Of a DNA stretch of 41,195 nucleotides, positions 1 through 41,195 are shown in pieces. Under the pieces are notes generated by a model. It ran no database searches and was not told the DNA's origin. It was given only the letters and a program-made list of their open reading frames with translations. The translations under genes and the position numbers were made by a program. Position 1 is the first letter of the stretch, and every line of letters starts with the position of its first letter. Source of the DNA: Syntrophales bacterium (GTDB taxonomy: Bacteria; Desulfobacterota; Syntrophia; Syntrophales; UBA2210); the NCBI GenBank assembly GCA_028718565.1, contig JAQULO010000012.1, positions 1 through 41,195 on the forward strand, given 5' to 3'.

Positions 1-123
1 TGCCTTAAATTGAGAAAGAACAATACAACGCAACAAAATTAACTCCGAAACGCTGTAAGCAAAATATCGCTGCCCTTTTATTCGTAATACAAACAACCCA
101 AAACCGGCGTTTCCGGATGGACA

Positions 124-2100
124 CTATCTAAGTTTCTTTCTATTATCGACAAGATCATCGACAACTGCCGGTTCAGCAAGGGTCGACGTATCACCAAAAT
201 TCGTAAAGTCCTTGGCCGCGACGTTGCGAAGCACCCTGCGCATAATCTTGCCGGACCTTGTCTTGGGAAGACCGTCTGCCCACTGAATCTGGTCGGGCGA
301 CGCGATCGGTCCGATCTCCGTTCTCACATGGGCAACAAGCTTCTTCTTCAGATCGTCTGTTTTTTCGACGTTGTTGTTCAGCGTCACATAGGCAAAGATG
401 CCCTGCCCCTTGATGTCATGGGGGAATCCGACAACAGCCGCTTCAGCGACATCGGGGTGCGACGTCAGAGCGGCCTCGACCTCCGCGGTTCCCATCCGGT
501 GACCGGAGACGTTGATAACATCGTCAATCCGTCCCGTGATCTTATAGTCACCATCCTCATCACGCTCGGCGCCATCGCCAGAGAAGTAATACCCCGGGAA
601 CTGGGAAAAATAGTTTTCTTTGAACAAACCACCCTGATCTCCCCATAACCCTCTCATAATGCCGGGCCATGCCGTTTTGATGCAGAGCGCACCTTTTCCG
701 GGGCCTTTGATCTCTTTCCCATCCTCATCAAGCAGCGCCGGTTTGACGCCGAAGAACGGAACCATGGCCTTCGCTGGCTTAATGTCAATGGCGCCTGGAA
801 GAGGGAGGATCATGTGTCCGCCTGTCTCTGTCTGCCACCACGTATCGGCAATCGTACACCTGCCCCCGCCGATCTTGTTATAGTACCACCACCATGCTTC
901 GGGATTCAGCGGTTCTCCGACCGAGCCCAGGACACGCAGGGAGGACAGATCATGTTTATCGACCCATTCATCACCTTCCTTCGCAACGGCACGGATAGCG
1001 GTCGGTGCGGTGTAGAAGTTATTGACATTGTATTTTTCACAGACGGCCCAGAACCGGTCGTAGGCGGGATAACTGGGAACGCCTTCAAAGAGGATACTGC
1101 TATGACCGTTGCAGAGCGGTCCGTACACCACATAGCTGTGGCCCGTTACCCATCCGATATCGGCCGTGCACCAGTACACGTCCTCATCGCGGACATCAAA
1201 GGCGAGTTGCTGGGTCATGGAGGCATAGAGCAGGTAGCCCGCGGTTGTATGGACGACTCCCTTGGGTTTTCCGGTGGAACCCGACGTATAGAGGATGAAC
1301 AGCGGGTCTTCCGCGTCCATCTCTTCCGGTGTACAGTATGGTGCGGCTCCTTCCATCAGGGCCTCGTACCACACGTCACGACCATCCCGCATGGGGACTT
1401 CTGTACCGGTCCGTCTGACGACAATTTGGGTCTTGATTGAAGGACAATCCTCAAGGGCCTTGTCGGCATTGCCCTTTTGGGGAACCGCCTTAGCACCCCG
1501 GTAGGTCCCGTCGCAGGTAATGAGGATCTTGGACTTGCAGTCATTGATACGATCTCGTAGGGCTTCCGCCGAAAAGCCGCCGAATACTATGGTATGAACG
1601 GCGCCAATCCTGGTACAGGCGAGCATCGTGATGGCCAACTCGGGGATCATCGGCAGATATATGGATACCCTGTCCCCCTTCTCGATACCCAGGCTCTTGA
1701 GGACATTCGCGAATTTATTCACCTCGCGATACATGTCGAAATAGGTATAGACCTTCCAGTCATTGGGGTCATTGCCCTCGAATATGATGGCGGCCTTGTT
1801 TTTCTTTGTCTCAAGGTGCCGATCCAGACAGTTGTAGCTTACATTCAGCTTTCCGCCTTCAAACCACTTGACGTGCAGATCGTCACCGAAAGACCAGTCG
1901 GAAACCTTCTTCTTGTCAAAGGCATTGAACCAGCTCAACCGCTCTTCCGCCATTCGCGCCCAAAAGGTATCGGGTTTCTCAATTGATTCCTTGTAGAGTT
2001 TTTCGTATTCCTTTCTACTCTTGATGTAGGATTTTTCCCGTACCCGGTCGGGAACCGGGAAAACCTTATCGTAAAAATCTTGTTCATTAAGCTCAGCCAT
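124..2100 (-). CDS. acs: Acetyl-CoA synthetase (AMP-forming)
   Basis: Cytosolic acetate-CoA ligase: acetate + ATP + CoA to acetyl-CoA + AMP + PPi. The 658-aa product has the usual length. Visible motifs are the adenylate-forming P-loop YTSGSTGKPKG (about residues 281-291), the TWWQTETGG motif containing the Trp pair that limits the acyl pocket to small acids (about 420-428), and the C-terminal PKTRSGKIMRR with the catalytic, acetylation-regulated Lys near 618. I place the start at the ATG whose protein begins MAELNEQDF because AAGGAGG lies about 6 bases upstream; an in-frame ATG 13 codons earlier has no comparable site. It is monocistronic, with the next minus-strand gene about 730 bases upstream. 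The identification is secure; the direction of use (acetate assimilation or disposal) cannot be read from sequence. Confidence 0.96.
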   Translation of the reverse strand: MAELNEQDFYDKVFPVPDRVREKSYIKSRKEYEKLYKESIEKPDTFWARMAEERLSWFNAFDKKKVSDWSFGDDLHVKWFEGGKLNVSYNCLDRHLETKKNKAAIIFEGNDPNDWKVYTYFDMYREVNKFANVLKSLGIEKGDRVSIYLPMIPELAITMLACTRIGAVHTIVFGGFSAEALRDRINDCKSKILITCDGTYRGAKAVPQKGNADKALEDCPSIKTQIVVRRTGTEVPMRDGRDVWYEALMEGAAPYCTPEEMDAEDPLFILYTSGSTGKPKGVVHTTAGYLLYASMTQQLAFDVRDEDVYWCTADIGWVTGHSYVVYGPLCNGHSSILFEGVPSYPAYDRFWAVCEKYNVNNFYTAPTAIRAVAKEGDEWVDKHDLSSLRVLGSVGEPLNPEAWWWYYNKIGGGRCTIADTWWQTETGGHMILPLPGAIDIKPAKAMVPFFGVKPALLDEDGKEIKGPGKGALCIKTAWPGIMRGLWGDQGGLFKENYFSQFPGYYFSGDGAERDEDGDYKITGRIDDVINVSGHRMGTAEVEAALTSHPDVAEAAVVGFPHDIKGQGIFAYVTLNNNVEKTDDLKKKLVAHVRTEIGPIASPDQIQWADGLPKTRSGKIMRRVLRNVAAKDFTNFGDTSTLAEPAVVDDLVDNRKKLR

Positions 2101-2284
2101 TGTCAGCCTCCTTGATATAAAATCACCCGCGCAGGGCAACAGAAATTCCTGTTTCTCAACGCAAGTGTCTGGTTAATAAGAACATAACACTGATAGCCAA
2201 CCATCTAGCCCCGGGATTTTGTTTTTATTCCATCTCAAGCCTTATCCCTGGTATGCCCCTGCCAAATAACCGTACAAAAATCTC

Positions 2285-2327
2285 AATCATATGTTCCTTC
2301 GGACCTATGTCGAAGGAACATATGATT
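2285..2327. repeat. Perfect 17-bp inverted repeat, 9-nt spacer
   Basis: AATCATATGTTCCTTCG (2285-2301) is followed after nine bases by its exact reverse complement (2311-2327). It lies in the non-coding stretch upstream of acs. It is not followed by a T run on either strand, so it is not a typical intrinsic terminator; it could be an operator, an mRNA hairpin or a small dispersed palindromic element. Confidence 0.7.
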
Positions 2328-2635
2328 TCAAAATGGAGTTCAAGGCACACCCCGCTACCGAGCCCCTTCTTCCGTTGTTAGACGCGAAAATACGAGCTCC
2401 AAACAACGGCAAGTACCTCGGGGAATATCGCAGATGGCGGCTGCAATACTGGTACCCCTTACAAAGCGTTTATTTAATACTGTAAATTCGTCAGTTGCGG
2501 TATCAGTCTCAGTCCGAATTGCGGGTGGGACTTTTCCCTATAATTTGTAGGTGTTTGTCTTACAAGAATCGGCGAGACTGATCCACAAACCGTAAAGGAG
2601 ACATGCCCGGGGAAGGATGGAGTGAAGAGGAAATC

Positions 2636-2779
2636 ATGAACAGAAATCTGATGGCGCCGTGCGGCGTCTATATCGCAACGAGAGATCGAAATGAGACGTT
2701 CGAAAAAATGGTGACGTCCATTGAAAGCGGGAGTCCGGAATTGGACTGGGTCCCGGATCAAGTCCGGCATGACGGTTGA
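2636..2779 (+). pseudogene. DUF3795-like N-terminal fragment (47 codons)
   Basis: Begins at an ATG preceded by GAGGAAATC and reads MNRNLMAPCGVYIATRDRN, which resembles the start of DUF3795-family proteins (typically APCGxxCGxCxxY followed by a charged segment). Here the CGxC block after the first PCG is missing, and after about 30 codons the frame runs into repeat-like sequence (GLDPG/DLIRDP-type element) and stops at 2777-2779. I read it as the decayed 5' end of such a gene, interrupted or eroded by the repeat. The resemblance rests on a short segment, so confidence is low. The rest of the 2101-2831 interval shows no other gene I can support. Confidence 0.3.
2722..2776. repeat. Probable dispersed intergenic repeat element
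   Basis: The segment containing AGTCCGGAATTGGACT followed by GGTCCCGGATCAAGTCCGG and GCATGACGG has the look of an interspersed palindromic element that recurs between genes in many Deltaproteobacteria, whose translations give HAGLDPG or MPDLIRDP peptides. Only one copy is present here, so repetition within the window cannot be shown; recognition is from general familiarity with the element. Confidence 0.4.
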
Positions 2780-2831
2780 CGTATTTCACCGCTAACTTTT
2801 CTGTGTGTCCATCATCTGGGGGAAACTGCAA

Positions 2832-4904
2832 TCAAATCTCTTCATAGAATACATACCGGTTACGGCCCGACTGCTTGGCCTTGTACATGGCTATATCGGC
2901 ATTCTTCGCCAGTGTGTCTGCGTCCTCCCCGTCTTTGGGGTACAGGGAGATCCCCAGGCTGGTTGTGATCGTCAGCTTATGACCATCACAGATAAAGGGT
3001 GTCTGGAAGGCATCCACGACCTTCTTCGCTATCAGGGGCACATCCTCACCCTGCTTGATAGTGGAAAAGACCATCAGAAATTCATCCCCCCCCATACGGG
3101 CCACGGTATCGCCCTCGCGCACCAGAGAGGCCATCCTTTTGGCTACGGCCTTCAGGAGCAGATCTCCGACGTTATGGCCCAGGCTGTCGTTCACATCCTT
3201 GAATTTATCCAGATCGAACATCATAATCGCCAGCGGCCTCTCTTCTCTGCTGGCCTGAGCGATTGCCACGCCGAGCCGGTCATTAAACAGGGTGCGATTG
3301 GGCAATCCCGTTAAGGCGTCGTGATAAGCCAGCCAGTGAATGGTCTTTTCACTCCTCTTTCTTTCGGTGATGTCTTTTATGAAACCCTGATAACCAATAA
3401 TCTCCCCGGTCCGCTTCCGCCTGACTATACTCGTGATGAGAGCGTGAATGACCTCGCCGTCCTTTCGTCTAATATCCGCGGGGTAGTCCTGCACGTAACC
3501 CCTTTCCTCCAAGAGCGCCTCCAGACGAAGGCGATCCTCGATGTCTTTATAAAACTCGTTTATATGAAAGAGTTTCAGTGCCTCCACATCATTATACCCC
3601 AGAATATCAGCCATCGCCGGATTGCAATCGATCCAGCGACCGTTGATAGCCGTAATGAATGTTCCATCCCGGGAGGCCTCAAAAAAGGCCCGGTACCGTT
3701 CCTCGCTCTCCCACAGGGCGAGTTCCATCTGCTTCTTCTCGGTTATGTCATTGCCTGATGTCAGCACCCCCATAATCTTCCCTTCGCCATCACGCAGAAT
3801 GGTGTTGTACCAGGCTATCAGCCTTCTGTCGCCTTTACTGTCCACAACCTCGTTTTCGTAGTGGGTCTCGCCGGAGCCGGTATCTGTTATGATCCTGTCA
3901 TAGAGCGATCTGACCTGATACCGGATATCAGCGGGGATAAAGGCCTGAAACCAGTTTTTCCCGACGATTTCATCTTCCGGATATCCCAGGACTTCACAAC
4001 CCTTACGGTTGATGAGCGTCACCCTCTGATCCTCTCCCAGAGCAATCATCATGGTAGCCGCCACGTCAAGATAATTTTGGGCACGATCCCGCTCCCGGCG
4101 TAAATTCTCCTCGCTCTTTCTCAGTGCCTCGAGCGCAGCCTCCCGTTGGGACTCTGCCCGTTTTCGATCCGTAATATCGCGATTGTTGGCACGTCGGCCC
4201 TTGAACTGACCGTCATTTCCGTAAACAGGCTGACAGAGATGAGCAATCCATCGTTCCTCACCACTCCGATTCACAATGCGGAACTCAAACTCACCCACCT
4301 CGTCGATACATGACTTGTGATAGTCATCCATATGACGCCGGAACACCTTCATGTCTTCCGGGTGGACAATCCGGGACATCAGCCCGGCATCCGCCATGAA
4401 CTCCTCAGGGCCGTAGTCGCTGATACGCTCGCAGGACGGGGAAGCATAAAGGAGATCCTGCTGCGGGTCCGTCCAGTATGCCCAGTCGTACGTGAAGTCC
4501 GCCACCATCCGAAACTTCTCCCGCTCTTTTTCAAGTGTATCTTCCGCCTGCCGACGTGCCAGGGACAGGGTGGCGACAATCCAGGCAATGAGAAGAAAAA
4601 TGCCGACCCGGACTGCGGCCCCCTGAAGCACAATCGGATCCCTTGTAAACACACTGACGAGGAAAAAGTAGACAAACACCAGGCCCACAGAGTAGGCGAA
4701 CCCCCGCTTTCCATAATAAAAGCAGGCTATGATGAGAGGGATGTAGAAGAGGTTCTGGAAAATGATGAATTGACCACGTGTGAGAAAAAAAACGCTGATA
4801 ACAACACACAAAAGCGAAGTAACCGCTACTGCAATGACAGGCCATCGATGGCTGAGGCTCATAGAATGCCGGGCAATCATAGGCCGAGCCTTATAGCTAT
4901 GCAT
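2832..4904 (-). CDS. Membrane PAS-PAS-PAS-GGDEF diguanylate cyclase
   Basis: Predicted cyclic-di-GMP synthase of the inner membrane, 690 aa. Residues about 20-116 hold roughly four hydrophobic helices; a short coiled coil (about 117-130) leads to three PAS/PAC units (about 130-250, 275-395, 400-515), each ending in the PAC-type DITxRK/DITEKK linker, then a GGDEF domain (about 525-690). The catalytic loop is intact (RMGGDEF, GGDEF at 605-609), as are the FDLDKFKxVNDxxGH metal/substrate motif and a product-inhibition I-site RxxD (REGD, 596-599). No EAL domain is present, so synthesis rather than breakdown is predicted. The start is uncertain: the first ATG lacks a clear ribosome-binding site and ATGs at codons 9 and 15 are alternatives. 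It is divergent from the YIP1-family gene. The ligand sensed by the PAS units cannot be told. Confidence 0.92.
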   Translation of the reverse strand: MHSYKARPMIARHSMSLSHRWPVIAVAVTSLLCVVISVFFLTRGQFIIFQNLFYIPLIIACFYYGKRGFAYSVGLVFVYFFLVSVFTRDPIVLQGAAVRVGIFLLIAWIVATLSLARRQAEDTLEKEREKFRMVADFTYDWAYWTDPQQDLLYASPSCERISDYGPEEFMADAGLMSRIVHPEDMKVFRRHMDDYHKSCIDEVGEFEFRIVNRSGEERWIAHLCQPVYGNDGQFKGRRANNRDITDRKRAESQREAALEALRKSEENLRRERDRAQNYLDVAATMMIALGEDQRVTLINRKGCEVLGYPEDEIVGKNWFQAFIPADIRYQVRSLYDRIITDTGSGETHYENEVVDSKGDRRLIAWYNTILRDGEGKIMGVLTSGNDITEKKQMELALWESEERYRAFFEASRDGTFITAINGRWIDCNPAMADILGYNDVEALKLFHINEFYKDIEDRLRLEALLEERGYVQDYPADIRRKDGEVIHALITSIVRRKRTGEIIGYQGFIKDITERKRSEKTIHWLAYHDALTGLPNRTLFNDRLGVAIAQASREERPLAIMMFDLDKFKDVNDSLGHNVGDLLLKAVAKRMASLVREGDTVARMGGDEFLMVFSTIKQGEDVPLIAKKVVDAFQTPFICDGHKLTITTSLGISLYPKDGEDADTLAKNADIAMYKAKQSGRNRYVFYEEI

Positions 4905-5103
4905 CAGGCCGTTGTCAAGGATAAAGAGACCTGGCGTTGGGAAACCGTCGCGACGCAGAATGTCTGGAAAATGGTGACTATTTTCCCCAGGTCACATCCG
5001 CCCTTAACTGATGTTGCAAGGAAAGCAAGGAAATGTCTGGCGGTAGACGGTGATTTACAATATATAAACAGGCAAAAAAGTAGGGGTCACACAGGAGGGT
5101 CTC

Positions 5104-5640
5104 ATGAACAGATTCCAGGATCGTATCATTCGTGCTGCCAAGTTGGATGTCAACCTGTATGAAGAGGTTGAGGCCGACAAGGGGGCAATGGGTCAGGCTA
5201 TGGCGGTGGTTGTCCTTTCCAGTCTGGCAGCCGGTATAGGAATGATCCAAACAGGAGGGCTCGGCGGGGTTTTAATGGGGACGATCACGGCCCTTGCGGG
5301 GTGGTATGTCTGGGCTTACCTCACGTACCTTATCGGCACAAAACTCCTTCCGGAGCCGCAGACCCAGTCGGATCCCGGCGAATTACTGCGCACGATCGGC
5401 TTTTCGAGCTCTCCCGGCCTGATTCGAATACTGGGTATTATCCCGGGGCTGGGAGGGGTGGTTTTTGTGGCTGGATCACTCTGGATGCTGGCGGCAATGG
5501 TGATAGCGGTCAGGCAGGCCCTTGATTATACAAGCACGCTGCGGGCTGTCGGGGTGTGCGCGATCGGCTGGGCCATTCAGCTATTGATCATGGTACTGTT
5601 GTTTTCTATCTTCGGCGGAGGCGCGGCGCAACCGGTTTAA
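5104..5640 (+). CDS. YIP1-family integral membrane protein
   Basis: 178-aa membrane protein with about five hydrophobic segments (roughly 30-50, 53-78, 105-118, 118-137, 147-170). The layout, an amphipathic N-terminus with MNRFQDRII, then hydrophobic stretches containing a PGLGG turn, matches bacterial YIP1/DUF1282-like proteins, whose molecular function is not established. AGGAGGG lies 5-6 bases before the ATG, so the start is secure. It is followed after 91 bases by the SDR gene on the same strand and could be cotranscribed with it. No catalytic motif is visible. Confidence 0.75.
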   Translation: MNRFQDRIIRAAKLDVNLYEEVEADKGAMGQAMAVVVLSSLAAGIGMIQTGGLGGVLMGTITALAGWYVWAYLTYLIGTKLLPEPQTQSDPGELLRTIGFSSSPGLIRILGIIPGLGGVVFVAGSLWMLAAMVIAVRQALDYTSTLRAVGVCAIGWAIQLLIMVLLFSIFGGGAAQPV

Positions 5641-5731
5641 TCCAGCAGAGGAATCTCCTTCCGTAGGGGCGTGAATCTTCATTCTGCGTCGCCAGTGCGA
5701 AGAGTGATCAGAAAAAGAGGAAGCAAAAGCT

Positions 5732-6496
5732 GTGGATCTGAACTTGACAGGCAGGGAAGCTCTCATCACCGGCGGCTCCAAAGGGATCGGACGTGCGTGC
5801 GCCGAAGTCCTGGCCTCTGAAGGCTGCTCCCTTCATCTGGCTGCGCGTGAGGAGGTGGCCCTGCGCCGAACGCAGGAGACAATCGAATCAAAATTCGGGG
5901 TCCCGGTCACCATCCACCCCGTCGATCTCAGCCGGAGCGTCGAGGCCCGAGACCTTGCAGCAGCTTGTCCGGATATCGATATCCTGGTCAATAACGCCGG
6001 AGCCATCCCAAGCGGAGATCTATGGCAGATTGAAGAGCATAGTTGGCGCGAGGCCTGGGATCTGAAAGTATTCGGGTATCTCAACCTGTGCCGGGCGGTC
6101 TATCCACAGATGCAAGCACGCGGGAAAGGCGTTATCGTCAATATCATCGGCGCTGCCGGAGAACGGCCCCGGATTGATTACATCACCGGAGGTATGGGCA
6201 ACGCCTCCCTCATGGCCCTTTCCAGGGCATTGGGCGCCCGCAGCATGAGAGACGGTATCCAGGTGGTCGCGGTCAACCCCGGGTTGATCAAAACCGAACG
6301 GATGGAAACGTTGCTACAGGCCGGTGCCCGAAAAAAGCTCAACGACCCGGAACGCTGGCAGGAATTAATGCCCACGGATCCGCCGCCGGGGGAACCCCGC
6401 GATGTGGCCAACCTGGTCGCCTTCCTTGCCTCGGATTGCGCCCAATATATCACCGGAACGGTGGTAACGGTTGATGGTGGCGTCACGGCAATCTGA
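5732..6496 (+). CDS. SDR-family protein with degenerate active site
   Basis: Short-chain dehydrogenase/reductase fold, 254 aa, starting at GTG with AGAGGAAG upstream. The NAD(P)-binding TGGSKGIG motif (13-20), the DILVNNAGA motif and the C-terminal ITGTVVTVDGG are intact. The catalytic segment is not: where classical SDRs have Ser and YxxxK, this protein reads VNIIGAAG and then GGMGNASLMALSRAL, so by alignment Ser, Tyr and Lys become Gly, Gly and Asn. The conserved PG at NPGLIKTERM follows normally. It is either a divergent SDR subfamily with another mechanism or a cofactor-binding, non-catalytic protein. Substrate unknown; calling it a 3-oxoacyl-ACP reductase would be over-reading. Confidence 0.88.
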   Translation: MDLNLTGREALITGGSKGIGRACAEVLASEGCSLHLAAREEVALRRTQETIESKFGVPVTIHPVDLSRSVEARDLAAACPDIDILVNNAGAIPSGDLWQIEEHSWREAWDLKVFGYLNLCRAVYPQMQARGKGVIVNIIGAAGERPRIDYITGGMGNASLMALSRALGARSMRDGIQVVAVNPGLIKTERMETLLQAGARKKLNDPERWQELMPTDPPPGEPRDVANLVAFLASDCAQYITGTVVTVDGGVTAI

Positions 6497-6534
6497 AATG
6501 AAGTGCGATTCCCTTTTTGCAGGCGCCAGAATAA

Positions 6535-6981
6535 TTAGCGGTCTGGTATAGTGCCCCCGTTCACATCCAGTCTGAGGGCAAGTCGTTTGTGTTCTTCGGG
6601 GGTAATCCACGACACGCAAAGATAATTAAGAATGGCGTCATCGTTCAGGCCGATCCGGCGGGCCTCCTGTACGGTGACCCGGTAAGCCTCGATCTCGGTC
6701 TCCCGGTCGACATAGGCCTTGCTCCTGTCGTACAGATCCCGCCCCTGTAAGTGTTGTTTGACGTGACACAACTCGTGAATGATGTCCAAATACAGGATCT
6801 CGTCCGAGGCGTCGCGCAGGTGCGGCCGGCCGATGGTAATGGAGGCGTCGTCGTTGTCCACGAACATCTCATACGGGAGGTCCGCGACGCATACCCCGGT
6901 GCGCGCGATGACCGCGTCGATCTCTTGCGCGTCGGAAAAGATGGCCCGCAGGATACCGTAAGTGCGGATATCCGGGAACAC
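6535..6981 (-). CDS. HExxH putative zinc metalloprotein
   Basis: 148 aa from the GTG shown. LDIIHELCHVKQ carries a HExxH zinc-binding motif, and YVDRETEIEAYR about 20 residues later could supply the third (Glu) ligand as in gluzincin-type peptidases. No signal peptide or membrane helix is seen, so it is probably cytosolic. I do not recognise the family; the motif recalls ImmA/IrrE-like domains but there is no fused HTH. The reading frame stays open for about 35 codons upstream of this GTG with plausible protein sequence (RINRRLEFGQYRLADVF) but contains no ATG, GTG or TTG, so the true start is unclear (see findings). It is convergent with the SDR gene, 38 bases apart. Confidence 0.6.
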   Translation of the reverse strand: MFPDIRTYGILRAIFSDAQEIDAVIARTGVCVADLPYEMFVDNDDASITIGRPHLRDASDEILYLDIIHELCHVKQHLQGRDLYDRSKAYVDRETEIEAYRVTVQEARRIGLNDDAILNYLCVSWITPEEHKRLALRLDVNGGTIPDR

Positions 6982-7292
6982 GTCCGCCAGGCGGTATTGT
7001 CCGAATTCAAGCCGACGGTTGATGCGAAAATTGTTTTTCCTTTCGATTGTTTCACCTCTTCTGCGCGCCGTGCGGATCGGCGTCGGTCACGATGTGTCGA
7101 TATTGCCTCTTCGTGGGGGAAGAATAAGCAGAACGGATCCGTATGTCAATAAAATACCGGCCCGTATCTTTTAATGGAATCTCACCACAAATCCGGTCAT
7201 CTTCAGCACCTGCCGGGTCCTGTGCACGGGATCTTCCCTGTCGGACATGGCCCTGGAATTGTAACCACCTTAAATAAGGAATAAAAAAATTT

Positions 7293-7308
7293 AGGCACGG
7301 AAGTTGCT
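7293..7308 (+). promoter_or_regulatory. Sigma-54 (-24/-12) promoter
   Basis: TTAGGCACGGAAGTTGCTT fits the RpoN consensus TGGCACG-N4-TTGCW at all but the first base, with GG (7294-7295) and GC (7306-7307) separated by exactly ten bases. Transcription would start near 7319 and run rightwards through about 280 bases before the hydrolase start. The interval 6982-7598 holds no other gene I can support; a hairpin with 8-bp arms (ATTGTTTA/TAAACAAT) lies at 7389-7409. Confidence 0.65.
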
Positions 7309-7598
7309 TAATAGACTACTAAAGGACGAATTGCGGAGGGGAACGCATCCGCTATGGATATAATCATCGACAACTTTAGAAATCATAAATTGTTTACAAG
7401 ATAAACAATAATAAAGTATTGATCGGTGGTTATAACAGGCTTGCTCGGGTATTCGCTTCGTGCGGTATCTCTGCAGGCCATTTTTTTGTCGGCCTCCCAC
7501 CAAGCCCCAGGGGGCAGCTTGACATACCCGGTGTGATCCTTTAGAAGTTAGTGGCGTTTTTTACCGCTGTTTCATCCACGCTTAGCAGGGAGACCTAT

Positions 7599-8489
7599 AT
7601 GATATTGGAACAAACCGGAAAAATATGTGACAGGTTGTATGTCACGGGGCATCACTTAATGCCCGCCTTTCTCCTGGCGAGCCCAGCTCCCGTCCTCTTC
7701 GACGCGGGGGTGGCAGCCATGGGGCCTCACTATCTCAGAGATATCGAAACCCATCTGGGGACAACGGATGCTTTGAGGTATCTCCTGCTGACACACTCAC
7801 ACTATGACCACTGCGGGGCCGCCCCCTTTCTGAAGGAAAAGATATCGGGCCTCAGGATAGGAACGAACGCTCACGCCGCGAAAGTACTGCAAAAACCGGG
7901 CGCCGTGAAACTGATCCGCGCACTGAACGACAATTTCGTGGATGTTTTCAAAAATGTCATAGGGGCCGAGAATATCCCCTTCGAACCGGTAGCAGTTGAT
8001 CTGATACTGAAGGACGGTGACGAGTTGGACTGCGGCGGCGGATGGACGGTGAGGGTTATTGAAACTCCGGGACATACCAACGACTCTCTGTCCTACTATA
8101 TCCCGAGGATAAAGGCCCTGATAGCGGGGGAAGCGGTGGGTGTTTTCCACAACGGCGGCATACAGCCCGAGTTTTCATCGAGCTACGGCGACTATATGGC
8201 CTCCATCGAAAAGATGGCCGCTCTGGATGTGGATATCCTGGCTCTGGCCCACGGGCATATACTGACAGGGGACGACGCAGGCGGATATCTGGCGGATTCC
8301 ATCAAGACGACCGTCTTATTCAGGGGGCGCATTGAGGACTATCTCGACCGGTTCAGCGGCGACAGGGAGAAGGTGGTGGAGGCCATCTTCGGGGAGGATT
8401 ATGATGAGACGGTTTTGATGCAGCAGGACAAGAAGTCCTTCCTGCTGAACCTGAGGGCGCAGGTCCTGGTCGTGGCCGAGGGAAAGTAA
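7599..8489 (+). CDS. Metallo-beta-lactamase-fold hydrolase
   Basis: 296-aa MBL-fold protein. The zinc motif THSHYDHCG gives His66, His68, Asp70 and His71; further ligands are His159 (PGHTND) and His218 (AHGH). The position normally held by the bridging Asp is within LIAGEAVG, suggesting Glu178 instead. Closest in layout to glyoxalase II-like / YflN-type cytosolic hydrolases with a C-terminal helical extension; substrate unknown. I choose the ATG at 7599 because GGAG lies about 7 bases upstream; an in-frame GTG at 7551 has no such site. It may be driven by the sigma-54 promoter about 300 bases upstream. adk follows 130 bases downstream. Confidence 0.9.
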   Translation: MILEQTGKICDRLYVTGHHLMPAFLLASPAPVLFDAGVAAMGPHYLRDIETHLGTTDALRYLLLTHSHYDHCGAAPFLKEKISGLRIGTNAHAAKVLQKPGAVKLIRALNDNFVDVFKNVIGAENIPFEPVAVDLILKDGDELDCGGGWTVRVIETPGHTNDSLSYYIPRIKALIAGEAVGVFHNGGIQPEFSSSYGDYMASIEKMAALDVDILALAHGHILTGDDAGGYLADSIKTTVLFRGRIEDYLDRFSGDREKVVEAIFGEDYDETVLMQQDKKSFLLNLRAQVLVVAEGK

Positions 8490-8619
8490 CTTTTATCCTT
8501 GCGATAAGCGGGGTAATCCCATATAAAGCTCTTGCCCGGGGGACGGGAGAAAAGCACCCGGGGTGCCTATTTAAAAATGGAGTCTCATGAACTGAGTCTC
8601 ATTGAAAGGAGATTGCATA

Positions 8620-9291
8620 GTGAATATTCTGATTTTTGGACCAAACGGAAGCGGCAAGGGGACGCAGGGAGCAATTGTTCAGAAGAAGTTCGGGGTGGCT
8701 CACATCGAGACGGGTGTTATCTTCAGGGAGAACATTTCCAAGGGAACGGATCTGGGCAAGAAAGCAAAGGGGTATATAGACAAGGGTGAACTGGTCCCCG
8801 ATGATATTACGGTCCCCATGATACTGAACCGTCTGAAAGAGAACGACTGCAAAGGCGGCTGGCTCCTGGACGGTTTCCCGAGGAACCTGGCCCAGGCGCA
8901 GGCCCTGTACGAGGCGCTTCAAAAGGAAGGGATCAAGCTGGACTATGTCATTGAGATCGTACTCGACAGACAGACCTCCAAGAACAGGATCATGGGCCGG
9001 AGGCTTTGCGCAAAGGACAACAACCATCCGAACAATATCTATATCGACGCCATCAAACCGGCCGAGAAGAACGGGGGCTTTGTATGTCGCGTCTGTGGCG
9101 GAGAGCTGAGCGCCCGTGCCGACGACCAGGACGAGGCGGCTATCGGCAAGAGACACGATATCTACTATGACACAAAGACGGGAACCACCGCCGGCATCAA
9201 TTATTTCAAGAAGCGGGCAGTAGTGATTGGGGTTGACGGTCTGCCCGGCGTCAAAGAGGTCAGCGAGGAACTCCTCAAAAAATTGGGATAG
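8620..9291 (+). CDS. adk: Adenylate kinase
   Basis: Interconverts ATP + AMP and 2 ADP in the cytosol. 223 aa from a GTG preceded by AAAGGAG 8 bases upstream. P-loop GPNGSGKGTQ (7-16), AMP-site TGVIFREN, and LLDGFPRN (82-89). The LID region is long and unusual: Cys130, His136, Cys156 and Cys159 look like a zinc site, but spacing differs from the standard CxxC...CxxC, and the usual PLIxYY is replaced by TAGINYFKK. CGGELSARADD is conserved. Other NMP kinases share the fold, but the DGFPR and LID features favour Adk. It ends at a strong terminator shared with the lepA leader. Confidence 0.9.
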   Translation: MNILIFGPNGSGKGTQGAIVQKKFGVAHIETGVIFRENISKGTDLGKKAKGYIDKGELVPDDITVPMILNRLKENDCKGGWLLDGFPRNLAQAQALYEALQKEGIKLDYVIEIVLDRQTSKNRIMGRRLCAKDNNHPNNIYIDAIKPAEKNGGFVCRVCGGELSARADDQDEAAIGKRHDIYYDTKTGTTAGINYFKKRAVVIGVDGLPGVKEVSEELLKKLG

Positions 9292-9314
9292 CAAAAATCC
9301 GGAGAAGATTGTAT

Positions 9315-9348
9315 AAAAGCCTTCCCTCATCAGACGGGAAGGCTTTTT
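9315..9348 (+). terminator. Intrinsic terminator after adk
   Basis: AAAAGCCTTCCC (9315-9326), a nine-base loop, then GGGAAGGCTTTTT: an essentially perfect 12-bp stem with a T run, 23 bases after the adk stop. It ends only eight bases before the lepA ATG, so it also sits inside the lepA leader. Confidence 0.85.
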
Positions 9349-9355
9349 ACTTATC

Positions 9356-11152
9356 ATGAAAAGTATACGTAACTTCAGCATAATAGCACATATAGACCAC
9401 GGCAAGTCAACCCTGGCCGACAGGATGATCCAGCACAGCGGTGTGGTCGATGCCCGAAACTTCAAAAATCAGATCCTCGACAATATGGATATCGAGCGGG
9501 AGCGAGGGATCACCATAAAAAGCCAGGCCATCACCCTCCCCTACCGGAGCAAAGACGGCAAGGACTACACGCTCAACCTTATCGACACCCCCGGTCATGT
9601 GGATTTTTCCTACGAGGTTTCACGGTCACTCGCCTCCTGTGAAGGCGTTCTGCTTCTGATAGACGCTGCTCAGGGGGTCCAGGCGCAGACCGTAGCAAAC
9701 CTGTACATGGCCATGGAGCACGACCTGGAGATCATACCGGTGATCAACAAGATCGACCTCCCCGCAGCCAATGTGGAGCGGGTCATGGAGCAGATCGATT
9801 CGGAACTTGGGCTTGATCCCTACACGAGCCTCGCCTGTTCTGCAAAAGAGGGAACGGGTGTTGAAGAGATCATGGAGGCAATTGTCCAGAGGATTCCTCC
9901 GCCGAAGGGGAATCCGGAGGCTGAGCTGGCGACTACCATATTCGATGCACAGTACGATGCCTTCAGGGGAACTATCATACACTGCCGCGTCTTTGAAGGA
10001 ACCGTACGAAGCGGCGACATCATACGTCTGATGCACGAAGGAACAACCCACAAGGTCGAAGAGGTAGGGCATTTCTTACTTCCGCGCCAGAAGGATGAGA
10101 GCCTCTCGGCTGGCGACGTAGGATACATCATTGCCGGGATCAAGACCGTATCGGACGTCCAGATCGGGGACACGATCACCTCCGACAGGCGCCCCTGCGC
10201 AAAGCCCCTCCCCGGCTTCAAGGAATCGAAGCCCGTTGTCTTCGCCTCGATCTACCCCATCGCCTCGGACGATTACGAGGAGCTGGCGGTTGCCCTCGAA
10301 AAATACAAGCTGAATGACGCGTCTTTTGTCTATCAAAAGGATTCCTCCGCCGCCCTTGGTCAGGGGTTCCGATGCGGGTTTCTGGGTCTCCTGCACCTTG
10401 AGATAGTTCAGGAGCGACTGGAGAGGGAGTACGATCTGTCGATCATCCTATCCGTTCCCAGCGTCAGGTACCGCTTCACACTGAACGACGGCAGAGAGGT
10501 CTACATAGATAACCCTGCGCATTACCCCGATTCCATGTCAATCATGAAGAGTGAGGAGCCGTACATACGGGCGGCCATGATGTTCCCGGAACGCCATATG
10601 GGGGCAGTCATGAAGCTGTGCAAGGAAAAGCGGGGTGAGAACTCGTCACTCAGCTACCCCAGTCCGGGGCGCATAGAGCTGGTCATCGAGATGCCTCTTG
10701 CCGATGTCATATACGATTTCTACGACCGCCTGAAATCCGCTACCCAAGGCTACGGTTCCTTCGATTACGATATAATCGACTACCGGGAGAGCAAACTTGC
10801 CCTCCTCGAAATCCTGGTCAACGGTGATCGTGTGGACGCCCTGTCCCAGATAGTATTTAAAGGCAACGCCCGCGAGCGCGGCCTGCGCGCGTGTGAGAGG
10901 CTGAAGGAGGAGATCCCTCGGCAGATGTTCAAGATCGCCATCCAGGGGGCCATCGGCGGAGAGATAGTATCGCGCGCCACCATATCCGCCTACCGCAAAG
11001 ACGTTACCGCCAAGTGCTACGGCGGTGACATAACACGTAAGAGAAAGCTGCTTGAGAAACAGAAGCAGGGAAAGAAACGGATGAAGATGGTCGGGTCCGT
11101 CGCAATCCCCCAGAGCGCCTTCGTCGCGATCCTTAAATCGGACAACACATAG
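9356..11152 (+). CDS. lepA: Elongation factor 4 (back-translocating GTPase)
   Basis: Translational GTPase LepA/EF4, 598 aa, which acts on stalled or mis-translocated ribosomes. G1 motif AHIDHGKST (11-19), switch sequences around RERGITIK, DTPGHVDF (G3) and NKIDLP (G4) are intact, and the protein ends with the LepA-specific C-terminal domain rich in Lys/Arg (KRKLLEKQKQGKKRMK). Its length matches the family. The start MKSIRNFSIIAHIDHG aligns with typical LepA N-termini, but there is no good Shine-Dalgarno sequence and a terminator hairpin stands immediately upstream, so expression must depend on readthrough or a promoter inside adk. hemW follows after 86 bases. Confidence 0.97.
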   Translation: MKSIRNFSIIAHIDHGKSTLADRMIQHSGVVDARNFKNQILDNMDIERERGITIKSQAITLPYRSKDGKDYTLNLIDTPGHVDFSYEVSRSLASCEGVLLLIDAAQGVQAQTVANLYMAMEHDLEIIPVINKIDLPAANVERVMEQIDSELGLDPYTSLACSAKEGTGVEEIMEAIVQRIPPPKGNPEAELATTIFDAQYDAFRGTIIHCRVFEGTVRSGDIIRLMHEGTTHKVEEVGHFLLPRQKDESLSAGDVGYIIAGIKTVSDVQIGDTITSDRRPCAKPLPGFKESKPVVFASIYPIASDDYEELAVALEKYKLNDASFVYQKDSSAALGQGFRCGFLGLLHLEIVQERLEREYDLSIILSVPSVRYRFTLNDGREVYIDNPAHYPDSMSIMKSEEPYIRAAMMFPERHMGAVMKLCKEKRGENSSLSYPSPGRIELVIEMPLADVIYDFYDRLKSATQGYGSFDYDIIDYRESKLALLEILVNGDRVDALSQIVFKGNARERGLRACERLKEEIPRQMFKIAIQGAIGGEIVSRATISAYRKDVTAKCYGGDITRKRKLLEKQKQGKKRMKMVGSVAIPQSAFVAILKSDNT

Positions 11153-11238
11153 AAGAACAGGGGACAGGGGGCAGGGCTCAGGAGAAAAAGGGTACGCTTT
11201 CCGGATTCCGGCCAAAGAGTTACGGAAGCAGTCTTATA

Positions 11239-12357
11239 ATGATACCAGGAATTTATATACACATACCCTTCTGCCTGTCCAAGTGCGGCTACTGCGACTT
11301 TTACTCCGTCACGGAGGCGGGGAAAATCCCCCTCTTCACCACATCCCTCATACGGGAAATGGAGATGTATCGAGGTGTCTTCGACCGGTTCGATACCATC
11401 TATCTGGGGGGAGGCACCCCCTCGCTGCTCGGCGCTGATCAGACAGGACAACTCCTTGACGCCCTCCACAGAACATTTCTATTTTTTGACGATACAGAGG
11501 TCACCATCGAGGCAAATCCCGGGGATCTGAGCCCGGAGATGGCCTCATCGCTCTATACGGCGGGAATTGGCAGGATCAGCATCGGCGTCCAGTCCTTTGA
11601 CGATGGTACGCTCGCGCTGCTCGGACGCCGGCACAGCGCAACCGAAGCCATAACCGCGATAGAAAACGCGCGAAGGGCGGGATTCGGAAACGTGGGGCTC
11701 GATCTCATCTACGGGGTACCCGGACAGAATATCAGATCGTGGTTGGAGACGATTCACACGGCTCTCTCTTTTGCGCCCGAGCACCTCTCCTGCTATCAGT
11801 TGACCCTGGAGCCTTCGACACCCCTGGGGCTCAGATATCGAAGCGGAGAAATTGTTCCCCCGGACGACGCTCTCCTCTGTGAGTTTTTCATGAAGACCTC
11901 CGAGACACTGGAGGCGGCCGGATACGTGCACTATGAGGTCTCTAATTTCGCGCGGGGGGACGAATGGATGTCGAGACACAACCGCAAATACTGGGATCAC
12001 ACACCCTATCTCGGCCTCGGTCCGGCGGCGCACTCATTTTCCGGCAATAGAAGGTGGTGGAATCACCGCTGTCTGGATCGGTATATCGAAGAGGTGGGCA
12101 GGAAGGTGTCCCCCATTGGGGGGTCTGAGATGCTGACGGGTGAACAACTCCGCCTGGAGTCCCTTTACTTGGGGCTGCGCACAAAGAGGGGTGTCGATCT
12201 GGATGAGTTTGCCCATAGATACGGGTGCGATCTTCTGCATGAAAAGGGTGAGCTGCTTCGCACAATGCAGCGGGAAGACCTCATCACCATCACCGGTAAC
12301 CATCTCCGTCCCACCCGTGCCGGTCTTCTCCTCTCTGACAGTCTTCCGTTGCTATAG
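11239..12357 (+). CDS. hemW: HemW-type radical SAM protein (heme chaperone)
   Basis: 372-aa radical SAM protein with FCLSKCGYCDF near the N-terminus (Cys12, Cys16, Cys19 bind the 4Fe-4S cluster) and the SAM-binding GGGTPS motif. The short N-terminus without the extra HemN region identifies the HemW class, long annotated as oxygen-independent coproporphyrinogen III oxidase but shown in model species to bind and transfer heme rather than oxidise coproporphyrinogen. The C-terminal HemN_C-like domain runs from about 285 to the end. The lepA-hemW order is common in bacteria. The ribosome-binding site is weak (ACGGAAGC about 10 bases before the ATG). Confidence 0.92.
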   Translation: MIPGIYIHIPFCLSKCGYCDFYSVTEAGKIPLFTTSLIREMEMYRGVFDRFDTIYLGGGTPSLLGADQTGQLLDALHRTFLFFDDTEVTIEANPGDLSPEMASSLYTAGIGRISIGVQSFDDGTLALLGRRHSATEAITAIENARRAGFGNVGLDLIYGVPGQNIRSWLETIHTALSFAPEHLSCYQLTLEPSTPLGLRYRSGEIVPPDDALLCEFFMKTSETLEAAGYVHYEVSNFARGDEWMSRHNRKYWDHTPYLGLGPAAHSFSGNRRWWNHRCLDRYIEEVGRKVSPIGGSEMLTGEQLRLESLYLGLRTKRGVDLDEFAHRYGCDLLHEKGELLRTMQREDLITITGNHLRPTRAGLLLSDSLPLL

Positions 12358-12374
12358 CCCCATCGGAAAAATTC

Positions 12375-12391
12375 TTTGACGTAGTGTCAAA
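12375..12391. promoter_or_regulatory. Dyad TTTGAC-N5-GTCAAA (possible operator)
   Basis: A perfect 6-bp dyad with a 5-base spacer lies about 27 bases upstream of a candidate -35 element and may be an operator for the antiporter genes. No regulator is identified. Confidence 0.3.
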
Positions 12392-12417
12392 ACAGGCAGA
12401 TCTGATCCATTTTTCCT

Positions 12418-12446
12418 TTGACACCGGCCATATCTTGGACTATTGA
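12418..12446 (+). promoter_or_regulatory. Candidate sigma-70 promoter for the antiporter pair
   Basis: TTGACA (12418-12423), a 17-base spacer, then TATTGA (12441-12446). The -35 box is perfect; the -10 is poor. It sits 160 bases upstream of the first gene of the pair. Confidence 0.35.
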
Positions 12447-12608
12447 TTGGGGTAATTTGGCCTCGCTACAGGTGAGTTGCCCCCGGGGGGATTAAGATTT
12501 CGTGAAAAGTAGTATCCTTTTCGTTTCGCTCTAAGCAAACCCGACAGACAGTTCAAGCACCAGGTCGTTTCCGTCTTGAACCTCCTGTGCCGTATCGAGG
12601 AGCAGAGG

Positions 12609-12860
12609 ATGAAAAAGGAATTTGACTGGTTTGACAAGCCCGGCAATATCAAAAAACTGAGAATCTTCAGCTATGGTATCCTTGCCTTAAGCGTCCTGGC
12701 GGAATTTTTCGTGCCCGCACATGGCGCCCAGCACCCGTGGAATAAGATACCTGGGTTCTACGCGCTGTTCGGATTTGTCATCTGCATGGTAATGATCATC
12801 GTCTCAAAAGTGCTGGGACAGTACTGGCTAAAGAAGAGCGAGGATTATTATGACAAGTAA
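12609..12860 (+). CDS. Small two-helix membrane protein, antiporter partner
   Basis: 83 aa beginning MKKEFDWFDKPGNIKK, with two hydrophobic helices (about 19-38 and 50-70) and a charged tail. The ATG is preceded by GAGGAGCAGAGG; an upstream TTG-initiated extension lacks a site. The last 11 bases overlap the start of the antiporter gene, so translation is probably coupled. I know this arrangement (short protein with an FDWFDKP start next to a MrpD/NuoL-family protein) as recurrent in Deltaproteobacteria, but no function is established. It is likely a small accessory subunit of the antiporter. Confidence 0.8.
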   Translation: MKKEFDWFDKPGNIKKLRIFSYGILALSVLAEFFVPAHGAQHPWNKIPGFYALFGFVICMVMIIVSKVLGQYWLKKSEDYYDK

Positions 12861-14601
12861 CCTTCTGATCCCCGCATTCATATTCTTCATCGGCGCCCTG
12901 CTCCTGCTTGCGGTCAGGGGGAAGGCAAAGCAGATCCTCATACTTGCCGTACCCGTCATTGCCTTTTTCTACATCGCCAGACTCAGCCCCGACGCGACAT
13001 TGACCATCCCCTTTCTACAGTACGATTTGAACTTCCTCCACGTCGACAAACTGAGCAAGGTATTTGGATATATCTTCTGCATAGCGGCATTCGGAAGTTT
13101 CCTCTTCGCCCTCCATATCGAGGGGAAGCTGGAACACCTCTCGGCCCTCGTGTATGTCGGAAGCGCCCTGGGTGTGGTCTTTGCGGGAGACTTCTTCTCC
13201 CTGTATATCTTCTGGGAGTTTATGGCCGTCGCGTCCGTGATGCTGATCTGGTCACGGAAGACAAAAAGAGCTCTGGACGCCGGTTACCGGTACGTCCTTG
13301 TCCACATCGTAGGGGGGCTTGTTCTCCTGGCAGGGATACTGCTGCATGTGCACAACACCGGTTCTCTGACCGTGGAACGCATACAGTCCCACGATATCGC
13401 CTCTTGGCTTATCCTGATAGGCTTCATGCTAAACGCCGCGGTCCCCCCTCTGTCCGCATGGCTTTCCGACGCGTACCCGGAGGGGACAGCCACGGGGAGC
13501 GTGTTTCTGAGCGCATTTACCACCAAGACCGCCGTCTACACCATGATCCGCGTCTTCCCCGGATGGGAGATACTGATATGGCTGGGCGCCTTCATGACGA
13601 TCTACGGGATCATATACGCCATCATGGAGAACGACAGCCGGAAGATCCTCGCTTACAGCATCATCAATCAGGTGGGCTTCATGGTCTGCGGGATCGGCAT
13701 CGGGACAACCATGGCGATAAACGGCGCGACGGCGCACGCTTTTGCCCATATCATCTATAAGGGCCTTCTCTGGATGGCCGCCGGATCGGTCCTCTACATG
13801 ACCGGCAAGACGAAGTGCACCGACCTGGGGGGGCTCTACAAGACCATGCCCCTGACACTCATCTGCTGCTGCATAGCGGCTGCGTCGATCTCAGCCTTTC
13901 CGCTGACAAGCGGATTTACGACGAAGACAATGATCCTCCAGGCAGCCACCAACCAGCATCTCACTATCATCTATTTCATGCTCGAAGCAGCCTCCGCCGG
14001 CGTCTTCCTGCACGCGGGGATCAAGTTCCCCTATTTCGTCTTCTTCGCCAAGGACAAGGGATTGCGGATATCGGATCCGAAACCGAACATGCAGTGGGCG
14101 ATGGTCTTCTTCGCTTGCCTGTGCATAGGGATAGGCGTCTATCCCCAGCCACTCTACAACATACTCCCCTACCCCGTGGAATACCATGCCTACACTGGAC
14201 TCCATGTGGTAAGAATGCTGCAGCTTCTCTTCTTCTCTGGTCTGGCGTTCTTTGTCTTCCTGAAGCTGCTGAAACGGACAGAAACGATAACCATCGATAC
14301 GGACTGGATATATCGGAAGGGCTCGCGGCTCGTGGTCTCTGTCGTTACGGGAATAGCCTCAGGTATAGCCCGGCTGGGCGATTACATCTTCGTACAACGC
14401 ATCCCCCGGTATCTGGCCGCCTTTGCCAAGAGGCCGATTGGCATCCTCATGGATGCCTACCGGAGGGCCAACGGGGGAAAAATCCGTGCATCCGCTTCGG
14501 AGCCGGAGCTTGCCACGACTGTCCCCGCGGGGGTTTCGGTCCTTTTTACTATCGGGTTCCTGTTTGTCCTCGCGTTCGTATTCACGATGTTGTTCAGATA
14601 G
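12850..14601 (+). CDS. MrpD/NuoL/M/N-family proton-conducting antiporter subunit
   Basis: 583-aa polytopic inner-membrane protein with about 14 helices, of the family shared by Mrp antiporter subunits A/D and complex I subunits NuoL/M/N. Ion-path residues are visible: Glu123 in FFSLYIFWEFM (TM5 Glu), Lys226 in FTTKTAVY (TM7 Lys), and His296/His300/Lys304 in AHAFAHIIYKG. A cytoplasmic and amphipathic segment near 470-545 precedes a final helix. It is not in a nuo or mrp cluster here: only the small membrane protein is coupled to it. It may be an orphan cation/proton antiporter or a subunit of a complex encoded elsewhere. A terminator follows. Confidence 0.9.
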   Translation: MTSNLLIPAFIFFIGALLLLAVRGKAKQILILAVPVIAFFYIARLSPDATLTIPFLQYDLNFLHVDKLSKVFGYIFCIAAFGSFLFALHIEGKLEHLSALVYVGSALGVVFAGDFFSLYIFWEFMAVASVMLIWSRKTKRALDAGYRYVLVHIVGGLVLLAGILLHVHNTGSLTVERIQSHDIASWLILIGFMLNAAVPPLSAWLSDAYPEGTATGSVFLSAFTTKTAVYTMIRVFPGWEILIWLGAFMTIYGIIYAIMENDSRKILAYSIINQVGFMVCGIGIGTTMAINGATAHAFAHIIYKGLLWMAAGSVLYMTGKTKCTDLGGLYKTMPLTLICCCIAAASISAFPLTSGFTTKTMILQAATNQHLTIIYFMLEAASAGVFLHAGIKFPYFVFFAKDKGLRISDPKPNMQWAMVFFACLCIGIGVYPQPLYNILPYPVEYHAYTGLHVVRMLQLLFFSGLAFFVFLKLLKRTETITIDTDWIYRKGSRLVVSVVTGIASGIARLGDYIFVQRIPRYLAAFAKRPIGILMDAYRRANGGKIRASASEPELATTVPAGVSVLFTIGFLFVLAFVFTMLFR

Positions 14602-14622
14602 CCGCCCGTACCGATGAAACGC

Positions 14623-14657
14623 AAAAAGCCTGGAGAGGACACCCCCTCCGGGCTTTT
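14623..14657 (+). terminator. Intrinsic terminator after antiporter gene
   Basis: AAAAAGCCTGGAG pairs with CTCCGGGCTTTT around a short loop, with one G-U wobble, 22 bases after the stop codon. The stem ends in a T run. Confidence 0.75.
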
Positions 14658-14839
14658 CTTCAATCCACCCTAACCCCGCCGGCAGGCAGAAGTGAAGCTC
14701 TTGATCTTATCAGAGAGTATCTCATGCAACACGACGAAGAACAGTATGCCAACGATCTTTTGCGCCTTATTATTAGCCCAATTCGACAAAATAACGTAGA
14801 ATGCGGGGTAAATAAATCCGACAGGTAAACAACAAGACG

Positions 14840-17800
14840 ATGGTAAAGTTAGTCAAATATATAGGCGTTGCTTGTGCCCTATGCTTCATAGCGGTTTTTA
14901 CCTTGGCAAGCATGGCCATTTTTACCCTGAAAACCGATCAGGCTCAGATGTTCATACAGAATCAAATTAATGCGAATATTACCGGTTCCGTCACATGGGA
15001 ACGCTTCCGGTTTTCTCTGATAAAAGGTTCTTTTGAGGTAACAAACGGTATCCTCAACGGACCCGCAGGAGAAGATCTGGCCCGCTTCGATCACCTTTCA
15101 ATCACTATTTTGTGGAGAGCGTTACGTGAGGGGAATATTGCCTTATCATCAGTCGTCATTGAAAAGCCCAGGGTGATAATTAACATCGAAAAGGATGGAA
15201 GCCTGAACCTCGCAAAGATTTTCACTGCCGCCAAGGCGGATGAGAAAAAAATCGAAGTACCCCCCTCTGAGAGTAACACTGCAGGCCTGCCTTTTAACGT
15301 CGTCATTAAATGCCTTAAAATCAAAGAAGGTTCGGTCCTGTATTCAACGGCCGAAAACAATTTTCAAACGGAAATCGACGATGTAACTCTTTCGGCCAAT
15401 GCAGATCTCGTCGGAGAGTCGGGCGGTCTTGCCCTTAAAATCGGCAACGGGTCCATCAGCACACCTGCCGCCACCGCCGGTTTCGACAATTTGGAACTAA
15501 AGATACGGTTAGAAAACCGCATGGTAACGCTTGATACTTTTCAGGGGAACATCGCCGCCGGCAATTTTGAAATGCAAGGGCAGATAGACTTTCGAAAGGC
15601 CTTTCCCGAAGGATTCTTTCATTCAACCCCGGCCCTTGATGCGACGACATACACAGTGTCATTTCAGGAAAAAGGCATTGATGTCGGAAAGATTCTTAAA
15701 GATAGCGATGTAAAGGGTCTCGTGAGCTCGTCATTTTCCCTCGAAGGGACAGGGCTGTCCCCTCAAACGCTTTTGGCGCGTCTTAAGGCGGAGCTAAGCG
15801 CGGAACAGGTTGCCGTCGGAATACGCGCCATACCCACTGATATGAAGGCTTCAATTACAACAAATCTTAACAAAGGCCTTGCCACGGTTGAACGGTTTGA
15901 CGCCAGAGCGGGTGAGATAACAGCAAGCGCGGGGGGAGCCTTCGATCTTTCCTCGCGGGCCATCGCCGCACATCTCGAACTGGATGCCCCGAATCTTTCG
16001 GGTACCCTGTCATCGCTGGGATTAGAGGGAACCGGTGGAGGAACACATCTTATAGGGACCCTTTCGGGAACAGTCACCCGGCCTGTCTTTGAATGCAGCA
16101 TGGAGGGCAGCCGACTCCGTTATAAAGACTTCATGGTCGGAGACATACGGACAACAGTCGAGCTTGATCAATCGGGAATACTGCGGGTTCAGGAGCTTAC
16201 CATCGACAACAGAAATTCGGTGCTGCGCGTCTCCGGAACGGTCCAACTTCTTAAAGACTCAGCATTTATCAAAAATCCGTCTTTTCAACTTGACCTTTTC
16301 AGCACGGGTATTTACCTGGAAGACTTCATAGACGATGCGAAAGGCAAGGTATTACTTCGCGGCCATTTAGAGGGAACTCCTGAAAAACCCGAACTTGATT
16401 GCGACTTACAGACCGAAAATCTTCATCTGCGCGATTTTGGCATCGGGGATATTCAAGCAAAGGCCGTACTGGATCGATCAGGCCTTTTACGGTTACAGAA
16501 ATTTACCCTGCACAATGGAAACTCCGCTCTGGCAGCCTCTGGAATGGTTCAGCTTTTTGATAATACAACCTTCCTTACAGATCCTCCCTTTCAATTGGAT
16601 TTTCAAAGTAAATCCACATTACTGAACGACTTCACAGCACTGGCCAAAGGGAAGATTTCCTTCGCCGGTCACTGTGAAGGCACCCCAGGCTCTCCAAAGG
16701 GCACGATAGAAATCAGGGGCAATGGCATGGATTTCGGTGTCCAGAAGCTCAGTGGATTCAGGCTATCTGCCAAGCTCGACGGGAAGAAACTTCACGTTAC
16801 GCCGCTTAAGGTTGATATCGCGCCGGGAGAAGTTATAGAAGGATCGGGATGGCTCTCACTTGATAAAGCGTACCAATTCAATCTTGTATCTAAAGGCATT
16901 TCGCTCCGTTCCATCGACAAACTCAAAGATCAGAAAACCGCCGAAGGAACAATCGTCTTTAATCTTTCCGGTGAAGGCGTGCTTGATAATCCCAGTCTGA
17001 GCGGAACAGTCATGCTTCATGACATTCAGATAGAGGGCAGAAAGTTTGAAGATTTAGAGGTTAACCTTGACGTGAGAAACGGCCTCGCAAAGGCCTTTGG
17101 CAGACTGAATTTCGATTTTGATGGGGCATATCACCTCACACAAAAAGATTTCCAGGTTTCCGCGGATTTTAAAGAAAGCAACCTCAAACCATACTTCGAA
17201 CTCGCAGGGAGAAAAGATTTTAAGGGGATCGCCACAGGCACCCTGAAAGTGAAAGGCAACGCGGCTTCTCTTAACCGCATCGAGGCCTCCGCAGATTTTC
17301 AGGAATTCACCCTCTATTTCAAGGACCTTCGAATCCTCCATACCGAAAGCTTCGAGGCAATATACGGAAACAATGAGTTCACTATTGCCCCATGCCATTT
17401 TGAACTGCTCAAGGACGGACACCTTGAGATAGAAGGAAATGGAAAACCGGACGGCCCGATTTCACTCAGAATCGACGGGAAGCTTCCCCTGCGGATCGCC
17501 CAGCCGTTTGTCGAGGATATCAGCGACATGACGGGGAATCTCCTCCTCTCGGCGCGGGTTGAAGGAACGCAGGCCGCTCCTGACATCCGGGCTCATCTCA
17601 CCCTGGAGGAAATCGGGCTTACTGTGCCTGTGCTTTTACAGAAACTTCATAGTGTAAATGGTCTTATCGAGGTTACTCCCAAGACTGTGACCATCAAAGA
17701 CATTAAAGGGAATCTTGATTCAGGGAACTTTGACATGAACGGCACAATTGATATCAAAGACTTTAAACCTCGCCAGGTAGATATCACCGTCACAGCCTCC

Positions 17801-18748
17801 GCTCTTCCTCTCCGGATTCCAGACATGATGGACTCGCTCCTGAACGCAAAACTTGAGATTTCCGGGAATCCTGAACAATCCAAAGCTCAGGGAGAAGTAG
17901 TCCTTCTTGAAGGAACCTATTACAAAGATGTTGATCTTAATCTTATCCAGCTCGTGAAGGAAAGAAAGCGGGAGGTGGCACCGCCTCCCCGTGAAATTAC
18001 GTATCCCTTTGTAAAAAATATGGAGCTCGATGTGTCCGTCAAACGGCGCAATCCCTTTGTCATCGACAACAATCTCGCCCAGCTTGAAGTCAGCCCCGAT
18101 CTGGTATTCGCAGGTACAATCAACAATCCCTTAATCAAAGGCCGCGCCGAGGTAAATTCGGGGACTGTCACATATTACAAAAAAACATTTGATGTAAAAA
18201 GAGGGATCATCGACTTCCTAAATCCTTATAAAATTGAGCCGACTATTGATATAGCCGGGGAAGCGCAGATAAAAAAATGGCGGATATTTCTTAATATATC
18301 GGGAACACCGGATCAGATCGCATTCAACCTCACCTCCGAGCCACCGGAAGAAGCCGGCGATATTGTATCACTGCTGCTCCTCGGCAAAACCACGCGGGAA
18401 TTCTCTGAGCTGGGGGGAGGAGCGACTCGGTCAACGAAAGAACTCCTGGCGGAAATGATCGCAACGACCTTCGGAGAAGATATCAAGAAAACAACGGGTC
18501 TGGATATCCTGGAAGTTGAAACGGGATCTCTGAAGGAAGAAACGGCAACGGAGAGTATCAAGGTTACGCTCGGCAAACAGCTCACAAAGAGAATGACTGT
18601 TAAGTATGCCGCGGAAACAAAAGACGGCGAAATGATCCAGCGTGCCATCGCCGAATATCAATTTCTTGAAAACATATTACTGAACGGGTTTCAGGATTCA
18701 AAGGGAGTTTTCGGCGGAGAACTGCTGTTCAGGCTGGAATTTCGTTAA
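14840..18748 (+). CDS. tamB: TamB-like translocation/assembly protein
   Basis: 1302-aa periplasm-spanning protein of the AsmA-like/TamB group: one N-terminal membrane anchor (about 5-30), a long series of short beta segments (AsmA/DUF748-like in the first third), and a C-terminal DUF490/TamB domain (about 960-1302) ending in a beta-rich ELLFRLEFR. Proteins of this type bridge inner and outer membranes and pair with an Omp85 partner in outer-membrane protein insertion or in phospholipid transport. Residues about 424-525 and 526-627 are a tandem duplication of a 102-aa unit. The Omp85 gene begins 17 bases after the stop, supporting a TamAB-like pair. No clear Shine-Dalgarno sequence precedes the ATG. 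The preceding interval (14658-14839) shows nothing else I can support. Confidence 0.88.
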   Translation: MVKLVKYIGVACALCFIAVFTLASMAIFTLKTDQAQMFIQNQINANITGSVTWERFRFSLIKGSFEVTNGILNGPAGEDLARFDHLSITILWRALREGNIALSSVVIEKPRVIINIEKDGSLNLAKIFTAAKADEKKIEVPPSESNTAGLPFNVVIKCLKIKEGSVLYSTAENNFQTEIDDVTLSANADLVGESGGLALKIGNGSISTPAATAGFDNLELKIRLENRMVTLDTFQGNIAAGNFEMQGQIDFRKAFPEGFFHSTPALDATTYTVSFQEKGIDVGKILKDSDVKGLVSSSFSLEGTGLSPQTLLARLKAELSAEQVAVGIRAIPTDMKASITTNLNKGLATVERFDARAGEITASAGGAFDLSSRAIAAHLELDAPNLSGTLSSLGLEGTGGGTHLIGTLSGTVTRPVFECSMEGSRLRYKDFMVGDIRTTVELDQSGILRVQELTIDNRNSVLRVSGTVQLLKDSAFIKNPSFQLDLFSTGIYLEDFIDDAKGKVLLRGHLEGTPEKPELDCDLQTENLHLRDFGIGDIQAKAVLDRSGLLRLQKFTLHNGNSALAASGMVQLFDNTTFLTDPPFQLDFQSKSTLLNDFTALAKGKISFAGHCEGTPGSPKGTIEIRGNGMDFGVQKLSGFRLSAKLDGKKLHVTPLKVDIAPGEVIEGSGWLSLDKAYQFNLVSKGISLRSIDKLKDQKTAEGTIVFNLSGEGVLDNPSLSGTVMLHDIQIEGRKFEDLEVNLDVRNGLAKAFGRLNFDFDGAYHLTQKDFQVSADFKESNLKPYFELAGRKDFKGIATGTLKVKGNAASLNRIEASADFQEFTLYFKDLRILHTESFEAIYGNNEFTIAPCHFELLKDGHLEIEGNGKPDGPISLRIDGKLPLRIAQPFVEDISDMTGNLLLSARVEGTQAAPDIRAHLTLEEIGLTVPVLLQKLHSVNGLIEVTPKTVTIKDIKGNLDSGNFDMNGTIDIKDFKPRQVDITVTASALPLRIPDMMDSLLNAKLEISGNPEQSKAQGEVVLLEGTYYKDVDLNLIQLVKERKREVAPPPREITYPFVKNMELDVSVKRRNPFVIDNNLAQLEVSPDLVFAGTINNPLIKGRAEVNSGTVTYYKKTFDVKRGIIDFLNPYKIEPTIDIAGEAQIKKWRIFLNISGTPDQIAFNLTSEPPEEAGDIVSLLLLGKTTREFSELGGGATRSTKELLAEMIATTFGEDIKKTTGLDILEVETGSLKEETATESIKVTLGKQLTKRMTVKYAAETKDGEMIQRAIAEYQFLENILLNGFQDSKGVFGGELLFRLEFR

Positions 18749-18765
18749 CACTGTCGGGATTAAAA

Positions 18766-21594
18766 ATGCGTAAAAAAAAGAAAATGACTTTTTTGACCTG
18801 GCTCTTATGGGTCGCCCTGCTCTGCACCATACCCAGTGCGCCCGTAGAGGCACGTTCAAAGGATACCGCAGACTCTCTGCCGTCAGGAAGCGGGCCGGTC
18901 ATAACGGAGATTGCCGTACGGATTCTTGACTATCGTGGCGACCCCGCAAAGCTGGCAGCAATGGCACGGGATTTTATTTTTCTTACGGAAGGTGGTCACT
19001 TCTCCACGGATAAAATGGCAAAGTCCATCGACGCGCTTAAATTGTCAAGACTGTTTCAGGAAATCAATGTTGATTCCGATGAAGAGTCGGACCGCATGGT
19101 TCTCAGGTTTCAACTGAAACCTTTTCGATACATCAAAAGCATTACCCTTGAAGGAGTATATCCTCTTTTTGAACGCGATGTTTTCAATGTCATGACAATG
19201 TATCCCGGTGGCATATTTGCTCAGGACGAGCTTTCCCGGCAAACACAGCTAATCGAAAACCGTTATAAACAGGAAGGATTCGTAGAACCCCTTGTTTCCG
19301 TGACGTCGGATGAAGACGTGAAAGACGGCAGTTTCGTTGTCCATGTAAAAATAGAGAAAGGTCATTACTACCGACTTGACAAAATCGACATTGATGGGAA
19401 TCAGACATATTCGGACGCCACGGTCATGACAAAAATGAAGGCCTGGCGGGATAATTTTTTCCCAGCGATCGGGGGACGCTTCATTGAAGGTAATTTAAAA
19501 CAGGATATCAAAAATCTTGTCCAGTTTTACCGGGACAATGGTTACTTTGATGTTCAGATCAGCCACACGGTATCAAAAGACCCGGAGTCCGGCGACGTTT
19601 TCGTTGCACTGACGATTGCCGAAGGGGTGCAATACAAAATTGATTTCTCAGGCAACACGGAGTTCCAAGATCGCACCTTGAGAAAAGAACTCGTTTTTTT
19701 CTCGGAGGGAAATATCAATAACCGGGGGCTGAAGAAGAGTATCAAAAAGATCAAGGAGATGTATGAGGAAGCAGGATACCTGGAAGCGACCGTAACAACC
19801 GGCAACCGGCAATCCACCGATGATACTGAGCCTGCCAGGGTGATACGGTTTATTATCGATGAAGGACCTCGCTTTATTGTGAAATCGATTCAGATATCAG
19901 GAAACCTTTCTATCGAGGAAGAAAGAATCCTTAAACAGATGCTGACCCGTGTTGCAGGCGTCCGTGATAAGGGCTTGTATGTTCCGAAAGTTCTGGAGGC
20001 AGACCTCTTTGCCATAAAATCGCTGTACCTCAAGGAGGGGTACATGGATACGGAGGTAAAGGATGACGTCAGTCTGAGTGAAGATAAACAGGATGTCGCG
20101 ATTATCATCACCATTAACGAGGGAATTCGGACCATCGTATCGGAATTGAGGATTACTGGACTCAACACCGTAGAAGAAGCAACGGCCATGAATGCCCTTG
20201 CCTTGAAACAGGGAGAACCTTTCAGAAAATACAGCATAAAAGATGACGAAAATGCCATCTCGGCCCTTGTTTCCGAACAGGGGTATCCCCACGTCACCGT
20301 CAAAGGCGAGGCGCTGATAAGTTCCGATAAATCAGAAGCCCGGGTCACATACAACGTGAATGAGGGCCCCTATGTTGAAATGGGCAACGTCTATTATACG
20401 GGAAATTTTAGGACCCGCGAATCTATTCTGAAAAATGAGCTTGAACTCGAAACCGGGAAACCCTTTTCGCTGGTCAAAGTACTCGAAGGGCAGCGTAATG
20501 TCAGGAACATGGACATCTTTCAGAGTGTCAGCTTTAAAACAATGGGCCTCAAAGAAGAAGCGGATCGCGTGAATCTTCTGGTGGATGTTGAGGAAAAGAA
20601 ACCCTATTTTATTGAGGCAGGCGCGGGGTATGAATCCGAAAGAGGTTTCTTCGCCCATTCAAAAACGGGAGATCATAATCTCTTCGGAACAAACAAAAAT
20701 ACGTGGATGGGCGGCGAAATGAGTCAGATAGGGTATCGGGCGGACACGGGTCTGAACGAACCCAGGCTTTTCGGATCACACACTTCAGCCACACTAGCCC
20801 TATTTACGGAACGGCGGGAGGAATTCAATCAGGATTTCGGAACACAGACATACGGCTCTTCATTGATGTTTTCCCACAAATTTTTTGCGAACACAACGAC
20901 AGGGCTGGGGGTTCGTTACGAAAGGCGGGAACAGTTTCTTCGTGACGGGGCAGAAAGCGCCCTTCAGGCAAATGAAGCTGACGAATTCGTACCCAGAAGC
21001 ATTCTTGTCACGACACCGTCTATACGCTACGACAGCAGAAATTCCTTTATCCGCCCGCAGACTGGAGTACTCTCCTCATTCTCCGTAGATATTTCAAAAG
21101 GCATTCAGAACTCTCTGGATGATTTTTTGCGTTACCGTCTCGACGTGCGCTATTTTCTCACACCGCTTAAAAGGCTGACCTTTGCCCTGCTTGGCCGCGG
21201 CGGCTATATACAAACATATGGTTCTGCGGGAAAGGTTCCCGATGATCAGCTTTTCTTTCTTGGGGGGACCATGGATGTGCGGGGGTTCAGTGAAAATATG
21301 CTCAGATTCGGTGCAAACAGCAATCCCCAGGGAGGAAGGGCGTCCCTTGCGTGCAGCGTGGAAGCACGGATTAACCTCGGCCGTAATTTTGAACTTCCGT
21401 GTTTTTTTGATACGGGAACCGTAGAAGACTCTCTTGGAGCAATCGGCTCAGGCAACTTCCGATCTTCTATAGGGATGGGATTACGATACATAACACCCAT
21501 CGGCCCTATCGGTATACTTTACGGAATTAAACTTAATCCCAGAGAGGAGGAAAGCCGCGGTCGGTTTCACTTCTCGATAGGCTATACCTTCTAG
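18766..21594 (+). CDS. Omp85-family outer-membrane protein with seven POTRA domains
   Basis: 942 aa: signal peptide (MRKKKK then hydrophobic, cleavage near VEA-RS), a long POTRA array, and a 16-strand-type barrel (about 612-942) ending in the aromatic FSIGYTF. The barrel has the L6 motif VRGF (838-841). I count seven POTRA units by their recurring I-x-I-x-G-N start and EGP/NEG end: about 44-119, 120-197, 200-286, 288-367, 368-453, 454-533 and 535-611. BamA normally has five and TamA three. Position directly behind tamB suggests TamA function, but the length makes BamA-like activity possible too. Followed by 437 bases without a gene. Confidence 0.93.
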   Translation: MRKKKKMTFLTWLLWVALLCTIPSAPVEARSKDTADSLPSGSGPVITEIAVRILDYRGDPAKLAAMARDFIFLTEGGHFSTDKMAKSIDALKLSRLFQEINVDSDEESDRMVLRFQLKPFRYIKSITLEGVYPLFERDVFNVMTMYPGGIFAQDELSRQTQLIENRYKQEGFVEPLVSVTSDEDVKDGSFVVHVKIEKGHYYRLDKIDIDGNQTYSDATVMTKMKAWRDNFFPAIGGRFIEGNLKQDIKNLVQFYRDNGYFDVQISHTVSKDPESGDVFVALTIAEGVQYKIDFSGNTEFQDRTLRKELVFFSEGNINNRGLKKSIKKIKEMYEEAGYLEATVTTGNRQSTDDTEPARVIRFIIDEGPRFIVKSIQISGNLSIEEERILKQMLTRVAGVRDKGLYVPKVLEADLFAIKSLYLKEGYMDTEVKDDVSLSEDKQDVAIIITINEGIRTIVSELRITGLNTVEEATAMNALALKQGEPFRKYSIKDDENAISALVSEQGYPHVTVKGEALISSDKSEARVTYNVNEGPYVEMGNVYYTGNFRTRESILKNELELETGKPFSLVKVLEGQRNVRNMDIFQSVSFKTMGLKEEADRVNLLVDVEEKKPYFIEAGAGYESERGFFAHSKTGDHNLFGTNKNTWMGGEMSQIGYRADTGLNEPRLFGSHTSATLALFTERREEFNQDFGTQTYGSSLMFSHKFFANTTTGLGVRYERREQFLRDGAESALQANEADEFVPRSILVTTPSIRYDSRNSFIRPQTGVLSSFSVDISKGIQNSLDDFLRYRLDVRYFLTPLKRLTFALLGRGGYIQTYGSAGKVPDDQLFFLGGTMDVRGFSENMLRFGANSNPQGGRASLACSVEARINLGRNFELPCFFDTGTVEDSLGAIGSGNFRSSIGMGLRYITPIGPIGILYGIKLNPREEESRGRFHFSIGYTF

Positions 21595-21911
21595 GCAGCC
21601 CAAGAGATCCCCCTTCTTCTCACATTGTCACGATCAGACTCCGCTTTTCCCCCTTTACCATGAATAAACACGTTTTACGGTCCAGCCCCGGTAACGACTC
21701 TCGCCTGCCGGGCAAACAATAAAACTTCACCCTGGGAGCCCGGCGCCAGGATTTGCATATACCTGTTTGGCAGGTCTCTCTATAGGCGCCAGTAAACAAT
21801 CAATACCCTATCACCCGTCTCTCCTATTGAAGGAAAGGTCCTTCGAGCGATCCCCTATAGTCAACACCTAAGCGAAAAATCTGCGCTTAACGTATCGAAA
21901 ACACTCAAAAA

Positions 21912-21927
21912 TACTACTTTAGTAGTA
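21912..21927. promoter_or_regulatory. NarL/FixJ-type 7-2-7 inverted repeat upstream of PEP-CTERM gene
   Basis: TACTACT, two bases, AGTAGTA: two heptamers fitting the NarL consensus TACYNMT placed tail-to-tail with 2-bp spacing, inside a longer perfect palindrome (AAATACTAC/GTAGTATTT, 21909-21930). It lies about 105 bases upstream of the PEP-CTERM start. The rest of 21595-22031 has direct repeats of GGCGCCAG near 21743 and 21785 but no gene I can support. Confidence 0.5.
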
Positions 21928-22031
21928 TTTACAGCGGGTTTTGAATCTGAGACAACGGGAGCCAAGGTATGGATACAAAAAATGGCAAGGGCGGCAAAAG
22001 AAAAAAATAAATTGATAGGAGGAATCATAAA

Positions 22032-22604
22032 ATGAAAAAGCTATTATTATGTTTGGTAATGTTGGTCTTAAGTATGTCCGGGATGGCCGGAGCCACAGTG
22101 TATACTACTAACGGGTTGAACTATTTGGACGGTTCGAGTTGGTACACGTGGGGTATAAATCAGACCATACCGGAAGGTGAGACCATTCAGAGCGCCTCAT
22201 TAACCTTTTCGGGTATCTATGCTCCTTATGCAACCGATACCTTATACGTTGATCTCCTCAATTCCGTTACTCCGGCCGGTGTAAGCTCGATAAGCGGTAG
22301 CGATGTCGGAGATCATTTCGCCGGCATGGGTACCTCCTTGTTTGTCTATCAAGATGTCACACCCTATCACCCGGATACCCTGACTTATATATTCGGCGAT
22401 ACGCAGATTACCGCACTGAATGATTATGCCAGTGATGGAAATTTCGGCTTTGGACTCGATCCCGATTGCTGGTTTAAGAGCAGCGGCGTGTCGTTCAATG
22501 TCGCGACGACATCAGGAGGAGCACCCGTCCCCGAGCCGACCACCATGCTGCTCCTCGGGTGCGGTCTTGCGGGTCTGGGGTTTGTGAGAAGGAAAAAGAG
22601 CTGA
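22032..22604 (+). CDS. PEP-CTERM sorting-domain secreted protein
   Basis: 190-aa exported protein: signal peptide (1-21, MKKLLLCLVML... ending MAGA), a beta-rich Gly/Ser/Asp/Tyr body without recognisable domain, and a C-terminal PEP-CTERM tripartite tag (about 166-190): VPEPTT, a hydrophobic helix, and the basic RRKK tail. Exosortases cut such tags and release the protein to the cell surface or extracellular matrix. AGGAGG lies about 7 bases before the ATG. It stands alone between a palindromic regulatory site and a strong terminator. The exosortase encoded 10 kb away is of a short type and may not be its processing enzyme. Confidence 0.9.
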   Translation: MKKLLLCLVMLVLSMSGMAGATVYTTNGLNYLDGSSWYTWGINQTIPEGETIQSASLTFSGIYAPYATDTLYVDLLNSVTPAGVSSISGSDVGDHFAGMGTSLFVYQDVTPYHPDTLTYIFGDTQITALNDYASDGNFGFGLDPDCWFKSSGVSFNVATTSGGAPVPEPTTMLLLGCGLAGLGFVRRKKS

Positions 22605-22630
22605 AATAATAATGGTATACATTTGTTTCA

Positions 22631-22668
22631 AACGCCCACCGATCTTCAATCGGTGGGCGTTCTTTTAT
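22631..22668 (+). terminator. Intrinsic terminator after PEP-CTERM gene
   Basis: Perfect 13-bp stem AACGCCCACCGAT / ATCGGTGGGCGTT with a five-base loop (CTTCA), followed by CTTTTATT. Confidence 0.9.
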
Positions 22669-22756
22669 TGCGCCTCTTACCGCTTCCGGTACTCTTTCTT
22701 GCCACCTGGGATGCCTTCGCTGTCATTCTTCAAAACACCGAGCAGAGATCTCAACC

Positions 22757-23122
22757 CTAGTCTTCTTTCGCCTGTTTCTTTTCTTTCTTCTTCTCCAGCT
22801 TCTTTTCTAGTTTCTGCTGGCGTTTGCTCGCCTCGAGAGACTCCTCCGCGACCTTTGCCTCCTTGGTCTTTTCTTCCTTGGGAAGGGCCATCTTCTCGGC
22901 CTTGATCCTTGCCATATCCTCGACCTTATTCTGCTTTTTGTCTATAACGGCAATCCTGACCCCAATCTTCCGCATTTCAGCCCGTATCTTCCTGACGGAA
23001 GCGTCCTTCGATATCTCCCCACGATCGAGGCCACGTTCGTTCAGAACCTCCAGGCGACGCGCCAGCTCGCCTTCCCAGTGAGCCTTCTGTGTATCCCTTG
23101 CAATCTTATCTTTAGAAGCCAT
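22757..23122 (-). CDS. Lys/Glu-rich coiled-coil protein of unknown function
   Basis: 121 aa from an ATG (MASKDKIARDTQK) preceded by GGGAGGA; an in-frame ATG 38 codons upstream has no site. The N-terminal half (DKIARDTQKAHWEGELARRLEVL) is amphipathic; the C-terminal half is almost wholly charged (KKLEKKKEKKQAKED), predicting a long helix or coiled coil. I have a general memory of similar small hypothetical proteins in Deltaproteobacteria but no function is known. Cytosolic; nucleic-acid binding is possible from charge but not shown. The stop lies about 90 bases from the PEP-CTERM terminator, convergent with that gene. Confidence 0.7.
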   Translation of the reverse strand: MASKDKIARDTQKAHWEGELARRLEVLNERGLDRGEISKDASVRKIRAEMRKIGVRIAVIDKKQNKVEDMARIKAEKMALPKEEKTKEAKVAEESLEASKRQQKLEKKLEKKKEKKQAKED

Positions 23123-23360
23123 ACATTCCTCCCTGTTGTAATCTCTTCCTCGTAGCATTCCTTTTACGGAACAGCGAACGCCACGCCAATCTGCCACAGA
23201 CAACGGGTTAAAGTCAACAGGAGAAACATATCCCAAAGCTGACGCTCCCCTTTTTCAGGGCACACAACCTCTCTCCTCGGCTTATCAAAGGTATAAAGAT
23301 TGATAAAGGGATTGGATGCCGGGCATGGCGTCCCAGAGATTCCGCCAAGGCAATTTGGAA

Positions 23361-23849
23361 CTAGCGAGAAGGACCGCTGTCCATGTTTTCTACTGTTTTC
23401 CGGTCGTGTTTTACCGAATCCACCTGAGGAAGCACCAGTGGTGGCCGCCCTGATCGCGCCCGTATCCAGTTGACAGCCCCAAACACCGTGGGCTGCCTGA
23501 TAGTCCGTAGCGCAAGCAAACGCTTCCCCGGAAAACTCATCAGCATGATACCGATCAGAATGGTTAAGATTCCCTGCCCGGGGATGAACAGCATGACGAT
23601 ACCGGCCATAACAAACACAGCACCCGCAAGGTTTCTTACTATAAGATACAGAAGGCGTGCCGGAGAATTTTCATAACGCCGCGGGAAGTGTCTTTCTGAA
23701 CGAAGGAAATAATCCTCAGGAATGCGGGCGACTAAAAAGGGCAGCGCCGCAACCGTTCCGATAAAGGTAACCAGAGAAACAACGGATGCTCCCCAGAGCA
23801 GCGAACTATGGCATCTTGCCCATGCAAATAATGCCGTTACAATATTCAC
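23361..23849 (-). CDS. PGPGW-type small membrane protein
   Basis: 162 aa starting at GTG with AAGGAG about 11 bases upstream. Hydrophobic segments at about 17-40 and 66-105; the second contains FIPGQGILTILIGIMLMSFP, resembling the PGPGW motif of the putative transmembrane family found in many bacteria (function unknown). A short basic cytosolic tail follows. Lies downstream of tyrA on the same strand with a 65-base gap and could be the distal end of the trp transcript. Confidence 0.65.
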   Translation of the reverse strand: MNIVTALFAWARCHSSLLWGASVVSLVTFIGTVAALPFLVARIPEDYFLRSERHFPRRYENSPARLLYLIVRNLAGAVFVMAGIVMLFIPGQGILTILIGIMLMSFPGKRLLALRTIRQPTVFGAVNWIRARSGRPPLVLPQVDSVKHDRKTVENMDSGPSR

Positions 23850-23914
23850 GATATCGACTGCTCCTTCTTTGAAATTATTGTCGTGTATGAGTTGAGTCGC
23901 TACACAGCCTTACT

Positions 23915-24679
23915 TTATTCAAAACTGCTACTGATCAGTTCCGCCAAGGCTTCGGCATCGTTTTTCTCAACCAGATATTTGATGCGGGAGAGGCTCTGTT
24001 CGTAGGTTGCAATGATCTTGAGGATATCCCGGTTTCCGGTGATGATATCCGCATAGAGCCGGGGGTTGTTGGTGCAGGTCTTTTCGATAATGGCTAGTTT
24101 CGTATCGAAGAAGGGGGTGGTGAAGTTCTTCAGTTCGGCAAGGTCCACGCCGGTTTCTTTCAGGGCAAGTCCCATCGTGATGGTATCCAGGTGGTTCAGG
24201 CCCTGGATGATAGACATCATCCGGTCGTGCTTCTCGGGCGTTACCTCAAATACATTGGCGCCCCTCTTGCGGAAGAGATCATCCGGCCAGCCGTACCATT
24301 TGTCTATCCTGGCGGGACACATGGCTATGTTTCGTCCCTTGATCGACGGAACATCCGGACCGAAGAGGGGGTGGCACCCCATAACCTCCGAGCTGGAGCA
24401 TCTGAGCATATCCCTGACCGGCCCTTCTTTCAGAGATGTAAAGTCCATGAGGAGGGAACCCTCTTTCATCTTCGGGCCCACCTGTTCAATGACCGCGGCG
24501 GTGGCATTGATCGGCACGCTGACGATGACTACCCGGCAGGTCCGGGTCATCTCATCAAGCCTCATGCCGACCGTTCTTCCCGACACATGGACGGTGTAAC
24601 CTTCCCCCCTGAAGAAGTCGGCGAACCATCTCCCGATGCCGCCGGTGCCGCCTATAATGCCTATCTCGAATGCTTCCAT
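23915..24679 (-). CDS. tyrA: Prephenate dehydrogenase (TyrA family)
   Basis: 254 aa from an ATG (MEAFEIGIIGG) with ACGGGA upstream, 22 bases after the trpA stop. Rossmann motif GGTGGIG (10-16), and the prephenate-dehydrogenase signature GCHPLFGPD (101-109). Converts prephenate (or arogenate) to 4-hydroxyphenylpyruvate (or tyrosine) with NAD(P). No chorismate mutase or ACT domain is fused, so feedback control by tyrosine through ACT is not expected. Placement at the end of the trp operon ties tyrosine synthesis to the same transcript. The substrate choice (prephenate or arogenate) cannot be read. Confidence 0.88.
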   Translation of the reverse strand: MEAFEIGIIGGTGGIGRWFADFFRGEGYTVHVSGRTVGMRLDEMTRTCRVVIVSVPINATAAVIEQVGPKMKEGSLLMDFTSLKEGPVRDMLRCSSSEVMGCHPLFGPDVPSIKGRNIAMCPARIDKWYGWPDDLFRKRGANVFEVTPEKHDRMMSIIQGLNHLDTITMGLALKETGVDLAELKNFTTPFFDTKLAIIEKTCTNNPRLYADIITGNRDILKIIATYEQSLSRIKYLVEKNDAEALAELISSSFE

Positions 24680-24701
24680 CAGTTCCCGTTTCGTACGCGT
24701 T

Positions 24702-25514
24702 TTATGTTCCCGGCCGTGTGTCTGAAATGGCCTGCTTGACTTCCTTAGCATAACCGGCAACGATATTCACCATGTTATTTGTGCCGCTGTTTTCTTCGAT
24801 CAGGCGGACGAAGGCGCTGCCGATGACGATACCATCGGCGTGAGGCGCGATCTCACGGGCCTGCTCGGGGGTGGATATGCCGAACCCGACGGCGACCGGC
24901 AGCGTGGTTACGGCTCGTATCCTTTCTACATCTCTTTTAATATCGGAAACCTGCGGCTTCGCGGTCCCGGTGACCCCGGTGATGGAGATATAGTAGAGAA
25001 ATCCTCCGGCATCTCGCGCAATCTTCCGGATCCTTTCGTCGGTGCTCGTCGGTGCGATGAGGGAGATGCAATCGATCCCCGCCCGGTCCGTGTATTTCTT
25101 CAGTTCTTTGGACTCCTCCGGGGGCAGGTCAACGACCAGTATCCCGTCGACACCGACCTCCCGCGCCCTCTTCGCGAAGCGCTCATTCCCGTAGCTGAGA
25201 ATCGGGTTGTAATAGCCGAAGAGGACTATCGGTATCTCGCTGACATCTCTGACCGTCTCTATCATGTCCAGGATGCCGGAGAGGGTTGCCCCAGCCTTGA
25301 GGGCCCGATGGGACGCGGCCTGGATGATGGGACCATCGGCCGTGGGGTCGGAGAATGGGACACCGATCTCGAGGATATCGACCCCGGCGCGATCCAGCCC
25401 CAGTATGATTTCTTTCGTTGTCTCCAGACTCGGATCTCCCGCTGTCAGGTAGGCGATAAGGGCCTTTGACCTCTCTTCCTTTAACGTGCTGAACTTCTCT
25501 TCGATCCTGCTCAC
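24702..25514 (-). CDS. trpA: Tryptophan synthase alpha subunit
   Basis: 270 aa; cleaves indole-3-glycerol phosphate to indole and glyceraldehyde 3-phosphate within the TrpA2B2 complex. Catalytic Glu49 ([12 protein letters not shown]) and Asp60 (TADGP) fall at the same numbers as in the enteric enzyme. GTG start overlaps the trpB stop (GTGA), implying translational coupling and matched subunit levels. Phosphate-binding Gly-rich segments ([15 protein letters not shown]) are present. Confidence 0.97.
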
Positions 25515-26707
25515 AGCCTTCCGCCCTCCCCTCTTTCTTCAATGATGCCCAGATCCTTGTCTCCTCTGCCGGACAGGTTGACAACAATGATCTTTTCCCG
25601 GTCCAGCGTGGGGGCGAGCTTCATCGCGTAGGCGATGGCATGCGCGCTTTCCATGGCGGGAATAATTCCCTCGCATCGAGACAGAAACATGAAGGCCTCA
25701 AGGGCCTCATCGTCGTCTATCGTCACGTAGCCGGCCCTGCCCGTTTCGTGGAAGTGGCTGTGCTCCGGACCTATGCCGGGATAGTCGAGACCGGCCGCGA
25801 TAGAGTAGGCATCATATATCTGGCCGCTCTCGTTCTGGAGCAGATATGTCTTGTTCCCGTGCAGGACTCCGATCCTCCCCGCCGATATGCTTGCCGCATG
25901 TTTCCCTGTCGCAATGCCGAACCCCGCGGCCTCCACACCGACAAGTTCGACACCCGGATCATTCCGGAAGGGCCAGAAGATGCCCATGGCGTTGCTCCCT
26001 CCGCCCACACAGGCGACCAGAACATCGGGGAATCTCCCCTCATGTTTCAATATCTGCCGCTTCGTCTCTCTGCCTATCACGGTCTGAAAATCCCGGACCA
26101 TCATCGGATAGGGGTGGGGACCCGCCGTGCTGCCAATGATATAGAAGGTGTCTTTTACTTGGGAAACCCACCGGCGCATCGCCTCGTTCATGGCGTCCTT
26201 CAGCGTGCCGGTACCAGACGATACGGGGACGACTGTTGCGCCAAGGATTTTCATCCGCAAGACATTGGGCGCCTGCCTGTGGATATCCTCCTCACCCATG
26301 AATACTTGGCATTCCATCCCGAAGAGGGCCGCAGCCGTGGCGGTCGCCACGCCGTGCTGACCGGCCCCTGTCTCAGCCATTACTTTGGTTTTTCCCATTC
26401 TGCGCGCGAGGAGGGCCTGCCCCAGGGTGTTGTTGATCTTGTGAGCCCCCGTGTGGTTGAGATCCTCCCGCTTCAGGTAAATTTTTGCGCCCCCCATCTT
26501 TTCCGTCAGTCCCTTCGCGAAGTAGAGCGGCGTCTCCCGCCCCGAATATTCGCGAAGGTAGAAGGCAAGTTCCTTCCTGAACACCGGATCTTTTTTTGCT
26601 TTACGGTAGGCCTCTTCCAGTTCCGTGAGGGCCGGCATCAGCGTTTCTGCCGCGTAACGCCCCCCGAAGGCTCCGAAGTGCCCCTTCCTATCAGGCATTG
26701 TTTTCAT
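25511..26707 (-). CDS. trpB: Tryptophan synthase beta subunit
   Basis: 398 aa, the usual TrpB length, from the ATG at [12 protein letters not shown] with AAGGCGG upstream; longer in-frame starts would add a non-family N-terminus. PLP-binding Lys90 in GAHKINN, catalytic Glu112 in [10 protein letters not shown], and the phosphate-binding GGGSNAMG loop are all visible. Condenses indole with serine. The conventional TrpB1 type rather than TrpB2. Starts 25 bases after the trpF stop and overlaps trpA by 4 bases. Confidence 0.97.
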
Positions 26708-26732
26708 AGTACCGCCTTGTCCTGTTTGAGTT

Positions 26733-27392
26733 TCAGTGATCATGGAAAATGTCCGTTCCCTTCTCTCCGGTGCGCCACCCGCCCCGGCGTATAATCTCGA
26801 TGATTCTCCTGATCTTTTCGTGGTCCTTTCTCCCCGGTGAGGACTCGACACCGCTGTTGATGTCCACGGCATGCGGCGAGACGGACACGATCGCATCCTG
26901 TATATTCTCGCTGTTCAGACCGCCGGAAAGTATCAGGGCACATGTTTGTTTGAGCGATTTGGCCAGCTCCCAGTTTGACATCTTTCCCGTCCCGCCGTAG
27001 AGTCCGGGGACAAAGGCATCCACGAGGATGGCCCTGACCGGGTAGTCGGCCAACCGCCCAAGATCTCCTGCGGTCCTAAGCGAGAAGGCCTTTATGACCA
27101 TTGGCGCTGGAAACAGGCGGCAGTATTCCGGTGTCTCATCCCCATGGAGTTGAAGGAGGTCGAGGCCGCAGGATTCGGTAATCTTCGCCACCCGTTCGGG
27201 TTCATCGTTGACGAAGACCCCGACCTTCGCTATGCCGCTCGGAAGCCCTGCAATGATCTCTTTCGCCCTTTCCGGCGACACGTAGCGCAGGCTTTTGGGG
27301 TAAAAGATGAAGCCCAGCGCGTCGGCTCCGGCTTCGGCAGCTACCAGTGCATCATCGAGATCGGTGATTCCGCAAATCTTGATCCCTGTCAT
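26733..27392 (-). CDS. trpF: Phosphoribosylanthranilate isomerase
   Basis: 219 aa starting [10 protein letters not shown], with GGGAGAG just upstream. The N-terminal KICGIT (catalytic Cys7), the LLQLHGDE strand and the ILVDAF segment (catalytic Asp) are typical of TrpF. It isomerises N-(5-phosphoribosyl)anthranilate to CdRP. Here it is separate from TrpC, unlike the enteric fusion. Lies 10 bases downstream of trpC. Confidence 0.95.
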
Positions 27393-27402
27393 CGTCTCTC
27401 CC

Positions 27403-28176
27403 TCACTTGCCCAGAAGCTCTCTGAGCTTTTCACCCGCATCGGGGGCCCTCATCAGCGTCTCGCCGATAAGAAAGGTATGGATCCCTTTCCCCTTTAGCG
27501 TTTCGATATCCCCCCGCGTCTCGATGCCGCTTTCGCTGATCACGACCCTTCCCTCGGGAACAAGGGGCGCCAGCGCCAAGCTGGTGGCCAGGTCGGTGAC
27601 AAAGGTATTCAGGTTCCGGTTGTTGATCCCTATGATCGTCGCTCCGGCAGCGAGTGCCCTTTCCATCTCCTGTCGGGAGTGAACCTCGACAAGGGGCGCG
27701 AGCCCCAGCGATTCCGCCAGTCCTATAAATTGGACGAGCATCAGATCATCAAGGATAGCAGCGATAAGAAGTACGGCGTCGGCCCCGATGATCCGCGTCT
27801 CGTAGATCTGATGCTGGTCTATGATGAAATCCTTCCTGAGGAGGGGGCGTTCAGCCCGTTTTTTTATCTCCGAAAGATATGCCTTCTTCCCCTCGAAGAA
27901 GGTCTCGTCCGTCAGGACGGAGATGGCCGCAGCCCCGTTTTCTTCGTAGAGGGAGGCTATCGCAAGATGATCGAAATCCTCCCTGATCCTCCCCTTGGAC
28001 GGGGAGCTCCTCTTCACCTCGGCAATGATGGCACAGTCCGCGCCGCTGATCGCCGCCTTGAAGTCACGCGGAGATGGCGTACCCAGGGCAGCTTCCCGCA
28101 TCGCCTGGAGGGAGGTCGACCTCTTCAGGCGCGCGACCTCTTCCCTTTTCACCGCTAAGATCCTGTCTAGAATCAT
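27403..28176 (-). CDS. trpC: Indole-3-glycerol phosphate synthase
   Basis: 257 aa beginning MILDRILAVKREEV, as most TrpC proteins do. A GTG three codons earlier (28185) immediately abuts the trpD stop and is an alternative. AEVKRSSPSKG (catalytic Lys), LRKDFIID, GINNRNL and SESGI motifs are intact. Decarboxylating ring closure of CdRP to indole-3-glycerol phosphate. Tightly packed in the operon. Confidence 0.96.
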   Translation of the reverse strand: MILDRILAVKREEVARLKRSTSLQAMREAALGTPSPRDFKAAISGADCAIIAEVKRSSPSKGRIREDFDHLAIASLYEENGAAAISVLTDETFFEGKKAYLSEIKKRAERPLLRKDFIIDQHQIYETRIIGADAVLLIAAILDDLMLVQFIGLAESLGLAPLVEVHSRQEMERALAAGATIIGINNRNLNTFVTDLATSLALAPLVPEGRVVISESGIETRGDIETLKGKGIHTFLIGETLMRAPDAGEKLRELLGK

Positions 28177-28185
28177 CGTCTTCAC

Positions 28186-29196
28186 TCAACTGTTGCTCAG
28201 CTCTATCAGGGCCTGGAGTTTCTTTATGGCAGCGCCGCTGTCGATACAGGCTTCGGCCAGGACGATCCCCTCCTTAACGGTCTTCGCCTTCTCTCCTGCG
28301 ACAATCGCCATGGCAGCGTTGAGAAGAACGATCTTCCGGCAGGCCCCATCCTTTCCCAACAAGACATCCTTCGTGATCTGCGCGTTCGATGAGGCATCGC
28401 TCCCCAGAAGCTCCTCGACGCTGTAAACCTTACCGAACAGATCGACCGGATTGATATTGTAAGTGGTGATCATGCCATCCTTCAGCTCGGAAACGCGCGT
28501 CTCGCCGGTCACCGTGGCCTCGTCAAGGCCGTCGAAGCCGTGGACAATAAAGGCCCTCTTTGTTCCCAGATTTTTCAGGACGCCGGCGAACATCTCCGTC
28601 AGCGCGGGATCGTAGACCCCGATGAGCTGTGACGTCGCCCCCGCGGGATTTGTCATGGGTCCCAACATGTTGAATATGGTTCGTATCCCTATCTCCCTGC
28701 GCGGCCCGATGGCGTACTTCATCGCGCCGTGGAGCCTTGGGGCGAAGAGAAAGCCGATTCCTACCTGCTGGATGCACTCCTCAACGACCTCCGGTCCGAC
28801 ACCGATATTCACGCCGAGTGCCTCGAGAACATCCGCGCTTCCGCAGCCGCTGGAGACGGCGCGATTTCCGTGTTTTGCCACGGTGATCCCCGCCGCCGCC
28901 ACGACGAATGCCGCCGTGGTGGAAATATTGAAGGTGTTCATCCCGTCCCCACCGGTCCCGCAGGTATCCACGATGATAGATGCGCGGGCATCAACCCTCG
29001 TAGCCTTCTGCCGCATGATCCTGGCCGCTCCGGTGACCTCATCGACCGTCTCACCTTTAAGTCGCAGTGCCGTGATGAAGGCCGCTATCTGCGCCGGTGT
29101 GGCCATACCCTCCATCACCTCATCCATGACCTCCATCATCTCGCGTTCTTTCAGATCTTCTTTCGCAACTACTCTTCCGATCGCCTCTCTGATCAT
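28186..29196 (-). CDS. trpD: Anthranilate phosphoribosyltransferase
   Basis: 336 aa. PRPP-binding DTCGTGGDG (79-84 CGTGGD), KHGNRAVSS, and GPMTNPA segments are conserved. Transfers phosphoribose to anthranilate. Stand-alone TrpD, not fused to the amidotransferase. Its ATG overlaps the trpG stop (ATGA), with AAGGAG inside the trpG end. Confidence 0.96.
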   Translation of the reverse strand: MIREAIGRVVAKEDLKEREMMEVMDEVMEGMATPAQIAAFITALRLKGETVDEVTGAARIMRQKATRVDARASIIVDTCGTGGDGMNTFNISTTAAFVVAAAGITVAKHGNRAVSSGCGSADVLEALGVNIGVGPEVVEECIQQVGIGFLFAPRLHGAMKYAIGPRREIGIRTIFNMLGPMTNPAGATSQLIGVYDPALTEMFAGVLKNLGTKRAFIVHGFDGLDEATVTGETRVSELKDGMITTYNINPVDLFGKVYSVEELLGSDASSNAQITKDVLLGKDGACRKIVLLNAAMAIVAGEKAKTVKEGIVLAEACIDSGAAIKKLQALIELSNS

Positions 29197-29786
29197 GATA
29201 CGCGCTCCTTTCTATCATCCTTCTTCATATCGAGAAAATTTTTGATTATTCTCTTTCCACTTGGCGTCAGGATCGATTCGGGGTGGAACTGTATCCCTTC
29301 CACCGGATACCCCTGATGCCGCACTCCCATGATTTCTCCCTCCCGGGTCTCGGCGCTGATCTCAAGGCAGGACGGAACGGAATCCCGGCGCAAGAGCAGA
29401 GAATGGTAACGGCCCGCCTCAAATGGGCTGGGGAGCCCCCTGAAGATCGTCTTCCCATCGTTGATGATCCCGGAGGTCTTCCCGTGCATCAGCCTGCCGG
29501 CCCTGACAACATCGGCGCCGAAGGCGTAGCCGATGGCCTGGTGGCCAAGGCAAATACCCATAATGGGGATGGTTGCATGAAATCGCCTGATGACATCCAC
29601 GGTGATCCCTGCGTTTTCCGGTGAACCGGGACCGGGAGACAGGAAGATCGCATCGGGGTGCAGCCCTTCAATCTGATCAAGGGTGACCTCATCGTTGCGG
29701 TGGACCACGACCTCCTCGCCAAGCTGTCCGAGATACTGGACGAGGTTGTAGGTAAATGAATCATAGTTATCGATCATCAGAATCAT
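29193..29786 (-). CDS. trpG: Anthranilate synthase glutamine amidotransferase subunit
   Basis: 197-aa class I glutamine amidotransferase. Triad: Cys79 in GICLGHQ, His168 and Glu170 in FHPES. Supplies ammonia to TrpE. Overlaps trpE by 4 bases (ATGA) and trpD by 4 bases. The family also serves p-aminobenzoate synthase (PabA); a single copy may serve both, but this position identifies TrpG. Confidence 0.95.
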   Translation of the reverse strand: MILMIDNYDSFTYNLVQYLGQLGEEVVVHRNDEVTLDQIEGLHPDAIFLSPGPGSPENAGITVDVIRRFHATIPIMGICLGHQAIGYAFGADVVRAGRLMHGKTSGIINDGKTIFRGLPSPFEAGRYHSLLLRRDSVPSCLEISAETREGEIMGVRHQGYPVEGIQFHPESILTPSGKRIIKNFLDMKKDDRKERVS

Positions 29787-31291
29787 TTCTTTTCTCCATT
29801 GTTGTGGGTTATTTCAAACTGAGAGGCGGCCAGTCTGATGGCCTGCATCATTCCTTCGCCCTTGTTGACGGTCTCCTGATATTCCGCATCGGGGTCGGAG
29901 TCCGCGACGATCCCCGCGCCAACCTGAATGAAAATTCTGTCATCCTTGACGGTCATGGTCCTGATGGTGATGCACAGGTCCATATTCCCCGTATAGCTGA
30001 AGTAGCCGACGGCCCCTCCGTACGGGCCCCGCCGGGTCTGTTCCAGTTCGTCGATAATCTCCATGGCCCTGATCTTGGGCGCCCCTGAGAGGGTCCCCGC
30101 GGGGAAGGTGGCCTTCAGAACATCGAAGCAGTCCCTGTCTCCTGCCAGGTGGGCCTGGATGTTGGAGACGAGGTGCATGACGTGGGAATATCGCTCCACC
30201 GTCATCAATTGATTGACCTGAACGCTGCCGATCCGCGCGATCCTTCCCAGATCGTTTCTTCCGAGGTCGACGAGCATGACATGCTCCGCCCGCTCCTTCG
30301 GGTCCTGAAGGAGTTCGCCGGCCAGGGCACGGTCGTCCTGTTCGGTCTTCCCCCTCTTTCTCGTCCCGGCAATGGGCCTGAGTTCCACAACCCCCTCTTC
30401 AAGACGAACCATGACCTCCGGCGATGATCCGATGAGGGTCAGGTCGTCGGCCTTCAGGTAAAAGAGGTATGGGGATGGGTTGATATACCGAAGCGCCCGG
30501 TAGAGATCTACGGGGTCCCGGTCACTCTCCACCTCAAACCGCTGCGAGAGGACTACCTGGATAATATCCCCCGCGACAATATAGTCCTTGGCCCTCCTCA
30601 CTATAGTCTTATATTCTTCCGGTTTCATATTGGACTTAAGTAAGACACTTCCGGCCGTCTTTGTGGGGCGACTCTCTCCCTCAAGGGGGGCCTGAATCAT
30701 TCTTATCGTTTCTTCGATCTTTTCTATGCTCTCTTCATACAGGGCGTGAAGGTCTTCTCTCCCCCCGGTAAACGCGCAGGCCACGATCTTGATCGTGTGC
30801 CGGACATTATCAAATATGATCAGGGTATCGGTGATAAGGAAGACGGCATCATCGGTGTGAAGATCATCCGCAGCCCCGGCGGGCAGTCTTTCGAAATACC
30901 GGATCATATCATACCCGAAAAACCCTACTGCTCCGCCGTAGAATCGGGGGAGCCCCTCCACGTGAACGGGGCGGTATCGCGCCATCAGGTCTTTAAGAAA
31001 GCTCAGGGGATCTCCGCCATGCTCGTGGCGCCCTATATCTCCATTTTCCTGAATCAGGACATCCTTCCCTTTCACCCTGAAGATCACGCGGGGGTCGGAA
31101 CCTAGAAACGTGTAGCGGCCCCACTTCTCGCCCCCCTCCACACTCTCCAGGAGAAAGGCATGCGACTTGGAGCGCAACTTTATGAGGACCGAAACGGGAG
31201 TTTCCGTGTCGGCCAGGATCTCCCGGTAAACGGGGATCAGGTTTCCCTCTTGTGCAATTTTTTCAAATGTCTGAAACGATGGACTGTACAT
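29783..31291 (-). CDS. trpE: Anthranilate synthase component I
   Basis: 502 aa; makes anthranilate from chorismate with ammonia from TrpG. The N-terminal LLES motif (about 47-50, HAFLLESVEGG), part of the tryptophan feedback site in this family, is present, so allosteric inhibition by Trp is likely. Chorismate-site motifs IAGTRKRG, DLGRNDLGR, and GAPKIRAMEII are intact. It is the first structural gene after the attenuator; AAGGATG lies 4-9 bases before the ATG. Confidence 0.96.
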   Translation of the reverse strand: MYSPSFQTFEKIAQEGNLIPVYREILADTETPVSVLIKLRSKSHAFLLESVEGGEKWGRYTFLGSDPRVIFRVKGKDVLIQENGDIGRHEHGGDPLSFLKDLMARYRPVHVEGLPRFYGGAVGFFGYDMIRYFERLPAGAADDLHTDDAVFLITDTLIIFDNVRHTIKIVACAFTGGREDLHALYEESIEKIEETIRMIQAPLEGESRPTKTAGSVLLKSNMKPEEYKTIVRRAKDYIVAGDIIQVVLSQRFEVESDRDPVDLYRALRYINPSPYLFYLKADDLTLIGSSPEVMVRLEEGVVELRPIAGTRKRGKTEQDDRALAGELLQDPKERAEHVMLVDLGRNDLGRIARIGSVQVNQLMTVERYSHVMHLVSNIQAHLAGDRDCFDVLKATFPAGTLSGAPKIRAMEIIDELEQTRRGPYGGAVGYFSYTGNMDLCITIRTMTVKDDRIFIQVGAGIVADSDPDAEYQETVNKGEGMMQAIRLAASQFEITHNNGEKK

Positions 31292-31309
31292 GGCATCCTT
31301 ACCTCTGTC

Positions 31310-31346
31310 TCAAAAATAAAAAAGGCCGTGAGTACTCACGGCCTTT
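31310..31346 (-). terminator. Second (proximal) terminator in trp leader
   Basis: A 26-bp perfect palindrome (31321-31346; arms AAAGGCCGTGAG) followed on the minus strand by TTTTATTTTT. It lies between the attenuator terminator and the trpE start, so readthrough of the first hairpin alone would not be enough to express the operon. Confidence 0.85.
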
Positions 31347-31359
31347 CTGGATTACAAAC

Positions 31360-31398
31360 AAAAAAGCCGCGGAGAACCGGAAAGGTCCGCCGCGGCTT
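31360..31398 (-). terminator. trp attenuator terminator (3:4 hairpin)
   Basis: Arms AAGCCGCGG (31398-31390) and CCGCGGCTT (31372-31364) with TTTTTT at the end; the loop region contains the 3' half of a proposed antiterminator. It starts 22 bases after the leader-peptide stop codon, the usual attenuator geometry. Confidence 0.85.
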
Positions 31399-31440
31399 GC
31401 AAACTGTATAATTCAGGGACTTACCGGCAGGCGAACCTCT
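31381..31440 (-). promoter_or_regulatory. Proposed trp antiterminator pairing
   Basis: AGAGGTTCGCC at 31440-31430 (leader codons 18-21) can pair over 11 bases, with two wobbles, with GGCGGACCTTT at 31391-31381, which overlaps the 5' arm and loop of the attenuator hairpin. Ribosome stalling at the Trp codons (31462-31454) would leave this pairing free; a ribosome at the stop codon would cover it. A further pairing, TTCAGGG with CCCTGAA around the peptide, may act as the protector stem. Confidence 0.6.
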
Positions 31441-31492
31441 CCTCTGAGATTTGCCACCACCAGCTATTCAACCCTGAAGTTATTTGTATCAT
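31421..31492 (-). CDS. trpL: trp operon leader peptide, three consecutive Trp codons
   Basis: A 23-codon ORF starting MIQITSGLNS, then three TGG codons in a row (31462-31454), then ten residues and TAA. It lies between a good sigma-70 promoter and two intrinsic terminators, directly upstream of trpE, which is the arrangement of a ribosome-mediated attenuation leader. A GAGAAG sequence just upstream is a fair ribosome-binding site. It regulates by its translation, not by its product. Confidence 0.88.
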   Translation of the reverse strand: MIQITSGLNSWWWQISEERFACR

Positions 31493-31522
31493 CTTACTTC
31501 TCACTACCCGCAATTTTCCGTC

Positions 31523-31551
31523 TTCATAACAGACCCGTTAAATCGTGTCAA
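31523..31551 (-). promoter_or_regulatory. Sigma-70 promoter of the trp operon
   Basis: On the minus strand TTGACA (31551-31546), 17 bases, TATGAA (31528-31523). The predicted start near 31516 leaves about 24 bases before the leader peptide. No TrpR-type operator is recognisable. The remaining interval up to 31793 holds an 8-bp inverted repeat (ATCAACGT at 31667-31674, ACGTTGAT at 31705-31712) and no gene. Confidence 0.75.
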
Positions 31552-31793
31552 CACCAAAAATCGGGTTGTGTCGAATTGATAAGAACAAAAAAATGTTAGG
31601 AGCAAGTAAACTGTTTAGAAATAATAGCCTCCCCCTTTTTATTTTCGAGAAATGGGGAAACAAAATATCAACGTTGAAGACAGCAAAAAGTCCAAAGCCA
31701 CAGGACGTTGATTGCTAAAACGCATTAAAATACAATGTGTGCCCGATAAGTCGACTTCCGGATGGATGCGTTTCGGGGTAACAGAAGGTTTTG

Positions 31794-32480
31794 CTATCCG
31801 TTCATGCAGCAATGTTTGTACTTCTTTCCGCTTCCGCACGGGCAGGGGTTGTTAGGGCCTGTGTCCGGACTCACGCGAGGAGTCTTCATCATTTGAATCA
31901 GTCCCACCGTCACGAGCACGACAAGCAGCGCCAGAAACTGTCTTCCGCCGTTGCTGAAAAAGTTATCCATCATCAGGCGTATCTGCCCGGACAGGGAACC
32001 TACGGGAAACCCTTTTTCTATCCTGCAGATGAAAAAAACAGGGATGTCGATGGACGCCGCTGCGATCATAAGCGGCACAGCTGTCAGAAGTCCCCATCCC
32101 CGCTCTCTGAAAGACAGCGCCGGCCAAGCCAGGAGAAGTGAAAAAATGATTATGGGCTGGATATACAGCGCACTGGCGACCGTATTCAGTTTTACTTGTT
32201 TGCCATACTGGGGAATGCCGATCTTGTCGGCGATTGCCCTGTTGATCTTTACTATGTAATATATGCTGTTTCCTTCCGTCTGTGTCTCCTCCATACCGTA
32301 AGACAGGATTTCATATTCCGGGTGAACCAGCTCTATTTCGAACGCGAAGATGGGAAGCAGTATTCTGGTATAGACCGAACCGAACAGGTAAAACAGCGCC
32401 GATACCAGCAGAAAAGCGGATATGAAACGTATGATGAATCCCCGAATGCCTGTCATGGGTTTCTTAATCTCTTCATTCAT
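31794..32480 (-). CDS. Exosortase-associated membrane protein with C-terminal SEC-C zinc motif
   Basis: 228 aa. Four predicted helices (about 18-42, 102-122, 128-152, 180-198) with a periplasmic loop of some 60 residues after the first; this puts both ends in the cytosol. The last 18 residues, NPCPCGSGKKYKHCCMNG, are a SEC-C motif: Cys213, Cys215, Cys224 and Cys225 in the CxC-x8-CC pattern of the zinc tail of SecA. Its start overlaps the exosortase stop by 8 bases (ATGAATGA), so the two are translationally coupled. The membrane part resembles the partner proteins found beside XrtH-type exosortases; the zinc tail on such a protein is unusual. The function is inferred only from neighbours. Confidence 0.75.
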   Translation of the reverse strand: MNEEIKKPMTGIRGFIIRFISAFLLVSALFYLFGSVYTRILLPIFAFEIELVHPEYEILSYGMEETQTEGNSIYYIVKINRAIADKIGIPQYGKQVKLNTVASALYIQPIIIFSLLLAWPALSFRERGWGLLTAVPLMIAAASIDIPVFFICRIEKGFPVGSLSGQIRLMMDNFFSNGGRQFLALLVVLVTVGLIQMMKTPRVSPDTGPNNPCPCGSGKKYKHCCMNG

Positions 32481-33003
32481 CCGACTGGGCGAAATTCGTT
32501 ATCCACGCAATAAAAAACAGTACGCCTACGAAGATGATAAAGGTCTGGCCAACGTAGACATGCGCCAAATCAAACATGCCCGGCCTGTATTTCAGTATGT
32601 AGTAGAGGACCACTATCCTGATAAGATTTGCAATATATATGAGTAATGATCCTACCAGGACACCCGACATCTTTTGTTTTATTCCCAGAGGGAAGGCACA
32701 TAATGCCGCCGTGATCAACAGGATTCCTTCTATCCCCTCACACCCTTGTGCTATCCTGATGGTAAAGCTACCGGAACCTATGGTGTTGCCATTGGAAAAA
32801 CTTTTTTCGCCGGGAGTAATGAAATTTATAAGCCTGGAACTGACTCCAGCGTTTAACTTGTGAACCAGCAGGGGTGACGTGTATGACCTTACGGAATAAT
32901 GTAACAGCTGCAGGGCGAGAAAAAAAAGAATGAAATAGAGGACAAATCGCACCTCACTTTTATAGGATTTAAGAAATATTCTTATTCTTAATGAATTTTT
33001 CAT
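32473..33003 (-). CDS. Short exosortase (XrtH-like), protein-sorting transpeptidase
   Basis: 176-aa polytopic inner-membrane protein of the exosortase/archaeosortase superfamily. The catalytic triad is visible: Cys88 in QGCEGIEG, Arg129 in NLIRIV, and His148 in LAHVYVGQ. About five helices. Its small size, without the long N-terminal helical region of XrtA/EpsH, and its coupled membrane partner suggest the XrtH group, whose cargo usually carries IPTLxxWG-CTERM tags; that subgroup assignment is tentative. No cargo with such a tag is in this window; the one PEP-CTERM protein is at 22 kb. No clear ribosome-binding site precedes the ATG. Confidence 0.85.
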   Translation of the reverse strand: MKNSLRIRIFLKSYKSEVRFVLYFILFFLALQLLHYSVRSYTSPLLVHKLNAGVSSRLINFITPGEKSFSNGNTIGSGSFTIRIAQGCEGIEGILLITAALCAFPLGIKQKMSGVLVGSLLIYIANLIRIVVLYYILKYRPGMFDLAHVYVGQTFIIFVGVLFFIAWITNFAQSDE

Positions 33004-33130
33004 GAAGATATCGAGGATTGCAAAGGAATGGGGAGGCTGGCCCCTTTCCGGGTTAAAAACTAATCAGAGCCAATCCCTAAACTATCTCTGAACGGACCCT
33101 GCTTATAAGTACACGACTTGGGTATGCAAT

Positions 33131-34702
33131 TTATTTTTTTCTATATTTTTTGGAATAAGGAATTCTCATCATTTTAAGTTTAGATCTTAGGGTGTTGGGA
33201 TGAAGCTTTAAAAGTTTGGCCGCCCCCTGCGGCCCTTCAATCGTACCCGCTGAGAGCCTAAGGGCCTTTTCGAAATGGGAACGACACAGTGCGTTGAAGC
33301 TCGGAAACTCCCCGTCCGGAAAAGGGAGCGTGGCGCCTGTCGGAGTCTTTACATCGGGGGGGAGGATATCGTCGAAACGGAGGGATTCCGCCCGGTCCTT
33401 CCCTCGAGTGCGGATCAAGGCCCGCTCGATATAGTTTTCCAACTCGCGCACATTGCCCGGCCAATCATGAGCCATGAGTCTTTCGAGTTCATTACGCTCC
33501 AATTTGGTGTGTGGTTCTATCTTCATTTCTCTGGATTTTCGCTCCAGAAAATGATTTGCCAGCGAGGAAATATCTTCTTTTCTCTGCCTCAACGGTGGAA
33601 TCATGATGGGAAATACATTGAGGCGGTACCACAAATCCTCTCGGAATTGTCCCGCCCTCACCATCTCTTCCAGATTTCGATGGGTGGCACTGATAATCCT
33701 CACATTGACCAAGATGGGTTCGGTACCGCCCACACGTTCTATCTCTTTTTCCTGAAGGACCCTGAGCAGCCGAATCTGAGCGGCCGGGCTCAGTTCACCG
33801 ATTTCATCCAGGAAAATGGTCCCGTTATTGGCTCGTTCAAACCGCCCCCTCTTTTGCTGAGCCGCCCCGGTAAAAGCACCCTTTTCGTGTCCGAATAATT
33901 CGCTGTCCATGAGGGATTCGGGGATGGCCCCACAGTTTACCTTGATAAACGGGCCTGCTTTTCTGGGAGATGCCTGCTGGATAAAATTGGCGATCACTTC
34001 CTTGCCCACGCCGGTCTCGCCGAGCAAAAGCACGGACGTCTCCATGCCCGCCACCTGAGACACCATGTTCATGATGCCCTTCAGGCCCGAATCGGCACCG
34101 ATGATGGTATCGCCGGAGGAATACAGGAGCGTTTGTTGCAGGTAATCATTGTCATCGGCCAGCATCTCCTTTAGGCGCAGGGTCTCCTGATGCTTTATCG
34201 CATTGGAAATGGTGATGGAAAGTGGTTCACGCAGGATGGATAAAAGCTGAAAGTGGGCATCCGTATACTGGTTCTCGCCTTTGGTCCACAGCGTTAAGCC
34301 TCCCCCCAGCCTGTGATTCTCAATATCGATCCTCATGGAGACCTGCGAATAGCCATTTGGCCATTTTCCCACGGGTCTGTAATATTTCTTCCAGTTTCCG
34401 ATCATGTCGCTATCATCATCGACCAAAATGAACCTATCGTTAGAGCATAATAATTGTTCCGTATCGTGCAGAAACGCTCTGGGCACGGCAAAACTTGACG
34501 GGGGTCGGCTTCCTCCTTCGGTGGAGGCCCAGGCATAAATTCTAACTCTTAATGCACTTTCGTCCAGCAGCCCCAAGCCCATCTCCGTGACGGGGATATA
34601 GTCTTTGATGTAATTTAAAAACCGATTGATCGTGGTATTCGGTTCAAGACTGCTACAAAGAATCAATGTGGCTTGCTTGAATAATTCATTTTCGTTGATC
34701 AA
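33131..34702 (-). CDS. GAF-domain sigma-54-dependent transcriptional activator
   Basis: Bacterial enhancer-binding protein, 523 aa from the start chosen. N-terminal GAF-type sensor (about 2-171), AAA+ domain with Walker A GETGVGKE (228-235), sigma-54 contact loop GAFTGA (275-280), Walker B TIFLDEIG (about 295-302), the R-finger region, and a C-terminal Fis-type helix-turn-helix (about 491-514). I prefer the TTG at 34702 (preceded by AAGGAAA, protein beginning INENELFKQATLIL, where GAF homology starts); an ATG at 34849 adds 49 residues without family resemblance. Divergent from the acyl-CoA operon, whose -24/-12 promoter it presumably activates. There is no receiver domain, so a small molecule (perhaps the acid or its CoA ester) may be the signal; this is inference. 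Confidence 0.93.
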   Translation of the reverse strand: MINENELFKQATLILCSSLEPNTTINRFLNYIKDYIPVTEMGLGLLDESALRVRIYAWASTEGGSRPPSSFAVPRAFLHDTEQLLCSNDRFILVDDDSDMIGNWKKYYRPVGKWPNGYSQVSMRIDIENHRLGGGLTLWTKGENQYTDAHFQLLSILREPLSITISNAIKHQETLRLKEMLADDNDYLQQTLLYSSGDTIIGADSGLKGIMNMVSQVAGMETSVLLLGETGVGKEVIANFIQQASPRKAGPFIKVNCGAIPESLMDSELFGHEKGAFTGAAQQKRGRFERANNGTIFLDEIGELSPAAQIRLLRVLQEKEIERVGGTEPILVNVRIISATHRNLEEMVRAGQFREDLWYRLNVFPIMIPPLRQRKEDISSLANHFLERKSREMKIEPHTKLERNELERLMAHDWPGNVRELENYIERALIRTRGKDRAESLRFDDILPPDVKTPTGATLPFPDGEFPSFNALCRSHFEKALRLSAGTIEGPQGAAKLLKLHPNTLRSKLKMMRIPYSKKYRKK

Positions 34703-34926
34703 TTTGCTTTCCTTCACGACCCTTAGTCTTTGTCGAACCAACGCAATGTGTCTAAACACCCCGGTGATTTGAAACTTCAAGAACATAACGCTTTTTATAT
34801 GTAGCACATAAGCCAAAACCATGTAAGTCCCGCGCCTATATTTTAGCATGCTACTATATATCGTATACGCTACTTATAATCATAGTTATTGCTATTTAAA
34901 TTCGTAGTATATCTGCGTTGAATTGG

Positions 34927-34941
34927 ATATCATGCTGATAT
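34927..34941. promoter_or_regulatory. Dyad ATATCA-TGC-TGATAT, possible activator site
   Basis: A 6-bp perfect dyad with 3-base spacer, 17 bases upstream of the -24 element. A second palindrome, CGTATACG, is at 34862-34869 and the interval is strongly AT-rich. Either could be an upstream activating site for the divergent activator; both are short enough to be chance. Confidence 0.25.
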
Positions 34942-34956
34942 TGCATATGAATAATA

Positions 34957-34974
34957 TTGGCATATTAATTGCTA
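34957..34974 (+). promoter_or_regulatory. Sigma-54 promoter of the acyl-CoA operon
   Basis: TTGGCATATTAATTGCTA: GG (34959-34960) and GC (34971-34972) exactly ten bases apart, matching TGGCA-N-TTGC. Start near 34984 gives a leader of about 135 bases before the acyl-CoA dehydrogenase ATG. The divergent gene encodes a sigma-54 activator, which strongly supports it. Confidence 0.8.
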
Positions 34975-35117
34975 TTTTATTGGTTTTTTATAAATCCAGA
35001 TATCGACTTATAAGGTTTTAGGTGAGTGGTAGCGTTGTTCCTATCGATCTCCACATTGGGAAGCTAATGCGCCCCTTTTAAGAATTTTGCAACTTTAGAT
35101 TAAGGAGAGAGGTAAAG

Positions 35118-36260
35118 ATGAAACGCACGTTGTTTAATGAAGACCATGAGCTTTTCAGAAATCAGTATATTAAGTTTTTAGAGAGGGAGGTTGAGCCCCA
35201 TGCAGCCCAGTGGGAGAAAGATGGCATACTCCCTCGGGAGGTATGGCTCAGTGCTGCTAAAAACGGCTATCTTTGTCCTTGGATACCTAAAGAATACGGC
35301 GGCTTGGGTTTAGATTACCTATATGACATAATTATAGCTGAGGAGACGGCGATTAGAAGTATTGGTTTTTTGATTACCTCACAAAATGATGTTGTCGTGC
35401 CATATATATATAACTTTGGTACTGAGGAGCAGAAAAGGAAATACTTACCGGGATGCGTTACAGGGGATTATATTTGTGCCGTCGCCATGACGGAGCCGAA
35501 CGCGGGCTCGGATCTTCAGGGAATACAGACTAAAGCAGTCAAGGATGGGGATCATTATATCCTGAACGGTCAAAAGTGTTTTATCGGCCTTGGCATTCTC
35601 AATAGTCTGGTGATCGTAGCGGCGAAGACCGATACCAAAATCCAACCACAGTATAAAGGGATCAGCCTATTCATTGTGGACAATGATTGTCCTGGTTACA
35701 AAAGAGGCAGGCGACATGAAAAGATGGGTTGGCACTCTCAGGATACCGCCGAACTTATTTTTGAGGACTGCAGAGTTCCTGAATCCAATCTCCTTGGTGG
35801 GGAAGGAAATGGCTTCAGGATGCTGATGAAGGAACTTCAACAGGAGCGCCTGATCATTTCAGTATGCGCGGTTGCCATAATGAAGCGCATTCTGAATGAA
35901 TGCAAGAAATACATAAACACACGAAAGGCCTTTGGTCAGTTCATTTCTGCTTTTCAAAATACACGCTTTCAGATGGCGGAAATGTATACAACATATGAGA
36001 TGTGTCAAGTTTTTTTAGATCGCCTGATCGAGGAACATATTGCTGGTCATAATGTGGATATGGAAACCGCGATGGCCAAATACTTTTTGTGCGATAGCCT
36101 CAAGACAATTGCCGACAAGTGTCTTCAGTTCTATGGGGGATATGGATTTATGGAGGAATATCGCATCTGTCAGGATTATCGGGATGCGCGTGTTTTCCCC
36201 ATAATGGGGGGGTCCTCGGAAGTTCAGAAGGAGATCATTGCAAATTCGGTGCTGAAGTAA
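35118..36260 (+). CDS. Acyl-CoA dehydrogenase
   Basis: 380-aa FAD enzyme introducing an alpha,beta double bond into an acyl-CoA. AVAMTEPNAGSD and FYGGYGFMEEY motifs place it in the family. At the usual MCAD/SCAD catalytic position (IYEGTSE) it reads IMGGSSEVQ, without the Glu; instead Glu243 in QQERLIIS matches the base position used by isovaleryl- and long-chain acyl-CoA dehydrogenases. A branched, cyclic or long acyl substrate is therefore more likely than a short straight chain. AAGGAGAGAGG lies upstream of the ATG. First gene of the sigma-54 operon. Confidence 0.93.
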   Translation: MKRTLFNEDHELFRNQYIKFLEREVEPHAAQWEKDGILPREVWLSAAKNGYLCPWIPKEYGGLGLDYLYDIIIAEETAIRSIGFLITSQNDVVVPYIYNFGTEEQKRKYLPGCVTGDYICAVAMTEPNAGSDLQGIQTKAVKDGDHYILNGQKCFIGLGILNSLVIVAAKTDTKIQPQYKGISLFIVDNDCPGYKRGRRHEKMGWHSQDTAELIFEDCRVPESNLLGGEGNGFRMLMKELQQERLIISVCAVAIMKRILNECKKYINTRKAFGQFISAFQNTRFQMAEMYTTYEMCQVFLDRLIEEHIAGHNVDMETAMAKYFLCDSLKTIADKCLQFYGGYGFMEEYRICQDYRDARVFPIMGGSSEVQKEIIANSVLK

Positions 36261-36341
36261 TGTCGATGGGCGTGATTTATCGTAAGCGCCGGCGACTATG
36301 ACTAACCAGGATATCTGAAGGAGGTATGATGGAGGTATTAA

Positions 36342-38228
36342 ATGGCGAATAAATTTCATAGATTATTTAATCCCCTACAGGTGGGTCATATGGAACTGCC
36401 CAACCGTTTGGTGATGCTTGCCGTCGGGACTGACTTTACAAATGAAACAGGGGGCTTGGACATCCGGCAAGAAGCATTTCTGGAAGCAAGGGCAAAAGGC
36501 GGGGCCGGGCTCATCATTTCTCCCTTTTCCCCCTGCTGTATAGAACACTGGCTAATCCCGGGTTTGGACGATGATCAATTCATCGGCCCCTTGCGAAATC
36601 TTGCTCAGAAGATTCACAATCATGGAAGCAAATTCGTTGTTCAGTTGACCACCAATGTGGAATGGTCATGGGAGCGTGGAAGCAAAATGGAGATGGTGAG
36701 CCCCTCGGGGGTAAAAAAGAGAGGCGGGCTTCCCATCCGTCCCTTGACCATTGAAGAAATTCGCAGACTCGTGACGCAATTTGGAGAAGCGGCCCGGCGT
36801 GCAAGTGAGGCCGGCTGTGACGGGGCGGAGATCCACGGCGGCGTGGGTTACCTGGTCGCTCAATTCATATCGCCGGTCACCAATCAACGGACGGACGAAT
36901 ATGGGGGGAGCATGGAAAAACGCATGCGCTTTCCTTTGGAAATTATCGCGGCAATAAAGAACAAGGCAGGAAGGGACTTCAGTTGCCTGTTTCGCATGTC
37001 TGCCGAGGAATTCATGGAAGGCGGATTGACCATCAAGGAGACGTCGGAATATGCCAAGATGCTGGAGGCAGCGGGCGTGGATTGTCTGAATGTCCAAGCG
37101 GGCTGGCATGAAAGTCGAAGGCCTCTGGTCCAAAGTTGCGTTCCGCCGGGGGCCTATGTGTATCTTGCCGAGGCCATCAAGAGAGTGGTGAATATTCCGG
37201 TCATTGCCGCATACCGTATCAAGCGGCCGGAGCTGGCCGAGGAAATCGTATCTCAGGGCCGGGCGGACCTTGTCGGCATGGCACGGCAACTGATTGCCGA
37301 CCCGGAATTGCCCATGAAGGCCAGGGAGGGGCGGGAGAATGAGATTCGTCCATGCATTACTTGCAACCATTGCCTTGACCGTTTGTTGTTTATGAATTCC
37401 CTTGAATGCAGTGTCAATCCGCTGGTGGGAAGAGAAGCGGAATGGATTGCGAATCCGGCATCACCGGTGAAGAAGGTATTGGTCGTGGGCGGCGGTCCGG
37501 CCGGCATGGTTGCTGCGTCCACAGCGGCCAAAAGAGGTCATGAGGTGACGCTGTATGAAAAGGGAAGTGAAATGGGAGGCCAGTTGAACTATGCCTGGCG
37601 TCCTTGCGATAAGCAGGAGATCGAAGACTATCGTCAATATCTCAAGGAGGAGGTTCTCCGTTCGGGGGTAAAAATTAGGCTTAATGCTCAGGCAGACATT
37701 CAGAAGGAGAAGCCGGATACCGTGGTAGTCGCCGTTGGCGCACAGCCGTTCATCCCTGCGATTCCCGGGGTGCAAAAATGTGTTTCGGCTCTTGAGGTCC
37801 TTACGGGCAAGGAGACGGGGGAAAATGTAATCATCATCGGCGGCGGGCTGATCGGCTGCGAAACGGCTGATTACCTGTCGTACAGGGGCAAAAAGGTTGT
37901 CATTCTGGAGATGCTGGAATCTATCGGCGCAGATATCGGGCCAACAAGCCGCTGGGTGCTGTTGGGTAAACTGAAGAGTGCCGGTGTAAGATTTGAACCC
38001 GGAACAAAGGTCATCGCGGTTGCCGAAAATGGCGTTACGATGGAGCGAGGCGGTAAAGTGGAGGAATTGGCAGCAGACACCGTGGTTCTGGCTGCCGGAA
38101 TGGTTTCCGTGAAGGAGGCGTTGGGAGACATGAAGGTTTCGGAGGTTCATCGCATCGGTGATTGTGTATCCGCCCGAAGAATAAGGCAAGCCGTTGAGGA
38201 AGGGACGAAGGTGGGGCTGGAGATTTAG
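36342..38228 (+). CDS. Old-yellow-enzyme/2,4-dienoyl-CoA reductase-type Fe-S flavoprotein
   Basis: 628 aa in three parts: FMN TIM barrel (1-330), 4Fe-4S site Cys338/341/344/356 (CITCNHCLD...C), and an FAD/NAD(P)-binding half with GGGPAG (383-388) and GGGLIG (500-505). The architecture is that of FadH 2,4-dienoyl-CoA reductase, trimethylamine dehydrogenase and bacterial enoate/bile-acid reductases. Active-site Tyr170 in HGGVGYL matches the FadH proton donor; Val168 replaces the second OYE substrate-binding His. It probably reduces an enoyl- or dienoyl-CoA made from the operon's substrate. Ribosome-binding GGAGG is upstream, inside a 7-codon ORF that overlaps the start. Confidence 0.92.
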   Translation: MANKFHRLFNPLQVGHMELPNRLVMLAVGTDFTNETGGLDIRQEAFLEARAKGGAGLIISPFSPCCIEHWLIPGLDDDQFIGPLRNLAQKIHNHGSKFVVQLTTNVEWSWERGSKMEMVSPSGVKKRGGLPIRPLTIEEIRRLVTQFGEAARRASEAGCDGAEIHGGVGYLVAQFISPVTNQRTDEYGGSMEKRMRFPLEIIAAIKNKAGRDFSCLFRMSAEEFMEGGLTIKETSEYAKMLEAAGVDCLNVQAGWHESRRPLVQSCVPPGAYVYLAEAIKRVVNIPVIAAYRIKRPELAEEIVSQGRADLVGMARQLIADPELPMKAREGRENEIRPCITCNHCLDRLLFMNSLECSVNPLVGREAEWIANPASPVKKVLVVGGGPAGMVAASTAAKRGHEVTLYEKGSEMGGQLNYAWRPCDKQEIEDYRQYLKEEVLRSGVKIRLNAQADIQKEKPDTVVVAVGAQPFIPAIPGVQKCVSALEVLTGKETGENVIIIGGGLIGCETADYLSYRGKKVVILEMLESIGADIGPTSRWVLLGKLKSAGVRFEPGTKVIAVAENGVTMERGGKVEELAADTVVLAAGMVSVKEALGDMKVSEVHRIGDCVSARRIRQAVEEGTKVGLEI

Positions 38229-38305
38229 AAGAACCCTTTAGGGGAAACATTGTTTTTAAAGATTCCCCGCCCTCTGAGTGGGGAAATTCACATGGAGGTG
38301 AAAGG

Positions 38306-39097
38306 ATGGAATTTTCATCGTTAATTGTAGAAAAGTCAAATCGAATTGCCACGGTCAGCCTTAATCGTCCCGATAAATTAAACGCTCTCAACGACAAACT
38401 AGCCGATGAGCTGATGCGGGTAGCTGATGATCTGGATGGAGATGATGAGGTAAGAGCGATCATTCTTACCGGCAAGGGTAAGAGCTTCAGCGCCGGGGGG
38501 GATCTTGAAGATTTTCTGAAGTTCGATTACACAGATAAGCGTGCCGTTCTTGATAGCGTTAGGGCCTACGATCTTTTGATATTGAGGTTGACGCGCCTTA
38601 AGAAACCTATGGTAGCGGCTATAAATGGACAGGCCATTGGCGGGGGCTGCTGCTTGAGTCTTTGCTGTGATATCCGTATCGCAGCCGAAGACGCTCTTCT
38701 TTGGTTACCGTTTATTCGTTTGGGACTTGCCGCAGCCGATATGGGAGCCAGTTGGTTGCTCCCCAGAATCGTGGGACTCGGGAAAGCAAATGAGTTACTG
38801 CTCACAGCCACAAGCATCCGTTCCCGGGAGGCCCTGGAAATTGGACTTGTCAATAGAGTTGTCCCCTCGGATCAACTTATGACTGAGGCCGAGTCATTTG
38901 CGAAGAAACTGGCTGCGGGGCCTCCATTGGGCTTGGCAATGACCAAGGCAGCATTATTTCGATCATATTCCACCGATCTGGAATCTCAACTGGAATATGA
39001 GGCCGCCGTGCAAAGTTTTTGTTTAGGCACTGAAGACTTTCATGAAGGATTGAAGTGTCTCCTGGAAAAACGGGCGCCTAACTTCAAGGGAAAATAG
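38306..39097 (+). CDS. Enoyl-CoA hydratase/isomerase-family (crotonase fold) protein
   Basis: 263 aa. CoA-binding FSAGGDL (61-67) and the oxyanion-hole IGGGC (111-115) are conserved. The two hydratase glutamates are not: the residue after GGGC is Cys116 (Glu144 in rat crotonase) and the QPE position is LPF with Phe136 (Glu164). Asp145 in AAADMGASWLLPR remains as a possible acid/base, as in some isomerase-type relatives. Plain hydration of a 2-enoyl-CoA is therefore doubtful; isomerisation, ring cleavage or another crotonase reaction is possible. AAATTCACATGGAGGTGAAAG precedes the ATG, giving a strong GGAGG site. Confidence 0.9.
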   Translation: MEFSSLIVEKSNRIATVSLNRPDKLNALNDKLADELMRVADDLDGDDEVRAIILTGKGKSFSAGGDLEDFLKFDYTDKRAVLDSVRAYDLLILRLTRLKKPMVAAINGQAIGGGCCLSLCCDIRIAAEDALLWLPFIRLGLAAADMGASWLLPRIVGLGKANELLLTATSIRSREALEIGLVNRVVPSDQLMTEAESFAKKLAAGPPLGLAMTKAALFRSYSTDLESQLEYEAAVQSFCLGTEDFHEGLKCLLEKRAPNFKGK

Positions 39098-39152
39098 GAT
39101 GGAGGATGCGAAAATATTTTCGTGTTGACCACTTTTAAAAAGGAGAGGAACC

Positions 39153-40820
39153 ATGACAAAAAGATTGACCGAGGAACAAGAATTGAAGCGGAATGTTGTT
39201 ACAAAGGCGAAGTTCCTGCCGAACGCCCCTAATTTCGACCTACGAGCTGCGAAGTATAAGTCGCAAGGCCATTGGGTGACTGATACGTATGATCGTATCA
39301 TCGACAAAGTAGTGGACCGGAATTTAAACAAAATCGCAATCATCGACCGTAGAGGGTCGATCACCTATGGAGAACTGAGGAATCAGGCCGATACCGTTGC
39401 CGCTAATCTTCAAAGACATGGCATTGGGCGTGGCGACGTCGTCAGCGTGCAATTACCTAATTGGAAAGAGGTTTTTGTTATACTGTATGCGGTTTCAAGA
39501 CTCGGGGCCGTCTACCAGCCCCTCAATCCGAATTATCGCCTGCACGATACGAGCAATATCATGAATCTTGCGGGATCAAAGGCTTTGATTCTGCCGTCCT
39601 CCTTTATCAACTTCGATTATGCTGAGATGGCCCTGGGCCTCCGCTCAGAAGTAGGAACGCTTGAGCAGATATGGGTGGTTGGGGAGGGTAACAGACATGG
39701 GCTTCCGTCTTGGGAGGATTTGATCGAGCCTGCCGACCACCCCATAGAGCCGTGCGGCAATCTGGAAGACGTGTTTTATCTTCCGTACACCTCGGGGACA
39801 ACCGGGGCTCCCAAGGGAGTTATGCAATCGCACTGCACGTACCTGTATGGACTCGACCTGGGACCCTATGGGGTGACCCATGATGATATTGGGCTGGTTA
39901 TCATGCCGGTGGCACTCCATTTTGGACTCATCATCGGGAACTTAATGCTCTGGTTCGGGTGTACTTTTATCTTGATGGAGCGATACAATTGCCAGGAAAT
40001 GATCGAAAATATCATCAAGTATAACGTTACATTTTTGCCGGCGATTCCTCCTTTTGTATACGATATGGTCCACTACATGGATGAGAACAAAGGACTCCGC
40101 GTTCAAAGTCTGCTATCGATGCCCGTAGCCGGCGCTGCCACCCCGCCTGCTCTGATAAAAAAGACCAAGGAACTGTTCGGATGTACGATTTATTCGGCCT
40201 ATGGCATGACAGAGAACAGCCTTCTTACGACAACGAAGATTGATACCCCTGTTGAGCTGGTGTCGACGACAGTAGGTCTTCCGTTTGGAGCGACGGAGCT
40301 GGACATTCTCGACGACCAAGGGAGAAGTTGTCCTAAGGGCGTGATGGGAGAAATTGCCGCGCGGGGTCCTTCCCATTTTTTGGGATACTATGGAGAATCG
40401 GAATTAACGGCAGCTAGCCATACAGCTGATGGCTGGCTGCTCACCGGAGATCTTGGCATCGTTGGTGATGACGGATACTTGCGCATCGTGGGGCGCAAGA
40501 AAGAAATGATCATTCGGGGCGGGGCAAATATCGATCCGAAGGAGGTTGAGGAACTGCTTCTCCAACATCCGAAGGTCGGACAGGTCGCTGTGATTGGCCT
40601 TCCTGACGAGCGCCTGGGGGAGAGGGTCTGCGCCTGCATCATCCCGAAATCCGCCGACCTGGTGCCAACCCTGCAAGAACTTGTAACCTTTTTGCGAAGC
40701 AGCGGACTTGCATCTCAGAAACTACCGGAACGAGTCGAAATCATGAAGGACTTCCCGCGTACCGCAACAATGAAGGTGCAAAAATTTCAACTGCGCAAGC
40801 AACTAAGCGCGAGTTCTTAG
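39153..40820 (+). CDS. AMP-forming acyl-CoA ligase
   Basis: 555-aa adenylate-forming enzyme that activates a carboxylic acid as its CoA thioester. P-loop YTSGTTGAPKG (212-222), A5 motif YGMTENS, A7/A8 motifs WLLTGDLG and GRKKEMIIRGG, and the C-terminal FPRTATMKVQK with the adenylation Lys. It resembles medium-chain, cyclohexanecarboxylate- and benzoate-type ligases more than acetyl-CoA synthetase. GGAGAGG lies upstream of the ATG. As last gene of the operon it should supply the CoA ester used by the other three enzymes; the acid itself is unknown. Confidence 0.92.
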   Translation: MTKRLTEEQELKRNVVTKAKFLPNAPNFDLRAAKYKSQGHWVTDTYDRIIDKVVDRNLNKIAIIDRRGSITYGELRNQADTVAANLQRHGIGRGDVVSVQLPNWKEVFVILYAVSRLGAVYQPLNPNYRLHDTSNIMNLAGSKALILPSSFINFDYAEMALGLRSEVGTLEQIWVVGEGNRHGLPSWEDLIEPADHPIEPCGNLEDVFYLPYTSGTTGAPKGVMQSHCTYLYGLDLGPYGVTHDDIGLVIMPVALHFGLIIGNLMLWFGCTFILMERYNCQEMIENIIKYNVTFLPAIPPFVYDMVHYMDENKGLRVQSLLSMPVAGAATPPALIKKTKELFGCTIYSAYGMTENSLLTTTKIDTPVELVSTTVGLPFGATELDILDDQGRSCPKGVMGEIAARGPSHFLGYYGESELTAASHTADGWLLTGDLGIVGDDGYLRIVGRKKEMIIRGGANIDPKEVEELLLQHPKVGQVAVIGLPDERLGERVCACIIPKSADLVPTLQELVTFLRSSGLASQKLPERVEIMKDFPRTATMKVQKFQLRKQLSASS

Positions 40821-40832
40821 CGTGGCTTTTCT

Positions 40833-40861
40833 CCGACCCGCCGGGTCGGGGGAGTCGTTTT
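40833..40861 (+). terminator. Candidate terminator after the acyl-CoA operon
   Basis: CCGACCCG / CGGGTCGG, an 8-bp perfect stem around one base (the real loop must open further), then GGAGTCGTTTT. It starts 13 bases after the ligase stop. The T run is short and displaced. Confidence 0.5.
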
Positions 40862-40903
40862 GCCCGAGAGGTTGGGTCTTCTGGGCGTCTGGAAAGGCAA
40901 AAA

Positions 40904-40952
40904 AATAAAACTGGATACTACCGGCTTCCAGCCGGTAGTATCCAGTTTTATT
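40904..40952. terminator. 22-bp perfect inverted repeat, likely bidirectional terminator
   Basis: Arms at 40904-40925 and 40931-40952 are exact reverse complements (core ACTGGATACTACCGGC), loop TTCCA, with an A-rich left flank and TTTTATT at the right end of the stem. It separates the operon from the transposase reading in from the right and could stop transcription from both sides; it might also be a mobile-element end. Confidence 0.65.
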
Positions 40953-41195
40953 AGCGATTTCCTTTGTTGGCAAACCAATACTGTTTACAAGGGCAAGAGG
41001 CCTCTTATTGCTCCGGTGGTTGAATAGATCCATCATGCTGCATATGCAACCGCCGGATGCTTGAAGTATTTTTTACATGCTGCGGTCGCTTCTGTAGGGT
41101 CTTCATAAAGGAACGTGTTTTGCTGACGATGTCTGTTTCATTCCTCGCCGGGATGCCTGAACGAATCTTGTTTTTGAGGTTGCCGTTGAGATACT
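40953..41195 (-). mobile_element. End of an IS630-family insertion sequence (partial)
   Basis: Inferred from the transposase fragment; the element continues past the window. I cannot place its terminal inverted repeat or TA target duplication with certainty, so the left boundary is approximate. Confidence 0.45.
41033..41195 (-). pseudogene. IS630-type transposase, 3' end (partial, frameshifted)
   Basis: The gene enters from beyond the right edge. Its translation reads YLNGNLKNKIRSGIPARNE..., then KTLQKRPQHV, typical of the C-terminus of IS630-family transposases (DDE type). The expected ending YFKHPAVAYAA-stop is present but in the -1 frame relative to the upstream part; the shift lies at a run of six A on the coding strand. 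Without it the upstream frame continues and ends near 41005. Either a disabling deletion or ribosomal slippage on A-AAA-AAT. The stop is at 41035-41033. Confidence 0.65.

Follow-up and report, generated by a model that had tools for sequence, protein, structure and literature searches.

A tandem-terminator trp leader in the Syntrophales with a probable relay between its two terminators

Background

Attenuators are usually drawn with a single terminator, and a strong second terminator in front of a biosynthetic operon raises the question of what it does there. Such a terminator precedes trpE in the stretch of DNA analysed here (the window, 41,195 nt of contig JAQULO010000012.1 of a Syntrophales bacterium). 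An initial annotation had read this locus as a trp attenuator modelled on the enteric one, with a doubled terminator that was called not standard, and had suggested that the 3′ arm of the first terminator can also pair with the 5′ arm of the second, by which antitermination at one might be relayed to the other. Its overall description of the leader was accurate and was confirmed on the minus strand; we consider here whether the two terminators are indeed coupled.

Results and discussion

The trp leader and its surroundings

The leader precedes the trpEGDCFBA operon (Table 1), of which trpE, trpG, trpD, trpC and trpF were assigned by NCBIfam, and trpB and trpA were read from their translations. 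The annotated promoter is present as a consensus match, with a weak −10 sequence (4/6 consensus positions), and was not among the hits of a simple promoter scan of the window. The 23-codon ORF with its three consecutive TGG codons was found as described, as were the attenuator hairpin (T1, regions 3 and 4) and the second terminator before trpE (T2, regions 5 and 6), the stem of which (31343-31324) is a perfect palindrome of 20 nt followed by a T6 U-run (31323-31318). The leader folds with an MFE of −80.6 kcal/mol (z = −4.55 versus 200 shuffles), and the duplex of regions 2 and 3 (2:3), annotated as a possible antiterminator, reaches −31.3 kcal/mol. The pairing between the T1 3′ arm and the T2 5′ arm (4:5) had been counted as nine pairs with one bulge; the duplex is real and is longer than that count, being extended by the T1 U-run and the T2 A-run, with which it amounts to −19.2 kcal/mol, although in the window alone it is unexceptional, with 7% of shuffled T2 stems pairing equally well. 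A hairpin of regions 1 and 2 (1:2) is seen in the MFE structure of the window; it does not appear to be a general feature among the relatives, many of which have short ORFs that leave no obvious space for one, with the Trp codons only a few codons past the start. The proposed likeness to enteric attenuation is in this respect only partial.

Table 1. Features of the trp leader and operon in the window
Feature	Position	Strand	Basis or remark
Promoter-like −35 TTGACA	31551-31546	−	Consensus match only; 17 nt spacer to −10
Promoter-like −10 TATGAA	31528-31523	−	Consensus match only
Leader peptide ORF, 23 codons, MIQITSGLNSWWWQISEERFACR	ATG 31492 to TAA 31421	−	Sequence; translation predicted
Sensor, three consecutive Trp codons, TGGTGGTGG	31462-31454	−	Sequence and conservation
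Region 1 (TTCAGGG)	31472..31478	−	MFE structure; pairing potential with 31418-31412
Region 2, antiterminator 5′ strand	31423..31442	−	Overlaps ORF end and stop codon
Terminator T1 (regions 3 and 4)	31396-31366	−	Followed by T6 U-run 31365-31360
Region 4, T1 3′ arm with U-run	31360..31380	−	Proposed partner of region 5, blocking T2
Terminator T2 (regions 5 and 6) with 5′ A-run	31324..31346	−	
Region 5, T2 5′ arm with A-run	31346-31335	−	
trpE, first gene of trpEGDCFBA	29783..31291, start 31291	−	NCBIfam TIGR00564, 566 bits
trpEGDCFBA operon	extends to 24702	−	

A role of T2 as a bidirectional terminator serving a convergent gene was rejected, since the upstream gene is on the same strand. An exosortase-family gene (32473-33003, best match XrtM, under its cutoff) is located upstream of the trp leader, and the same window encodes a small secreted protein with a PEP-CTERM-like signal at its end (22032-22604).

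The two-terminator leader is conserved in the order

A strong trpE match was obtained in 109/155 genomes of the same order, which in our sample is the only order of its class. The sequence upstream of trpE was read in 106 of these 109 genomes, four of them cut by contig ends, leaving 102 readable. Comparison with relatives, proposed earlier as a check, bore out both the leader and its pairings: the leader ORF, T1 and T2 were found directly upstream of trpE in 98/102 genomes. The doubled terminator, which the initial annotation called not standard, is the rule in this order and occurs in further families of its phylum as well. The four exceptions comprised a genome with no leader upstream of trpE (G044), one with the leader approximately 1.1 kb farther upstream (G138), one with T1 and no T2 (G062), and G011. 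In the leader of G011 (L118), region 2 and the T1 5′ arm are gone, the T1 3′ arm with its U-run comes straight after the WWW codons, and T2 is complete; this leader is possibly a collapsed attenuator with 4:5 as its only antiterminator, or else decayed or misassembled. A further assembly, G018, carries two near-identical trp leaders on contigs C98 and C286 (L006 and L124), one of them with additional sequence between T2 and trpE, representing either a duplication or a mixture of strains.

In each of the 102 leaders examined, an in-frame start, a stop before T1 and a run of 2-4 Trp codons are present, and the first Trp codon is located 36-45 nt from the stop in 98/102. The features of a classic trp attenuator were thus recovered, namely a leader ORF with consecutive Trp codons (its translation being predicted), an intrinsic terminator between this ORF and the trp genes (T1, and also T2), and a mutually exclusive antiterminator which, judging by conservation and predicted folding, would be set by the position of the ribosome. 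The reading as a trp attenuator is strongly supported, because the ORF, the Trp codons, 2:3 and 3:4 are kept through the order.

T2 is conserved in sequence and complementary to T1

An exact match to the T2 hairpin, GGCCGTGA..TCACGGCCTT, was found in 14 genomes, in 12/14 of which it is at the trpE leader, with only two matches elsewhere (G027 and G008). On this distribution T2 is not a generic terminator, since such a terminator would not preserve its sequence, and the hairpin is almost unique to the trpE-leader site. The base of T1 (GCCGTGG/CCACGGC) and that of T2 (GCCGTGA/TCACGGC) have a common core, and therefore the T1 3′ arm is able to pair with the T2 5′ arm. That this pairing goes beyond chance follows from the comparative data and not from the window alone. 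In a set of 103 leaders (from the 98 genomes, with the second G018 copy and four leaders from another family), region 4 pairs with region 5 in 103/103, and the duplex of region 4 with T2 ranges from −13.0 to −28.8 kcal/mol (mean −17.8), compared with a mean of −10.8 kcal/mol once the T2 base pairs are shuffled; individually, 66/103 leaders are within the best 2% of their stem shuffles. At the single freely varying position of the core, 4:5 has A-U in 76 leaders, G-U in 20, G-C in 7 and A-C in none, whereas the mirror pairing of regions 3 and 6 (3:6) has 13 mismatches at the same position.

Covariation was scored in an alignment of 59 non-redundant leaders, with 500 shuffles for each named structure. 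The score of 4:5 was above all but 1 of 500 shuffles, while for 3:6, which served as internal control, its columns and relatedness being those of 4:5, 425/500 shuffles scored as high; for 2:3, and for 3:4 together with 5:6, no shuffle did (0/500 each). As the core is strongly conserved, the covariation is based on few independent changes. When arms were swapped between families within the order, the cognate arms were favoured for the antiterminator 2:3 (p 0.003), and less clearly for 4:5 (p 0.06 for the arm to 0.19 for the whole T2), as its core hardly varies. Swapping between attenuator types, with too little sequence variation, gave p 0.11 for 4:5. Over 30 families, including divergent members of the phylum, cognate 4:5 did better than swapped (p about 0.002, compared with p 0.07 for the 3:6 control). 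In family f28, T1 reads CCATGGC and T2 reads GCTATGG, and both have therefore been altered together, and in families f5 and f9 of the order each half of T2 is complementary to the T1 arm GUGCUCCACGGC. Together these comparisons indicate that 4:5 complementarity is kept by selection, the signal being weaker within the order alone. The relay put forward in the initial annotation came through the comparative tests, with a pairing that shows conservation and sequence specificity and outperforms the 3:6 control, and may be called well supported, not proven.

Two leaders have unusual T2 arms. In L250 (G065), T2 has been rebuilt around another outer stem and its core 3′ arm is broken, yet a nine-base match between its 5′ arm and the T1 3′ arm is retained (CTTCACGGC / GCCGTGAAG). 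In L017 (G027), a C in the T2 5′ arm is opposite an A in its own 3′ arm, a mismatch in 5:6, and this C pairs with a G of the T1 3′ arm.

Coupled terminators in other operons and families

A covariance model of the leader was used to find further attenuators. Within the window's genome, coupled T1/T2 follow a WWWW leader upstream of a TrpB-like gene (NCBIfam NF009057) as well as a FFSFFGFF leader upstream of the gene for an ABC transporter periplasmic binding protein (Peripla_BP_6). This Phe-rich type is represented by L310 (G000:C26:20215-20339) and 17 relatives, and since a Phe-rich leader with coupled terminators precedes the gene, Phe supply probably controls the Peripla_BP_6 transporter. 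Over the 7-base core of these 18 Phe leaders, 4:5 consists of 116 Watson-Crick, 6 wobble and 4 mismatched pairs, and T2's own 5:6 of 111, 11 and 4, respectively; leaders of the trpB2 type have an A-C mismatch inside 4:5. In relatives, coupled T1/T2 also follow a Val/Ile-rich leader before acetolactate synthase, a FWFSFYYY leader before DAHP synthase and a Phe leader before an AMP-binding ligase. In family f5, WWWW or WWW leaders with coupled terminators (L312, L328, L345 and L350) precede a Phenol_MetA_deg outer-membrane-like protein, which might be a porin for the uptake of aromatics.

Single terminators accompany another two WWW leaders, L323 and L320 (G000:C84:4415-6057), one located upstream of a phenylacetate-CoA-ligase-like gene and the other upstream of the gene for indolepyruvate ferredoxin oxidoreductase alpha; the presence of WWW leaders before these genes suggests that Trp attenuation controls a salvage route from arylacetates to tryptophan.

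Beyond the order, further families of the phylum also carry the trp version of the tandem leader. At the trpE loci of distant phyla, only L039 and L040 have a WxW leader, each with one terminator, and the weak covariance-model matches at such loci were not convincing. A scan of the phylum with TGGTGG..GCCGYGG..GGCCG was too loose, giving mostly chance matches in coding DNA, but nonetheless exposed true cases in family f31.

Folding in the order of synthesis

Folding with the Trp-codon region sequestered had been named as a check on the attenuator reading, and its outcome agreed with that reading. With the starved state represented by blocking the region through ten bases past the second Trp codon, 2:3 was predicted before region 4 emerges in 103/103 leaders, compared with 3/103 when the ribosome was placed at the stop codon, and 2:3 was at least as stable as 3:4 in 85/103. 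With 2:3 held, 4:5 was predicted before region 6 emerges in 103/103. Once region 6 is made, the predicted equilibrium prefers 5:6 over 4:5 in 87/103, the mean shortfall of 4:5 relative to the full T2 being about 2 kcal/mol, and the relay must therefore act kinetically, by trapping; in these models the kinetic 4:5 step is the weakest step of the relay. Equilibrium folding of full transcripts in the starved state preferred 3:4 in 102/103 and was set aside, as it leaves only the folding of prefixes, in order of synthesis, informative.

Proposed mechanism and alternative explanations

On the anatomy, conservation, complementarity and predicted folding order established computationally, we propose that the leader is a ribosome-mediated trp attenuator whose relay has two stages, a reading to which we give a probability of roughly 0.7. 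With stalling, termination and regulation taken by analogy from the classic system, Trp starvation would stall the ribosome, which we infer to translate the leader ORF, at the TGG codons, leaving region 2 free to pair with the emerging region 3, so that T1 (3:4) could not form. The freed region 4 with its U-run would then, as we infer for the cell, pair with region 5 and its A-run before region 6 is made, thereby disabling T2 (5:6) as well and allowing RNA polymerase to reach trpE. When Trp is plentiful, the ribosome would reach the stop codon and cover region 2, and 3:4 would form and terminate transcription; for polymerases that pass T1, region 4 would already be occupied in 3:4, so that 5:6 would form and terminate them. 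One sensor would in this way act on two terminators in series, from which less leak would be expected with induced expression undiminished.

The obvious duplication of the stem core also fits a classic attenuator at T1 followed by an uncoupled, fail-safe T2, which would trim read-through by a fixed factor and owe its likeness to T1 to a duplication. A partly efficient T2 could be tolerable to the operon, and 5:6 is the more stable fold at equilibrium; nevertheless we consider this explanation unlikely, as an uncoupled duplicate should keep its pairing yet lose its sequence, and the core is held across 30 families. Moreover, it is 4:5 that keeps its pairing and not 3:6, and in the Phe leaders the T2 5′ arm fits the T1 3′ arm no worse than it fits the 3′ arm of T2 itself. 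Coupling is further favoured because a strong, constitutive T2 just upstream of trpE would block the operon and defeat its induction.

Alternatively, trpE may be regulated by T1 only, with the T2 hairpin also bound by a protein or the attenuated RNA acting in trans as an sRNA with two 3′ ends, a role reported for the Sinorhizobium trp leader. The conserved A of T2 (GCCGTGA) is not always explained by 4:5 (paired in 14/59 leaders), and a trp leader peptide is reported to have functions in trans (PMC7298713). Such functions predict neither the preference for 4:5 over 3:6 nor the coupled T1/T2 in unrelated attenuators of different sequence, and we hold this explanation to be quite improbable. A gate with two inputs, where T1 reads the position of the ribosome and T2 another signal such as polymerase speed or NusA, has a precedent in the tandem attenuators of mgtCBR, which respond to different signals (PMC3641672), but is very improbable here, with no second ORF, aptamer or Rfam match between T1 and T2 and a T1-T2 spacer that is short and not conserved.

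Returning to the coupled reading, the leaders described above may well form a class at the level of the phylum, the relay attenuator, a proposal we hold with somewhat less confidence than the mechanism at trpE. In this class one leader peptide would govern two serial terminators via 2:3 and 4:5 versus 3:4 and 5:6, and the design would be reused for Trp, Phe, Ile/Val and aromatic operons, giving tighter repression with induction kept. A large and mostly uncultured group of bacteria appears to use a serial, coupled attenuator as its standard for several amino acids. If true, this would explain the strong second terminator in front of a biosynthetic operon, provide a design rule for finding leaders in other genomes (successive terminator arms with a common core), represent a low-leak RNA switch, and allow leader peptides to assign amino-acid signals to orphan transporters and oxidoreductases.

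Comparison with known systems

Resemblance to the Rfam trpB motif RF04312 is confined to its two hairpins, the second of which is a terminator, and its location sometimes upstream of trpB; the motif is from Firmicutes and Fusobacteria (PMC11109978), and identity was rejected at 26.7 versus a gathering score of 59 bits. No Rfam family reached its gathering score in the window with covariance models, and T-box and Trp leader were absent from the window matches even at E up to 5. An amino-acid attenuator with two coupled terminators was not found described in the literature covered, and as this was confined to open-access papers the absence is weak evidence.

Individual elements of the arrangement have precedents. 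In the erm(K) macrolide attenuator of Bacillus, a leader peptide on which ribosomes stall is stated to precede two Rho-independent terminators adjacent to each other (PMC4335068), and this attenuator is as such a precedent for two-terminator ribosome-mediated attenuation; it belongs to another phylum, and its stalling is induced by an antibiotic. The mgtCBR leader of Salmonella likewise has more than one attenuation unit, but with two ORFs and two signals that act additively (PMC3641672), whereas here one sensor would serve two terminators. The rimP-leader of Gammaproteobacteria has tandem terminators, the second one upstream, and a possible antiterminator, but the passage on it (PMC2965389) mentions no amino-acid leader peptide and reports the two motifs as inverse rather than the same.

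A close parallel is E. coli trpL, which has a leader peptide with tandem Trp codons, competition of 2:3 with 3:4 and trpE downstream, and a comparable balance of energies when calculated in the same way (2:3 −15.6 versus 3:4 −13.4 kcal/mol). Compared with trpL, the leader here has longer Trp runs and a region 2 that extends over the stop codon, and a 1:2 hairpin does not appear to be general; a single terminator separates trpL from trpE in E. coli, whereas here there is a second one, which would be coupled via 4:5. The sensor and the first stage are those of textbook trp attenuation, to which a second terminator, probably coupled to the first, is added.
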